Made by a program: the position numbers and the translations under genes. Shown here one piece after another: positions 1-55,508 of a stretch of DNA of 55,508 nucleotides. The DNA lies in NCBI GenBank assembly GCA_030729045.1, contig JANQYF010000038.1, forward strand, positions 1 through 55,508, read 5' to 3'. Numbering within the stretch: the first letter of the stretch is position 1; every line of letters begins with the position of its first letter. Source of the DNA: Ilumatobacteraceae bacterium. Its GTDB lineage: Bacteria > Actinomycetota > Acidimicrobiia > Acidimicrobiales > Ilumatobacteraceae. Under the pieces are notes generated by a model, which did not search any database, was not told the origin of the DNA, and was given only the letters and a program-made list of their open reading frames with translations.

Positions 1-29
1 TTGCAGGTGTGACGCCTGACACATACACT
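1..29 (+). promoter_or_regulatory. Probable whiB promoter
   Basis: A TTGCAG -35-like hexamer at 1-6 is followed after exactly 17 bases by TACACT at 24-29, which fits the TAnnnT -10 pattern seen elsewhere in the window. Transcription would start near 36 and give a short GC-rich leader before the whiB ATG at 71. The -35 begins at the window edge, so upstream operators cannot be judged. Confidence 0.5.
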
Positions 30-30
30 G

Positions 31-52
31 CCCCGTGCGGGGACTCTCCCCG
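31..52 (+). promoter_or_regulatory. Alternating GC hairpins in the whiB leader
   Basis: Three GC blocks, CCCCG (31-35), CGGGG (38-42) and CCCCG (48-52), lie just before whiB. The middle block can pair with either neighbour, so two mutually exclusive short hairpins are possible. The stems are only 4-5 bp, so a regulatory role is speculative. Confidence 0.25.
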
Positions 53-70
53 TGGTCGAGGGGGATATCG

Positions 71-310
71 ATGTCCGGAGCAGATCTATCGTGGCGGAAC
101 CAAGGGGCCTGTAACGGCTTAGACCCCGCAGTCTTTTTTCCTGACTCTGATGCGGCAGCTGACGAAGCCAAATCCATTTGCAGTATTTGCATGGTCAGAG
201 CGTCGTGTCTCGAGCATGCCATCGCTGTCCGTGAGAAAGACGGTGTCTGGGGTGGTGCCACTGAACGCGAGCGTCGCAGAATCATTCGTCAAAGACGCCG
301 CACAGCGTAG
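71..310 (+). CDS. WhiB-family iron-sulfur transcription regulator
   Basis: A 79-residue protein with the complete Wbl signature: four cluster-binding cysteines (C14, C37, C40, C46; the last three spaced CxxCx5C), then the GVWGG turn at 58-62 and a basic arginine-rich C-terminus. The family binds a 4Fe-4S cluster, often with sigma factor region 4, and controls division, redox or development genes in Actinobacteria. ATG at 71 was chosen over an in-frame GTG at 35 because a GAGGGGG Shine-Dalgarno lies just before it and the family starts close to the first cysteine. trpD follows 11 bases downstream, so the two may share transcripts. Which Wbl subgroup it belongs to cannot be told from sequence alone. 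Confidence 0.93.
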   Translation: MSGADLSWRNQGACNGLDPAVFFPDSDAAADEAKSICSICMVRASCLEHAIAVREKDGVWGGATERERRRIIRQRRRTA

Positions 311-315
311 ATACT
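310..315 (+). promoter_or_regulatory. Possible leaderless -10 box of trpD
   Basis: GATACT lies exactly 6 bases before the trpD ATG at 322, the spacing at which transcription would begin on the start codon. It overlaps the whiB stop codon. The first base departs from TAnnnT and no good -35 is visible, so this is weaker than the other boxes listed here. Confidence 0.3.
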
Positions 316-321
316 TGGTGC

Positions 322-1386
322 ATGGCGCATTCCCACGAATTCATCGGCTGGCCCACGTTGCTGGCCCACATTCTTGATCGACGTGATCTTGATGCGTCTC
401 AAGCTGAATCTGCCATTACACAAATCCTGAACGGCGACGCAACGCCGTCTCAGATGACTGCCTTTGTTGTTGCGATGCGAGCCAAGGGTGAAACAGTTCA
501 AGAACTTGAAGGCATGTTGCATGCTGTTCGTTCTGCTGGCATGAAAGTTCATCTCAGTGCGGAACTTGCATCACGTGCAATCGACATCGTCGGAACAGGT
601 GGAGACAAGAGCAACACCGTCAACGTTTCCACCATGTCAGCATTGGTTGTTGCTGCTGCGGGAGTACCGGTGTGTAAACACGGCAATAGGGCTGCGTCAT
701 CGAAGTGTGGTGCAGCTGATCTGTTGGAAGCTGCCGGAGTTGCAATCGAACTTGATCCGCAAGGCGTAGAAGCTTCAATCGCTGCAACCGGCTTTGGGTT
801 TTGCTTGGCAGCCCATTTTCATCCAGCATTTCGTTACACCGGTCCGTCGCGTCGCGAAATAGGCATTCCGACGGTGTTCAACTTGTTGGGGCCAATGGCG
901 AACCCCGCGCCGATTTCAAACATGCTGGTTGGCGTCGCAATGCCAAACATGATGGAGGCAATGGTGGGTGCGTTGGCATCGCGTAACGTCACCAGCGCAT
1001 GGGTGGTGCATGGGCACGGCGGACTTGATGAACTTGCGGTAAGTGGTCCGAACATTGTGTACGAACTGCGCGATGGCAATATTTCCCGATTCGAAATTGA
1101 TGCGGCTGAATTCGGAATTACGCATTCAACGCTCGCTGATATTCGAGGGGGAGACGCCACGGACAACTTGGCCATTATGAACGGTTTGTTCGGTGGCCAA
1201 ACCGGAGCTGTTCGCGACATCGTTACCTTTAACGCAGGGTGCGCTCTGTTTGTCGCAAAGCATGTCGAGTCCGTTGCTGACGGCATCGACGTGGCTCGTG
1301 CCACCATCGATTCGGGTGCAGCGGCAAGCATGTTGGCCAAAGTTGTCACCGTTAGTTCGGCTGAAGCCAAGCGCATGCAGGTGTGA
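322..1386 (+). CDS. trpD: Anthranilate phosphoribosyltransferase
   Basis: A 354-residue cytoplasmic enzyme of tryptophan synthesis that joins anthranilate to PRPP. The diagnostic GTGGDKSNTVNVST phosphate loop is at residues 91-104 and KHGNR at 119-123, in the usual order after the N-terminal helical domain. Length matches the family (about 340). No other trp gene is in the window, so trpD is detached from a trp operon. It sits 11 bases behind whiB, which invites, but does not prove, redox-linked control. The ATG at 322 has no clear Shine-Dalgarno but has a GATACT box 6 bases upstream. Confidence 0.95.
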   Translation: MAHSHEFIGWPTLLAHILDRRDLDASQAESAITQILNGDATPSQMTAFVVAMRAKGETVQELEGMLHAVRSAGMKVHLSAELASRAIDIVGTGGDKSNTVNVSTMSALVVAAAGVPVCKHGNRAASSKCGAADLLEAAGVAIELDPQGVEASIAATGFGFCLAAHFHPAFRYTGPSRREIGIPTVFNLLGPMANPAPISNMLVGVAMPNMMEAMVGALASRNVTSAWVVHGHGGLDELAVSGPNIVYELRDGNISRFEIDAAEFGITHSTLADIRGGDATDNLAIMNGLFGGQTGAVRDIVTFNAGCALFVAKHVESVADGIDVARATIDSGAAASMLAKVVTVSSAEAKRMQV

Positions 1387-1426
1387 AAACCCGAACCGTG
1401 TCACACCCCTTCGTCATTCTTATGAC

Positions 1427-1663
1427 ATGGACATCACGCCCCTCACCCTCTCAGACGCCCCACAGTACGAACCAGTTCTCATGATCTCTTGTGACACCTG
1501 TGTCATGGCAGACACCGATGCCTGTGGTGATTGCATCATGAGTTTCCTGTGTGATCCCCCCTCTGAAGGCGCGGTAGTACTTGACCTTCAGGAACTACGG
1601 GAAATTAGGTTGCTCGCTCAGGCCGGTTTGGTGCCTACGCTTCGGCACCGTGCCGTTGGCTAA
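1427..1663 (+). CDS. Small conserved CxxC protein next to queG
   Basis: A 78-residue protein of unknown function. Its centre carries five closely spaced cysteines: SCDTC, then ACGDC, then LCD, resembling a metal-binding knuckle. The C-terminal half is predicted helical and ends LRHRAVG. ATG at 1427 is the first in-frame start after the trpD stop; another ATG at 1422 is in a different frame. Its stop overlaps the likely queG start (GTG 1650), so it is probably co-translated with queG. I recall similar small ORFs beside queG-like genes in Actinobacteria but cannot name a family. Zinc or iron-sulfur binding is inference from the cysteines. Confidence 0.7.
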   Translation: MDITPLTLSDAPQYEPVLMISCDTCVMADTDACGDCIMSFLCDPPSEGAVVLDLQELREIRLLAQAGLVPTLRHRAVG

Positions 1664-2807
1664 ACCTTCCTCCCGTAATCCCGCAGTCGTCTCTCCAGAC
1701 GCCCCTCAGGGACCTGAGTATTGGGCAGAACTGCACGCCATTGGTCAGACAGCTGGCCTTCATTCACTCGGGGTAGCTCCGGCAGATCAAATGCTTCGTG
1801 CACGTCAGCAGATTCACGATCGCATTGATCGTGATCTGGTCAACGACATGAAATTTACGTTCTTGCGTCCCGAACGTTCCACAACGCCAAGCCAGCATCT
1901 CGACGGAGCACAATCAATCATTGTTGGTGTTCGTTCGTATGCAATCAGCGATCATTCAGATGAAGGTGCCACTTCTCCATTGGCGAGGGTTGCTCGTTAT
2001 GCATGGCTAGATCATTATGGCCACCTCAAAGATTCGTTATCTGTTGTCGCCGAACGCTTGCGACAGGACGGTCATCGTGCAGTTGTTTTCGCAGATGACA
2101 ATGCAATGGTTGATCGTGAGTCGGCGTGGCTTGCGGGTCTTGGTTGGTTCGGAAAGAACGCAAACATTTTGTTACCAGGGCACGGAAGTTTCTTTGTTAT
2201 TGGCTGCGTGATTACAACTGCAGTTCTTCCCATAGCTACACCCATTGATGATGGGTGCGGTGCGTGTTCTCGCTGTATACCAGCATGCCCAACGGGGGCC
2301 ATAGTGAAAGACGGCGTTATTGATGCCAATAAGTGTTTGGCATGGTTGCTTCAGAAGCCCGGAATTTTCGACAGGGAATATCGAGTCGCTCTTCATGATC
2401 GAATTTACGGGTGTGATGATTGTCAAACTGCATGTCCGCAGGTTCGACGACAAGAGTTGAGTGAGTCAACAGAACAACTTCAGTCAGTCGTTGAAGTGTT
2501 GACATGGTTGTCTATGGATGACGAGACATTGAACGCCTCTTGTACGCGTTGGTATGTGCACAAACGTGACATGACATGGATTCGGCGAAACCTTCTCATT
2601 GTTCTCGGCAATACCGCTAACCCCGACGACCCTGATGTGGTTACTGCAGTTCGCACATACATTTCGCACTCTCGAAGCGAGTTACGTGCTCATGCAGTGT
2701 GGGCTGCAGCCAGATTGGGTCTCACCGAACTCATAAATCATGAAGATTCTGACCCTATGGTGCGCGATGAGTTGCTGCATCTGCCAACCTTGCGGGAAGG
2801 CCTATGA
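1650..2807 (+). CDS. queG: Epoxyqueuosine reductase
   Basis: QueG reduces epoxyqueuosine in tRNA to queuosine, the last step of queuosine formation. It is cobalamin dependent and has two 4Fe-4S clusters. Two cysteine sets are visible, CGACSRCIPACP (nt about 2256-2292) and CDDCQTACP (about 2412-2438). The central stretch DDNAMVDRESAWLAGLGW carries the family's conserved aspartate region, and a HEAT-like helical domain closes the C-terminus. The frame is open back to 1581, but GTG 1650, overlapping the upstream stop, gives 385 residues, near the usual length; the exact start is uncertain. Its stop overlaps the next ATG as ATGA. No other queuosine gene is present, so salvage or genes elsewhere must supply the precursor. 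Confidence 0.9.
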   Translation: MPLAKPSSRNPAVVSPDAPQGPEYWAELHAIGQTAGLHSLGVAPADQMLRARQQIHDRIDRDLVNDMKFTFLRPERSTTPSQHLDGAQSIIVGVRSYAISDHSDEGATSPLARVARYAWLDHYGHLKDSLSVVAERLRQDGHRAVVFADDNAMVDRESAWLAGLGWFGKNANILLPGHGSFFVIGCVITTAVLPIATPIDDGCGACSRCIPACPTGAIVKDGVIDANKCLAWLLQKPGIFDREYRVALHDRIYGCDDCQTACPQVRRQELSESTEQLQSVVEVLTWLSMDDETLNASCTRWYVHKRDMTWIRRNLLIVLGNTANPDDPDVVTAVRTYISHSRSELRAHAVWAAARLGLTELINHEDSDPMVRDELLHLPTLREGL

Positions 2808-3925
2808 AGCATCTTCTTGTCACCAATGATTTCCCTCCCAAAATTGGCGGCATCCAATCTCTGTTGTGGGAATGGTGGCGTCGACTTCCGCCAGACTCTT
2901 TTGCTGTGCTCACAAGCCCTCATGGCGATGCTGCAGCATTCGATGCAGGTGAGCCGTACCGCATTGAACGAACGCGTGAACCTGTGCTGTTGCCTCATCC
3001 ATGGATGGTGCAACGCATTAACGCAATGGTGAAAGAATTCGGCGCAGATTTTGTAGTGCTTGACCCTGCACTGCCGCTAGGACTTGTGGGGCCACGTTTA
3101 TCCGTTCCGTACATGGTGGTATTGCACGGTGCAGAAGTAACAGTGCCTGGCAGGTTGCCGTTGTCTCGTCAGGTACTAGGCCATGTGTTGCGCGGGGCTG
3201 ATCACATCATTGCTGCTGGTGGATATCCGGCAACAGAGGGTGATCATGCTGCAGGGCGTGCACTGCCATCAACAATTGTTCCGCCTGGTGTTGACACCCA
3301 GAGATTTGTTCCGTTGGATACTGCAAGCAAGAAGGCAGCGCGAGCAATGTTTGGCTTTGATGCAGATGACGAAATCGTTCTGGGGTTCAGCAGGCTGGTG
3401 CCACGTAAAGGGTTCGACACTGTTATTCGTGCTGTTGCACAACTTGCACCACATCGACCTCGTTTGCGTTTGGTAATTGCAAGCACTGGTCGAGATGAAG
3501 ATCGGTTGCGAAAGTTAGCTAACGAATTAGATGCTCCGGTTACTTTCTTAGGCCGTGTTGAACATGATGATGTGCCGGCGTTGTATGGATGCGCAGATAT
3601 TTTCTCGATGATGTGTCGTAATCGGTGGGCGGGTCTCGAACAAGAAGGTTTTGGAATCGTGTTCGTTGAAGCAGCCGCATGCGGGGTGCCGCAGATAGCA
3701 GGCGACAGCGGAGGAGCAGCAGAGGCAGTTCTTGACGGCGTCACTGGATATGTCATGAAAGACCCCACCGACACATCTGGATTAGCTGCTCGCATTGCAA
3801 CGATTCTGGATGATGAACCTTTACGTTCGTCTATGGCTAGTGCCTCGCGTGCTCGCGCGGAATCTGAATTTGAATACTCAGTTCTGGCAGCCCGTTTGGG
3901 ACAAGTGTTGAAGGTTGCGCAATGA
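2804..3925 (+). CDS. pimB: PimB-like GT4 mannosyltransferase
   Basis: A 373-residue GT-B glycosyltransferase. The N-terminus VTNDFPPKIGGIQS is nearly the same as that of mycobacterial PimB', which adds the second mannose to phosphatidylinositol monomannoside on the cytoplasmic face of the membrane using GDP-mannose. The C-terminal nucleotide-sugar site has the GT4 E-x7-E motif in EGFGIVFVEAAACG and a GFSRLVPRKGFD donor-domain start. The gene overlaps queG by ATGA. pimA, patA and pgsA lie at the far end of the window, which supports this role. A related GT4 acting on another lipid acceptor cannot be excluded. Confidence 0.85.
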   Translation: MKHLLVTNDFPPKIGGIQSLLWEWWRRLPPDSFAVLTSPHGDAAAFDAGEPYRIERTREPVLLPHPWMVQRINAMVKEFGADFVVLDPALPLGLVGPRLSVPYMVVLHGAEVTVPGRLPLSRQVLGHVLRGADHIIAAGGYPATEGDHAAGRALPSTIVPPGVDTQRFVPLDTASKKAARAMFGFDADDEIVLGFSRLVPRKGFDTVIRAVAQLAPHRPRLRLVIASTGRDEDRLRKLANELDAPVTFLGRVEHDDVPALYGCADIFSMMCRNRWAGLEQEGFGIVFVEAAACGVPQIAGDSGGAAEAVLDGVTGYVMKDPTDTSGLAARIATILDDEPLRSSMASASRARAESEFEYSVLAARLGQVLKVAQ

Positions 3926-4422
3926 TGGAGCCCATGCCAGGGTCATTTCTCGTCAAATGCAATGTTGCGCTTACGGCAGTTTTTGTAGCGGCTTCAATTG
4001 TCGCTGCAGTGACATTCACATCGCCGTGGAAGACCATCGGCGTCGCGGTGAGTCTCGGCTGCTTTACAGTCGGCATCGTTTCGTTCTTGTGGGGCTATTG
4101 GACAGCAGTGCAGCGCAGTCGTGAAGACAATATTTCGGTAGCGGCTCTTTATTTCTTGGTTGACAATTGTGCACCACAATCAGTAGCTCGACTGATGAAC
4201 AGCGCCCTTGGAATTCAGGTGGTGGTCGCTGTTGCCACGGCGATCAGCCGCACAACCACCGATGGTCGTGCGGGGAGCACGCTGGCATTCGGGGTGCTGG
4301 CTCCCATGATGGGCCTTGGTCTCAATGGTCTATGGGGAGCCACATACGGCACATTTGCCCCGCGTCAATTCGGTGATTCACCTGAGGTGCCACTTCAGGA
4401 GCCCGCGAGCGGTCAAGATTAG
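3922..4422 (+). CDS. Four-helix membrane protein of unknown function
   Basis: A 166-residue protein with about four hydrophobic segments (residues roughly 10-32, 38-58, 90-107 and 118-138) and short polar ends. I do not recognise a family. It starts at an ATGA overlap with pimB and is followed within 5 bases by the SRPBCC gene, so it belongs to the same transcript and may act with the mannosyltransferase at the membrane. That link rests on position only. Confidence 0.75.
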   Translation: MMEPMPGSFLVKCNVALTAVFVAASIVAAVTFTSPWKTIGVAVSLGCFTVGIVSFLWGYWTAVQRSREDNISVAALYFLVDNCAPQSVARLMNSALGIQVVVAVATAISRTTTDGRAGSTLAFGVLAPMMGLGLNGLWGATYGTFAPRQFGDSPEVPLQEPASGQD

Positions 4423-4426
4423 AACC

Positions 4427-4861
4427 ATGACTGACCGCGCTGCACAGACCACCCTCATCTCGGCCCCTCTCGCTTCATGTTGGGATGTTGTTCTCGGATT
4501 CGAGAACTACCCCGATTGGGCCAAAGATGTCAAAGAAGCAAACGTGTTGACACGTGACAATGAAGGTCGTGGTCTCCGAGTTGAATATCGCGCATCAGCT
4601 CTTGGTCGCAGCACTCGTTACACACTTGAGTATGACTATTCACAACAGCCATCACGTCTGTCGTGGCATCTGGTTGAAGGTGACATCATGCGTGCGCTTA
4701 ATGGTGCATATTCATTTGTTGAAGTAGAGGGCGGAACTCAAGTCTTTTACGAACTGGAACTGGAACTTGTTGTTCCGTTGCCTGGCTTTGTCAAGCGTCG
4801 TGCAGAGGCAAGAATTCTTATCGAGGCAGTCAAAGAACTGAAGGCTCGCGCAGAGTCGTGA
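4427..4861 (+). CDS. SRPBCC (START/polyketide-cyclase-like) lipid-binding protein
   Basis: A 144-residue single-domain protein that begins with the usual SRPBCC strand and helix (TLISAPLASCWDVVLGFENYPDWA) and ends with a long C-terminal helix (KRRAEARILIEAVKELKARAES), together forming a hydrophobic cavity. Such proteins bind lipids, polyketides or other hydrophobic ligands; the ligand here is unknown. ATG 4427 was chosen because it restores the family N-terminus, and longer in-frame starts run back into the upstream gene. It overlaps the ROK gene by 4 bases. The run pimB, membrane protein, SRPBCC suggests a lipid-handling operon. Confidence 0.85.
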   Translation: MTDRAAQTTLISAPLASCWDVVLGFENYPDWAKDVKEANVLTRDNEGRGLRVEYRASALGRSTRYTLEYDYSQQPSRLSWHLVEGDIMRALNGAYSFVEVEGGTQVFYELELELVVPLPGFVKRRAEARILIEAVKELKARAES

Positions 4862-5718
4862 GCTTCGTTGGAATTGATGTTGGTGGCACAAAGTGCCATG
4901 GCGTACGCGTTGATGATCGTGGTGTCGTACTTCAAGAAATCAGATACCCAACGCCGCATGCGTCTGAACTGGTTGGTCTTCTTGAATCAATGTTTCATGA
5001 ACTCTCTGGAACGCAAACTCTTGGTGTTGGGGTCCCTGGGTTAATCACGCCAGACGGAATCGTGCGGGCCTCTCCCAATATGAAGGGTGCGCACAACATT
5101 GCAGTCGGGCCTGAACTTCGTGAACGTCTTGGTATCAGTGTGCATGTTGAAAACGATGCCACGATGGCTGCGTACGGTGAATGGAAAGCTGGTGCCGCTA
5201 GCGGCGCAATGAACGCTGTCATTGTCACGCTTGGCACAGGCATTGGTGGCGGCATTGTCATGGGTGGTCAACTGCATCGCGGTGCAAACGGGTTTGCTGG
5301 CGAAATCGGGCACATGGTTGTGCAGCACAATGGCGAACAATGCGTGTGCGGTAGGCGTGGCTGTTGGGAACGGTACGCATCTGGCTCAGCATTGCGATTG
5401 TTGAGTGGCGGCATGAGTGGTGAAGAAGTGTTTGCTGCAGCCAGTTCAGGCGATAGCCATGCTCAGTCAGTCGTTGCCACGTTTGCAGATTGGATTGCAG
5501 TGGGGCTTGCAAGTCTGACGAATATCTGCGACCCAGAAGTGATTGTTATCGGTGGAGGAGTCGTGCAGTCGTTCGAATTCGTGCTTGAGTCGGTCTCGAA
5601 GAGTTTTGCTGCAGCTCTGTATTCATCTGAATCACGGCCTCATCCCGCGCTGCATGTCGCAGCGTTAGGTGAACGTGCAGGAGCAATTGGTTGCGCCCTG
5701 TTTATGACTCAGGATTAG
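4858..5718 (+). CDS. ROK-family sugar kinase (probable glucokinase)
   Basis: A 286-residue ROK kinase. It shows the ATP phosphate loop DVGGTK (residues 7-12), the catalytic aspartate in VEND (D100), the GTGIGGG loop (126-132) and the zinc site H152 plus CVCGRRGC (C162, C164, C169). These residues define ROK glucokinases, which phosphorylate glucose or a related hexose with ATP or polyphosphate; the exact sugar cannot be read off. It starts with GTG overlapping the preceding stop. Its 3' end overlaps the convergent glycerol kinase gene by 17 bases. Confidence 0.9.
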   Translation: MSFVGIDVGGTKCHGVRVDDRGVVLQEIRYPTPHASELVGLLESMFHELSGTQTLGVGVPGLITPDGIVRASPNMKGAHNIAVGPELRERLGISVHVENDATMAAYGEWKAGAASGAMNAVIVTLGTGIGGGIVMGGQLHRGANGFAGEIGHMVVQHNGEQCVCGRRGCWERYASGSALRLLSGGMSGEEVFAAASSGDSHAQSVVATFADWIAVGLASLTNICDPEVIVIGGGVVQSFEFVLESVSKSFAAALYSSESRPHPALHVAALGERAGAIGCALFMTQD

Positions 5719-7165
5719 CCCAATTGCGCGAGCGTTCCACGGCACGAAGCCATTGCGCATGTGAGTGATCTTCTTCTTGTGGTTCGAATCGTTTATCAAG
5801 CGCCCACATGGAACCAATCTCGTCAAGGTTTGCCCACACACCTTCTGCCAAGCCAGCTAAGTACGCAGCGCCCAATGCGGTGGTCTCGTGATCTGTAGGT
5901 CGTAATACAGGCACGCCTAGTGCATCTGATTGACGTTGCAACATTGCATCCATGACAGATGCGCCGCCGTCAACACGAAGTTCAGCAAGGGTGACGCCGC
6001 CAGCTTGAGTCATTGCATCAATTGCATCTCTGGTTTGATGCACCATTGCATCAACTACTGCTCGAGCAATATGTGCCTTGGTGGTGCCGCGGGTGATGCC
6101 GATAATGGAACCGCGCGCGTACGGATCCCACCACGGACTGCCTAGACCAGTGAAAGCTGGCACCACGAACACGCCGCCGGAATCAGGCACGGACTCTGCC
6201 AAACTTCCAATCTCTGACGACTCATTAATGATGCCAAGTCCATCGCGTAGCCATTGAACAGCGGCTCCGGTGACAAAGATTGCTCCCTCGAGGGCGTACA
6301 CAGGGGCACCGTCTCCAAGGTCCCATGCGACTGTGGTGAGCATTCCGTCTGAAGGTGCCGGACATGCTGTGCCGATATTGAGAAGAACAAAACTTCCGGT
6401 TCCGTACGTGTTCTTTGCCATGCCAACGCTTGTGCATGCTTGTCCAAACAATGCGGCTTGTTGGTCTCCCGCAATTCCAGAAATCGGAATTCCATTCGGT
6501 ACGCCAGGAACATCAGTAGTGACACCGAATCGTCCGCTTGATGGTCGTACTGTCGGCAGCACGGACATAGGAACACCGAGCAAGTCACACATTTCGGTGC
6601 TCCATTGCAACGTGTTGATGTCAAACAGCATTGTGCGGCTTGCATTAGAAGGGTCTGTAACGAAAGCAGCGCCCGCAGTTAGTTTCCACACCAGCCACGA
6701 GTCAATTGTGCCGATACACAAATGTTCAACAGGTGGAACTGCAGTGTGTTGCAACAGCCAAGCTGCCTTAGTTCCTGAAAAATACGGATCAAGGACTAGG
6801 CCAGTTACTGCACGAACACGGTCAAGTGATGGCAGCAGTTCTTCGCAGCGTTCTGCAGTGCGGCGATCTTGCCAGACAATTGCATTGGCAGATGGTTGCC
6901 CAGTTCTTTTGTCCCAAGCCAGAACCGTTTCTCGTTGGTTTGTAATTCCGATGGCGGAAACAGGTTGTGTGAGTTGACCACAAACATCTTGCATGGTGGC
7001 CACAATTGCATTCCAAATTTCAATTGCATCGTGTTCAACCCAACCTGGTTGCGGAAAGTATTGCGTGAACTCTTTGTATGACGAGAATGATTCTTGTCCG
7101 TCGTCAAAGACGGCTCGCGTGCGCACTCCGGTTGTGCCTGCGTCAATAGCTAGCACCACGCTCAT
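5702..7165 (-). CDS. glpK: Glycerol kinase
   Basis: A 487-residue FGGY kinase that turns glycerol into glycerol 3-phosphate. Characteristic glycerol kinase blocks are visible: TNQRETVLAWD, NAIVWQDRR, DPYFSGTK, NTYGTGSF and GSPWWDPYARG, with ELRVDGG near the C-terminus. It is the last gene of a three-gene leftward operon, starting 4 bases inside the stop of the phosphatase gene. Glycerol 3-phosphate feeds the phospholipid pathway represented by pgsA and plsC-like genes in this window. No glycerol facilitator lies next to it. Its 3' end overlaps the ROK kinase gene. Confidence 0.95.
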   Translation of the reverse strand: MSVVLAIDAGTTGVRTRAVFDDGQESFSSYKEFTQYFPQPGWVEHDAIEIWNAIVATMQDVCGQLTQPVSAIGITNQRETVLAWDKRTGQPSANAIVWQDRRTAERCEELLPSLDRVRAVTGLVLDPYFSGTKAAWLLQHTAVPPVEHLCIGTIDSWLVWKLTAGAAFVTDPSNASRTMLFDINTLQWSTEMCDLLGVPMSVLPTVRPSSGRFGVTTDVPGVPNGIPISGIAGDQQAALFGQACTSVGMAKNTYGTGSFVLLNIGTACPAPSDGMLTTVAWDLGDGAPVYALEGAIFVTGAAVQWLRDGLGIINESSEIGSLAESVPDSGGVFVVPAFTGLGSPWWDPYARGSIIGITRGTTKAHIARAVVDAMVHQTRDAIDAMTQAGGVTLAELRVDGGASVMDAMLQRQSDALGVPVLRPTDHETTALGAAYLAGLAEGVWANLDEIGSMWALDKRFEPQEEDHSHAQWLRAVERSRNWANPES

Positions 7166-7968
7166 GATGCGTCTGGTCCCGATGCAGCAATGAGTTGAAT
7201 GAGGTCTGCATGTACACCTGGAGTTGACGCAATTACCTGCGAAGGGGTTACTGGGTTGCCGACATAATCAGAAAACACCGCGCCAGCTTCGGTGGCTATT
7301 ACTTGGCCTGCAATCAGATCCCATGAATGTAAGTGTTCTTCAAAATAGGCATCAAGGCGACCACACGCAACGAAACATATGTCAACAGCGGCTGCTCCGA
7401 ATCGACGAAGGTCTCGCACTTTCATGACAATGTCGGCAACACGTTTGGCGTGTACTTCGCGCTCGCTGATTAGGTAGCTGTACCCGGTGCATACAAGAGC
7501 ATCTGCGAGGTCATTATTGTCACGAACACTGATGGGCGATCCGTTGAGGGATGCACCTTCTGTGCGGGCGCCGCTAAACATCTCGCCGAGTGCCGGTACA
7601 TAGACAGCGCCAGCAAGTGGACCATGCTCATCAACTGCACCAATAGAAACTGCCCACATTGGAAGGTCGAAAACGAAATTCGTTGTTCCGTCGATTGGGT
7701 CGATGTGCCAAGTGATTCCAGAAGTGCCGTGCTTTGCTGCTCCTTCTTCTCCGATAATTGCATCGTCAGGACGTAGTTTCGCCAAGCCCTCAGTAATCAT
7801 TGCTTCGCTTGCTTTATCAAACTTTGTCACCATGTCAATTGGTGATGACTTGGTTGTTGCAGAGAGCGGGCCGCTCTTGCGTCCGAGAAGTGCCATATCG
7901 CCGGCTTCTCGAGCCAATGATTCTGCAACGTGACGTAACTGAGACCCGAGCGACGTCGATGAGGTCAT
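7162..7968 (-). CDS. Inositol monophosphatase family protein
   Basis: A 268-residue Mg-dependent phosphatase. Both family metal motifs are present: DPIDGTTNFVFDLP (motif A, preceded by IGEEGA with the metal-binding glutamate) and WDLIAGQVIATEAGA (motif B). Substrates in the family include inositol 1-phosphate, fructose 1,6-bisphosphate, histidinol phosphate and PAP. Inositol is needed here for phosphatidylinositol mannosides and mycothiol, so an inositol role is attractive but unproven. The ATG at 7968 fits the family length; an open frame continues upstream to 8103 but overlaps the next gene. It overlaps its neighbours on both sides by 4 bases. Confidence 0.9.
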   Translation of the reverse strand: MTSSTSLGSQLRHVAESLAREAGDMALLGRKSGPLSATTKSSPIDMVTKFDKASEAMITEGLAKLRPDDAIIGEEGAAKHGTSGITWHIDPIDGTTNFVFDLPMWAVSIGAVDEHGPLAGAVYVPALGEMFSGARTEGASLNGSPISVRDNNDLADALVCTGYSYLISEREVHAKRVADIVMKVRDLRRFGAAAVDICFVACGRLDAYFEEHLHSWDLIAGQVIATEAGAVFSDYVGNPVTPSQVIASTPGVHADLIQLIAASGPDAS

Positions 7969-8228
7969 GTTGGCTCCGAAATATCTCGCCACTCGCCGTG
8001 TGCGCGTAAGACGAGAACCGCAACGATGGCGGTTCCGCCAGCACCAATCAGGCTGCATATGAACATTCCTGAACCTGTCTGAACAGAGCAAGCACCTGTG
8101 CATTGTGTATCAACTAAGCCATAACCAAGGAGTCCACCCGCGAGGCCACCAAGCAGAATTGAGCAAAAGGCAATGACTCGCGCAGTGACGGACGGCAGGG
8201 CAGATAGTGATGAGGCGGAGTCTGGCAC
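7965..8228 (-). CDS. Small two-helix membrane protein
   Basis: An 87-residue protein with two hydrophobic segments (about 16-37 and 51-73), separated by a short loop with two cysteines (TQCTGACS), and a charged tail. No family recognised. It uses a GTG start and is the first gene of the leftward operon with the inositol-monophosphatase-like gene and glpK, overlapping the former by ATGA. The GTG is supported by a TACGAT box exactly 6 bases upstream, which implies leaderless translation. Confidence 0.65.
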   Translation of the reverse strand: MPDSASSLSALPSVTARVIAFCSILLGGLAGGLLGYGLVDTQCTGACSVQTGSGMFICSLIGAGGTAIVAVLVLRAHGEWRDISEPT

Positions 8229-8234
8229 CAGCCC

Positions 8235-8240
8235 ATCGTA
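8235..8240 (-). promoter_or_regulatory. Leaderless -10 box for the glpK operon
   Basis: On the minus strand TACGAT sits 6 bases before the GTG at 8228, so transcription should begin at the start codon. The same surrounding 12-mer, GCCCATCGTAGG on the plus strand (8231-8242), recurs before rrf2 at 34035-34046. Confidence 0.5.
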
Positions 8241-8264
8241 GGCGTGCTTGCATGGCGAGTGCAG

Positions 8265-8270
8265 TAGCGT
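8265..8270 (+). promoter_or_regulatory. Probable -10 box of dinB
   Basis: TAGCGT lies 8 bases before the ATG at 8279, giving a near-leaderless transcript. The same hexamer precedes pgsA. No LexA-type operator is recognisable in the 50-base divergent gap. Confidence 0.4.
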
Positions 8271-8278
8271 TCGGTGAA

Positions 8279-9541
8279 ATGACCAGTGACCGTTCGATTC
8301 TTCACATTGATATGGATGCCTTCTATGTGTCGGTTGAGTTATTGCGTCACCCAGAACTGCGGGGACTGCCAGTAGTGGTGGGAGGGACAGGTGGTCGCGG
8401 CGTTGTCGCCGCAGCGTCGTATGAAGCTCGCAGGTACGGAATTCACTCGGCGTTGTCGTCTGCTGTTGCGCGCAAGTTATGCCCTGACGCTGTGTTCATT
8501 GCGCCTGATATTTCTCACTATGTCGAATACAGCCAGAAGTTGCACACAATTTTTGAATCGTTCACGCCACTGGTTGAGCAGATATCAATTGATGAAGCAT
8601 TTCTTGATGTCACGGGGGCATCACTTCTGATGGGTGATGCTGTGTCTATTGCTTGGGCATTACGTGAGCGTGTGGTGTCAGAAACGCAGTTGACATGCAG
8701 TGTTGGGGTCGCGCCAAACAAATTTCTTGCCAAGCTTGCATCTGAACATGCAAAGCCGCGGGCGATGGCTGGCGGAGTTCAGCGCGGATATCAAGTGTTT
8801 GAAGTGAAGCGTGGACACGAATCTGAATTCTTGTTGCCTCTTCCGGTGCAGTCACTGTGGGGAGTCGGGCCTGCAACGCTTGCAAAACTTGAAGCCATCG
8901 GTGTTCGTCTTGTTGCTGATTTAGCTGAACTTGATGTTGACATCGTGTGCGCTGCGGTAGGGGATGTGAATGGGCGACATCTCCATGCCCTTGCACGAGG
9001 AATTGATGAACGTTCTGTCGAACCTGAACGGATTGCTAAATCAATCGGACATGAAGAGACATTTTCTTCAGATCTCACAACACACGAGGAACTGAGAGTG
9101 CAGTTGGTGCGCCTATGTGATGCCGTGGCTCGTCGTACTCGTGATGCCGGAGTAGCGGCAGGCACATTGCTGTTAAAAGTGAAATTCTCATCGTTCGAGT
9201 CGGTCACTCGGTCAGTCACGCCGTCGGTACCCCTGACGACCGGACCGTCTATGGTGGCAGCCCTCGAGCCCCTTTTGTCCATGTTGGATTACGCACAAGG
9301 TGTTCGTTTACTTGGTGTTCATGCTCAGAAATTGACAGAGCAAAGCGAAGGGATTCCGCGATTGTTCGATGACGGGGGTGACACGCCTGAAGACATCGAA
9401 GAGCATTGGAAACCCGCCAGCAAGGCAGTTGACCTGATTGTGGATCGGTTTGGAGCAGGAGTGATCGGGCCAGTGAGCGGGCTAAACACCCGCCGGCCTG
9501 GCCAGAGCCCCGCCGGCCCTGTCCTCGATGAAGGCGCCTGA
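8279..9541 (+). CDS. dinB: DNA polymerase IV (Y-family)
   Basis: A 420-residue translesion polymerase. Catalytic carboxylates are visible in HIDMDAFYVSVE at the N-terminus and SIDEAFLDV. The Y-family blocks AASYEARRYG and SCSVGVAPNKFLAKLASE follow, then the helix-hairpin-helix region (WGVGPATLAKLEAIG) and little-finger domain. The ATG at 8279 places the first catalytic aspartate near residue 10 as in other DinB proteins; earlier in-frame starts at 8207 and 8252 add unconserved residues. The last 20 residues are a proline-rich tail without a clear beta-clamp motif. No SOS box is visible, so damage induction cannot be claimed. Confidence 0.94.
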   Translation: MTSDRSILHIDMDAFYVSVELLRHPELRGLPVVVGGTGGRGVVAAASYEARRYGIHSALSSAVARKLCPDAVFIAPDISHYVEYSQKLHTIFESFTPLVEQISIDEAFLDVTGASLLMGDAVSIAWALRERVVSETQLTCSVGVAPNKFLAKLASEHAKPRAMAGGVQRGYQVFEVKRGHESEFLLPLPVQSLWGVGPATLAKLEAIGVRLVADLAELDVDIVCAAVGDVNGRHLHALARGIDERSVEPERIAKSIGHEETFSSDLTTHEELRVQLVRLCDAVARRTRDAGVAAGTLLLKVKFSSFESVTRSVTPSVPLTTGPSMVAALEPLLSMLDYAQGVRLLGVHAQKLTEQSEGIPRLFDDGGDTPEDIEEHWKPASKAVDLIVDRFGAGVIGPVSGLNTRRPGQSPAGPVLDEGA

Positions 9542-9562
9542 CACAGAACACACCAAGGCGCA

Positions 9563-9591
9563 TTGCGTTTAGGTCTGCGAGGTGAGACAAT
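9563..9591 (+). promoter_or_regulatory. Promoter of the DUF3040 gene
   Basis: TTGCGT (9563-9568), a 17-base spacer and GACAAT (9586-9591) form a good promoter. The GTG start codon at 9598 follows 6 bases later, so the transcript is probably leaderless. Confidence 0.5.
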
Positions 9592-9597
9592 CATGTT

Positions 9598-9927
9598 GTG
9601 CCATTGTCAGACGAAGAACAAAGAATCCTGCGCGAGATTGAAGCTCAGCTCCAAACCGATGAGAAGTTCGCTAGTGCCGTGTCTTCATCTGGGTTGTACC
9701 GCCACTCGGCGCGCCGTGTGTGGTGGGCATTGGTCGGGGTGATTGTGTCGCTTGTGGCAGTCGTTGCCAGCTTGCAGGTTCACTTCCTTATGGCCTTTGC
9801 AGCATTTGTTGTGATGATGGGCTTCGCCTTGGTCATTGAACGACAGGTCCGGTTGATTGGGCGCGCAGGGGTTCAAGACCTTGCCCAAACAATCCGAAAG
9901 CCCCGCGTCAAGTTCCCTCACAATTAG
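9598..9927 (+). CDS. DUF3040 family membrane protein
   Basis: A 109-residue protein with the usual DUF3040 start (PLSDEEQRILREIEAQL), an amphipathic helix, then two hydrophobic segments (about 43-60 and 62-79) and a basic tail. DUF3040 proteins are small, actinobacterial and of unknown function. The GTG at 9598 is fixed by the conserved N-terminus; the nearby ATG at 9593 is in another frame. Confidence 0.85.
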   Translation: MPLSDEEQRILREIEAQLQTDEKFASAVSSSGLYRHSARRVWWALVGVIVSLVAVVASLQVHFLMAFAAFVVMMGFALVIERQVRLIGRAGVQDLAQTIRKPRVKFPHN

Positions 9928-9942
9928 TTGAGATTTGCCCAC

Positions 9943-9948
9943 TACTGT
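9943..9948 (+). promoter_or_regulatory. Leaderless -10 box
   Basis: TACTGT is placed 7 bases before the ATG at 9956, the position expected for a leaderless transcript of the small conserved gene and the HNH gene behind it. No convincing -35 is seen. Confidence 0.35.
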
Positions 9949-9955
9949 TGGCGCT

Positions 9956-10246
9956 ATGCAAACCGCAGGTTCTACTTCGAAAAGTGACTCTGCATTCCTG
10001 TCTATTTTCGGGGCAGTAGTTGTTCGGCCGTGGCTGTGGGCTACGGCACTTGCTCAGGCATATCGATTAGTGCCACGTGGTTGGTGGCGCACTGCACCGT
10101 TTCTTCCTGTGCCATCCCGGGACTATTTAGAGTTTCGTCTGATCACTCAATACGGTGGCGGACATGGCGTTGCGCGCGGGCCCATTCGGTCTGAAGATGT
10201 GGTCGCCTACTTGCGGTGGTGCAGACGCTGGAGTAGCGAGAACTAA
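9956..10246 (+). CDS. Small conserved actinobacterial protein
   Basis: A 96-residue protein of unknown function. It has one moderately hydrophobic stretch (residues about 15-35) and a well-ordered C-terminal half with PRGWWRTAPFLPVPSRDYL, YGG and SEDVVAYLRWCRRW. I recall proteins of this shape across Actinobacteria but know no role. ATG 9956 is preferred over a TTG at 9935 because of the -10 box 7 bases upstream. The stop and the HNH start share a base (TAATG), so the two are translationally coupled. Confidence 0.75.
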   Translation: MQTAGSTSKSDSAFLSIFGAVVVRPWLWATALAQAYRLVPRGWWRTAPFLPVPSRDYLEFRLITQYGGGHGVARGPIRSEDVVAYLRWCRRWSSEN

Positions 10247-10743
10247 TGAGAAGCGCACTCGTTCTTAATGCAACATATGAACCACTCAGTGTTGTGTCGG
10301 CACGACGTGCGATATGTCTTGTTCTCTGCGATAAAGCTGAAGTCATTGCTGACGACGGAACAGTCGTTCACTCAGAGCGACTCACGTTGGCCTCACCAAT
10401 CGTTATTCGATTGAGATATGTAGTGAAAGTTCCGTATCATCGCAACGCAACTATGTCGCGACGTGCAGTATTTGCTCGTGATCACCATCGTTGTGGTTAC
10501 TGCGGCGGAACAGCCGACAGCATTGACCATGTCATGCCTCGCTCTCGAGGTGGGAAAAACATTTGGGAAAATGTGATTGCCGCGTGTCGCGGATGCAATT
10601 TACGAAAGCGTGATCGCACGCCAGAAGAAGCAGGCATGCAGTTGTCGAGCATCCCGCGAGCACCGCGCGAGATGTCATGGATCATGTATGCCGTGCCACG
10701 AATTCCCGAGCAGTGGAAGCCGTACTTGGCTGAGGCCAGTTAA
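10246..10743 (+). CDS. HNH endonuclease domain protein
   Basis: A 165-residue protein. The N-terminal 70 residues start ALVLNATYEPLSVVSARRA, typical of the widespread chromosomal HNH type. The nuclease core follows: zinc cysteines C83/C86 and C114/C117, with the DH pair at 94-95 and the RSRGG loop. These proteins are common in Actinobacteria and Cyanobacteria as stand-alone genes, so it is probably a housekeeping nuclease of unknown target and not part of a mobile element. It has no restriction-modification or toxin partner nearby. Confidence 0.88.
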   Translation: MRSALVLNATYEPLSVVSARRAICLVLCDKAEVIADDGTVVHSERLTLASPIVIRLRYVVKVPYHRNATMSRRAVFARDHHRCGYCGGTADSIDHVMPRSRGGKNIWENVIAACRGCNLRKRDRTPEEAGMQLSSIPRAPREMSWIMYAVPRIPEQWKPYLAEAS

Positions 10744-10761
10744 CTCGAATCGAATTCCCCA

Positions 10762-11451
10762 ATGACTACGCCTTCAATGGAGTGGGGCCGCCATGATTGG
10801 ACAGGTACTGCTGCTGATTTTCATGCAATGGAATTGCCATACGAACGTGCAATGTGGTGGTGCCAAGTAGCGGACCCAACTGTGATTCTCGGATCAACTC
10901 AAACAGCTGATGATGTGAATCAGTCCGTTGCAGATGAGAGTGGAGTTTTGGTATCGCGACGTCGAAGTGGCGGGGGCGCAGTATTCGTGCACCCAACAGA
11001 TTCTGTATGGATTGACATAACAATTAGCCGTAGCGACCCGCTATGGAAAGACGATGTCGCGCAGTCGATGCTGTGGCTTGGTGAACTGTTTGTGGAAGCT
11101 CTCTCACCATGGGTGCATGCTGAGGTGTATCGCGATTCTTTTTCAACTGGGGTTGATGGTCGTGTGGTCTGTTTTGCAAGTTCATCGCCCGGAGAAGTTT
11201 TTGTGGAAACAAACAAACTTGTGGGCATTAGTCAACGTCGCAGCCGTGACGGAGCCAGATTTCAGTGCGTGGTGTATCGACATTGGCGCCCAAGCGAATG
11301 GTCACACGTCCTTGCTTCTCCAGATGTTCGGTCACGGGTCGCAGATATTGCCGTGGCGACCCTTGATATCCCGGCCCTCACCCTTGTACATGCCGTCTCG
11401 GAGCAGCTTTCCCTCCTAGGTGGGGGACAGAGTGGTGAAATTTGGGGGTAA
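10762..11451 (+). CDS. Lipoate-protein ligase A family protein
   Basis: A 229-residue BPL/LPL fold protein. It contains the substrate-binding RRRSGGGAVFVHP segment, the DSVWIDI strand and NKLVGISQRRS with the lysine expected to contact the acyl-adenylate. The family attaches or transfers lipoyl, octanoyl or biotinyl groups to carrier lysines; which one is not clear, and the protein lacks the larger LplA C-terminal domain. The end of the gene overlaps the mraZ control region (TGG repeats start near 11433), so operator and coding sequence are shared there. Confidence 0.8.
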   Translation: MTTPSMEWGRHDWTGTAADFHAMELPYERAMWWCQVADPTVILGSTQTADDVNQSVADESGVLVSRRRSGGGAVFVHPTDSVWIDITISRSDPLWKDDVAQSMLWLGELFVEALSPWVHAEVYRDSFSTGVDGRVVCFASSSPGEVFVETNKLVGISQRRSRDGARFQCVVYRHWRPSEWSHVLASPDVRSRVADIAVATLDIPALTLVHAVSEQLSLLGGGQSGEIWG

Positions 11452-11477
11452 ATGGTTGACAGTGGGGGAAAGTGGGG
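11433..11477 (+). promoter_or_regulatory. MraZ-type operator: phased TGG repeats
   Basis: Five TGG-starting pentamers occur at 11433, 11443, 11453, 11463 and 11473, spaced by exactly 10 bp; those at 11443, 11463 and 11473 are TGGGG. A sixth TGGGG at 11421 is out of phase by 2. E. coli MraZ represses its own promoter by binding TGGGN repeats with the same 10-bp period. The array covers the mraZ promoter, so autoregulation of the whole cell-wall cluster is likely. Confidence 0.75.
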
Positions 11478-11484
11478 ATAATCT
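11456..11484 (+). promoter_or_regulatory. mraZ promoter
   Basis: A consensus TTGACA (11456-11461) is followed after 17 bases by TAATCT (11479-11484); an overlapping GATAAT (11477-11482) gives a 15-base spacer. Two TGGGG repeats fall between the -35 and -10, so bound MraZ would block RNA polymerase. Confidence 0.7.
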
Positions 11485-11529
11485 GTCCCACGGGAGAGGC
11501 GGAGAACTTCACCCAGGAAGGCAGAGACT

Positions 11530-11946
11530 GTGTTTGTTGGAGTGCACGAGCGACAGCTCGACCCAAAAGGTCGACTCGCGCTCCCTGCTGCATTTCGCCC
11601 CCGTCTCGAGCCCCGCTGCTATTTGGCCTTTGGCCGAGATAAGTGCATCGATGTCCTAACAGCTGAAGCCTTCGAGCAAGTTGCCGAGGAAATGCTGCAG
11701 AAAGTTCGTAGCGGAGAAATGGACCGCAACGAACAGCGCGCTCTTGCCGCCAACACCATTGAGGTCACCATCGACGCTCAAGGTCGCGTGAACCTTGATG
11801 AGAAACTTCGCGAGTACGCAGGAGTGCAACTCGGCTCACGAGTGATTGTCGCCGGATCTTTTGACCGTGTCGAAATCTGGGAACCAGATCGCCATGATCG
11901 CAACATCAGTTCGGGTACCGAACAAATAGCTGGAGCGGGCGCGTGA
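11530..11946 (+). CDS. mraZ: Transcriptional regulator MraZ
   Basis: A 138-residue protein with two SpoVT-AbrB-like half domains (FVGVHERQLDPKGRLALPAAFRP at the start and VTIDAQGRVNLDEKLREYAG in the second half). MraZ forms a ring and represses its own promoter and the following cell-wall operon. The GTG at 11530 follows a GGAAGG ribosome site at 11517-11522. Phased TGG repeats over its promoter support autoregulation. A GTGA overlap at its stop could be misread as the rsmH start, but a structured region and the true rsmH ATG lie further downstream. Confidence 0.95.
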   Translation: MFVGVHERQLDPKGRLALPAAFRPRLEPRCYLAFGRDKCIDVLTAEAFEQVAEEMLQKVRSGEMDRNEQRALAANTIEVTIDAQGRVNLDEKLREYAGVQLGSRVIVAGSFDRVEIWEPDRHDRNISSGTEQIAGAGA

Positions 11947-11986
11947 TCCCCGATGCTCCTTACGTCTCTTCAATCAGTCAGCGGCC

Positions 11987-12110
11987 GACGGTCTCTGGCA
12001 GTCTCCCGGATGGCACGGTGGTTAGCTCCAACTCCGCCCGCTACCATCGCGCGCATTCCGGGGATACATCCGGGTGGCAATTGCTTTCCGGGAGGCTGCC
12101 AGGGACCGTC
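11987..12110 (+). ncRNA. Structured RNA element in the mraZ-rsmH gap
   Basis: Bases 11987-12010 pair with 12087-12110 in an uninterrupted 24-bp stem. Only two pairs (11994/12103 and 12002/12095) are not Watson-Crick, and both are U-G in the plus-strand RNA, so pairing is kept only in the sense transcript. The 76-base enclosed region can form a smaller helix (12017-12022 with 12040-12045). The element ends 22 bases before the rsmH ATG. An actinobacterial mraW RNA motif has been described upstream of rsmH (mraW) genes; this may be a member or a relative, which I cannot confirm. The other bases of the 185-base gap show no gene. Confidence 0.65.
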
Positions 12111-12131
12111 CGTCATGACACGGGTAGCACC

Positions 12132-13082
12132 ATGAACGCGGTCTTTGCTCACTTGCCAGTGATGCTTGAGCAAATAACCGATGTCTTTTCTGACATGAAT
12201 GACGGTGTTTTTCTCGACGCGACTCTTGGTGGTGCTGGCCATAGCACTGCAATCTTGACTGCGCACCCGCATGTGTCTTTGTTGGGAATTGACCAAGACG
12301 ACATGGCTCTTGACTCAGCTGAACAAGTTCTTGCAGCCGCTGGTTGTAGTGGACGCGTTGCCCTCCGGCGCGCCCGCTTCGATGCAGCGGCGCTGATCGC
12401 GGCGAAAGAGGGCATCAGTGCGTTGTCTGGTGCCCTCTTCGACCTCGGTGTCTCGTCTCCCCAGTTTGATGTTGCAGAGCGCGGATTTTCGTACCGATTT
12501 GATGCACCACTAGATATGCGCATGGACCGTACTCAAGCATTGAGTGCTGACGTGATTGTGAATACGTATGACGAAGATGCATTAACGAGCATGTTGCGTA
12601 GAAACGCTGATGAACGTCATGCGTATCGGATTGCAAAAGCAATCATTGCCGCACGTCCGATTCATTCAACTGTTCGTTTGTCAGACGTTGTTAGTTCTGC
12701 AATCCCTGCGCCAGCACGCCGTCGCGGCGGGCATCCTGCGAAAAGGACTTTTCAAGCAATTCGCATTGAAGTAAACGCAGAACTTGAAATTCTCCCTGGC
12801 GCACTTCGCAATGTCATTTCGTTGTTGGCTCCTGGTGCTCGCTTGGCAGTTCTGTCGTATCACTCTGGCGAAGACCGGATTGTGAAGTCGGTAATGCGTT
12901 CAGCTGAGACAGGTGATTGTGACTGTCCTCCAAATCTTCCATGTGGATGCGGTGCTGTGCGATCAGTTGTTCGCGTGCGTGCACCACGTGATGCAAGTAG
13001 AGCCGAATTGGCACAAAACCCGAGGTCGTCTTCGGCACGTTTGCGTGTTGTTGAGAAAATCCAAATTGAGAGTCAGAACTGA
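12132..13082 (+). CDS. rsmH: 16S rRNA (cytosine-1402-N4) methyltransferase
   Basis: A 316-residue SAM-dependent methyltransferase acting on C1402 in the ribosomal P site. It begins at the family-conserved FAHLPVMLEQI. The SAM loop DATLGGAGHS, LFDLGVSSPQFD and the ending SYHSGEDRIVK all match RsmH. The frame is open back to a GTG at 11943, but that 63-residue extension is unconserved in type and coincides with the RNA-like stem, so ATG 12132 was chosen. Four cysteines in a short C-terminal stretch (DCDCPPNLPCGCG) resemble the CxCP-type knuckle of actinobacterial RsmH. Second gene of the dcw cluster. Confidence 0.95.
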   Translation: MNAVFAHLPVMLEQITDVFSDMNDGVFLDATLGGAGHSTAILTAHPHVSLLGIDQDDMALDSAEQVLAAAGCSGRVALRRARFDAAALIAAKEGISALSGALFDLGVSSPQFDVAERGFSYRFDAPLDMRMDRTQALSADVIVNTYDEDALTSMLRRNADERHAYRIAKAIIAARPIHSTVRLSDVVSSAIPAPARRRGGHPAKRTFQAIRIEVNAELEILPGALRNVISLLAPGARLAVLSYHSGEDRIVKSVMRSAETGDCDCPPNLPCGCGAVRSVVRVRAPRDASRAELAQNPRSSSARLRVVEKIQIESQN

Positions 13083-13084
13083 TT

Positions 13085-13552
13085 ATGGCTGTCGCTGTCA
13101 AACTTCCTGCTGTTTTAGCACCACGCGAGGATCGCGACAATCAGCCGAAGCTGGTATTAGTTCCCCAAAGTGATCGCCGTTATCTCCGAGTAATCACGAC
13201 GGTGGTTCTCATTGCAATACTGATGTTAGGCATTGTGTCGCTTCGCGCATACATGGCTCAACAAGAGATGCGTCTTGACAAACTCAACTACGACATCACT
13301 CGTGCCCGAGCACATTTCGAAACCTTGCGAGCAGAGAGAGCAAATCTTCAATCACCTGGTCAATTAATGAATCAGGCAAGTCTTATGGGCTTAGTTCCGA
13401 GTCTTGGGATACGCATGGTGGGAATTCCGGCATCCGTTGCAGCAGAAGTGGCAGCAACAGTGGGCAAGGTCGACTCTGATGTTGCTACTCACACTGAATC
13501 TCCACTTGATGAGTTCGGTCGAATGAAAGCAGTAGTGGTTGGAACACCATGA
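13085..13552 (+). CDS. ftsL: FtsL-like division protein
   Basis: A 155-residue bitopic membrane protein: cytoplasmic N-terminus of about 35 residues, one hydrophobic helix (about 37-56), then a periplasmic coiled-coil-like helix (YMAQQEMRLDKLNYDITRA) and a flexible tail. Sequence is poorly conserved, as always for FtsL, so the call rests on topology and on position between rsmH and ftsI. FtsL joins FtsB and FtsQ to activate FtsWI in septal synthesis. Overlaps ftsI by ATGA. Confidence 0.8.
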   Translation: MAVAVKLPAVLAPREDRDNQPKLVLVPQSDRRYLRVITTVVLIAILMLGIVSLRAYMAQQEMRLDKLNYDITRARAHFETLRAERANLQSPGQLMNQASLMGLVPSLGIRMVGIPASVAAEVAATVGKVDSDVATHTESPLDEFGRMKAVVVGTP

Positions 13553-15606
13553 GCAGCTCAGAAGGTTCCCATCGCGGAACACGTTCACACGCAACGCCGT
13601 CATCATCACGTTCGTCGTCTCGTTCAACCGCATCTCGGTCATCAAGTAGCAGAACATCAACTAGTCGTTCTCGCTCTACCAGTCGACCTCCAGTAGCAAA
13701 GAGGCCAAGCCGTCCGCCTGTTCGTAATTCGTCGACAACTCGCCGTCCCGCACCTACTACTTCACCTTTTGAATCTTTCATTGTCTCTGTATGGCACTGG
13801 ACCAAGATGAGCTTTACAGGAGAAGTGCCGGCGTCTATGCGTTCGAGCAAGATTCCATCTGTAGAAGCTCACCATCGCGTTAAGAATCGTCTCCGTCTCA
13901 CAGTTGTCCTTTTCATCCTCGCCTTAACGGCGTTGCTGGGTCGAGTTGTTCTTCTGCAGACCATTCAAGGAGATGCGTATTACGAAGCAAGTGTGGAGCA
14001 ACGCACCAGAGTGAACATCCTTCGCGCAGCCCGTGGAGTCATCTTTGATCGCAACGGAAATGAATTAGCACTGTCGGTTCCGAGTACAACTGTGTATGCA
14101 GATCCTCGTGACATCACTGATGTGCCAGCAGTTGCCAGAGCACTGTCTGTTGCATTGGCGCACACGCCGGAACAAGAGGCACGATTGCTGGCAGCTCTCA
14201 GCGCACCAGGTTCGAAATTCAGTTACATAGCGCGCGGTTTGACTAAAGAAAATGCGCAAACCTTGCTGGGGCTCGGATTGCCTGGCGTGTATTCGTATAA
14301 AGAACCGTCTCGGCAAGTTGAAGGTGGAGTAGCGGGTGCTGTTATTGGTCGCACAGACCCAGACGGTCTCGGAACATCTGGTCTTGAAAAGCAGTTCAAC
14401 ACAATTCTCACCGGAGTTGATGGCAAAGGCATTCGTGAAGTTGACAAGAATGGTCGTTCAATTGCCGGAGTACAGAGCACAACGGCGGCTCCAGTTCCTG
14501 GCGATGACATTGTCTTGACGCTTGACAAGAACATTCAATTCCAAACAGATACTGCGCTGTTAGACCGAGTTGGACAACTCAGTGCCAAGGGTGGCACTGC
14601 AATTGTGATGGACTCAATGACAGGACATATCTATGCGATGTCTAATGTGCGACGCAATGCGGCAGGTTCTGCGGTTCTCGCCTCTGGAAACTTTGCAGCT
14701 GTAGAGGCGTATGAGCCTGGATCAGTTGCGAAAGTATTCTCTGTCAGTGCAGCATTGAATGAGGGTGTTGTCACTCCTGAAACAGTTCTACAGGTGCCTG
14801 GTTCAATAATTGTTGACAAGTTTCCCATTCGAGATGCATGGCCGCATCCAACAATGGACATGAATGTGCGCATGATCATTAGTGAAAGTTCAAACATCGG
14901 AACTCTAAAGACTGCCGAGAAGATCACCTCCAACAAGCTGCATGATTACTTGTCTGCTTTTGGATTCGGTCAAAAAACAGGTCTTGATTATCCGGGCGAA
15001 AGTCGCGGAACCTTACGGGATGCAAATAAGTGGCGAGGCACAGAGAAGGTCACTGTGTCCTACGGTTACGGAATGGCAGCAACTCCACTTCAATTGATTG
15101 CAGGTGTGAATACTGTTGCGAACAAGGGAACATATGTTGCCCCGCAATTGGTTAGCGCCACCATTGACAAGGCCGGGAAACGACATCCTGTACCTGAATC
15201 CGCAACTCATTCAGTTTTGAAACCGGAAACAGCCGCAAGCATGACAGAGATGCTGCGCGAAGTTATTTGCACTGGAACTGGCGAACTTGCTCAAGTGAAG
15301 GGCATGGAGATCGCAGGAAAAACAGGAACCGGATACAAAGTGCAGTCGAACGGTACTTATTCAACAGATGCGGGTGGACGCAAGTACTTCGCGTCATTCG
15401 TTGGGTATTTTCCTGCTGCAAATCCACGTGTGACTATGTTGATCAGCATTGACGAACCAGACGCATCATCGCGTGACCGCTTCGGTGGTACAGCCGCCGC
15501 GACTGTATTTGCTCGATTGGTTCCGGGAGTCATGCACGAACTGGGTATTCAGGCAACTGGTTCAGGCACTGGTTGCAAGGCGGGCGCTAAGTCTGCTGGA
15601 CACTGA
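13549..15606 (+). CDS. ftsI: Septal peptidoglycan transpeptidase (PBP3)
   Basis: A 685-residue class B penicillin-binding protein that crosslinks septal peptidoglycan with FtsW. After a 110-residue cytoplasmic tail comes one membrane helix (LRLTVVLFILALTALLG), the dimerisation domain with ARGVIFDRNG, and the transpeptidase with all three active-site motifs: SVAK (S392), SSN (447-449) and KTGTG (K591). The tail is unusual: residues 1-75 are almost only Ser, Arg, Thr and Pro, with many SR and RS pairs, so strongly basic and probably disordered. Such tails may be phosphorylated or bind acidic partners. Overlaps ftsL by 4 bases. Confidence 0.96.
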   Translation: MSSSEGSHRGTRSHATPSSSRSSSRSTASRSSSSRTSTSRSRSTSRPPVAKRPSRPPVRNSSTTRRPAPTTSPFESFIVSVWHWTKMSFTGEVPASMRSSKIPSVEAHHRVKNRLRLTVVLFILALTALLGRVVLLQTIQGDAYYEASVEQRTRVNILRAARGVIFDRNGNELALSVPSTTVYADPRDITDVPAVARALSVALAHTPEQEARLLAALSAPGSKFSYIARGLTKENAQTLLGLGLPGVYSYKEPSRQVEGGVAGAVIGRTDPDGLGTSGLEKQFNTILTGVDGKGIREVDKNGRSIAGVQSTTAAPVPGDDIVLTLDKNIQFQTDTALLDRVGQLSAKGGTAIVMDSMTGHIYAMSNVRRNAAGSAVLASGNFAAVEAYEPGSVAKVFSVSAALNEGVVTPETVLQVPGSIIVDKFPIRDAWPHPTMDMNVRMIISESSNIGTLKTAEKITSNKLHDYLSAFGFGQKTGLDYPGESRGTLRDANKWRGTEKVTVSYGYGMAATPLQLIAGVNTVANKGTYVAPQLVSATIDKAGKRHPVPESATHSVLKPETAASMTEMLREVICTGTGELAQVKGMEIAGKTGTGYKVQSNGTYSTDAGGRKYFASFVGYFPAANPRVTMLISIDEPDASSRDRFGGTAAATVFARLVPGVMHELGIQATGSGTGCKAGAKSAGH

Positions 15607-15620
15607 TCGGATCATGAAGG

Positions 15621-17063
15621 ATGGCGCGTCATTCAGTTTCCCCAGTGAGTATCGACAGTCTTGTCTTGCACGCAGACATCGTTGCCACGATTGTTGGAGA
15701 TAAAAACGTTGTCGTAACTGGCATAACCCAGGATTCGCGCAATGTTGAACCAGGCGACATCCTGTGTTGCATACGCGGAGATTCATTTGATGGTCATCAG
15801 TTCATCGGTGAAGCGGTTTCTCGGGGGGCCGTTGCAGTTCTGGTCGACCATATTGATGAGTCAATTGACTCATCTGTAGTGCAGATCGTTGTAACAGATG
15901 TACGTCAAGTCCTAGGCCGTATTGCGTCGGCTGTTTTTGGGCACCCTGCATCGTCTTTGAAGATGGTGGGGATTACGGGTACGAATGGCAAAACATCTAC
16001 CGCGGCAATACTTGGGACATTGATAGAAGCTCACGGTGGTTCCGTGTATGTGATGGGCACGTTGACAGGGGCTCGAACAACTCCTGAATCAATTGATTTA
16101 CATGCACAATTACGTTCTTGCGTGGACGCGGGTATTGACCATGTTGTTATGGAGGTGTCATCACACGCACTGGAACATCACCGTGTAGACGGCATTGTCT
16201 TTGATGTTGCTGTCTTTACAAATCTGGGACATGATCATCTTGACTTCCACGGTTCCATGGAAAATTACTTTGCGGCCAAGCGACGCCTGTTCAATTCAGA
16301 ACAAGCGAGAGTCGCTGTAGTCAATGTGGACGACACCTATGGACAGCAGTTGCATGCCGAAGCAGTCATTCCGACCTCCACATATTCTCTAGCGAATATC
16401 AGCGATGTTGTGGTGACTTCATCCCATGTTTCTTTCACGTGGAAGAGTCTCGATATCCGTGTTCCCATTGGTGGTTCGTATGCAGTCATGAATGCACTAG
16501 CCGCAATTACTGCGGCTAGGGAACTTGGTGTTCCTGAGCAACACATAGTTAGTGGGTGCGCTTCGGTGCAGACTGTACCTGGCAGGTTTGAATTAGTACC
16601 AAACGATGTTGACATCGATGTTGTAGTTGACTTCGCACACACGCCCGAAGCACTGGAAGGGCTGTTGATCAATGCACGCGAGATAACTCGTGGCAGATTG
16701 ACGGTGGTGTTTGGATGCGGTGGAGACAGGGATCAAGCAAAGCGCCCGCTCATGGGAGACATCGCATCCCGTAGGGCAGATGTGGTGATTGTGACCTCCG
16801 ATAATCCGCGAAGCGAAGACCCGCATCGCATCATCACCGAAGTCGTTTCAGGCGTTGAAGCCAATCTCGCCATGGTTAGTTCCATCGTGAATCGGGAAAA
16901 TGCAATCGAATCCGCCATCTTGGGTGCAAAGCGTGGTGACATGGTGGTTATCGCTGGCAAGGGTCATGAAACGACTCAGGAAGCTAACGGCGTGTTGACC
17001 CCAAGCAGCGATGTAGTCATTGCTGCCCGAGTGTTGCAAATACGAAAGGAGAAAACGAAATGA
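15621..17063 (+). CDS. murE: UDP-MurNAc-tripeptide synthetase
   Basis: A 480-residue Mur ligase that adds the third amino acid to UDP-MurNAc-L-Ala-D-Glu. The ATP loop GITGTNGKTSTAA and the Mur-ligase HDHLDFHGS block are visible. The C-terminal substrate motif is DNPRSEDP; DNPR marks meso-diaminopimelate-adding enzymes, so the wall is probably of the DAP type. AAGGATGG gives a ribosome site directly at the ATG. The next gene is mraY, overlapping by 4 bases; murF, normally found between them, is missing, and murE is of normal length, so it is not a MurE-MurF fusion. Confidence 0.95.
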   Translation: MARHSVSPVSIDSLVLHADIVATIVGDKNVVVTGITQDSRNVEPGDILCCIRGDSFDGHQFIGEAVSRGAVAVLVDHIDESIDSSVVQIVVTDVRQVLGRIASAVFGHPASSLKMVGITGTNGKTSTAAILGTLIEAHGGSVYVMGTLTGARTTPESIDLHAQLRSCVDAGIDHVVMEVSSHALEHHRVDGIVFDVAVFTNLGHDHLDFHGSMENYFAAKRRLFNSEQARVAVVNVDDTYGQQLHAEAVIPTSTYSLANISDVVVTSSHVSFTWKSLDIRVPIGGSYAVMNALAAITAARELGVPEQHIVSGCASVQTVPGRFELVPNDVDIDVVVDFAHTPEALEGLLINAREITRGRLTVVFGCGGDRDQAKRPLMGDIASRRADVVIVTSDNPRSEDPHRIITEVVSGVEANLAMVSSIVNRENAIESAILGAKRGDMVVIAGKGHETTQEANGVLTPSSDVVIAARVLQIRKEKTK

Positions 17064-18118
17064 TTGCAGTCCTGATCGCAGGAGCCGTCTCCATGGTGTT
17101 ATCTCTATTTGGAACTCGGGCGTTGATCTCATTCTTCGACTCGATCGGGAAAGGTCAGCCGATTCTTGGTTCTGATGACCATGGTCCTGTCCATCACATG
17201 AAAAAGCAGGGGACAGCCACGATGGGCGGAATTGCCATCATGCTGTCCGCGTTCATTGGCTGGGCCGTAGCGCATTTACGAGGGGGAATAGCACTCTCTG
17301 ACCAAGCAATGATTATGTGGGCTATCTGTGGAGTCTTATCTGTCATTGGTTTCCTCGACGACTTCTTGAAAGTGCGTAATGCGCATAATCGTGGAATCTT
17401 TTGGAAGAAGAAGGGATACATCACCTTCGGACTTGTAGTTGTGATGATGACATGGCTACTTCTTGGCACTGGTGTAAGTGAGACTTTGTCCTTCACTCGC
17501 TTTGATTTCCCGGGTTGGAACTTGTCGCCAATTCTCTGGGTTGTCTGGACCTCTTTAATGGTGTGGGCAACAACAAATGCAGTGAATGTGACCGACGGTC
17601 TTGACGGACTTGCAGCAGGTTCAGCGTTGTTCGGATTCCTTGCGTTCACAGTGATTGCATACTGGGCGTTTCGTAACCCCGATATTTACAATTTGGTGAA
17701 CCCGCTTGACTTGGCCGTGTTTTCTGCTGCAATGGCAGGAGCCTGCGGAGGTTTTCTTTGGTGGAATGCTGCGCCGGCACGAATTTTTATGGGAGACGTG
17801 GGAGCGCTTGGAATTGGTGCCGCTTTGGGTTTGTTGGCAGTGACTACGAACACACATATGTTGCTTCCGCTTATATGCGCGCTCAACGTAATGGAAGCCG
17901 GATCAGTTGCGTTGCAGATGGGTGTATTCAAAGCATCGGGCCGAAAGAAGCGATTGTTCCGTATGTCGCCAATCCATCATCACTTTGAACTTCTTGGGTG
18001 GCCCGAGACAACAGTGATTATTCGGTTTTGGATTTTGTCCGGAATATGTGTGGCGATCGCAGTAGGAATGTTTATTGCAGACTTCACGAACATCGCCGAT
18101 TCCTTTGCCGGGAGGTGA
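17060..18118 (+). CDS. mraY: Phospho-MurNAc-pentapeptide translocase
   Basis: A 352-residue integral membrane enzyme with about ten helices that moves phospho-MurNAc-pentapeptide to undecaprenyl phosphate, making lipid I. Family motifs are DDHGPVHHMKKQGTATMGG near the start, LDDFLKVR, VNVTDGLDGLAAG and the C-terminal HHHFELLGWPE. It overlaps murE by ATGA. The Shine-Dalgarno of murD (GGAGG, 18111-18115) lies in its last codons. Confidence 0.96.
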   Translation: MIAVLIAGAVSMVLSLFGTRALISFFDSIGKGQPILGSDDHGPVHHMKKQGTATMGGIAIMLSAFIGWAVAHLRGGIALSDQAMIMWAICGVLSVIGFLDDFLKVRNAHNRGIFWKKKGYITFGLVVVMMTWLLLGTGVSETLSFTRFDFPGWNLSPILWVVWTSLMVWATTNAVNVTDGLDGLAAGSALFGFLAFTVIAYWAFRNPDIYNLVNPLDLAVFSAAMAGACGGFLWWNAAPARIFMGDVGALGIGAALGLLAVTTNTHMLLPLICALNVMEAGSVALQMGVFKASGRKKRLFRMSPIHHHFELLGWPETTVIIRFWILSGICVAIAVGMFIADFTNIADSFAGR

Positions 18119-18119
18119 C

Positions 18120-19466
18120 ATGAAACGAGTAGCAGTTTTTGGTCTGGCCTTAGCCGGAGAAGCCGCTGCGCGTGCATTGACAGTGCGGGGTCTTGAAGTT
18201 GTTTTGTCTGACGATGTAATCGTGGATGAACATCGTCGTCTTGCAGGTGAACTTGGTTGCGCAATCGTGCCAGTAGTGACTGACGCCGACGTTGTTGCCT
18301 TTCTTGACGGGGTAGATGTCTTGATTCCAGCTCCGGGAGTGGCACCTCACCACCGTGTCATCGTTGAGGCTCTCGTGCGTAACGTATCTGTTCGCACAGA
18401 AATTGATATTGCTTATGAATGGGAACAACAGAGAATTGGCGGTCCCCGACCAATTCTCGGAGTGACTGGCACGGATGGCAAAACCACGACCACAATGATT
18501 ACTGCAGCATTGTTGCGCGGCGGTGACCGCTCTGTTGGCGAGGTAGGAAACACGGACCTTCCGTTTATGGCGGCGATTGAACAACCGTTCGATGCTTTTG
18601 TTGTGGAGTGTTCAAGTTTTCGCCTGCAATTCACAGATGCGTTCCGTTGCGACGCCTCCGTGTGGCTCAATCTGGCTCCGGATCATCTTGATTGGCACGG
18701 TTCAATGGACAAGTACGCAGGAGCGAAACGTCGGCTGTGGGCATATTCACGACCAGTTGATGTCGTGATTGCTCCGACGAACAATGAAATGATTCTTGAA
18801 ACGGCTCGTGCAACTACATCACGTTGTGTCACGTTCGGTCTTGATAACGCTGACTACATGGTGTCCGCAGGTTCTCTAGTTAGTCCACACGGAGAGATTT
18901 GTTCTGTTGAACAATTGTGGCGCTCGCTTCCGCACGACATCACCAACTCGCTGGCTGCTGCAGCTTTGGTTATTGAATCGGGATTGAGTTCTGTGGGTGA
19001 TGTAGCTAAGCCACTTCACAGTTTCGAATCTGCACAACATCGCATCGAGCTTGTCGGTGAATTTGATGGCTCTGCTTGGTACGACGACTCGAAGGCAACG
19101 AGTCCTCACGCTGCACTGACCGCCATACGGTCTTTTGAACGCGTCGTATTGATTGCAGGAGGCCGCAATAAAGACCTAGATCTGTCACAGATGGCCACAG
19201 AGCCACAACGAATGGCAGGAGTCGTTGCAATCGGAGACGATGCTGATGCAATTCGGCGCGCTTTCGAAGGTGTGTGCCTGGTGCGTGACGCCAAATCAAT
19301 GGATGAGGCAGTTACTTTTGCACATGGTTTGGCTAGAAATGGCGAAACAGTTCTGTTGTCGCCCGGCTGCACAAGTTACGACTGGTACAACAATTACAAC
19401 GAGCGCGGTGACGACTTTCAAGACACGGTACGTAAGTACTTCAATCAAACAGAATTGAGTTCATAA
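18120..19466 (+). CDS. murD: UDP-MurNAc-L-alanine:D-glutamate ligase
   Basis: A 448-residue Mur ligase that adds D-glutamate in the cytoplasm. The N-terminal Rossmann segment (KRVAVFGLALAGEAAARAL), ATP loop GVTGTDGKTTTT, LAPDHLDWHGSMDKY block and C-terminal LLSPGCTSYDWY all fit MurD. ATG 18120 has an ideal GGAGGTGAC ribosome site; an in-frame start at 18075 would lie inside mraY and is rejected. It ends at TAATG with ftsW. Confidence 0.95.
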   Translation: MKRVAVFGLALAGEAAARALTVRGLEVVLSDDVIVDEHRRLAGELGCAIVPVVTDADVVAFLDGVDVLIPAPGVAPHHRVIVEALVRNVSVRTEIDIAYEWEQQRIGGPRPILGVTGTDGKTTTTMITAALLRGGDRSVGEVGNTDLPFMAAIEQPFDAFVVECSSFRLQFTDAFRCDASVWLNLAPDHLDWHGSMDKYAGAKRRLWAYSRPVDVVIAPTNNEMILETARATTSRCVTFGLDNADYMVSAGSLVSPHGEICSVEQLWRSLPHDITNSLAAAALVIESGLSSVGDVAKPLHSFESAQHRIELVGEFDGSAWYDDSKATSPHAALTAIRSFERVVLIAGGRNKDLDLSQMATEPQRMAGVVAIGDDADAIRRAFEGVCLVRDAKSMDEAVTFAHGLARNGETVLLSPGCTSYDWYNNYNERGDDFQDTVRKYFNQTELSS

Positions 19467-20662
19467 TGGTCACAGACAACAGAACCAACCAGACTCTGAA
19501 GGAACGCCGGTTGGCAACGCTTCGCCGTGCTGGAGTTGCAGACCGTCATCGTGTGGCTTTAGAAAAACCATCTGCAGCGTTTTATTGGATTCTTATCATC
19601 GTCAGTTCATTCGTGATGTTGGGGCTTGTCATGGTGTTGTCATCATCTTCCGTTACTAACTTGCATTCCGGTGGTTCAGCATGGGGAATGTTTCAACGCC
19701 AATTGGTCTGGGCCGCGTTAGGAACAGTTGCGATGTGGGCCGCGTATGCGTTTCCATACGAAACATGGCGTAAGTCTTCGCTGTTGATGCCGGTAGTACT
19801 CACAGTGGTGGGTTTGAATGTCGTGGTGATTCTGAGAGGCGCATTGGTGAATGGCGCACGTGCATGGCTAGACATGGGTCCGTTCCGGATGCAGCCATCA
19901 GAGTTCATGAAAATCGCAGTTGTGCTGTTTTGTGCAAACTTGCTATCTCATCGACATCGTTCGGTTCAGATTACGAGCATTGTGTTGTGGCCCATGATTG
20001 CTGCCATGGCTGTAAGCGCCGGACTGTGCGCTCTTCAAAAGGACTTCGGCGGAAGTTTGATCTTTGGTGGCATTGTTCTTGTGATGATGTTCATCGCAGG
20101 GCTGCCAGCACGTCAACTAATCGCCACAACAATAAGCATTGGCGTTGTCGGAATACTCGTACTGAACTTCGCCAGTAACGCCAGTGCACGAATGCTTGCA
20201 TTTATGGACCTGGATGGAACGAAAGACGACGCTGGGTATCAGGTGTATCAGTCGTTGTTGAGTATCGCCAATGGTGGCTGGTCTGGTACCGGAATTGGGT
20301 CTGGCACAAGTAAATGGGGTTACGTGCCTCTTGCGTATAGCGACTTTATTTTTTCCGTAATTGCAGAAGAAATGGGAATCTTCGGCTCATTGATGGTGAT
20401 TGGCGGATTCTTGGCATTAGTCATTTTCGGTCTTCAGGTTGCTCTGTCAGCACCAGATACCCATGGGGCTTTTATTGCTGGTGGAATTTCTACGTGGTTC
20501 GGAGTGCAAGCTCTCGTCAATATCGGTGGGGTAGTTGGTGCACTTCCCATGACCGGTTTAACGCTTCCTTTCTTGTCATACGGTGGTTCATCACTTATTG
20601 CTTCGATGGCAGCTGCAGGATTATTATTGAACGTGGCACGAGACGTAAAGACATCTCGCTAA
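19466..20662 (+). CDS. ftsW: Septal peptidoglycan polymerase FtsW
   Basis: A 398-residue SEDS glycosyltransferase with about ten membrane helices, which polymerises lipid II at the septum together with FtsI. The signature ALPMTGLTLPFLSYGGSSL is near the C-terminus, and ARAWLDMGPFRMQPSEFMK is the SEDS loop after helix 4. The first 35 residues form a charged cytoplasmic tail. Position between murD and murG fits FtsW and not RodA. Confidence 0.95.
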   Translation: MVTDNRTNQTLKERRLATLRRAGVADRHRVALEKPSAAFYWILIIVSSFVMLGLVMVLSSSSVTNLHSGGSAWGMFQRQLVWAALGTVAMWAAYAFPYETWRKSSLLMPVVLTVVGLNVVVILRGALVNGARAWLDMGPFRMQPSEFMKIAVVLFCANLLSHRHRSVQITSIVLWPMIAAMAVSAGLCALQKDFGGSLIFGGIVLVMMFIAGLPARQLIATTISIGVVGILVLNFASNASARMLAFMDLDGTKDDAGYQVYQSLLSIANGGWSGTGIGSGTSKWGYVPLAYSDFIFSVIAEEMGIFGSLMVIGGFLALVIFGLQVALSAPDTHGAFIAGGISTWFGVQALVNIGGVVGALPMTGLTLPFLSYGGSSLIASMAAAGLLLNVARDVKTSR

Positions 20663-20665
20663 TTC

Positions 20666-21796
20666 ATGGTGTACGCAGTAGTTACCGGCGGCGGAACAAG
20701 TGGCCACGTAATTCCAGCGATGGCAATTTGCGAACTACTTGTTGAGGCGGGATACTCGGCGTCCGATATTCGATACGTCGGATCTCGACGTGGAGTTGAA
20801 CAGGAGTTAATGAAATCGTCTCAGATTTCTGCTGAGTATCTTCCCATTTCTGGGTTACAGCGTTCATGGAATCTTCAAGGCATGGCACGAAATGCTCTTT
20901 TGCCTATGCGCTTATTGCGGAGCCGAATTCTTGCTCGTGGGCTTATCAAGATGTGGAGACCTAGCGTGGTGATTTCAGTTGGCGGATACGCAAGCGAGCC
21001 GATGTCGCGTGCGGCACTAGCTGCAAATGTGCCACTGGTATGTGTGAGTTACGACAGAATTCCGGGCTTGGCGACTCGACGACAAGCCAAACAGGCTTCG
21101 ATTTCGGCAGTTGCATTTGAAGGCAGTCCACTTCCTCGGTCAGTACTGACGGGTGCGCCAGTACGTAAACAGTTGCGTGCATTGAATGTCGCTAGTTCCC
21201 GTGAATCGGCGCGTTCCGAATTAGGTATTTCTCCTGATGCGCGCATGGTGGTTGTGATGGGTGGGTCTTTGGGCTCCGGTGTATTGAATTCAATGGTTAC
21301 AGATTTATTGCGTGAACTGGCAGGAACTCAATCGGTGGTGTATCACATTTGTGGTGAACGTTTTGTGCGTGATGCAATGCCGCACGTACCTGCCGGCGTG
21401 CAATACATGCGAGTCGGCTATGAAGACCGAATGGCAACTGTGTACAGCGCGCTAGATGTATTGGTGTCACGTGCAGGTGCTAGTTCAGTTGCTGAGATAG
21501 CGACTGTTGGAGTTGCTGCAGTTTTGATTCCATGGCCGGATGCAGCTGATGGGCATCAAGAACTGAATGCCAGATGGTTGACCGATGGCGGCGCAGGAAT
21601 TCTCATGGATGATGTGGCATGTGCTGACGGGCGGACAGCATCTGAAGTAGCGAAATTGCTCGCAGATGGCGGACGCGTGAAAGCCATGGCGCACACGGCG
21701 TACCAATTAGGGACCCTGCATCGAAGCTCGGCCCTCATTGATGCAATCGAGGGGGCCGCTCACGCGACTGTCGCGCGTGGAACAATGGACGACTGA
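20666..21796 (+). CDS. murG: Lipid II synthase (GlcNAc transferase)
   Basis: A 376-residue GT-B enzyme on the inner face of the membrane that adds GlcNAc to lipid I. The glycine loop GGGTSGHVIPAMAI opens the protein, with a second loop MGGSLGSGVLN and the UDP-GlcNAc site SRAGASSVAEIATVGVAAVL. PWPDAADGHQELNA is the closing MurG motif. It starts 3 bases after ftsW and ends at the murC ATG (single-base overlap). Confidence 0.95.
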   Translation: MVYAVVTGGGTSGHVIPAMAICELLVEAGYSASDIRYVGSRRGVEQELMKSSQISAEYLPISGLQRSWNLQGMARNALLPMRLLRSRILARGLIKMWRPSVVISVGGYASEPMSRAALAANVPLVCVSYDRIPGLATRRQAKQASISAVAFEGSPLPRSVLTGAPVRKQLRALNVASSRESARSELGISPDARMVVVMGGSLGSGVLNSMVTDLLRELAGTQSVVYHICGERFVRDAMPHVPAGVQYMRVGYEDRMATVYSALDVLVSRAGASSVAEIATVGVAAVLIPWPDAADGHQELNARWLTDGGAGILMDDVACADGRTASEVAKLLADGGRVKAMAHTAYQLGTLHRSSALIDAIEGAAHATVARGTMDD

Positions 21797-23202
21797 TGAA
21801 TGTCTCTCGCCGAATTGCTGAACCGCTGATTGCGCTTGATGCTCCTATCAAATGTCACATAGTTGGCATTGGAGGCCCGGGAATGAGCGCAATCGCGCGC
21901 TTGTTGGTCGAGATGGGGCATTCCGTCACTGGGTCTGACGTGCACGAGTCTGAGGTCATCGATGACCTTCGTCAACGCGGCGCGCAGATTTCTATTGGCC
22001 ATCAGGAATCAGCCGTCCGCAGCGCAGACGTCGTTACGTACTCAACAGCTATTCCAGCTACCAATGTTGAACTTATAGAAGCGCAGCGCATCGGATTAGA
22101 GACTCGCCACAGGTCTGGCATGTTGGCATCGCTGTGCGCAGCAACGCGTGCAGTAGGTGTTGCTGGCACTCACGGGAAAACAACAACTACTGCACTTATT
22201 ACTGCAATGACTACTGCTGGTGGTTTGCGTCCGTCTTCAATTATTGGTGCTGAAGTTCTTGGGAGTAACGGAAATGTTCACGGTGACGGACCACTTCTCA
22301 TCATTGAGGCAGATGAAAGCGATGGAACTCTCGATGTTCTTCCATTGTCCTGCATTGTGGTGACAAACATTGATATTGATCATCTCGATTATTTCGGAAC
22401 CTTTGAAGCAATAAAGACATGTTTCGCAGAGTCAATCGGGCGCACTCCAGGGTTTGTAGTGCTTAATGCTGATGATGCAGGTTCTGCTGACATTGTGAAG
22501 TTACTGGGCAATGACAGCCGGATAACAACTTTTGGGTGGTCAGAGAATTCGACGGTTCGAATTATCTCAACACAGTCACGTAGCAATGGCACGTTGATTG
22601 AAGTTCGTATTGGTGACCATACATATAGTTGTTCGCTGAGTTTGCGCGGGGAGCACAACGCCATGAATTTCGCCGCTGCTTTGGCAATGTCTGTTCAACT
22701 GGGTGTTAAACCCGATGTCGCGTGTACTGCTGCAGCATCTTTTCGTGGTGTTGCTCGTCGATTCACTGAACGCGGGGATTTCCGTGGGTCATTGCTGATT
22801 GACGACTACGCCCATTTGCCCGCTGAGATTTCCGCCACGATTGATGCAGTTCGTTCACACCCAGCATTGACAGGTCGTGTGGTGGCAGTGTTTCAACCGA
22901 ATCGATACCACCGCATCGCAACGATGGCCGATTCTTATGCCGATTGTTTTACCCATGCAGATCGGATTGTGATTACAGATGTGTATGCGTCAGGCACTCA
23001 GAAGATTGACGGCGTTACAGGTGAATTAGTCGTGAATGCCATTCGAAACGCCCATCATGATGCTGATGTGGTGTGGGCCCCGTCGCGGGCTGACACGGTT
23101 GCCGCAGTTGAGTCGTGGATTGCGCCCGGTGATATCTGTGTCTCAATGGGTTGTGGTGATATCGAGTCATTTCCGGATGATCTTCGAGGAGTTCTGCAGT
23201 GA
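21796..23202 (+). CDS. murC: UDP-MurNAc:L-alanine ligase
   Basis: A 468-residue Mur ligase that adds the first amino acid. The Rossmann start HIVGIGGPGMSAIARLL, ATP loop GVAGTHGKTTTT, IDHLDYFG block and FQPNRYHR in the C-terminal domain are all MurC-typical. It overlaps murB by 4 bases (GTGA). Confidence 0.95.
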   Translation: MNVSRRIAEPLIALDAPIKCHIVGIGGPGMSAIARLLVEMGHSVTGSDVHESEVIDDLRQRGAQISIGHQESAVRSADVVTYSTAIPATNVELIEAQRIGLETRHRSGMLASLCAATRAVGVAGTHGKTTTTALITAMTTAGGLRPSSIIGAEVLGSNGNVHGDGPLLIIEADESDGTLDVLPLSCIVVTNIDIDHLDYFGTFEAIKTCFAESIGRTPGFVVLNADDAGSADIVKLLGNDSRITTFGWSENSTVRIISTQSRSNGTLIEVRIGDHTYSCSLSLRGEHNAMNFAAALAMSVQLGVKPDVACTAAASFRGVARRFTERGDFRGSLLIDDYAHLPAEISATIDAVRSHPALTGRVVAVFQPNRYHRIATMADSYADCFTHADRIVITDVYASGTQKIDGVTGELVVNAIRNAHHDADVVWAPSRADTVAAVESWIAPGDICVSMGCGDIESFPDDLRGVLQ

Positions 23203-24215
23203 CTGCCGGTGTGCTAATTGCTGAGATGGCTTCAGCAGGTCTCGACGTTCATGGTGATCGACCACTTGCGCCGCTCACTACCTATGGGGTCGGCGGTAAT
23301 GGCGCGTGTGTTGTCAAAGTGTCTTCGTCAGAACAAGTAATCGCAGTCTCTGAAGTCTTACGGCGTCACCCTGAGGTTGAAACTCTTGTCATGGGTCGCG
23401 GGAGCAATCTTCTTATCGCAGATCATGGATTCGACGGCGTCGTTGTTGTTATGGCTCCATCAAGCACTGAAAACGCAGTTGTTGTAGATGGTGACATTGT
23501 GGAGGCCGGTGGCGCAATGCTGATGCCGGTGTTGGCACGTCGTTCTGTCGGCGCCGGGCGTGGTGGTCTTGAGTGGTGCGTTGGAATTCCGGGCACCGTT
23601 GGTGGGGCAGTGCGCATGAATGCAGGTGGACATGGTGCCGATATGGCTACGTCGGTAGTCGATGCCACCGTGTTGTCACTGAGAAGCGGACAAATCGTTC
23701 GAGTGTCGGCTGAACAGCTTGGTTTCTATTTTCGCGGGTCAGCACTGTCAAACAATCACGTTGTGCTCTCGGTCCGAATGAGAACGTCGGCTCAAGAAAC
23801 AGCTACTGGCACTGCCGAGATAAATGCAGTTGTTAGTTGGCGACGCGAGCATCAACCTGGAGGCAGAAATGCCGGATCAGTGTTTGTGAATCCTGGCGCT
23901 GGCGACGAAAGCGCTGGAGCACTTATTGATTCGGCTGGGCTTCGTGGTTTCACAATTGGGTCAGTGAGTGTGTCGGAAAAGCACGCAAACTTTATTCAAG
24001 CGGCGGACGGGTCAACTGCAGCTGATATTGCAGCAGTAATGGCACATGTTCAAAGTACGGTTGAAGAGGTTCACGGCATTCGCATCTACAGCGAAGTATG
24101 TCTTGTCGGATTTTCACCAGACCTCATGACTCGTTTTACTCACCCTTCTCACTCTTCTGCATTGCATGTTGCAGCCAAGGAACAATTGCAAACTCTCCTC
24201 GGAGAACATGTATGA
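23199..24215 (+). CDS. murB: UDP-N-acetylenolpyruvoylglucosamine reductase
   Basis: A 338-residue FAD enzyme that makes UDP-MurNAc. The FAD-binding domain shows TTYGVGG, GRGSNLL and EWCVGIPGTVGGAVRMNAG. The proton-donor serine is in GRNAGSVFVNP and the closing glutamate in IYSEVCLVGF. Starts with GTG inside the murC end. A tail of about 35 residues follows the last motif. Overlaps ftsQ by ATGA. Confidence 0.94.
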   Translation: MTAGVLIAEMASAGLDVHGDRPLAPLTTYGVGGNGACVVKVSSSEQVIAVSEVLRRHPEVETLVMGRGSNLLIADHGFDGVVVVMAPSSTENAVVVDGDIVEAGGAMLMPVLARRSVGAGRGGLEWCVGIPGTVGGAVRMNAGGHGADMATSVVDATVLSLRSGQIVRVSAEQLGFYFRGSALSNNHVVLSVRMRTSAQETATGTAEINAVVSWRREHQPGGRNAGSVFVNPGAGDESAGALIDSAGLRGFTIGSVSVSEKHANFIQAADGSTAADIAAVMAHVQSTVEEVHGIRIYSEVCLVGFSPDLMTRFTHPSHSSALHVAAKEQLQTLLGEHV

Positions 24216-25345
24216 CAGAGCCGGAGAACTCACATCCCAAAGATCGGGTAGAGGAATTATCTGTCACAGAGGTCTCTGATCAAGTGTTGCAAGAACTGTC
24301 GGGGCTTTTCGGTACTCGCGAATCAGAGAACATCTCGGAATCAGTAGACATAATCGAATTGAACGACATGACAATCACTGATGTGGTTGACCTGGCTGAT
24401 GTAGTAACCAAGGACGACACGCCACAGGAACTTGACCGTGAAGAATTTGAAACCATAGTCATCAGTGACATAAGTATTGATGTGTCTCCACGTGTAGAGC
24501 CAATTGATCCGCTTCTTAACGGAATGGCTGACGATGCGGGCACTTTGGTGGTTATTGATGATGACCTAGACCGAGTTGTCATTGTCGACGACGACAGGCC
24601 TGACTCAACCTTTGAAGAGAGACAACGACGCTCGCGTAGGCGCGAACGTCTGCAAAAGGTGAAGTGGCTAAAGCTTGCTGGTGCTGTTGCGGCGTCTGTA
24701 GTTGTGGTTATCGCACTGCTAGCTTCACCAATCTTTGCCATTCGGTCGGTAACCGTAGAAGGAAATGTGTACACATCTAAAGAGGTTCTTGCTGCGGTGA
24801 CAAAGACATTGAAAGGCGCATCAGTATTCACAGTTGATACCCAACGCGCGCGCGAGTTACTGCTTGAAGACTCATGGGTGTCTGACGTTCGGATCACCAC
24901 CCGTTTCCCTGGTAAGGCGCTGGTAGAAATCGCAGAACGTGTTCCCATCATTTGGTATGTCGGAGATGATCAAAAGGCCCGCATTGTGGATGCGCGAGGG
25001 CGCATCATCGCAGTACTCGATGGTTGGCCGACTAAATATCTTCGGGTAACTGGCGTTGGTCCTTCGCTTGAAGCAGGCGCAACTGCTGACGATGTGTACA
25101 GGGCCGCTGCACAACTAGTTCTCGCCCTGCCCGATGAACTGCGACCATTAGTGAAATCACTTGAGGTGAGCCCTGGAGGAGAACTTGCAATGACTCTGAA
25201 GGGTGGCACTCTCGTTCGTTTTGGACCTCCGAATGACCTGCAGGACAAATTGGTAGCAGTTGTGGTGCTCTTGCGGCGTCAGAACCCATCGACCTTGGCA
25301 GTTATTGACGTTTCAACCGGAGATCCGACCGTCCAAGTCCGCTAA
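24212..25345 (+). CDS. ftsQ: Division protein FtsQ (POTRA)
   Basis: A 377-residue bitopic protein. Residues 1 to about 135 form a long, strongly acidic cytoplasmic region (runs such as VVIDDDLDRVVIVDDDRPD), then a short arginine-rich stop (RQRRSRRRERLQK), one membrane helix, a POTRA domain (FAIRSVTVEGN onward) and the FtsQ beta domain. FtsQ scaffolds FtsL and FtsB at the septum. ATG 24212 overlaps the murB stop; upstream in-frame starts lie inside murB. The acidic tail is far longer than in E. coli and opposite in charge to the FtsI tail encoded in the same cluster. Confidence 0.93.
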   Translation: MTEPENSHPKDRVEELSVTEVSDQVLQELSGLFGTRESENISESVDIIELNDMTITDVVDLADVVTKDDTPQELDREEFETIVISDISIDVSPRVEPIDPLLNGMADDAGTLVVIDDDLDRVVIVDDDRPDSTFEERQRRSRRRERLQKVKWLKLAGAVAASVVVVIALLASPIFAIRSVTVEGNVYTSKEVLAAVTKTLKGASVFTVDTQRARELLLEDSWVSDVRITTRFPGKALVEIAERVPIIWYVGDDQKARIVDARGRIIAVLDGWPTKYLRVTGVGPSLEAGATADDVYRAAAQLVLALPDELRPLVKSLEVSPGGELAMTLKGGTLVRFGPPNDLQDKLVAVVVLLRRQNPSTLAVIDVSTGDPTVQVR

Positions 25346-25407
25346 TCGGTGCCCGAAACGGGGATTACCACATAAATCGCTCGTGATGTGGGAAACTTGA
25401 TCAACTC

Positions 25408-25421
25408 AGTCCTCACGGACT
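25408..25421 (+). promoter_or_regulatory. Small hairpin in the ftsZ leader
   Basis: AGTCC and GGACT (25408-25412, 25417-25421) flank TCAC in the 98-base gap before ftsZ, 8 bases upstream of the GGAGG ribosome site at 25429-25433. The stem is short. Extra ftsZ promoters are common in this gap, but none stands out here. Confidence 0.3.
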
Positions 25422-25443
25422 CCTTACTGGAGGTAAATGGTCG

Positions 25444-26547
25444 ATGGCCGGTGCACCACAGAATTATCTCGCCGTTATAAAGGTGATTGGCATTGGCGGA
25501 GGCGGCGTTAACGCTGTCAACCGCATGATCGATGCTGGTCTTCGCGGTGTCGAATTTGTCGCAATTAACACAGACGCGCAAGCCCTTCTTATGAGCGACG
25601 CTGATGTCAAGCTCGATATCGGCCGTGACCTCACTCGCGGACTTGGTGCTGGTTCTGATCCAGATGTTGGTCGTGCAGCTGCCGAAGCGCATCGTGAAGA
25701 AATCGAAGAACTCATCAATGGTTCAGACATGGTTTTCATCACCGCAGGTGAAGGTGGGGGTACCGGTACTGGTGCTGCTCCAGTTATTGCTGAAATCGCA
25801 AAGTCGCTCGGCGCGCTAACCATTGGTGTTGTCACGCGACCGTTTCAGTTTGAAGGTCGTCGCCGTGCTGTGCAAGCCGACAACGGAATTCAGCGCTTGA
25901 AGGAAAAAGTCGACACTCTGATCGTTATTCCGAACGATCGTCTGTTGACAGTCGCAAACGACAAGACATCACTTGTTAACGCATTCAAGATGGCAGACGA
26001 GATTTTGTTGCAAGGCGTTGCAGGTATTACAAACCTGATTACGACTCCTGGCCTTATCAACACTGACTTCGCAGACGTCAAGATGATCCTCACCAGCGCT
26101 GGCTCTGCTCTGATGGGTATTGGTATTGCAAGCGGCGATAATCGTGCAGTTGTGGCAGCAAAAGATGCCATTTCAAGCCCAATGCTCGAAGCAGCTATCG
26201 ATGGCGCCCGCGGTATTTTGCTCAACATCACAGGTCCATCCAGCATGGGTCTGTTCGAAGTCAATGCAGCAGCCGAAGTTGTTCATGGTGTCGCTCACCA
26301 GGATGCAAACATCATCTTCGGAACTGTTATCGATGATGAAATGGGTGATGAAATCAAGGTCACCGTTATCGCAGCTGGTTTCGAACGTTGGGATGCAGGT
26401 TCAAGTGGATCATCCATCGGCACTCGCACATCAACTCGTCCAGCAGATTCACGTCCGTCAACAAGCAACGTTCGTGACATTTTCTCTGACAGCGATCCGT
26501 TGTCTGATGATGACGACGATTTCGACGTTCCGTCTTTCCTGAAATAG
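25444..26547 (+). CDS. ftsZ: Cell division protein FtsZ
   Basis: The 367-residue tubulin-like GTPase that forms the Z ring. The nucleotide loops [10 protein letters not shown] and GGGTGTG (104-110) and the T7 loop region [11 protein letters not shown] are present. A short linker leads to the C-terminal peptide [11 protein letters not shown], which binds SepF in Actinobacteria, consistent with sepF nearby and no ftsA. ATG 25444 is 10 bases behind a GGAGG site; a nearer ATG at 25437 is out of frame. Confidence 0.97.
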
Positions 26548-26557
26548 ATCTTCACAC

Positions 26558-27211
26558 ATGATCGACGCCAAAGAGGTGGCCGATCGAGTAGCGCGTGTTC
26601 GTTCAGAGATCAGCAATGCTGGAGGTTCTGAGGTTTCCCTCATTGCTGTCACAAAATCTTTTGGAATCGATGCTCTTCGTGCTGCCGCGGCTGCAGGTTG
26701 TGAAGGGGTGGGTGAGAACTACGCCCAAGAGTTACTGGAAAAGGTAACTGTCGGTCTTCCGTCAATTGATGTGCACTTCATTGGTGCATTGCAGTCAAAC
26801 AAAGTGCGCTCGTTAGCCGGGCACGTCGCGTTGTGGCAGTCTGTTGATAGGGAATCGGTTGTAGACGAATTAGGGCGTCGGGCCCCTGGGGCATCCATCC
26901 TGATTCAGGTTGATACAACACAAGAACCCTCAAAAGGTGGGGTAGCGCCAGAACTTCTAGACACCCTGAGAACGCGAGCCGAATCTGTGGGTCTCGTTGT
27001 GAAAGGCCTGATGACGATTGGCCCAACTGACGGAACACCGCAGGAATGTGAAAAATCCTTTGAAATGTTGCGCCGTTTAGTCAATGAACAAGGGCTATGG
27101 GTCTGTTCGATGGGTATGTCAGCTGATTACCGAATTGCGGTCGCGTGCGGATCCACGATGGTGAGGGTGGGAAGTGGACTCTTTGGCGACAGAGAGCGTG
27201 TAGCTAAATAG
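26558..27211 (+). CDS. PLP homeostasis protein (YggS/YlmE family)
   Basis: A 217-residue one-domain PLP-binding barrel without catalytic activity of its own; the family balances pyridoxal phosphate and amino acid pools. The PLP lysine is K33 in AVTKSF. GENYAQEL, HFIGALQSNK and SMGMSADYRIAV are family blocks. Its place between ftsZ and sepF is typical of Gram-positive dcw clusters. Confidence 0.93.
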   Translation: MIDAKEVADRVARVRSEISNAGGSEVSLIAVTKSFGIDALRAAAAAGCEGVGENYAQELLEKVTVGLPSIDVHFIGALQSNKVRSLAGHVALWQSVDRESVVDELGRRAPGASILIQVDTTQEPSKGGVAPELLDTLRTRAESVGLVVKGLMTIGPTDGTPQECEKSFEMLRRLVNEQGLWVCSMGMSADYRIAVACGSTMVRVGSGLFGDRERVAK

Positions 27212-27242
27212 ACGTGTCCCACATCTGCTATTCGAAGTGCAT

Positions 27243-27248
27243 TAGCCT
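27243..27248 (+). promoter_or_regulatory. Leaderless -10 box of sepF
   Basis: TAGCCT lies exactly 6 bases before the sepF ATG at 27255. The same hexamer at the same spacing precedes ileS. No strong -35 is visible. Confidence 0.5.
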
Positions 27249-27254
27249 CTGAAT

Positions 27255-27788
27255 ATGTCATTTTTCCGCCGTGCAATGGATTACCTCGGTCTGAGTGGGG
27301 AAGAAGCCTACGACGACTACGACATGTCGATGGAGTACGAACGACCACAACGTGTCGGACGTCCTGCGCCCGACCAAGGTCGTCGATCCAATTTTGATCC
27401 CGAGTACTCATCAGAGACACAACGACCTGCCGCGCGTCCAATGCGCGTAGATGACACTGGTGCAGCACGTCGTCCTGATGACTCTGGTTTGCAAGTACGT
27501 CCTGTCGGCACTGCACGTACGTCTCCAACAGTGCGGACAATTCCTACAGCTGGTGAAACTGTCACTGTTCGTCCTCGCAACTTCAATCAAGCACAAGAAA
27601 TTGCAGACCACTTCAAAGATGGTGTTCCTGTAATTGTGAATCTTGAAGGTGCTGATCGTGAAATGGCACGTCGCATTATCGACTTCGCAAGTGGCATGTG
27701 TTACGCACTCAGCGGCACAATGGAAAAAGTAGGCAGTGGCGTCTACTTGTTGAAGCCAGCTGTGAGTTTCGACTCACCTCGCTACTAA
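27255..27788 (+). CDS. sepF: Cell division protein SepF
   Basis: A 177-residue FtsZ membrane anchor. The N-terminal amphipathic helix (MSFFRRAMDYLGLS) binds the membrane, a disordered Arg/Pro/Asp-rich linker follows (about 20-95), and the C-terminal SepF fold contains FNQAQEIADHFKDGVPVIVN and the MARRIIDFASGMCYALSG region. In Actinobacteria SepF replaces FtsA. Has its own putative promoter box. Confidence 0.95.
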   Translation: MSFFRRAMDYLGLSGEEAYDDYDMSMEYERPQRVGRPAPDQGRRSNFDPEYSSETQRPAARPMRVDDTGAARRPDDSGLQVRPVGTARTSPTVRTIPTAGETVTVRPRNFNQAQEIADHFKDGVPVIVNLEGADREMARRIIDFASGMCYALSGTMEKVGSGVYLLKPAVSFDSPRY

Positions 27789-27797
27789 AGGTTCACC

Positions 27798-28040
27798 ATG
27801 GGACTTGTCTGTGCGATTGCAAATATCTATGTCTTGATTGTGATTGCTCGCACCATTTCAACCTTTTTCCCTATCTCTTCTGGCAGTCCTCTTCTACCTG
27901 TTGTTGATTTTCTCTACAAGGCCACAGAGCCAGTATTTGCGCCCATTCGTCGTGTGCTTCCCACCGTGGGGCCATTCGATTTCACTCCCGTGGTCGTTAT
28001 CATCGGAGTTAACATCGTCGCTCGCATCCTTGGGTGCTAA
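27798..28040 (+). CDS. YggT family membrane protein
   Basis: An 80-residue protein with two hydrophobic helices around a PVFAPIRRVLP hinge, the hallmark of YggT proteins. Function is unsettled; in dcw clusters it follows sepF and has been linked to division or osmotic stress. It starts 9 bases after sepF. divIVA, which commonly follows yggT in Actinobacteria, is absent; ileS starts 26 bases later. Confidence 0.9.
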   Translation: MGLVCAIANIYVLIVIARTISTFFPISSGSPLLPVVDFLYKATEPVFAPIRRVLPTVGPFDFTPVVVIIGVNIVARILGC

Positions 28041-28054
28041 GCCCCTTACGCCTC

Positions 28055-28060
28055 TAGCCT
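28055..28060 (+). promoter_or_regulatory. Leaderless -10 box of ileS
   Basis: TAGCCT ends 6 bases before the GTG at 28067, so the transcript probably begins on the start codon. There is no ribosome site in the 26-base gap, in keeping with leaderless translation and with no T-box leader. Confidence 0.5.
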
Positions 28061-28066
28061 TATTGC

Positions 28067-31000
28067 GTGACGTATCCAAAGGTTGAATCCCAGCCGAACT
28101 TTCCTCAATTGGAAGAAGGCGTTCTGGCGCGTTGGGAACGTGACCAGACTTTTGCAAAGAGCCTTGCGGCGCGACCCGTTGGCACAAACGGCGACAATGA
28201 GTTCATTTTCTACGATGGTCCTCCATTTGCAAACGGAATGCCTCACTACGGACATTTACTTACCGGTTTTGTAAAAGATGCTGTCCCTCGTTATCAAACA
28301 ATGCGTGGGCGTCACGTTGATCGTCGATTTGGCTGGGATTGCCACGGGCTTCCTGCAGAAGTAGAAGCCGAAAAAGAACTCGGCATCGCTGGGCATCCGG
28401 CAATTGCCGCATTCGGAATCGACAAATTTAATGATGCCTGTCGTACAAGCGTGTTGCGTTACACCGATGAATGGCAGCGGTATGTCACGCGCCAGGCTCG
28501 CTGGGTTGACTTTGAAAACGACTACAAGACGCTTGACACGCCGTACATGGAAAGCGTCATGTGGGCCTTCAAGACGCTTCATGAAAAAGGTCTGATCTAT
28601 GAAGGTTTTCGTGTGCTCGCATATTGCTGGCGTTGCGAGACTCCGTTGTCGAACACAGAAACCCGAATGGACGACGTATACAAAGATCGTCAAGATCCGG
28701 CCCTTACCGTTTCTTTCACTCTTGATTCGGGAGAAAAGATTCTCGCGTGGACCACGACTCCGTGGACCTTGCCGTCGAACTTGGCTCTCGCTGTTGGTCC
28801 AGACATTGATTATGCAGTTCTTTCCCACCCAGATGGCAATACCTACATAGTGGCTGAGGCCCGGTTGGGTTCATACGAAAAAGAACTTGAGGGCGCAGAA
28901 GTTCTGCGCACCATAAAAGGTCGCGATTTAGTTGGCCGCACATACGCGCCCATTTTTCCTTTCTTTGCCGGAACGAAGAATGCATTCCAGATCCTGGGTG
29001 CTGATTTTGTGACAACAGAAGATGGAACTGGTGTTGTGCACATGGCACCTGGTTTCGGTGAAGACGACCAAATCGAATGCAATGCTGCTGGTATTCCTAC
29101 GTTGTGTCCCATGGATGAACATGGTTGTTACACAGCTGAGATAACGCCATGGGCTGGGAAACATGTATTTGAGGCCAACTCTGACATTGTTCGCACACTA
29201 AAAGATATGGGAATCGTTATTCGACACGATTCCTACAATCACTCGTATCCGCATTGCTGGCGCTGTGCTGAGCCTCTCGTGTATCGGGCAATTTCTTCAT
29301 GGTTTGTAGAAGTCACAAAATTCCGTGACCGCATGGTGGAACTGAATGAACAAATCACATGGTCACCCGAGCACATCAAGGATGGTTCGTTCGGTAAATG
29401 GATAGCTAATGCCCGCGACTGGGCAATCAGCCGCAATCGTTTTTGGGGATCACCAATTCCTGTGTGGAAGAGCGACGACCCGACGTATCCGCGCCTTGAT
29501 GTCTACGGAAGCCTTGCTGATTTGTCTCGTGACTTCGGGGTAGAGGTAACTGACTTGCACCGCCCAAGTATTGATGACTTGGTGCGACCAAACCCAGACG
29601 ACCCAACGGGCAAATCAATGATGCGTCGCGTTCCTGAAGTGCTTGACTGCTGGTTTGAGAGCGGGTCAATGCCGTTTGCCCAAGTTCATTACCCATTTGA
29701 AAACAGGGAATGGTTCGACAACCACTACCCAGGTGACTTCATTGTTGAATACATCGGTCAGACTCGCGGTTGGTTCTACACGTTGCATGTTCTAGCCACG
29801 GCACTTTTTGATCGGCCATCATTTACGTCGTGCATTAGTCATGGAATTGTTCTTGGCGACGATGGCGCGAAGATGTCAAAGAGTCTTCGCAATTATCCGG
29901 ACCCGATGGCGGTGTTTGACTCTCATGGTGCTGATGCGATGCGTTGGTATTTGTTGTCATCGCCAATCCTGCGTGGTGGTGATTTCTCTGTCACCGAACA
30001 AGGAATGCGTGAAACAGTTCGTCAAGTCTTGTTGCCACTGTGGAACTCGTACTACTTCCTTGCCCTGTACGCCAATGCAGATGGAATTTCTGGAGTAGTT
30101 CGTACTGATTCATCCAATGTGCTTGATCAGTACGTGCTTGCCAAACTCTCTGACACAATTGAATCTGTAACGGCCTCAATGGACGTGTATGACCTGTTCG
30201 CAGCGTGCCAAACAATCAGAAATTTTCTTGATGTGCTCACGAATTGGTACATCCGCAGAAGTCGTGATCGTTTCTGGGCCGGAGATCAAGACGCCATAGA
30301 TACTTTGCACACTGTGCTTGATTACGTGGTGCGAATTGCAGCGCCGCTGCTGCCACTCGTGACTGATGAAGTATTCCAAGGCCTCCACGGGGCGGAGGCA
30401 GGAAGTGTTCATCTCACCGATTGGCCCTCGTCGCAAGAACTCCCACGCAATGCGGTTTTGGTAACCGCTATGGATATGGTCCGCGATGTTTGCTCGTCTG
30501 CGTTATCAGTACGTAAAGCGCATGGGCGTCGTGTTCGTTTGCCGCTTGCGTCTCTCACAATTGCAGCTGCCAATGCAGCGTCGCTTGAAGGCTTCCTTGA
30601 CATTGTTCGCGATGAAGTAAATGTCCGTGAAGTGGTTCTCTCGGCTGACGTGGATTCGATTGCGTCACATGAATTGCAGGTTGTACCGGCAATTGTTGGT
30701 CCTCGACTTGGGCCACGTACTCAAGCAGTCATTGTTGCTGTGAAAAAGGGTGAGTGGACTCAGGATGGTGATGTCATCAATGTTGCTGGCGAGTCTTTGC
30801 AGCCGGGAGAATACTCATTGAAGTTGGTTACGCAAGCAGGTTCTGCCAGTGCACCTCTGCCAGGCGGAGTTGGCGTCGTATTGCTCGATGTCAATGTCAC
30901 AGCCGAACTGGAAGCCGAAGGTTCAGCACGAGACATCGTGCGTGCTGTGCAGCAGGCGCGCCGTGAAGCAGACCTTGATATCTCAGACCGAATCATCGTG

Positions 31001-31162
31001 ACTTTGTCGGTCGATGACGAGTTGAAGGCTCAGATTCAGCCTCATGTCGGTCTCATTGCAGGTGAGACGCTTGCCGTCGATGTGCTCTTTGATGCATCAG
31101 GGGAGCGCGCAATTGCGGTTGAGGGCGCCCTAATAGGGGTCTCTGTCGCTATTGCTGGTTGA
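28067..31162 (+). CDS. ileS: Isoleucyl-tRNA synthetase
   Basis: A 1031-residue class I synthetase. The HIGH-type motif is PHYGH in [14 protein letters not shown], followed by [14 protein letters not shown] begins at K602. Two CWRC sets probably bind zinc. Length and the [15 protein letters not shown] segment match the IleS2 (eukaryote-like, often mupirocin-insensitive) type found in mycobacteria; the subtype is an inference. GTG start, leaderless -10 box upstream. Confidence 0.96.
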
Positions 31163-31188
31163 GAAAACACCCTTTTCGGCCGTAGCCT
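31159..31188 (+). promoter_or_regulatory. Possible promoter of the H1/DksA-like gene
   Basis: TTGAGA (31159-31164), overlapping the ileS stop, is followed after 18 bases by TAGCCT (31183-31188), the hexamer also found before ileS and sepF. A short hairpin (CGGGC/GCCCG, 31201-31214) and an AAGGAG site (31219-31224) follow before the start codon. Confidence 0.4.
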
Positions 31189-31236
31189 CACGGGGCAACA
31201 CGGGCGGATGCCCGGTGCAAGGAGAGAGTGCTCATT

Positions 31237-32136
31237 ATGGCAACGAAGAAAAAGACCACCCCCGCAAAGAAGGTCGTCAAAAAGGCTCCTGCAAAGAAAG
31301 CGGCTCCTGCAAAGAAAGCTTCAGCCAAAAAGGCTCCTGCAAAGAAAGCACCTGCAAAGAAGGCTCCAGCCAAAAAGGCAGCGCCTGCGAAGAAAGCTCC
31401 TGCAAAGAAAGTTGTGAAGAAGGCTGCTCCTGCAAAGAAGATCGTAAAGAAAGCGGCTCCAGCGAAGAAGGTTGTGAAGAAAGCTGCTCCAGCCAAGAAG
31501 GTTGTGAAGAAGGCTGCTCCTGCGAAGAAGATTGTCAAGAAGGTAGTTCCAGCAAAGAAAGCTGCTCCAGCCAAGAAAGCGGCTACAGCAAAAGTTGTAC
31601 CTGCGAAGAAAGTAGCAGCGGCAAAAGTTGTCGCGCCGGCTCCAGTTGTTGCAGCTGCTCCAGCACCGGCTCCTGTAAAAAAGGTTGCGAAGAAGCCAGA
31701 ACCACCAAAGCGTCCTGTCATCGTGAAGGGTCCTTCAGAAGATGGCGTCACGTCGTCCAAAGATTTTGATTTGAAGTTCCTTTTCGCACAACGCGAAGCA
31801 CTTCAGTTCGAGCGCATCAAATTAGTCGGCCAAGCAAATCGCCTTGAGAATGAAGCAAATGCCATGATCGCAGATGCTGAAATGGGAGATGTGAAGTTTG
31901 ACGATGAAGGCGGCGAAGGCGACACTATGGTCGTTGAGCGTGAGCAAGATCTTGTTTTGTCAGCTGCAGCTCGCCAAACGGTCGAAGAGATTGATGCAGC
32001 ACTTGCTCGAATGAAAACTGGCGAGTATGGCTATTCGGTTGTTTCAGTCTTGCCAATTCCTAAGGAGCGTCTGCGCGCAATCCCTTGGGCAACAGAGCTT
32101 GTTACTGAACGTGCCGGTGGACTAGGACGCCGTTAG
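31237..32136 (+). CDS. Histone-H1-like tail fused to a zinc-less DksA/TraR domain
   Basis: A 299-residue protein. Residues 1 to about 150 are a lysine/alanine/proline tail with some 15 PAKK units, like histone H1 or mycobacterial HupB tails, and should bind DNA non-specifically. The C-terminal part is a DksA/TraR-like coiled coil and tip (SAAARQTVEEIDAALARMKTGEYG, then LPIPKERLRAIPWA). The zinc finger normally reads GxCxxCGxPI...ATxCxxC; here all four cysteines are replaced (GYSVVSVLPIP and ATELVTE). ATG 31237 was chosen; an in-frame GTG at 31228 is only 3 bases from AAGGAG. The gene sits before lspA and rluD, a place where other Actinobacteria carry a TraR/DksA gene. Confidence 0.85.
   Translation: MATKKKTTPAKKVVKKAPAKKAAPAKKASAKKAPAKKAPAKKAPAKKAAPAKKAPAKKVVKKAAPAKKIVKKAAPAKKVVKKAAPAKKVVKKAAPAKKIVKKVVPAKKAAPAKKAATAKVVPAKKVAAAKVVAPAPVVAAAPAPAPVKKVAKKPEPPKRPVIVKGPSEDGVTSSKDFDLKFLFAQREALQFERIKLVGQANRLENEANAMIADAEMGDVKFDDEGGEGDTMVVEREQDLVLSAAARQTVEEIDAALARMKTGEYGYSVVSVLPIPKERLRAIPWATELVTERAGGLGRR
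31255..31690 (+). repeat. Low-complexity PAKK-coding repeat
   Basis: Imperfect tandem repeats of a gctcctgcaaagaa-type unit encode the PAKK tail. The unit length varies between 5 and 10 codons. Such tracts change length by slippage, and here they produce spurious open frames on both strands. Confidence 0.8.
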
Positions 32137-32152
32137 GCGTTCCAGCACCCCC

Positions 32153-32641
32153 GTGTTCTCATTTCGCCGACAGGCGATAATCATTGTGCTTGTAGTTCTC
32201 CTTGACCAGGTGACGAAGTCGTGGGCAGTATCGGCGTTGGCCGATGGTCGCGTTATTCACGTCATTGGTTCGTTGCAGTTCTCGCTCGGTTTCAATAGTG
32301 GCTTTGCGTTCTCACAGGGACAAGGGTTGGGGCCTTTGATTGGTGTTTTTGCAATCATTGCGGTCGTGTTGTTGTTTCGAGCGGTACGTAAGGCCACGAC
32401 TCAATTGTCTGCAACTGCATTGTGCGCCATTGTTGCGGGTGCAATTGGAAACATTGCTGACCGAATTTTCCGTGGCGATGGTTGGCTCCATGGTCGGGTT
32501 GTTGATTTCATCGACTTGCAGTGGTTTCCGGTTTTTAATGTTGCAGATTCATCGATAACTGTGGGTGCATGTGTGCTTATTGCTGCCATGCTGATGGAAT
32601 CACGTAACGGAAAAGGTGTTGACAACAGCCATGAAAGTTGA
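32153..32641 (+). CDS. lspA: Prolipoprotein signal peptidase
   Basis: A 162-residue aspartic membrane protease with four helices that cleaves lipoprotein signal peptides. LDQVTKSW is near the first helix, and the catalytic pair is D103 in GNIADR and D132 in FNVADSS. GTG start. A client lipoprotein (DUF3048, at the window end) is visible. Overlaps rluD by 11 bases. Confidence 0.95.
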   Translation: MFSFRRQAIIIVLVVLLDQVTKSWAVSALADGRVIHVIGSLQFSLGFNSGFAFSQGQGLGPLIGVFAIIAVVLLFRAVRKATTQLSATALCAIVAGAIGNIADRIFRGDGWLHGRVVDFIDLQWFPVFNVADSSITVGACVLIAAMLMESRNGKGVDNSHES

Positions 32642-33566
32642 AGAAACACTGCCATCGGCGTTGAACAATGAACGGCTTGATCGGATTGTGTCGCTCATAG
32701 CGGACATTTCTCGTACTGATGCGTCGAAGCTAATTGCAAGTGGCGGCGCCACTGTTGACGGTGCACCAGCTCCTTCTGGAAAAGTTCGTTTGCGAGAAGG
32801 ACAAGTAGTTGTTGTAGATCTCGACATGGTGCCTGTAGCTGAACCGCCAGGCCCAGACGCGAGCATTGTGCTTGATGTCGTCTATGTCGACGAAGACATC
32901 ATTGTCGTTAACAAGCCTGCAGGTCTTGTGGTTCATCCAGCATCGGGTCATGGTCTTGGCACTTTGGTGAACGGTATTTTGGCGCTGTATCCGGAAGTGG
33001 CTGATGTCGGTCAACCTGCTCGTCCCGGAATTGTGCATCGTCTTGATGCTGGTACAACTGGAATGATGGTGGTTGCACGGTCGCAACGTGCATACGACTC
33101 GTTGGTCGCAGCACTAACTGAACACGAAGTAGGGCGCGAGTACATCGCGCTTGCGTGGGGTCACTTTGATTCACCGACAGCGGTTGTTGATGCAGCGATG
33201 GGGCGTGACCCGCGCGATCCGATGCGTATGGCTGTTGTGCATAACGGCAAGTGGGCACGCACGCATCTTGAGGTTGAGACCGAATTCAATCACCCAGCCC
33301 TATTGACATTGGTGCGATGCTCACTTGAAACAGGTCGCACTCATCAGATTCGTGTGCATCTTGCTGCTGTTGGTCACCCAGTTGTTGGTGACGCTATGTA
33401 TGGCGGCGCAAAGTCAGCTTTGGTTGCGCCCCGACCCATGCTGCATGCGCGACGATTGACATTGATTCATCCTGGTTCCGGAGAAGAGATGTCATTTGAA
33501 GCATCGTTGCCAGCCGACATGGCCGCAATTATTGCGAAGTGCTCGTTCGAGATTCCTGAAAGATGA
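32631..33566 (+). CDS. rluD: RluD-type rRNA pseudouridine synthase
   Basis: A 311-residue enzyme: N-terminal S4 RNA-binding domain (NERLDRIVSLIADISRTDA), then the RluA-type catalytic domain with IVHRLDAGTTG, whose aspartate (D139) is catalytic, and GRTHQIRVH near the end. Probably modifies 23S rRNA uridines. ATG 32631 inside the lspA end was preferred over a GTG at 32616. lspA-rluD order is usual in Actinobacteria. Confidence 0.92.
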   Translation: MKVEETLPSALNNERLDRIVSLIADISRTDASKLIASGGATVDGAPAPSGKVRLREGQVVVVDLDMVPVAEPPGPDASIVLDVVYVDEDIIVVNKPAGLVVHPASGHGLGTLVNGILALYPEVADVGQPARPGIVHRLDAGTTGMMVVARSQRAYDSLVAALTEHEVGREYIALAWGHFDSPTAVVDAAMGRDPRDPMRMAVVHNGKWARTHLEVETEFNHPALLTLVRCSLETGRTHQIRVHLAAVGHPVVGDAMYGGAKSALVAPRPMLHARRLTLIHPGSGEEMSFEASLPADMAAIIAKCSFEIPER

Positions 33567-33576
33567 TTTCCACTAC

Positions 33577-34032
33577 TCAGTGAGAGTGTGGAGTGTTCTT
33601 TGGCCAGGGACCTGTACCTGTTGCAGCCGACGCAATAGTGGCGAGCGTGTAGTCATTTAAGTGATCGCGCATGTGGTGAGCCGCAACATCCCAAATAGCA
33701 AGCAAGACACATTGTCCTTCGTGATCGCACGAGCCGTCTTGGTGCGGTTGTCCAAAGTCGCCAAGCGTGATCGGGCCATCAACAGCAGAAATAATGTCTG
33801 ATAGGCGAATGTCACTAGGAGCCTTAGCCAAGACATAGCCGCCTCCAACTCCACGCTTCGAACGGACAAGGCCGGCACCCTTTAAAGCGAGAAGTATTTG
33901 CTCGAGATAGGGCTGGGGTAGGGCAGTGCGCTCAGCAATATCCCTGACAGAGGTCGGCAGTGAGGTCTCGGAATGGAGCGCTAGCGACAATAGGGCTCGA
34001 CAGGCATAATCGCCTCGCGTAGAAACTCGCAC
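33577..34032 (-). CDS. Rrf2-family regulator
   Basis: A 151-residue winged-helix regulator. The N-terminus VSTRGDYACRALLSLAL and PQPYLEQILLALKGAGLVRSKRG are the Rrf2 helices, with GGGYVLAKAP as the wing. IscR/NsrR proteins hold an iron-sulfur cluster with three cysteines; here only C102 and C108 align (SCDHEGQC), the first is missing, and C11 lies in the N-terminal helix. It may use fewer cysteines with His or Glu, as RsrR does, or bind no cluster. GTG 34032 was chosen by family N-terminus and a TACGAT box 6 bases upstream. It is divergent from the phosphodiesterase-like gene. Confidence 0.88.
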   Translation of the reverse strand: MRVSTRGDYACRALLSLALHSETSLPTSVRDIAERTALPQPYLEQILLALKGAGLVRSKRGVGGGYVLAKAPSDIRLSDIISAVDGPITLGDFGQPHQDGSCDHEGQCVLLAIWDVAAHHMRDHLNDYTLATIASAATGTGPWPKNTPHSH

Positions 34033-34038
34033 AAGCCC

Positions 34039-34044
34039 ATCGTA
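34039..34044 (-). promoter_or_regulatory. Leaderless -10 box of rrf2
   Basis: On the minus strand TACGAT precedes the GTG at 34032 by 6 bases. It lies in the 29-base gap to the divergent gene, so an Rrf2 dimer bound there could affect both genes. The plus-strand 12-mer GCCCATCGTAGG around it (34035-34046) is identical to 8231-8242. Confidence 0.5.
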
Positions 34045-34061
34045 GGTGGTTGGATAGTGAG

Positions 34062-35168
34062 GTGAGTGTTCCGTCGCCAGTTCTGCCCAATTACGCCAAT
34101 GGGTGCCTCTCTGGCGTGATCCCTGCGCTGTGTGCTCCAGGCGGCCCACGAAGCGTGCCTGAGTGGATGCCAGCCACTGTTAGTGGAGCGCAGCGTGTTG
34201 TTGTGCTTCTGATTGACGGGCTTGGCTGGAATCAGTTGCAGGACCACAAGACGTGCATGCCCACATTGTCTGGTTTCGAAGGGTCTTTCATCACCACCGT
34301 CGCCCCGTCAACAACTGCCACGGCATTGACCTCGCTCACGACGGGCCTTTCCCCCGGGGAACATGGCCTGCTCGGCTATCGCATCGATATGGGCGACACG
34401 GTGATGAATGTTTTGCGGTGGGGAGACGAGAATGGCGATTTGCGCCGTCGTTACCCGCCGAATTTGGTGCAGCCGTGCCCGCCCTTTCTTGGGTCGCGAG
34501 TTCCGGTTCTGAGCAAAGGTGAATTAGAGGGAAGTGGATTCACATTGGCTCATCTCGCAGACGTTAAGCACATGGGGTGGCGCGCAGCGAGCAGCATTCC
34601 GGTGTTGGTTCGTCAGGCTCTCGATGCTGGCGAGGATTTTGTCTACGCCTATTACGACGGAGTTGACAAGATTGCACACGAACGCGGCTTTGGCGAGTTT
34701 TATGATTCTGAATTGCGCGCTGCTGATGGAATAGTTGCAGACATTTTGTCTGTACTGCCCACTGACACTGTGCTGATTGTGACTGCAGATCACGGTCAAG
34801 TTCATGTTGGCGAACGCACCATCATTCCTCCGCGCGAGATTGTTGACCTCGTCGATCATCAGTCGGGCGAAGGACGTTTCAGATGGTTACATGCAAAACG
34901 CGGACGCGCTGCAGCCCTTGTTGATGCATGTTCCACGTATTCAGATGTTGCATGGGTGGCGACCGCTGATCAGATCATTGATGAAAAATGGTTTGGGCCG
35001 CGGATGAGTGATGAGGTGAAGCGCCGGCTGGGTGATGTGGCGCTGGTGGCTCACCAGCCTGTGAGTTTTGAAGAACCTCTCGATAGCGGGGCATTTCCTT
35101 TGGTGTGCCGTCACGGATCTTTAACCGCCGACGAAATGTTGGTCCCTTTGCTCGCGAAGCGGGCATAA
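34062..35168 (+). CDS. Alkaline-phosphatase superfamily phosphodiesterase
   Basis: A protein of about 368 residues in the type I phosphodiesterase/nucleotide pyrophosphatase family. Metal and nucleophile motifs are visible: VVVLLIDGLGWNQL (first metal aspartate), the nucleophilic threonine region in APSTTATALTSLTTG, YYDGVDKIAHERG and VTADHGQVH. There is no signal peptide, so it is probably cytoplasmic; the substrate is unknown. The start is uncertain: GTG 34062 follows GTGAGG closely, and a TTG at 34050 is possible. Divergent from rrf2, which may regulate it. Confidence 0.85.
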   Translation: MSVPSPVLPNYANGCLSGVIPALCAPGGPRSVPEWMPATVSGAQRVVVLLIDGLGWNQLQDHKTCMPTLSGFEGSFITTVAPSTTATALTSLTTGLSPGEHGLLGYRIDMGDTVMNVLRWGDENGDLRRRYPPNLVQPCPPFLGSRVPVLSKGELEGSGFTLAHLADVKHMGWRAASSIPVLVRQALDAGEDFVYAYYDGVDKIAHERGFGEFYDSELRAADGIVADILSVLPTDTVLIVTADHGQVHVGERTIIPPREIVDLVDHQSGEGRFRWLHAKRGRAAALVDACSTYSDVAWVATADQIIDEKWFGPRMSDEVKRRLGDVALVAHQPVSFEEPLDSGAFPLVCRHGSLTADEMLVPLLAKRA

Positions 35169-35244
35169 ACGACAATCCCTGGCGTCTCTGATGCCGAAGG
35201 CGCACCCGACTGCTAATTTAAGAACTCGCAGTGCAGTTCGCTTG

Positions 35245-35270
35245 CTCAACAGCACAAGGCTGTCAGTGAG
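35245..35270 (+). promoter_or_regulatory. Bulged hairpin before dnaE
   Basis: CTCA and ACAGC (35245-35253) can pair with GCTGT and TGAG (35259-35270) around a 5-base loop and a 3-base bulge. It ends 6 bases before the dnaE ribosome site AAGGAG (35277-35282). The rest of the 125-base gap shows no gene. A role is unproven. Confidence 0.25.
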
Positions 35271-35293
35271 TACAAAAGGAGTCGGGAAAGTTC

Positions 35294-38200
35294 GTGGGTT
35301 CGTCATTTACACACCTCCACGTTCATACTGAATATTCCATGCTCGACGGGGCAGCCCGACTCGACGAATTGGTTTCAAAGGCAGTCTCTGATGGTCAGAA
35401 GGCTCTCGGAATCACAGATCACGGCAACATGTATGGCGTCATCGAGTTTTACAAAGAATGCGTCAAGCAGGGCATTAAGCCAATCCTTGGTACCGAGGCA
35501 TACATGGCGCATGACCATCGTTCTGAGCGCATTCCCCGAAGAGGACGCCTTGACGACAATGGCGGATCTGATGAAGGTGGTCGCAAGCAGTACTACCACC
35601 TCACTTTGCTGGCCGAAAACAATGAGGGCTATCGCAACCTCATTCAGTTATCTAGCCTCGCGTTCCTCGAGGGGTATCACTACAAACCCCGCGTCGACTG
35701 GGAGCTATTAGAGAAGTATTCGTCAGGTCTCATAGCAACCACTGGTTGTCTCGGAGGCCATGTACTGCAGTCGTTGTTGAATGGCGACGAAAAGGGCGCA
35801 ATCGCAAAGGCGTCTCGACTACAAGACATTTTCGGCAAAGACAATTTGTTTGTCGAATTACAAGATCACGGCATAGCGAATCAGCGAACCACAAATCCGA
35901 AACTGGTTGAAATTGCACGAGCAATTGGCGCACCAATCATTGCCACCAATGATTCGCATTACGTCAACCAAAGTGACCACATGGCACACGATGCATTGTT
36001 ATGCGTGCAGACCGGTGCCTTGATGCGAGATCAAGATCGTTTCCGTTTCGAAGGAAACGAGCACTACTTAAAGACTGCCGCCGAAATGCGCTCAGTGTGG
36101 AAAGACTTGCCAGAGGCATGTGACAACACTTTGCTCATTGCTGAACGTGCACAGGTTGATATCACCTTTGATGAATATCAGATTCCAGACTTCCCAATTC
36201 CTGCTGATTACAAGACGCCTGCTGATTACTTGTCATTCCTCACCTGGAAAGGTGCTCAACAGCGGTGGGGAGACAACTTGCCGTCGGCGGTTGTTGAACG
36301 GCTCGCCTTCGAGTTGAAAACAATTAGCGACATGGGCTTCGATGCTTATTTCCTTATTGTCTGGGACCTCATTCGTCACGCTCGCGAATCAAACATTCGT
36401 GTTGGTCCTGGTCGTGGGTCAGCTGCTGGCTGCGCTGTTGCATATTGCTTGCGCATCACAGATCTTGATCCGTTGAAATACGACCTTCTGTTTGAACGAT
36501 TCTTGAATCCTTCAAGAATCAGCATGCCCGATATCGACATGGACTTTGACTCGCGGTATCGCGATCACATGATTCAATACGCAGCTGAAAAATACGGCCG
36601 TGACCATGTTGCGCAGATCATTACCTTTGCCACCATTAAGGCTCGAAATGCGGTACGCGATGCTGCTCGAGTGCTTGGGCACGAATACGGAGTCGGCGAC
36701 CGCATTGCCAAACTTATGCCAGCACTGCAACAGGGGCGCGACACTCCGCTTGCAGCATGTTTTGAATACAGCGATGAGCATGCAGCTGGGTATCGCGAAG
36801 CTCAGGGCTTGCGTGACTTGGTTCTGGCAGACGAGATCGCAGCAAAAGTGGTTGAAGTTGCAAGAGGGTTGGAAGGTCTGAAGCGCTCAGACGGTATCCA
36901 TGCCGCTGCAGTGGTAATCACTGGGAAGCCGCTGATGGACTACCTGCCGATTCAACGCAAAGGTAACGATGCACCAATAGTTACTCAATACGAAATGCAT
37001 GCTGTTGAGTCTTTGGGTCTTCTCAAAATGGACTTTCTCGGTTTGCGAAACCTTGACGTCATTGCAGATGCTGTTGCCATGATCAGAGAACAAACAGATC
37101 CTGACTTTGATATCGACATCATTTCTCTTGAAGACACAGAAACCTTTGAGTTGCTCGGAAGGGGAGACACCATCGGTGTTTTCCAGCTTGAGTCTCTACC
37201 AATGCAGAGTTTGTTGCGTCTCATGCGCCCCACAGCATTTGAAGATGTGTGCGCTGTGATTGCTCTGTATCGCCCTGGTCCGATGAGCACCAAAATGCAC
37301 ACCACATACGCAAAAATCAAGAACAACATAGAAGAACCTGAGTACTTCCATGAAGATGCACGGGAAGTGCTTCATGACACGTACGGGCTCATGGTGTACC
37401 AAGAGAGCATGATGCGTGTTGCGCAGAAGTTCGCTGGTTATTCGCTTGCCCAAGCAGACAACTTGCGCAAAGCCTGCGGCAAGAAAGATCCGAGAGCCAT
37501 GGCGGCTGAAGAGGGTTCCTTTGTTGATGGGTGCGAGAAGACCGGATACGGCCGTGCGCTTGGTGAGAAGTTGTTCGACATCATTCGTGGCTTTGCCGAT
37601 TACGCATTCAACAAGAGCCATGCATACGGCTACGGATTAATCGCATATCAAACTGCATATCTCAAAGCTCATTTCCCTGTTGAATACTCAGCGTGTTTGT
37701 TGTCCTCTGTGAAGGGCAACTATGAAAAGGCAGCAGTTCATCTTGCTGACGCGCGTTCCATTGGCATCACGGTGTCGAACCCCGACATCAATGAAGGCCG
37801 CTCAGACTTTGCAGCAATCACAGCTGACGGCCAGAAGCGAATTGTCTTTGCATTGTCCGGAGTTCGAAATGTCGGAGAAGGAATCGTTCTTCAGATTTTG
37901 GAAGAGCGTGATCGCAATGGCCCATACGAGTCATTCCATGACTTCGCGCGACGTGCACCCGAACAGGCTCTCAACAAGCGTGCTGTTGAGTCACTCATCA
38001 AGGCAGGAGCGTTCGATTCATTCGGGCATCCTCGTCGCGGCCTGCTCATGGTTTTTGAATCAATCATTGATTCTGCAGTAGTGGCTCGACGTGAGGAAGA
38101 AAAAGGAGTCATGTCGCTCTTTGGCGAGATGGAAGATGCGTCAACTACGGGGTGGAGCGCCGAAGTAACCATTCCCGACATGCAGTTCACAAAGCCAGAC

Positions 38201-38803
38201 CAATTGCGCCATGAAAAGGAAATGCTTGGTCTGTACATTTCTGACCACCCACTACGCGGAATAGAACACGCATTGCGTCGGCTTGTTACCAGTTCTATTC
38301 AGGAACTTGAAGCACGTGAATCTGGAATGGTCACGATTGGTGGAGTGATGTCGAGCCTCAATCGTCGCTTCACGAAAAAAGGCGATCAGATGGCAACATT
38401 TGTGTTGGAAGACATGGATGCAGCAATTGAAGTAACTGTGTTTGCAAAAGTACTGGCCGAATACGGACACTTGTTGTCCGATGACTTAGTAGTCACCATC
38501 ACCGGCCGCCTGAATCAACGTGATGATGCGCCGCCAAGTTTTTCAGCACAGAGAATTTCGGTTCCTGAAAATCTCGGAGACAAAATTGCAGAAGTTGAAT
38601 TGTCACTTCCGTCTGGTTTCACAGCAGAAAAACTCGAGAGACTCAAAGCAATAATCGCGGAGTTTCCCGGAACCTCGCCGTGCAAAGTGAAGTTAGCTGG
38701 TGGCAAAGTATTCGATCTTGGGCCGTCAGGGCTCGTTGACTTTGAGAAGGCCCTGGGGCCATTGCGCGTTACCTTTGGCTCTAATGCCGTAAAAATCATC
38801 TAA
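35294..38803 (+). CDS. dnaE: DNA polymerase III alpha subunit
   Basis: The 1169-residue replicative polymerase, DnaE1 type. The N-terminal PHP domain starts FTHLHVHTEYSMLDG, whose histidines are intact; in Actinobacteria this domain can carry proofreading activity. The polymerase core has the catalytic carboxylates in PDIDMDFD (412-419). Tandem HhH and an OB domain (MVTIGGVMSSLNRRFTKKGD) follow. GTG at 35294 with AAGGAG 11 bases upstream. Likely a stand-alone transcript. Confidence 0.96.
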   Translation: MGSSFTHLHVHTEYSMLDGAARLDELVSKAVSDGQKALGITDHGNMYGVIEFYKECVKQGIKPILGTEAYMAHDHRSERIPRRGRLDDNGGSDEGGRKQYYHLTLLAENNEGYRNLIQLSSLAFLEGYHYKPRVDWELLEKYSSGLIATTGCLGGHVLQSLLNGDEKGAIAKASRLQDIFGKDNLFVELQDHGIANQRTTNPKLVEIARAIGAPIIATNDSHYVNQSDHMAHDALLCVQTGALMRDQDRFRFEGNEHYLKTAAEMRSVWKDLPEACDNTLLIAERAQVDITFDEYQIPDFPIPADYKTPADYLSFLTWKGAQQRWGDNLPSAVVERLAFELKTISDMGFDAYFLIVWDLIRHARESNIRVGPGRGSAAGCAVAYCLRITDLDPLKYDLLFERFLNPSRISMPDIDMDFDSRYRDHMIQYAAEKYGRDHVAQIITFATIKARNAVRDAARVLGHEYGVGDRIAKLMPALQQGRDTPLAACFEYSDEHAAGYREAQGLRDLVLADEIAAKVVEVARGLEGLKRSDGIHAAAVVITGKPLMDYLPIQRKGNDAPIVTQYEMHAVESLGLLKMDFLGLRNLDVIADAVAMIREQTDPDFDIDIISLEDTETFELLGRGDTIGVFQLESLPMQSLLRLMRPTAFEDVCAVIALYRPGPMSTKMHTTYAKIKNNIEEPEYFHEDAREVLHDTYGLMVYQESMMRVAQKFAGYSLAQADNLRKACGKKDPRAMAAEEGSFVDGCEKTGYGRALGEKLFDIIRGFADYAFNKSHAYGYGLIAYQTAYLKAHFPVEYSACLLSSVKGNYEKAAVHLADARSIGITVSNPDINEGRSDFAAITADGQKRIVFALSGVRNVGEGIVLQILEERDRNGPYESFHDFARRAPEQALNKRAVESLIKAGAFDSFGHPRRGLLMVFESIIDSAVVARREEEKGVMSLFGEMEDASTTGWSAEVTIPDMQFTKPDQLRHEKEMLGLYISDHPLRGIEHALRRLVTSSIQELEARESGMVTIGGVMSSLNRRFTKKGDQMATFVLEDMDAAIEVTVFAKVLAEYGHLLSDDLVVTITGRLNQRDDAPPSFSAQRISVPENLGDKIAEVELSLPSGFTAEKLERLKAIIAEFPGTSPCKVKLAGGKVFDLGPSGLVDFEKALGPLRVTFGSNAVKII

Positions 38804-38861
38804 ATAACCCGTGATTTCAGGAATTGGCTTCTGGCAATGGCAGAATAGAAGGGTTGTTGTC

Positions 38862-38874
38862 GGCACTAGTGCCG
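38862..38874 (+). promoter_or_regulatory. 14-bp palindrome between dnaE and the next gene
   Basis: CGGCACTAGTGCCG (38861-38874) is a perfect palindrome about 30 bases before the ATG at 38904. It has no U-tract, so it is a poor terminator; it may be an operator. The remainder of the 100-base gap is unremarkable. Confidence 0.4.
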
Positions 38875-38903
38875 CCCGAGTGTCATAGGGAGTCACCCAG
38901 TCA

Positions 38904-39563
38904 ATGTCGTTGGAAGTTGCCACACAAGACTGCAGCGCACTCACTGAGGCCCAGTTTGAAGAGTTCCTCACCATTGAGGGGTCTTTTACTGCTGAGCAAT
39001 TTGCAAAGGCCGGAACAGACTGGGTGTTGTGCACCCTTGCCCGCATTGATGGCAAATTGCATGGTGTCACCTTTTCAACACTTGAGCGCATTGGCGGAAC
39101 GCCCTGTGTGTTGCTTGGTCTCATGACTATTAAGCGCACTGCGAAACGTGATTCAGTTCTTAAAGGCTTAATGACAGAGGCGTATCACCGGGCGCTTATG
39201 GCATTTCCTGATGAGGACGTTGTTGTCGGCAGTCGCTTTGCAACAGCTGACGGCATGGAAGCAATGAAGGCAGTCACTGACATGATTCCCACATTTGGTC
39301 ATCGTGCCGTAGGTGAAGAGCGCGCTTGGGGCCGACGCCTTGCCCGTCGTTTCGGTGTTGATTCCACCTATGACGAAAAAACCTTCATTGTTGCGTCAGG
39401 CGGACAAAGTGGTTTCCTTGATCATGAGTCATTGAAGCCAGAAAAAATCTCACCAGAAATCACTTCCTTGTTTGAAGGCGTTAACCCTAAAAAAGGTGGC
39501 GTGTTGATTGTTCATGGTTGGACCATGGCTGAAAGCCTTGTCAAGCTCGGCGCTCGCGTCTAA
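38904..39563 (+). CDS. Conserved hypothetical protein, possibly GNAT-like
   Basis: A 219-residue soluble protein I do not recognise with certainty. Residues about 40-115 run strand, turn, strand, then LMTIKRTAKRDSVLKGLMTEAYHRAL, which recalls GNAT acetyltransferase motif A (strand, basic loop, helix), though the pyrophosphate loop consensus is weak. The C-terminus GGVLIVHGWTMAESLVKLG is another ordered segment. GGGAG at 38888-38892 is a ribosome site. It is followed by the nitroreductase gene 4 bases on, so both share a transcript. Confidence 0.7.
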   Translation: MSLEVATQDCSALTEAQFEEFLTIEGSFTAEQFAKAGTDWVLCTLARIDGKLHGVTFSTLERIGGTPCVLLGLMTIKRTAKRDSVLKGLMTEAYHRALMAFPDEDVVVGSRFATADGMEAMKAVTDMIPTFGHRAVGEERAWGRRLARRFGVDSTYDEKTFIVASGGQSGFLDHESLKPEKISPEITSLFEGVNPKKGGVLIVHGWTMAESLVKLGARV

Positions 39564-39567
39564 GTCA

Positions 39568-40167
39568 GTGAACTTCGCCGACATCGTCCGCTCACGTCGG
39601 ATGTCGAGGTCATTTTCCGATCAAGCAGTCGATCCTGCAGTAATTACATCGTGCATTGAACTAGCAACGCGTGCACCAAGTGCAGGAAAATCACAAGGTT
39701 GGCATGTATTGATTCTGGAAAACGAATCAACGCAGCGATATTGGGATGTTGCTCTAACGCCGGAACGACGCGAGGGTTTTGCTTTTCCGCTTCTATTGAA
39801 AGCGCCAGTAATTGTGATCAGTATGTGTGATCCCACTGCGTATCTCGAGCGTTATTCAGAACCAGATAAAAAGGCAACAGGGCTTGGTGAAAGTCTTGAG
39901 AAGTGGCCGGCACCGTATTGGACTATCGACGCTTCTTTTGCCACCATGACATTTCTTCTTGCTCTACAAGATGTGAAATTGGGAGCATTGTTTTTTGCTC
40001 ACTCGAATGAAGCAGGGTTGCGACAGGAGTTCAATATTCCTGACCACATTGAAATCTTGGGAACGATTGCAATTGGGCACGAAGCTGCTGGGTCAAATCC
40101 GCAGGGTCGTAGCGCTAAACGAATTCGTCGGTCAGTGGAATCAGTTATTCACCAGAAAAACTGGTAG
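39568..40167 (+). CDS. Nitroreductase family flavoprotein
   Basis: A 199-residue FMN-dependent oxidoreductase. [16 protein letters not shown] and [18 protein letters not shown] form the FMN-binding start, [22 protein letters not shown] is the central helix and the ending carries RRS and basic residues. Some members in F420-rich Actinobacteria act in cofactor or nitro-compound reduction; the substrate here is unknown. GTG 39568 is fixed by the family N-terminus. The gene end overlaps the opposing DUF255 gene by 23 bases. Confidence 0.87.
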
Positions 40168-42142
40168 CGATTCGGTCGCGCAGTTCCTGCTCGGTACGTG
40201 CAGGCAACAAACACTCATGATTCCTACATACGTAGGCCATGCCAGGTTCGCGGCCAGCCCACAATGGTGAATCAACGGGCTCGCCCCACACAGTGACGGC
40301 ATTTGGGAGCCACTGTGACCGAACTGTTGCGAGAAGTACAGGATTGTCTCCCGGAATCACGATCTCTACAGCGCCTTCTTGAGCAAACAAAGAAGCAGAG
40401 ATCGCATTGCAAAAGCCAGTTGCCGCAGATGGTGCGACTCTGGCCAGCAGGGCAAGTATCTGATGCGCGTGAGTTTCCAGGGCTGCATCACCGGTAATGG
40501 CCGCAAGGCGAAGAAATGCAAACGCAGCTACCGAGTTGGCTGATGGTGTCGCATTATCCATCAAGTCTTTCTGACGAACAATCAACTGCTCTGACGATGA
40601 AGCAACGGTAAATAAACCACCATGCTCTGGGTCCCAGTATTCATCGATTAACTGATGTGCGGTTTCGGTTGCTACATGAAGCCACGCATGGTTAGCGGTC
40701 AATTCATACATGCGTGTCATGGCATCAACTACGTGGGCCAAGTCATGAGCAAGTGCGCTGTGTTGAGCATGGGGGAGAGCATCTTCTTGCCAACTGCGAG
40801 ACCACACTCCGTCCGCATTTCGCAATTCCTTCACAAGAAATTCTGCGTTTTTCTCGGCTATGGGTATCAGATCAAGTCGATTGAATGCAGATATTGACTC
40901 ACATAGTGAAGACAACATTATTGCATTCCATTCGGTCAACACTTTGTTGTCTAGTCCGGGCCGTGGTCGAGTAGCGCGATAATTGAAGAGGCGTTGACGG
41001 GCAGATTCGATCTGTGGTGGTCTTTGTAGTGATGTGCGTTGAGGAATGCGATTCGGAATTGAACGGCCTTCAAAGTTTCCGCCTTCAATTATGTTCCACC
41101 ACTCCTGAGCTGCCTCTGAGTCTGGGCCAAGGATTGTGTTGATTTCTGTCGGGGTCCATGTGTAGAACGCGCCTTCTTCAGAATGTCCGTGTTCATCAAG
41201 AGAATCAGCATCTTCGGCACTGTAGAAACCACCGTCGCGGTGGCGTAGTTCGTTGATGACGTACGACATCACTTCTTCAGCGGTTTGGCGATGTCGATCA
41301 TGTCCTTGAATTAGCCATGCGTGCGTATAAGTGCGCAACAAAAGAGCCTGGTCGTACAACATCTTTTCAAAATGAGGCACTAGCCATTTCTCGTCAACGC
41401 TGTATCGAGAAAAGCCGCCGCCAATGTGGTCGTACATTCCGCCGGCCGCCATTGCATCAAGGGAGGTGTTTACCATTCCAAGAAGTTGGTCATCGTGAGA
41501 GCGTTGGTATGAGCGCATTGCAAGATCAAGTGCAAATGTTGAAGGGAACTTCGGTGCTGATCCAAAACCACCCCAACGAGTGTCGAAACTTTGCGACATC
41601 GCCTGAAGTGCGGTATCTGCCAATTCATGAGCATTGAACGCTGCAACTGGCGCAATACGGGAGGTTCTACCAACAGCCTCTACTAGTGCATCAACGTTCT
41701 GTTGTAAGTCCTCACGTTTATTGCGCCATGCATCATCAACTGCCTGCATTAACTTCACAAATGAATCTCGCGGGTAATACGTACCGCCATAGAAGGGTTC
41801 CCCAGTAGGTGTGCAGAACACGGTCATGGGCCAGCCACCTCGACCAGTCATTGCTTGCACTGCATCCATATAAATTGCATCAACATCTGGGCGTTCTTCG
41901 CGGTCAACCTTGATGTTGACGAACAATTGATTCATTACTGCTGCTGTTGCGTCATCTTCGAAACTCTCGTGAGCCATGACATGACACCAGTGACATGCCG
42001 AGTAGCCCACTGATAACAGAATTGGTTTGCCCGTGCGAGATGCTTCGGCAAAGGCTTCGTCGCCCCATTGAAACCAATGGACCGGGTTATCTCGGTGTTG
42101 TCGCAAGTAAGGCGACGACGCCTCGGACAGTTTGTTTGTCAC
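40145..42142 (-). CDS. DUF255/YyaL-like thioredoxin-fold protein
   Basis: A 665-residue protein with an N-terminal thioredoxin-like domain ([20 protein letters not shown]50-H-W-C53 redox motif; [23 protein letters not shown]) and a C-terminal alpha/alpha six-barrel like that of glycosidases and epimerases. Members occur in all domains of life (YyaL, spermatogenesis-associated protein 20), with no fixed function. GTG start within the end of the enoyl reductase gene, so both are in one leftward operon. Confidence 0.92.
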
Positions 42143-42906
42143 GCGCCCATGGCGTGAAAGCCGCCATCAACGTGGATCACTTCACCTGTTGTTGCAGGAA
42201 ACCAGTCAGAAAAGAGCGCAAGAACAGTTTTAGCTACAGGAATTGGGTCAGACACATCCCATCCAAGGGGAGCGCGGTCATCCCAAATGTCTTCGAATTT
42301 TTGAAATCCGGGAATTGATTTTGCAGCCATTGTTTTGATGGGGCCAGCTGCCACCAAGTTGCAACGGATGCCTCGCGGTCCGAGTTCCTTAGCTAGGTAT
42401 CGACTTGTTGATTCAAACGCTGACTTCGCAACTCCCATCCAGTTGTATGCAGGCCACGCAACTGTGTTGTCAAAGTCAAGACCAACGATGGACCCACCTG
42501 AAGACATCAAGGGTAGAAATGCGTCAACAAGTGTCTTCAATGAATAAGCAGAAATTTGCATGGCGATTGCAACATCGCTCCATTGAGCTGCCAAGAAGTC
42601 GTCGCCTAGGCATACCTCGGGGGCAAAGCCGATTGCGTGCAGTACTCCGTCAACGTGACCCATTGAAGCGCGCACTTGTTCACGAACTAATTCGATGTGT
42701 TCGGGCACTGTGACATCAAACTCGAAGACATCAACAGGCGAATCAAGTCTGCGAGCGGATCTCTGTGTCAGCGAAAGGGCTCGGCCGGCGCCCGTGAGTA
42801 CAACTTGGGCGCCTTCGCGTTGGGCTAACTGCGCCACACTGAATGCCAAAGAGGCGTCGGTTAAGACACCTGTCACAACGATTTTTTTGCCTTCAAGAAG
42901 TCCCAT
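42139..42906 (-). CDS. fabI: InhA-type enoyl-ACP reductase
   Basis: A 255-residue short-chain dehydrogenase for the last step of fatty acid elongation. It follows mycobacterial InhA closely: [42 protein letters not shown] and [15 protein letters not shown] with the catalytic tyrosine and lysine. Position 91 is alanine (HAIGF), where InhA has S94 and E. coli FabI has S91 (HSIGF). InhA S94A is a known isoniazid-resistance substitution affecting NADH binding. First gene of the leftward operon; TACGGT box 7 bases upstream. Confidence 0.93.
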
Positions 42907-42913
42907 TCATATG

Positions 42914-42919
42914 ACCGTA
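42914..42919 (-). promoter_or_regulatory. Leaderless -10 box of the fabI operon
   Basis: On the minus strand TACGGT is 7 bases before the fabI ATG at 42906. It lies in the 47-base divergent gap to the F420:NADP reductase gene. Confidence 0.45.
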
Positions 42920-42953
42920 GTTCGCATGGGGTCTATGTGTAAGGCTCTACGGA

Positions 42954-43631
42954 ATGCGTATTGGAATATTGGGTGGCACCGGGCCCGCCGGAAGTGCCCT
43001 CGGGGCACGTCTTGCTTCGGTGGGGTATGACGTCATCATTGGGTCTCGGACAAAAGAACGAGCCACCGAAGTGTGTGATGCCCTGAAAGCTAAGTGGCCG
43101 AACCTCACCCTGAGTGTGAATGGTGGCGACAACGACGAGGCTTCAGCTTGTGACGTAGTAGTTCTTGCCACGCCATGGGACTCGGCAGCAACAACAGCTA
43201 AAGCTCACATTGATTTGTTGCGTGGCAAAGTCATCATCAGTATGGCCAACGCACTTGTGCGAGTAGGCCCTGAATTCCAACCTCTCTTGCCGCCTCGCGG
43301 AAGTGTTGCTGCTCATGTGCAGGCCGCTGTACCTGAGTGTCGTGTTGTGGCGGCGTTTCATCATTTGCCAGCCACGGAACTTGGACATCTCGGTGACCCG
43401 ATTGATTCCGATGTGCTGATTTGTTCTGACAATGTTGAGGCACGAACAATCGTCATGGACATCACTGCGCATATCCCTGGGTGTCGTCCACTCGATGCCG
43501 GTGAATTGTCAAACGCAACAGCAATCGAAGCTTTTACAGCTGTCCTTTTGCAATTGAATGTTCGCTACAAGACACGAGTTGCACCGAAGTTGACAGGCAT
43601 CACGAAGGATCCTCGGGCGAAAGCTCTCTAA
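42954..43631 (+). CDS. npdG: F420H2:NADP oxidoreductase
   Basis: A 225-residue Rossmann enzyme exchanging hydride between NADP and coenzyme F420. The start MRIGILGGTGPAGSALGARLA is the NADP loop, GSRTKERA binds the 2'-phosphate, and AFHHLPATELG and CRPLDAGELSNATAIEAFTAVL are typical of the archaeal/actinobacterial Fno family. It indicates that this organism makes or uses F420, consistent with the LLM-family gene at 52131. Starts mshC 2 bases downstream. Confidence 0.9.
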   Translation: MRIGILGGTGPAGSALGARLASVGYDVIIGSRTKERATEVCDALKAKWPNLTLSVNGGDNDEASACDVVVLATPWDSAATTAKAHIDLLRGKVIISMANALVRVGPEFQPLLPPRGSVAAHVQAAVPECRVVAAFHHLPATELGHLGDPIDSDVLICSDNVEARTIVMDITAHIPGCRPLDAGELSNATAIEAFTAVLLQLNVRYKTRVAPKLTGITKDPRAKAL

Positions 43632-43633
43632 AC

Positions 43634-44779
43634 ATGTCGATGCGTTTGTACGACACTGCGCGGCGCGACGTCGTGCCGTTTACTCCGAGTGAGTTGGTGC
43701 TGATGTACACCTGTGGCATTACTCCCTACGACGCAACGCATTTGGGTCACGCTTCTACTTTCCTGTTCTATGACATTCTGCAACGCAGACTGATTGATCT
43801 TGGGCACACCGTTCGGTGCGTGCGAAATGTAACGGACGTTGATGATCCGCTGTTCGCAAAGGCAAGAGAACTCGGTGTGCATTACCTTGATCTGGCAGCA
43901 GGCGAAGAGGCACGTTTTAATCGCGATATGGAAGCACTCGAAATGTTGCCTGCGTACAGCACTCCTCGTGCTTCGTCTGCAATTACCGATATTCGCAAAT
44001 TCATTGGCCTCGTACTTGACAGAGGGTTTGCATATGCCGTCGGTGGTTCCGTGTACTTCGATGTCACAAAAGTGCCGACCTTCGGCGAAGTGTCTCATTA
44101 CAGTCACGAACAAATGCTCGAATTTGCACGTCAGCGCGGCGGCAATGTGGATGATCCGCAGAAACGGAATCCGTTGGACTTCGTGTTGTGGCATCCGTCG
44201 GCTGAAGATGAACCAGCATGGGATGCAACGTGGGGTGCGGGTCGACCAGGTTGGCATATCGAGTGTTCTGCACTTGCACTTCGTGACCTCGGCACCACTA
44301 TTGATTTACATGGTGGTGGAAGCGACTTGATTTTCCCTCATCACGAATGTGAACGGGCACAGTCTGAGGCTGCAACTGGTGAAATATTTGTAAAGCATTG
44401 GATGCATGTAGCAATGGTGTTCAAAGATGGCGAGAAGATGTCAAAGAGTCTTGGCAACTTGGTGTTTGTTGATCAGTTGCGAACATTGTGGGACCCTCGG
44501 TCGATTCGCATTGCAATCATTGAGCATCATTACCGCAAAGAGTGGGAGTGGGATGAAACCCTGATGCCACGTAGTTCGGCGCGCCTGGCGCAGTGGGTTG
44601 CTTCTGTCGGAGGAACTCAATCAGGCCTTTTGGATTCGGTGCGCGCCTGCCTTGATAATGACCTAGATACGCCTTCGGCGCTTGCGCTGATTGATGCAGC
44701 CGCAGCAGAAGGTGTCGACGTCAGTGCCTCGGCGGCTCTTTTGGGAGTGGAATTACTCACTCCTGTTGGACCGCGCTAA
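43634..44779 (+). CDS. mshC: Mycothiol cysteine ligase
   Basis: A 381-residue CysRS-like enzyme that attaches cysteine to GlcN-inositol in mycothiol synthesis. TCGITPYDATHLGHA is the MshC version of the CysRS zinc/HIGH motif (C27, H36, H39), followed by VRNVTDVDDPLFAKA; GWHIECSALA supplies another zinc cysteine and KMSKS the class I loop. A true CysS would read YxCGPTVYD and be longer, so MshC is preferred. It needs inositol, linking it to the inositol genes elsewhere in the window. Confidence 0.92.
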   Translation: MSMRLYDTARRDVVPFTPSELVLMYTCGITPYDATHLGHASTFLFYDILQRRLIDLGHTVRCVRNVTDVDDPLFAKARELGVHYLDLAAGEEARFNRDMEALEMLPAYSTPRASSAITDIRKFIGLVLDRGFAYAVGGSVYFDVTKVPTFGEVSHYSHEQMLEFARQRGGNVDDPQKRNPLDFVLWHPSAEDEPAWDATWGAGRPGWHIECSALALRDLGTTIDLHGGGSDLIFPHHECERAQSEAATGEIFVKHWMHVAMVFKDGEKMSKSLGNLVFVDQLRTLWDPRSIRIAIIEHHYRKEWEWDETLMPRSSARLAQWVASVGGTQSGLLDSVRACLDNDLDTPSALALIDAAAAEGVDVSASAALLGVELLTPVGPR

Positions 44780-44824
44780 CAACTGGTTGTACTGACCAAG
44801 AGGTCTCAAAATCAGGAGTATTAT

Positions 44825-45583
44825 GTGCCGAGCATGGCCAAACACTCTGATTCGCAATCATCAGTCAATGATGAGGTGAAGTCTGTGTCCAGCCGAGCTC
44901 AACCGCGAGCTCGCGCTTTACTACGGCCTCTCACCACGAAGTTATGGAAGTTTAATTATGAAGGTTTTGAAAATCTTCCCGATGCTGGGCCAGCAATTTT
45001 GTGTCCGAATCACATCAGCTTTCTCGACTCTGTTTTCACCATGGTGCATGCTGGTCGTCAAATCAGTTTTGTGGGAAAAGCTGAGTACATGGATTCGTGG
45101 AAGACGAAACATTTGTTTCCAGCCCTTGGCATGATTCCGATTGATCGTTCAGGTGGGTCAAAAAGCGAAGGTGCACTTATTGCCGCGGAAGCAGTTCTTC
45201 GGCGCGGTGAACTCTTTGGCATATTTCCTGAAGGAACTCGTAGTCGAGATGGCATGTTGTACAAAGGTCATACTGGCGCTGCTCGTCTTGCTATGAAAGT
45301 GGGCTGTCCAATTTTGCCGGTTGGCATTATTGGCACTCGAGAAATACAACCACCTGACACTGTGATGCCACGTTTGAGGCTTGAATGCACAATCAAAATT
45401 GGCGCGCCAATTGATGTGTCTCGGTATCGCGACCGAGCAGACGACCACATGGTGCTGCGCGAGATCACTGATGAACTGATGTTTGAAATCCAAGCTCTCA
45501 CCGGGCAGGAATACCGCAACGTCTATGCCACCAAACGTGCAGAGAGCATCCCAACTGAGCAAGCAGTGGTAGATCACGGCTAA
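44825..45583 (+). CDS. PlsC-type 1-acylglycerol-3-phosphate acyltransferase
   Basis: A 252-residue membrane-associated acyltransferase. The HX4D catalytic pair is H63/D68 in PNHISFLDS and the acceptor motif is FPEGTRSRDG. Most likely makes phosphatidic acid, the precursor of CDP-diacylglycerol used by PgsA. GTG 44825 follows AGGAG by 6 bases; ATG 44834 is possible. The first 35 residues are polar and variable. Confidence 0.9.
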   Translation: MPSMAKHSDSQSSVNDEVKSVSSRAQPRARALLRPLTTKLWKFNYEGFENLPDAGPAILCPNHISFLDSVFTMVHAGRQISFVGKAEYMDSWKTKHLFPALGMIPIDRSGGSKSEGALIAAEAVLRRGELFGIFPEGTRSRDGMLYKGHTGAARLAMKVGCPILPVGIIGTREIQPPDTVMPRLRLECTIKIGAPIDVSRYRDRADDHMVLREITDELMFEIQALTGQEYRNVYATKRAESIPTEQAVVDHG

Positions 45584-45613
45584 ATAGACCCGAGCCGACA
45601 CTCCGGTGCGCCG

Positions 45614-45619
45614 TAGAAT
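45614..45619 (+). promoter_or_regulatory. Probable -10 box of thrS
   Basis: TAGAAT lies 9 bases before the ATG at 45629, which predicts a leader of only about three bases. No T-box leader is present in the 45-base gap. Confidence 0.4.
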
Positions 45620-45628
45620 GGGTGTCTC

Positions 45629-47614
45629 ATGTCAGAGATTTCAGTACTTCTTCCCGACGGTTCCTCGCGCTCGCTGCCTGCTGGCTCTTCGATTGCCGAT
45701 TTAGCTGCCTCTATTGGTTCTCGGCTTGCAAAGGCAGCGGTGGCAGGCACAGTAAATGGTGCAGAAGTCGACTTGTCAGTGCCATTGCCTGACGGAGCCT
45801 CAGTGTCGATCATTACTTCCGACTCTGAAGAAGGTCGTCACGTACTTCGGCATTCCACTGCGCATGTTCTGGCCCAGGCTGTCGTGCAGTTGTTTGAGGG
45901 GGCTCACTTCACAATTGGGCCGGCAATCGAAGACGGTTTCTACTACGACTTTGCATTGCCCGGAAACAAGACGTTCTCTGATGATGATCTGGCTTCGATT
46001 GAAAAGCGGATGCGCGAGATCATGAAGGCAAATCAGCCGTTCACTCGTTCCGAAGTTTCAGTGAAAGAGGCTTTGGCTGTCTTTGCTACTCAACCGTACA
46101 AGTGCGAAATTATTGAACGTGTCACGTCGGGTGCCGCAGACGGAACTGATGTTGCTGAAGTTGGTAGTTCTGACTCCGTCAGTCTGTACCGCAACTCAGA
46201 TTCGTTCGTTGATCTGTGCCGTGGTCCTCATGTGCCTTCAACTTCTCGCCTGGGGCATTTCAGTCTGATGAAAGTTGCTGGGGCGTATTGGCGCGGAAAC
46301 GAGAAGGGCCCAATGCTGCAACGCATTTATGGCACCGCGTGGGAATCTGACACAGCACTGAAAGAGCATCTGCATCGGCTTGAAGAGGCAACGAAGCGAG
46401 ATCATCGCCGACTGGCTAACGAACTAGATCTTTTGTCTTTTCCAACGGAACTTGGTGGCGGACTTGCTGTCTGGCATCCAAAGGGTGCGATAGTGCGCAA
46501 ATTGATGGAGGACTACAGCCGTCAACGTCACCAAGATGGTGATTATCAGTTCGTGTACACGCCGCACCTTGCTAACGCCAATCTGTTTGCGAAGTCCGGA
46601 CATCTTGATTTCTACGCCGACGGTATGTATCCGCCGATGGAGATGGATAACGGCACGTACTACATGAAGCCAATGAACTGCCCGATGCACTGTCTTATCT
46701 TCGACAGCCGTCAGCGCAGTTACCGCGAACTTCCGTTGCGTTTATTCGAATTAGGCAATGTGTACCGGTACGAGCGTGCCGGAACTCTTCATGGTCTACT
46801 GCGCATCCGTGGGTTCACTCAAGATGACAGCCATATCTACTGCACCGAAGAACAGATGGCAGATGAGATTTCATCATTGCTTGATTTCATTATGTCTGTG
46901 TTGCGCAGATTCGGATTCAGTGATTTCGAATTCAACCTGTCCACGCGTGATCCAGAAAAATCAGTTGGCTCGGATGAAATCTGGGGCAAAGCCACTGAGG
47001 CCTTGCGTGAAGCACTCGACCGTCATGGCGTTCAGTACAAGATCAAGGAAGGCGATGCCGCGTTCTATGGTCCGAAGATTGATATCGACGTTCGTGATGC
47101 CATTGGGCGTAAGTGGCAGTTGAGCACAATCCAATGTGACTTCAACTTGCCAGAACGATTCGAATTGGAATACATCGGTTCAGATGGTGCTCGTCATCGT
47201 CCGATTATGTTGCATCGCGCATTGTTCGGATCAATTGAACGATTCTTTGGTGTGTTGATTGAACACTATGCAGGTGCTTTCCCAAGTTGGCTTTCACCAG
47301 AACAAGTGCGAGTGCTTCCTGTTGCGCTTGCTCATGACGAGTACGCACAGTCTGTCGTGGCTCAGTTGAAGAAAGCCGGATTCCGAGTTGATATCGACCA
47401 TGCTGATGAACAGCTAGGAAAGCGCATTCGCAACGCGAAGACCAGCAAGGTTCCGTATGTTCTTGTAGTTGGCGATGATGACGTTGCGCATCATTCTGTA
47501 GGTGTCAACCCGCGGGGTGGGGAAGTAGAGCGTGACGTTTCGGTTGTTGACTTTATTGCTCGTCTTGCCGCCGAAGTGGCAGAAGGACAATTAGGCGACG
47601 TAGATGTCTCTTGA
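45629..47614 (+). CDS. thrS: Threonyl-tRNA synthetase
   Basis: A 661-residue class II synthetase in standard order: TGS domain (1-60), editing domain with RHSTAHVLAQAV, catalytic core with GTYYMKPMNCPMHCLIF (zinc cysteine) and ERAGTLHGLLRIRGFTQDD, and anticodon domain (VRVLPVALAHDEYAQSV). thrS followed by a HIT gene, pgsA, patA and pimA is the mycobacterial order. Overlaps the HIT gene by 11 bases. Confidence 0.96.
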   Translation: MSEISVLLPDGSSRSLPAGSSIADLAASIGSRLAKAAVAGTVNGAEVDLSVPLPDGASVSIITSDSEEGRHVLRHSTAHVLAQAVVQLFEGAHFTIGPAIEDGFYYDFALPGNKTFSDDDLASIEKRMREIMKANQPFTRSEVSVKEALAVFATQPYKCEIIERVTSGAADGTDVAEVGSSDSVSLYRNSDSFVDLCRGPHVPSTSRLGHFSLMKVAGAYWRGNEKGPMLQRIYGTAWESDTALKEHLHRLEEATKRDHRRLANELDLLSFPTELGGGLAVWHPKGAIVRKLMEDYSRQRHQDGDYQFVYTPHLANANLFAKSGHLDFYADGMYPPMEMDNGTYYMKPMNCPMHCLIFDSRQRSYRELPLRLFELGNVYRYERAGTLHGLLRIRGFTQDDSHIYCTEEQMADEISSLLDFIMSVLRRFGFSDFEFNLSTRDPEKSVGSDEIWGKATEALREALDRHGVQYKIKEGDAAFYGPKIDIDVRDAIGRKWQLSTIQCDFNLPERFELEYIGSDGARHRPIMLHRALFGSIERFFGVLIEHYAGAFPSWLSPEQVRVLPVALAHDEYAQSVVAQLKKAGFRVDIDHADEQLGKRIRNAKTSKVPYVLVVGDDDVAHHSVGVNPRGGEVERDVSVVDFIARLAAEVAEGQLGDVDVS

Positions 47615-48116
47615 GCAACTCTGGAATGGATGGCGGGCCGAATACATCGGCACTGCGAATGTGAATTCAGCAAATTCGTCGGACTCAGTGTTTACCTCCA
47701 TTCTGGAATCAGGATTGTCTGACGAAGACGCTTTTATTGTGCATCGCTCTCAGTTCAGTTTTGCGATTTTGAACGCCTATCCCTATGCATCTGGACATGT
47801 GCTTGTTTTGCCATTCCGTGAAGTGGCACATCTAGAAGATCTCTCAACTGAAGAATGTATAGATCTCTGGTCGACTGTTACTGAAGCAACCGTTGCGATT
47901 AAGGCCTCGCATCGACCTGATGCATTGAACGTCGGTATCAACCTCGGAGCTGCCGCAGGAGGCAGTATTGCCCAGCATCTACACGTTCACATCGTTCCGC
48001 GGTGGAATGGCGATTCAAACTTTATGACATCAGTGGCTTCGACTCGTACGATTCCAGAACCACTTCCTCTCACCGCATCCAAAATTCGAGATGCATGGCC
48101 GAAAGCTACACAATGA
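47604..48116 (+). CDS. HIT-family nucleotide phosphorylase/hydrolase
   Basis: A 170-residue histidine-triad protein; the triad is H125, H127, H129 in QHLHVHIVPR. In M. tuberculosis the gene between thrS and pgsA1 (Rv2613c) is an Ap4A phosphorylase, so cleavage of diadenosine tetraphosphate, a by-product of tRNA synthetases, is likely. The N-terminal 40 residues are extended as in that protein. Overlaps its neighbours on both sides. Confidence 0.9.
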   Translation: MSLEQLWNGWRAEYIGTANVNSANSSDSVFTSILESGLSDEDAFIVHRSQFSFAILNAYPYASGHVLVLPFREVAHLEDLSTEECIDLWSTVTEATVAIKASHRPDALNVGINLGAAAGGSIAQHLHVHIVPRWNGDSNFMTSVASTRTIPEPLPLTASKIRDAWPKATQ

Positions 48117-48619
48117 CCGACGAACTACGTGACCAACTGCCTGATGATCTGAATGCTGTCGATCATGTCGGTGCATATGATTTTCCCGATAACAGCCGCC
48201 GTCGCATTCCCGGAGTGATGTATGCAATCTTGGCGGTGCTCTGCGTTGTTGTGTGGTCAATTGCCGATAGCAATGATTCAGCGTTGATCAACAATGGGCT
48301 GTTGTTTGCTGCGGTGCTTTTGGCTGTGATGTCCATCATTACAATTTCCAGTGGTTGGCGAATGACAATGAACGAGTCAGAGGCTCTAGTGGTTGCTACT
48401 CGTACAGCAGGTTTTGCAGTTGGACATGCGTCAGCGCAGCAGGTATGGCGCGGAATTCGCAGCAAGCCAACATGGAGAATTTTCTGCTACAGCACGGAAG
48501 AACCGCCACTACAGCAGGCCCTGGTGCTGATTGACGCTGTTGATGGGCATGTCGTTGAATGTTTGGTGGAGAAGAACCCTGAGGCGGAGATGCCATCCGC
48601 GGATACTCAAGAGCGATAG
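48113..48619 (+). CDS. Two-helix membrane protein in the PI cluster
   Basis: A 168-residue protein: polar N-terminus of about 32 residues, two hydrophobic helices (about 33-48 and 57-76) close together, then a soluble C-terminal domain of mixed strands that looks PH-like (SEALVVATRTAGFAVGHA; WRIFCYSTEEPP). Family not recognised. It overlaps the HIT gene (ATGA) and ends 9 bases before pgsA, a place occupied by nothing in the mycobacterial cluster as I recall it. A role in inositol-lipid synthesis is only a positional guess. Confidence 0.7.
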   Translation: MTDELRDQLPDDLNAVDHVGAYDFPDNSRRRIPGVMYAILAVLCVVVWSIADSNDSALINNGLLFAAVLLAVMSIITISSGWRMTMNESEALVVATRTAGFAVGHASAQQVWRGIRSKPTWRIFCYSTEEPPLQQALVLIDAVDGHVVECLVEKNPEAEMPSADTQER

Positions 48620-48630
48620 CGTCACGCTAT
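48616..48630 (+). promoter_or_regulatory. pgsA -10 box inside a 15-bp dyad
   Basis: TAGCGT (48617-48622) is exactly 6 bases before the pgsA ATG at 48629, which suggests leaderless transcription. The box lies in a perfect dyad, ATAGCGT-c-ACGCTAT (48616-48630), that also covers the upstream stop codon and the start codon, so a bound protein could block initiation. Confidence 0.45.
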
Positions 48631-49333
48631 GTTTGACGGGCGTTTTCGCGCACCAATTGAGAAGGCTGTGCGCCCGGTTGGTCAGTTGTTGAGAAAAACA
48701 GGTATGTCACCTGATCACCTCACCATTCTCGGAATTGCTTTTGCTGTAGTTGCTTCGTTCGCAATCGGCAATGGCGCCCTTCGTGGCGGACTTGTGTTGG
48801 TCATCTTGGCCGCAGTTCCCGACATGCTTGACGGGGCGTTAGCAAAGGCGTCTGGAACATCAAGTCAGCGTGGTGCTTTCTTTGATTCTGTTGTGGACAG
48901 AGTTACTGACTCTGTCCTCTTTGGTGGCGTTGCTTGGTATTTCGCATCGGAGAAAGACCCTCACCTTGTTTTGCTACCGATGGCGATTATGGGCGTGTCG
49001 TCGCTTATTTCATACGAACGAGCAAAAGCTGAAGCACTTGGGTTGTATGCCAAGGGTGGATTAATGGAACGCGCTGAGCGCATCGTGGTTCTTTGTATTG
49101 GTCTTTTGTTTGATTCATTGCTGGTGCCGATCATGTGGATCATGCTGGTGCTTACGGTAATAACGGCAGTTCAGCGGTTCGTCCAGGTGTGGCGTCAGGC
49201 AGAAGTGTCTTCGACTACTCAAGAGAAACGCGATGTTCGCCAAGGACGTCGCATGACGCGAATTAGTGCGCGCACTTCACGTCGTCAGTTGTCGGTTGAA
49301 TCGCGCCAACGTCGCCGCAATCGTAATGGCTAA
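48629..49333 (+). CDS. pgsA: CDP-alcohol phosphatidyltransferase (PI-phosphate synthase type)
   Basis: A 234-residue membrane enzyme with about six helices that couples CDP-diacylglycerol to an alcohol, here by context inositol phosphate. The CDP-OH motif spans D65 to D90: D-x2-DG-x2-A then K73, 8 residues, G-x3-D-x3-D. The motif normally has arginine where K73 stands, a conservative change. The C-terminal 40 residues are a highly basic cytoplasmic tail (RQGRRMTRISARTSRRQ). It is followed by patA with an 8-base overlap, as in mycobacteria. Confidence 0.9.
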   Translation: MFDGRFRAPIEKAVRPVGQLLRKTGMSPDHLTILGIAFAVVASFAIGNGALRGGLVLVILAAVPDMLDGALAKASGTSSQRGAFFDSVVDRVTDSVLFGGVAWYFASEKDPHLVLLPMAIMGVSSLISYERAKAEALGLYAKGGLMERAERIVVLCIGLLFDSLLVPIMWIMLVLTVITAVQRFVQVWRQAEVSSTTQEKRDVRQGRRMTRISARTSRRQLSVESRQRRRNRNG

Positions 49334-50261
49334 TCCATTCGACGAACTTGCTGACGCCTTCACAGTGGGTGGCTATCGGCTCGGCTCGGTAATTGCTCGT
49401 TTAACTCCTGCTCCAATTTCACAGGGTGCTGTTTCACTTCTTGCCCCTGGCGTTGCATTGTCGTTACGTAAACGTCGTTTCATGATTGAACGCCATCTGC
49501 AAAGAGTTGACCCTTCGCTCACTGGGTTCGCGTTGCATCGGGCATCGCAACAAGCATTCGACAGTTACATGCGTTACTACACCGAGAGTTTCCGCTTGCC
49601 GACATTATCTGCCAAACATGTATTGAAGTCGCTCTCTAATGACGGTTTTCATTACATCGAATCCGCATTAGAGCTTGGTAAGGGCGCAATCGTTGCTCTA
49701 CCGCACCTTGGTGGTTGGGAATGGGCAGGACGTTGGATGGCAGAGATGGGGCACCGCATGACCGTCATTGTGGAACCCCTCGAACCGCCAGAGTTGTTCG
49801 ACTGGTTTACGAAGTTACGTAGTGACCTTGGCATGAATGTTGTCCCACTCGGGCCTGGCGCTGCACCAGCTGTCCTTGCCGCATTGCGCCGAAATGAAGT
49901 TGTGTGTTTGTTGTCTGATCGTGACATTCAAGGCAATGGCGTTGAAGTGGATTTCTTTGGCGAGCGCACTACGTTGCCAGCTGGTCCAGCGATGTTAGGT
50001 ATTCGTTCTGGGGCAGCTGTCGTACCCGGTGCTGTGTATTTCACATCGGCAGTTGATGGTCATCATTGCGTTATTCGTCCACCCCTTGTTTTCAAAAAAA
50101 TAGGGGGCCTCCGTGAGCAGGTAGCGGCCGGTACCCAAGCACTCGCCCTCGAATTGGAAGGCCTTATTCGCCGAGCACCTGAACAGTGGCATTTATTTCA
50201 GCCGAATTGGCCGAGCGATCCTGGGTATGCAGAGATGCGTGCTCGGACTATCGCTGAATGA
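49326..50261 (+). CDS. patA: PatA-like PIM acyltransferase
   Basis: A 311-residue LpxL/HtrB-family acyltransferase. The catalytic HX4E motif is H127 to E132 in PHLGGWEWAG, with DRDIQGNGVEVDFFGE as the second conserved block. In mycobacteria PatA (next to pgsA1) acylates the mannose of phosphatidylinositol mannoside. ATG 49326 overlaps the pgsA end by 8 bases; earlier in-frame starts lie inside pgsA. In mycobacteria pimA follows directly; here an arsenic module lies between. Confidence 0.9.
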   Translation: MANPFDELADAFTVGGYRLGSVIARLTPAPISQGAVSLLAPGVALSLRKRRFMIERHLQRVDPSLTGFALHRASQQAFDSYMRYYTESFRLPTLSAKHVLKSLSNDGFHYIESALELGKGAIVALPHLGGWEWAGRWMAEMGHRMTVIVEPLEPPELFDWFTKLRSDLGMNVVPLGPGAAPAVLAALRRNEVVCLLSDRDIQGNGVEVDFFGERTTLPAGPAMLGIRSGAAVVPGAVYFTSAVDGHHCVIRPPLVFKKIGGLREQVAAGTQALALELEGLIRRAPEQWHLFQPNWPSDPGYAEMRARTIAE

Positions 50262-50565
50262 ACTGAGACACGGCGTCAAGAGCATGTGGGGCGACGGAAT
50301 ACCAGATCCATGTTCCATCACGACGAGATTCAACAAGTCCAGCCTCACGCAACACTTTTAAGTGGTGGCTGATTGTGGGTTGGCTTCGGTCAAGCGGTTC
50401 AGTCAGATCGCAAGAACAAATGCCATCACGACCTGCACGACGAACCAAATCAAAAAGCCGTAGGCGTGTGGGGTCTGACAGCGCAGCAAACATGGGCGCT
50501 AGGGAAGCAGCAGCGCTATCGGTAAGCGGGCCCTTACCGAGCTGAATCTGTTTGGCGTTCGACAT
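50248..50565 (-). CDS. arsR: ArsR-family arsenic-responsive repressor
   Basis: A 105-residue winged-helix repressor. MFAALSDPTRLRLFDLV and SQPTISHHLKVLREAGLVESRRDG are the ArsR helices and wing. The metalloid site is the C50-x-C52 pair in GICSCDLTEPL at the start of the DNA-binding helix region. As(III) binding would release DNA and induce the divergent arsI-aquaporin-arsC genes. ATG 50565 has TATCCT 6 bases upstream. It converges on patA with a 14-base overlap. Confidence 0.92.
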   Translation of the reverse strand: MSNAKQIQLGKGPLTDSAAASLAPMFAALSDPTRLRLFDLVRRAGRDGICSCDLTEPLDRSQPTISHHLKVLREAGLVESRRDGTWIWYSVAPHALDAVSQFIQR

Positions 50566-50571
50566 GGACCA

Positions 50572-50577
50572 AGGATA
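50572..50577 (-). promoter_or_regulatory. Leaderless -10 box of arsR
   Basis: TATCCT on the minus strand lies 6 bases before the arsR ATG. The operator repeats start 12 bases further upstream. Confidence 0.5.
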
Positions 50578-50588
50578 CATCGACACTT

Positions 50589-50618
50589 ATCAATGTGGGG
50601 TATATTGATGACTATCAA
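50589..50618. promoter_or_regulatory. ArsR operator
   Basis: ATCAAT (50589-50594) and ATTGAT (50604-50609) form an inverted repeat, and a further ATCAA at 50614-50618 pairs with TTGAT as a second dyad. ATCAA...TTGAT is the usual core of ArsR/SmtB operators. The site lies midway in the arsR-arsI divergent gap. Confidence 0.65.
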
Positions 50619-50654
50619 AGTATCCATTCTCGGAACTTCTGATGAGAGGAAGAA

Positions 50655-51098
50655 ATGTCACGAGTACAACTTGCACTGAATGTGGGCAATCTCAATGATG
50701 CAATCGTGTTCTACACCAAAATGTTTGGTGTAGGTCCGGCAAAAGTTCGCGAAGGGTATGCCAACTTTGCAATCGCCGAACCACCTCTCAAACTTGTTCT
50801 TATCGAAGGTCACGGGGAACCAGGCACACTGAACCATGTCGGCGTCGAAGTAGAAGACACCGAACAGGTTGCAGCAAAAATTGAATCTGCGGTCGCTATG
50901 GGAATGCCTATCGAGGTTCAGGAAAGTGAGACCTGCTGCTTTGCAGTCCAAGACAAAGTGTGGATCAAAGGCGGCGAATTGCCATGGGAGTGGTACACGG
51001 TTCTTGCGGATGCACCTCAGGATTCTTCACTGAAGACCATGCCCATAATGCTTGGAGTTCCATCTACGGGTAGTTGTTGCGGGCCAGAAGGTTGCTGA
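50655..51098 (+). CDS. arsI: ArsI-type C-As lyase
   Basis: A 147-residue vicinal-oxygen-chelate dioxygenase that removes the methyl or aryl group of trivalent organoarsenicals. The iron ligands match those of Thermomonospora ArsI (Q5, H61 and E112 here). The arsenic-binding pair is C94-C95 in TCCFAVQDKVW. The C-terminal tail ends CCGPEGC, which may add thiol ligands. The start MSRVQLALNVGNLNDA is family-typical. GAGGAAG gives a ribosome site. CadI is a close relative, but the vicinal cysteines and ars context favour ArsI. Confidence 0.92.
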   Translation: MSRVQLALNVGNLNDAIVFYTKMFGVGPAKVREGYANFAIAEPPLKLVLIEGHGEPGTLNHVGVEVEDTEQVAAKIESAVAMGMPIEVQESETCCFAVQDKVWIKGGELPWEWYTVLADAPQDSSLKTMPIMLGVPSTGSCCGPEGC

Positions 51099-51757
51099 TG
51101 GCACGTCGCGCACTCTCAGAGTTTCTAGGTACTGCACTGTTGGTGATGGCAGTTGTTGGTTCGGGCATCATGGCTCAGAACCTCACAAAAGACGTGGCCC
51201 TGCAATTGCTCGCTAATGCAATTGCTACGGGCGGAGCATTGCTTGGTCTGATCACAATTTTCGGTCCACTTTCCGGCGCGTCGTTCAATCCGGTTGTGTC
51301 CTTGGTTGGGTACTTCGTTGACCGAGAGTCTTCAGTTTCAGTTCTTGTTACTGATGTTGTCGCACAAGTTTCTGGGGCAATCGTGGGGTGCGTTATTGCA
51401 AACATTATGTTCGCGCACCCGTTCATAGAGATGTCGACGAAAGTACGCACTGGTGGGCCAACATGGTTTTCCGAAGTAGTTGCGACAGTTGGTTTGCTGC
51501 TGGTTATCTGGGGCGGGAAAAGGGCCGGCGCAAATGTTGCAGTTCTTGTTGCTGCTTGGATTACCGGGGCGTACTGGTTTACTTCATCAACCAGTGTTGC
51601 GAACCCAGCAGTGGGCATTGGTCGAATGTTCTCTGATTCGTTTGCAGGTATTGCACCAGAGTCAATGCCAATGTTTGCGGTGATGCAAATACTCGGCGGG
51701 TTGATTGGTTTTCTGATTATCAAAACCTTGTGGGCAGACAAAGCAGCGTCGTCATGA
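51098..51757 (+). CDS. Aquaglyceroporin-like arsenite channel
   Basis: A 219-residue six-helix MIP channel. The first pore motif is changed to NPV (SGASFNPVVSLVG), and the second is NPA with the pore arginine (ANPAVGIGRMFSD). In Sinorhizobium AqpS sits in an ars operon and lets arsenite formed by ArsC leave the cell down its gradient. Here the channel lies between arsI and arsC with ATGA-type overlaps, so the same downhill route is likely. No ArsB or Acr3 pump is present in the locus. Confidence 0.88.
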   Translation: MARRALSEFLGTALLVMAVVGSGIMAQNLTKDVALQLLANAIATGGALLGLITIFGPLSGASFNPVVSLVGYFVDRESSVSVLVTDVVAQVSGAIVGCVIANIMFAHPFIEMSTKVRTGGPTWFSEVVATVGLLLVIWGGKRAGANVAVLVAAWITGAYWFTSSTSVANPAVGIGRMFSDSFAGIAPESMPMFAVMQILGGLIGFLIIKTLWADKAASS

Positions 51758-52140
51758 GTGGCATTCTGTTTCTTTGTATTCATAACGCTGGACGATCACA
51801 AATGGCAGCCGGATTCGCTCGCGAACTCTCCAACGGTGACGTCTTGATTTTGTCGGGCGGTTCAGAGCCGGCAGCAACAGTAAACCCCGTCGCAGTTGAT
51901 GTCATGAATGAAATTGGAATAGATATTTCGACCTATGTGCCGCAGAAATTCAATGATGATTTATTGAACGCTGTTGATGTTGTGGTCACTATGGGCTGTG
52001 GTGATACGTGTCCCTACATCCCGGGGAAGCGTTACGTCGACTGGCCACTTGACGACCCGAAGGGGAAGTCAATTGAAGATGTTCGACGTATTCGTGACGA
52101 GATAAAGAGTCACGTCACTGATTTGTTGGCTCAGTTATAA
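51754..52140 (+). CDS. arsC: Arsenate reductase, LMW-phosphatase type
   Basis: A 128-residue protein-tyrosine-phosphatase-fold reductase. The active-site loop is C8-x5-R14-S (CIHNAGRS), with two more cysteines C82 and C86 in CGDTCP and the acid loop WPLDDP. In Actinobacteria related enzymes use mycothiol and mycoredoxin; mshC in this window makes mycothiol likely to be available. Thioredoxin coupling through C82/C86 is the alternative. ATG 51754 overlaps the channel stop. Its end overlaps the opposing LLM gene by 10 bases. Confidence 0.92.
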   Translation: MSGILFLCIHNAGRSQMAAGFARELSNGDVLILSGGSEPAATVNPVAVDVMNEIGIDISTYVPQKFNDDLLNAVDVVVTMGCGDTCPYIPGKRYVDWPLDDPKGKSIEDVRRIRDEIKSHVTDLLAQL

Positions 52141-53045
52141 ACGTCAAACAACTGGTTGATGGCTTTTACTTGGCCACCTGTTGTTGAAGACATCACCGCA
52201 ATAGGGGTGACGCCTGTCTGTGCCCATTCTTCGAAACGAGCACGTACATGAGATGCAGATCCACTGATTGTGTTGTCGTCTAGCCATTTGTCACTCATGA
52301 GTGACGGGAGAATGTCTTTGTTGCCAGCCTCGATTGCAGCTTCAATTGCGTCCATCTCTTCGATGTATCCGGCCGCACGCCAGTAGTTGCGGTAGTTCGG
52401 AAGCGAAACGTATCCGGTGAGAGTGCGGCGGTTCACAGCACGAGCAGCTTCGACATCGTCGTCAATCACTGTCGGAATCATGTTTGCCAGAAAGAAATCA
52501 TCACGAACTGCATTGGGCACTTCTGAAAGCTGTTTCGACATGTGACTGAGGGAAGCGTTTGCCCAGATGGCGCCCTCTGAAATTTCTGTCGACAGTTGCA
52601 GCATCTTGTTGCGAAGAGTTGCGAGATAAATCGGAGGCAATTGCCCTCCGAAGCGTTCGTTCGCGCGCATAGCTGCAACGTAGGCAGCTGTGTCAGCTAG
52701 GGGCTTGCCTGGTTCTACACCAAGTCGATCTGTTACTGGCCCGTGACTGACACCAAGCCCGAGGCGAAAACGTCCGTCTGACATTTCATTGATGTGTGAA
52801 GCAGTGTTTGCCATTTCAACAGGGTGGCTGTAGTAGATCGGTTGAATCGATGTCCAATAGTTGATGCGTGATGTGACATGAGCAAGTGAGACACACAAAC
52901 CCATGGTTCCGCCAAGACTCGGGCAGGCAAGGCCCGAGATTCCCTTGTTCTCAGCCTCAACAGCGAGTTCAAGGATGGCTCGTCTCTTGGTGGGCGAGGC
53001 CACTATTGAGAGGGCGGGACGGAAAGAAGCATCTACCTTAAGCAT
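52131..53045 (-). CDS. LLM-class (probably F420-dependent) oxidoreductase
   Basis: A 304-residue luciferase-like monooxygenase-fold protein. AVEAENKGISGLACPSLGG, VSLAHVTSRINYWTSIQPIYYSHPVEMANTA and the MSDGRFRLGLGVSHGP segment are the family's core. In Actinobacteria most members of this shape use F420, and npdG in the window supports its presence. Substrate unknown. ATG 53045 has TAGGTT exactly 6 bases upstream; it is divergent from pimA across 18 bases. Confidence 0.88.
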   Translation of the reverse strand: MLKVDASFRPALSIVASPTKRRAILELAVEAENKGISGLACPSLGGTMGLCVSLAHVTSRINYWTSIQPIYYSHPVEMANTASHINEMSDGRFRLGLGVSHGPVTDRLGVEPGKPLADTAAYVAAMRANERFGGQLPPIYLATLRNKMLQLSTEISEGAIWANASLSHMSKQLSEVPNAVRDDFFLANMIPTVIDDDVEAARAVNRRTLTGYVSLPNYRNYWRAAGYIEEMDAIEAAIEAGNKDILPSLMSDKWLDDNTISGSASHVRARFEEWAQTGVTPIAVMSSTTGGQVKAINQLFDVYN

Positions 53046-53050
53046 TCCCG

Positions 53051-53057
53051 TAACCTA
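53051..53057. promoter_or_regulatory. Overlapping divergent -10 boxes (pimA / LLM gene)
   Basis: In the 18-base divergent gap TAACCT (53051-53056, plus) is 7 bases before the pimA ATG and TAGGTT (53052-53057, minus) is 6 bases before the LLM-gene ATG. The boxes occupy nearly the same bases, so the two promoters should be mutually exclusive, each giving a leaderless transcript. Confidence 0.5.
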
Positions 53058-53063
53058 GCCTGC

Positions 53064-54230
53064 ATGTTGAGAATTGGAATAGTGAGCCCGTACAGCCTCA
53101 CAATTCCTGGGGGTGTTCAGCAGCAAGTCCTTGGTTTGGCGCGAAGTTTGCGCGCAAAAGGACACGAGGTCAGAGTTCTTGGCCCATGTGACGGCCCCCC
53201 GCCTGATGCGTTCGTTACACCGCTTGGTAACAGTCTTCCCACCGCAGTGAATGGGTCTATTGCGCCGCTTGCCCCCGATGCGTCAGCTGCGTTGCGCACC
53301 ATTCGCGCACTGAATGATGAAGCGTTCGATGTCGTGCATGTTCACGAACCGTTGGTACCAGGTCCGTCGCTAACGGCATTGCTTGTAAAGATGGCACCGG
53401 TAGTTGCAACTTTTCATTCAGCAGGGGAGTCAGCTGCGTACCGCACATTCTCTCGTCAATTGAAATGGGTGGCTTCGCGAATTGATATTCGTGTTGCTGT
53501 ATCAAAAGACGCTGTTGAATTAGCGCAGCGGTACATCGGTGGTGACTACGAAGTGTTGTTTAACGGCATCGAATTAGGGGACTACTCAACGCCATCGACA
53601 AGCCCTCGAGAGAATGCAATATTTTTTATTGGCCGTCACGAAGAACGCAAAGGCCTTAGTAATTTGCTTGAGGCTCTTGCAAAGCTTCCACCAGATGTGC
53701 GCCTGTGGATCGCCTCTGATGGGCCACAGACTGCAGAACTAAAGGCTCGATTCGCAACCGATACCCGTATTGACTGGTTGGGTCGAATTTCAGATGCAGA
53801 AAAAATCAGTCGTATGGGTCGAGCATCCGTTTTCTGCGCTCCGTCTCTGCACGGTGAATCATTTGGAGTTGTGCTTCTTGAGGCAATGGCCGCTGGAACT
53901 CCGGTAGTCGCAAGCAATCTTGACGGGTATCGCAATGTGGCAACTGACGATGAGACTGCTCTTCTGGTCGAAACAGGAAATGTTGCAAGCTTGGCTTCGG
54001 CACTTGCCCGTGTACTTGTTGACTCGCGATTGGCTGCGAGGCTGACAGCAAACGGGCGTGAGCATGCCCAGCGCTTCTCAATGGACGCCCTCGCTGATCG
54101 ATATATAGAGATGTACGAACGTGCATTGCACATGGAAGCAACAAACATCACCACGATTAAGGTGCCTCGTATGCTGAAACGGTTCGAAGATCGTTTCTTG
54201 CGGCGATCACACCTTGGTGACGGGCGATAA
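53064..54230 (+). CDS. pimA: Phosphatidylinositol mannosyltransferase PimA
   Basis: A 388-residue GT4 enzyme that adds the first mannose to phosphatidylinositol at the cytoplasmic membrane face. RIGIVSPYSLTIPGGVQQQVLGLA matches the mycobacterial PimA opening, DVVHVHEPLVPGPS and ATFHSAGES line the acceptor site, FIGRHEERKGLSNLLEAL starts the donor domain and ESFGVVLLEAMAAGTP gives the E-x7-E motif. With pimB, patA and pgsA this completes the early PIM pathway in this window. Confidence 0.92.
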   Translation: MLRIGIVSPYSLTIPGGVQQQVLGLARSLRAKGHEVRVLGPCDGPPPDAFVTPLGNSLPTAVNGSIAPLAPDASAALRTIRALNDEAFDVVHVHEPLVPGPSLTALLVKMAPVVATFHSAGESAAYRTFSRQLKWVASRIDIRVAVSKDAVELAQRYIGGDYEVLFNGIELGDYSTPSTSPRENAIFFIGRHEERKGLSNLLEALAKLPPDVRLWIASDGPQTAELKARFATDTRIDWLGRISDAEKISRMGRASVFCAPSLHGESFGVVLLEAMAAGTPVVASNLDGYRNVATDDETALLVETGNVASLASALARVLVDSRLAARLTANGREHAQRFSMDALADRYIEMYERALHMEATNITTIKVPRMLKRFEDRFLRRSHLGDGR

Positions 54231-54251
54231 GAGTTGACAGTTGTCAACTCT
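54230..54251. promoter_or_regulatory. 10-bp inverted repeat after pimA
   Basis: AGAGTTGACA and TGTCAACTCT (54230-54239 and 54242-54251) are perfect inverse copies separated by GT. It starts on the last base of the pimA stop and ends right before the ATG at 54252. No U-tract follows, so an operator is more likely than a terminator. It contains TTGACA, so it may double as a -35. Confidence 0.45.
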
Positions 54252-55082
54252 ATGAAAGGACATATGAATCAACGTCAATGGATTCCCATCGAGGACTCAC
54301 GTCAGTTAATGACTCGCCGGATGCTTGCATTTCCCGTGACCTTCACGCTTGTCGTCACAATCATTTTTCTTGTAGTTGGGCTGCTAGTTGGATTGCCCAT
54401 CATCGCTGCACTAATCGGAGCTGCTCTTTCTGGTGGCTATATGTGGAATGTGTATCGCACTGCTAACGATGTTGTTCTCAAGATGGTGGGCGGCTTGCCC
54501 GCATCTGAATATGAACATGCTCGTCTGTTCAATGTCATTGATGGACTGTGTGTTGTTGGAGGTGATGCTCGACCAGCATTGCGAGTAGTTGGTATTGAAT
54601 ACCCGGTTGCGCTTGCGGTTGGCATGCCGGGGGAAGCCGGAACGATTGTTGTTTCTGCAGGATTTCTGAAGTCAATGGGTCGCGTCGAAATGGAAGCGGT
54701 GATGGCGCATGTGATGTGGCGCCTTCGTACTGGTGACATCGGTCTCACGACCTACATGTTGGCGCTGTCAACAGCGATGCAACGTTTTGGTGGGCAGAGA
54801 ATCATGCAATCAGTGATTGAGCGTGTTGCTGACGAACGAATCGTCATGTGGGCCGACGTTGCTGCCTGTCAGGCAACGCGTTACCCACCAGCCATGGTGT
54901 CTGCTTTGGAAATCGTTGAACAAGCAGCTGCAATTCCTCTGGGGCGCATTGGTGCTCAACCGTTGTGGTTTGCAACTCCCGATTCAGCAGGGGATGCCAG
55001 AAATGCGTCGGTTGGTATGTCTACTATGGGTTTTGCGCGTCCGCCACTGGCTGACCGTATTGCTGTTCTCAAGGAGATCTGA
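54252..55082 (+). CDS. Degenerate M48-like membrane protein
   Basis: A protein of about 276 residues: two hydrophobic helices near the N-terminus (about 27-66), then a domain that follows the HtpX/M48 peptidase pattern (GTIVVSAGFLKSMGRVEMEAVMAH). Active M48 enzymes have HEXXH at this point; here it reads AHVMWRLRTGD, so the catalytic glutamate and second histidine are lost. It is most likely a non-catalytic member. Start is uncertain between ATG 54252 and ATG 54264 (AAAGGA 3 bases upstream). AAGGAG at its end serves the next gene. Confidence 0.75.
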   Translation: MKGHMNQRQWIPIEDSRQLMTRRMLAFPVTFTLVVTIIFLVVGLLVGLPIIAALIGAALSGGYMWNVYRTANDVVLKMVGGLPASEYEHARLFNVIDGLCVVGGDARPALRVVGIEYPVALAVGMPGEAGTIVVSAGFLKSMGRVEMEAVMAHVMWRLRTGDIGLTTYMLALSTAMQRFGGQRIMQSVIERVADERIVMWADVAACQATRYPPAMVSALEIVEQAAAIPLGRIGAQPLWFATPDSAGDARNASVGMSTMGFARPPLADRIAVLKEI

Positions 55083-55083
55083 C

Positions 55084-55508
55084 ATGTTGAAATCACACCG
55101 CACTCTTGTTCGTCTAACGGTCGCAACCGTATTGGTATCCATTCTTGCTGCCTGCGGTGGCGGCGGATCAAGTTCCGATACAACCGCGTGGGTTGATCCG
55201 TTAACCACAACGCCTCCAGTTCCGGGATACCCACTTACAGGCCTTCCCATCACTGATCAAGCTGCTGCATCACGTGTTGCCTTGGCAGTAAAGATTGACA
55301 ACCATCCCGCATCTCGTCCACAAACTGGTCTCAATAAGGCCGACATTGTGTTCGAAGAAAATGTGGAGGCCTTGACCCGTTTCGCGGCTGTCTTTCAGAG
55401 CCAAGGCAGTGATCCCGTCGGGCCGATTCGAAGTGGTCGTACTCAAGACATCAACATTCTTGCGTCCTTCAACAAGCCATTGTTTGCTTGGAGTGGCGGA
55501 AACTATCG
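55084..55508 (+). CDS. DUF3048 lipoprotein (truncated by window end)
   Basis: The first 141 residues of a DUF3048 (YerB-like) protein. It has a lipoprotein signal peptide with lipobox LAAC at about residues 20-23, a glycine/serine linker (GGGGSSSDTT), then the domain start PLTGLP, AVKIDNHPASRPQTGLNKADIVFEE and PVGPIRSGRTQD, all typical. An exported, lipid-anchored protein of unknown function, to be processed by LspA. It starts 1 base after the previous stop behind an AAGGAG site (55071-55076). The C-terminus lies outside the window. Confidence 0.9.
   Translation, partial: MLKSHRTLVRLTVATVLVSILAACGGGGSSSDTTAWVDPLTTTPPVPGYPLTGLPITDQAAASRVALAVKIDNHPASRPQTGLNKADIVFEENVEALTRFAAVFQSQGSDPVGPIRSGRTQDINILASFNKPLFAWSGGNY

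Follow-up and report, generated by a model that had tools for sequence, protein, structure and literature searches.

The window, by which we mean the entire 55,508-nucleotide stretch of DNA analyzed here, carries mraZ and rsmH in succession on the plus strand, and a long RNA hairpin follows mraZ within the open frame that leads into the RsmH domain. The features of the locus are as follows.

11530–11946, plus strand: mraZ, with a GTG start (Pfam MraZ PF02381, E 1.7e-18); precedes the element
11943–13082, plus strand: rsmH frame, whose GTG overlaps the mraZ TGA (GTGA); Methyltransf_5 (MraW domain) at residues 68–373, Pfam E 1.8e-95
11985–12014, plus strand: 5' arm of stem P1, with 30 consensus pairs, 23 of them changed on both sides in some sequence
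12016–12049, plus strand: hairpin P2, with consensus pairs 12016–12020 to 12045–12049, all five changed on both sides, and extra pairs in the single fold
12032–12042, plus strand: near-invariant P2 loop, CUCCGCCCGCU, conservation taken over 96 sequences
12058–12073, plus strand: hairpin P3 with a GAUACA loop, from fold and alignment; absent from the short form
12083–12112, plus strand: 3' arm of P1, carrying the purine run GGGAGG (12090–12095)
12132–12134, plus strand: ATG taken as the rsmH start by the first-pass annotation; in frame with 11943, a possible internal start, GTG in locus L008

Immediately before mraZ, at 11442–11480, the window holds repeated GTGGGG-like boxes, which we take to be an MraZ-type operator, and GCGGAG lies between the boxes and the mraZ start at many loci of the window's genus. 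Within rsmH there is also a separate 13-bp inverted repeat (92% complementary, 8-nt loop) at 12406–12439.

On the plus strand, positions 11987–12010 pair with 12087–12110 to form 24 uninterrupted pairs enclosing 76 bases. The predicted fold energy of this strand is −84.7 kcal/mol against a mean of −56.3 for shuffled sequences (z = −6.85), and none of the 200 shuffles was as good; the uninterrupted stem described by the first-pass annotation is borne out base by base. The consensus P1 is longer than those 24 pairs, extending to 30 (11985–12014 with 12083–12112), and inside it stand a second hairpin, P2, bearing the conserved loop, and a third, P3. Only two pairs of the 24-pair stem are not Watson–Crick, and both are U·G in the plus-strand RNA; in addition, the strand carrying rsmH outscores the opposite strand in covariance-model searches at every locus with both strands scored, which agrees with the earlier proposal that the sense transcript is favored. 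We conclude that the hairpin is a genuine RNA element. Three candidate roles or contacts were tried and rejected. No U run follows P1 in the window, as an intrinsic terminator would have. A kissing interaction between CUCC of the P2 loop and GGAG of the P3 loop is contradicted as a general feature by inspection by eye, as many genus loci have GGAU in P3 with CUCC unchanged and uncompensated. Pairing of the P2 loop with the mraZ 5' leader gave best runs of 7–9 bases at 28 loci, with P values of 0.11–0.80 against mononucleotide shuffles; this test assumed a fixed length in placing the mraZ start, which put it wrongly in L027. The tested partner was GGCGGAG, which precedes mraZ at many genus loci.

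The first-pass annotation had pointed to compensatory changes in homologous mraZ–rsmH gaps as a check on the element, and the signal is strong. Sixty-one genomes were searched for MraZ, 57 of them matched, and 50 mraZ–rsmH loci were taken; alignment A1 excludes L040, L045 and L051 as well as loci found only later by the covariance model. The RNAalifold consensus of 28 elements has 30 pairs in P1, 5 in P2 and 3 in P3, and 29 of these 38 pairs have both partners changed in at least one sequence. Such double changes fill 155 cells versus 47.3 in shuffled alignments, and the covariation score is 0.513 as compared with 0.238 for shuffled and 0.107–0.168 for slid alignments. More distant families have a short form of 105–116 nt that folds as P1 and P2 without P3, and in a set of 27 such sequences (alignment A4, near-duplicates excluded) 18 of 28 pairs are changed on both sides, with a score of 0.357 against 0.203 shuffled. 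The gene that follows is equally constant, in that rsmH lies downstream on the same strand at 131 of 134 loci (by motif; tblastn, E ≤ 1e-5). Because 49 of these loci were fetched via mraZ, the fair count is that of the model-found loci only, 83 of 85. The three loci without rsmH are L009, which ends with its contig, and L159 and L160, which are hits of 25–26 bits. The element is thus a conserved structured RNA tied to rsmH. This compensatory change and the tie to rsmH make cis-regulation after mraZ its likely role, and to that extent the earlier suggestion that it tunes expression after mraZ stands; the accompanying suggestion of membership in the mraW RNA family is not supported.

A covariance model, R1, was built from the 28 aligned elements; its E-values are rough, owing to a short calibration. 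Of 148 genomes sampled from the class Acidimicrobiia, 88 contain an R1 match, and no match was obtained in the other 60 under strict filters and with incomplete genomes included. Across a phylum sample it matches 23 of 396 genomes, 22 of which belong to Acidimicrobiia, while the remaining match scores 26 bits (E 0.008). Eighty named rsmH loci were searched as well; of the 26 top-ranking ones (tblastn E ≤ 9e-85), R1 matches 22. The four misses, in which no element was found at rsmH, are Desertimonas flava, Ilumatobacter nonamiensis (Ilumatobacteraceae, Acidimicrobiales, Acidimicrobiia) and two metagenome-assembled genomes (MAGs; L200, L204); the other 54 named loci gave a single match of 12.5 bits (E 0.78). 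When the regions upstream of rsmH in 20 genomes lacking an R1 match (L166–L185, of which L183–L185 are the three class members) were searched again, nothing was found at E ≤ 1, and the 19 inspected by eye (L184 had no domain match) showed no similar element. A distant actinobacterial rsmH (L170, genome G065) has a different strong hairpin upstream, GCCGGCTGAGAG / CTCTCAGCCGGC. Six named loci with 91–97% RsmH identity come from MAGs named Ilumatobacteraceae (a Lake Baikal isolate), uncultured Acidimicrobiaceae, Actinomycetota and, in three cases, Bifidobacterium breve; the last three (L186, L187, L188) have 97% RsmH identity to the window, and their label is apparently wrong.

The mraW RNA (RF01746; mraW is rsmH), a known hairpin RNA of Actinomycetota, also sits at the 5' end of this gene. 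Could the element be a divergent member of that family? Both lie at the same gene in the same phylum, and both have a long hairpin and a pyrimidine-rich loop beginning ACU. However, the search with the Rfam mraW model proposed by the first-pass annotation gave no match in the window, either at the gathering threshold or at E ≤ 10 on 901 bases. It likewise gave none at E ≤ 5 on 37 loci including the window's copy and none in the window's own genome, and scores stayed below the 50 bits taken as the lower bound for membership. In the other direction, R1 found nothing at E ≤ 1 on RF01746 loci, and with filters off it scored 7.6–13.9 bits at six RF01746 sites, below a hairpin elsewhere in L055 (27.7 bits). 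The loops differ as well: in Mycobacteriales the mraW RNA carries ACUUCCCC on a paired CCUGGC-type stem, whereas the element has ACUCCGCCCG on another stem. The two also occupy different taxa in the sampled genomes, RF01746 matching 8 of 119 phylum genomes and none of the 10 from Acidimicrobiia. An Rfam scan of the window and its relatives returned no family at gathering, and the sub-threshold matches on the element (DUF3800-IV and miRNA families) look like generic long hairpins. Membership in RF01746 is for these reasons decidedly improbable, even counting the further likeness that the rsmH frame is open across the whole mraW motif in five of six loci with a recognized domain. The mraW RNA is listed for Actinomycetales (PMC2864571) and given as of unknown function (PMC5640933), and it is tabulated as observed in two corynebacterial RNA-seq papers, where the C. 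diphtheriae entry places it upstream of the mraW transcription start (PMC3890552, PMC5784534). The rsmH frame is open across the entire RF01746 hairpin in L052, L054 and L056–L058 and opens inside it in L055, and from these frames the RF01746 RNA may also lie within coding sequence.

The relationship of the element to the RsmH reading frame differs between the window's genus and the rest of the class. An ATG does stand at 12132, just after the element, as the first-pass annotation held, but the RsmH frame is already open from the GTG at 11943. No clear Shine–Dalgarno sequence was seen by eye for the ATG at 12132. In 29 of 29 genus loci (30 less L009, which ends at a contig edge) the open frame reaches back to a GTGA, preceded by GGAG, in which it overlaps the mraZ stop. 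The distance from this GTGA to the domain takes nine different lengths, all whole codons, and the other two frames contain 2–5 and 0–7 stops. Differences at codon positions one, two and three, from 14 chosen pairs with some members shared, are 0.20/0.21/0.23 in the flank before the element, 0.09/0.08/0.10 in the element and 0.36/0.31/0.22 in the short flank after it; the coding controls give 0.06/0.04/0.32 for mraZ and 0.11/0.05/0.37 for RsmH. AlphaFold2 predicts the extension to be disordered, with pLDDT of about 30 over residues 1–60 and below 50 up to residue 68 (block means of 29–40 for residues 1–70 and 77–96 beyond, save one block of 57). The first-pass annotation had named translation of the region as an N-terminal extension of RsmH as a finding that would count against an RNA element. 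Such translation appears to be true in this genus, yet the RNA role stands because the covariation holds as well. From the frames, the stretch before the ATG at 12132 is probably coding in the window's genus and the RNA of dual use; the data are most simply read as a translated stretch whose peptide can drift freely while selection preserves the RNA fold. Outside the genus, a stop interrupts the RsmH frame between the element start and RsmH at 36 of 102 loci. Two genomes of the same family without an R1 match (G091 and G129; L183 and L185) lack the leader altogether; their rsmH starts in the mraZ stop (GTGA), and the mraZ frame is open for 174 codons before it. The absence of the leader together with this overlap suggests that the window's genus may represent a middle stage in the order of events.

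In genera other than that of the window, start signals of rsmH frequently lie within the 3' arm of P1. This arm carries a Shine–Dalgarno-like purine run, often GGGGGG, and at 52 of the 102 loci an in-frame rsmH start codon (44 ATG, 8 GTG) lies exactly 6 nt past it. The rule (a run of five or more purines in the 3' arm of P1, 6 nt, then ATG or GTG) was set after the alignment had been seen, and its sole control is the rate in the window's genus, where a start codon occupies that spot in 1 of 29 loci and is missing from the other 28. At a further 12 of the 102 loci the start codon at this spot opens a frame that does not run on into RsmH. Four of them (L039, L075, L156, L158) have a short frame that begins in the P1 3' arm and ends in an ATGA or GTGA shared with a possible rsmH start; it could encode a coupled leader peptide. 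The remaining 38 have no start codon there, and the equivalent of RsmH residue 1 falls between −17 and +104 nt from the element end. Among the 27 aligned short-form sequences, the three start-codon bases (columns 100–102) are paired with a CAU in the 5' arm (columns 17–15) in 22, 27 and 26 cases, respectively, G·U pairs included. With the purine run and the start codon both inside the 3' arm, the stem can close the ribosome-binding site. On the sequence evidence, the putative ribosome-binding site is within the stem at about half of the loci outside the genus, and elsewhere the stem is mostly upstream of the start; sequestration of the start is not universal, given these 38 loci and 28 of 29 in the genus.

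No stretch of the element is more conserved than the loop CUCCGCCCGCU. Every loop position is identical in 90–96 of 96 sequences, and positions 12033, 12035, 12037 and 12038 are identical in all 96. This set derives from 100 chosen loci, of which 96 passed an E limit of 1e-7; from their 108 matches, 12 antisense rows were dropped. Near-invariance over 96 sequences calls for a binder. The loop shares CCGCCCG with 16S rRNA around C1402, the target of RsmH, where the place of C1402 within this run is assumed from E. coli numbering and corresponds to window position 12037. Among 16S rRNA sequences of relatives, GUACACACCGCCCGUCACACC occurs in 9 of 31 genomes, and the other 22, the window's own genome included, have no exact match; the U at 12033, invariant in the loop, differs from 16S. 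Shuffled 11-mers contain CCGCCCG in 1.6% of cases and share at least seven bases over C1402 in 2.3% (P 0.016–0.023). Methylation of 16S C1402 by RsmH is described in two papers (PMC5053481; PMC10828496), the second of which reports that METTL15, a human relative of RsmH, binds h44 RNA via the backbone with no base specificity and binds poly-A too. This speaks against a role of the likeness, as does the different loop of the Mycobacteriales mraW RNA at rsmH. The likeness of the loop to the rRNA site of RsmH is a lead and no proof.

We hypothesize that the element is a cis-acting RNA of the rsmH mRNA of Acidimicrobiia that would control RsmH synthesis at the level of translation, perhaps through RsmH itself, and we judge the chances of this model as a whole to be evenly balanced. 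P1 would keep the ribosome-binding site of rsmH and its start codon, or those of the short overlapping upstream frame, double-stranded, and when P1 is closed rsmH translation would be low. A trans-acting factor would recognize the exposed P2 loop and thereby lock P1 or let it open. RsmH is the leading candidate for this factor, given that seven bases of its rRNA target, C1402 among them, recur in the loop; in its free state RsmH would then bind its own mRNA and shut off its own production. Since translation in the window's genus apparently starts upstream, at the GTG overlapping the mraZ stop, ribosomes there must cross the element. The bound element might in that case obstruct them or be a site of cleavage near the beginning of the coding sequence, with the factor acting on ribosomes translating the extension or on re-initiation from mraZ. 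The parts of this proposal differ in strength. Translational control of rsmH is highly probable, and that a protein binds the element is rather likely, while the identification of that protein as RsmH is tentative. It is doubtful, if possible, that RsmH represses itself by binding, and perhaps methylating, a C1402-like loop in its mRNA and that in one freshwater genus the RNA switch is also a drifting protein extension.

How else might a near-invariant loop on a covarying stem at rsmH be explained? One alternative retains control of rsmH translation and assigns the loop to a different ligand, such as a small molecule, a ribosomal protein or an assembly factor, with the 16S likeness being due to chance. 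A near-invariant loop whose match to 16S has a P value of only ~0.02, which is weak evidence, would permit this, as would the lack of base-specific RNA binding by METTL15 (PMC10828496). On the other hand, a short form consisting of P1 and the P2 hairpin only offers little small-molecule pocket, such that a metabolite switch fits poorly, and finding rsmH as the downstream gene at 131 of 134 loci speaks for RsmH or its substrate. We consider a different ligand possible, if on the unlikely side. A stem of 24–30 unbroken pairs between two cistrons could also be an RNase III-type processing site that separates mraZ from rsmH mRNA or shortens the life of the mRNA, and the finding that covariation in much of P1 preserves pairing and not sequence is consistent with this. 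Processing would nevertheless leave unexplained both the near-invariant P2 loop and the fixed spacing from purine run to start in 52 of 102 loci, and we regard it as improbable.

Two further explanations dispense with a regulatory RNA. If the stretch were protein-coding only, an N-terminal domain of RsmH with the hairpin as a by-product, then the open frame in all 29 genus loci, at nine lengths that are all whole codons, would be expected; however, the codon-position differences give no sign that amino acids are constrained in the element's flanks, the extension is predicted to be disordered (pLDDT ~30 over residues 1–60), covariation is strong, and stops break the RsmH frame in 36 of 102 loci outside the genus. 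This explanation is very unlikely. The long inverted repeat likewise recalls a mobile element inserted between mraZ and rsmH, and the first-pass annotation had held that copies elsewhere in the genome would speak for such an origin. The window's own genome (1.13 Mb in 41 contigs, ~80% complete) has one copy only, a second place was found over 148 class genomes only in G221 (25 bits), and the place at rsmH is constant, which reduces a mobile repeat to a negligible chance.

The element is a structured RNA that has no family in Rfam 15 and that marks, class-wide, rsmH after mraZ in the cell-wall and division cluster. In a literature search that excluded many subscription papers, no published report of the element or of RsmH autoregulation was found, and PMC13317604 uses none of five terms for autoregulation. 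If RsmH binds the element, an rRNA-modifying enzyme would gauge its own free level or the supply of its substrate through its mRNA, and ribosome maturation would be linked to the division cluster. Moreover, the loci provide a natural series (start in the stem; short coupled upstream frame; element within the coding sequence; no element, and mraZ overlapping rsmH) that allows study of a regulatory RNA turning into coding sequence.

The closest bacterial parallels are the autogenous leaders of ribosomal proteins (S15, L20, S6:S18), in which an mRNA structure at the gene start lets the product repress itself. Some ribosomal-protein leaders mimic a site in rRNA or block access to the ribosome-binding site. 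The element at rsmH differs from them in that its product is an rRNA methyltransferase, the binding of which is putative. An enzyme that controls an mRNA via a mimic of its substrate is known from yeast, where an aminoacyl-tRNA synthetase binds an anticodon mimic in its own mRNA (PMC6542539); in contrast to that yeast tRNA ligase system, the likeness at rsmH amounts to just seven bases of rRNA.
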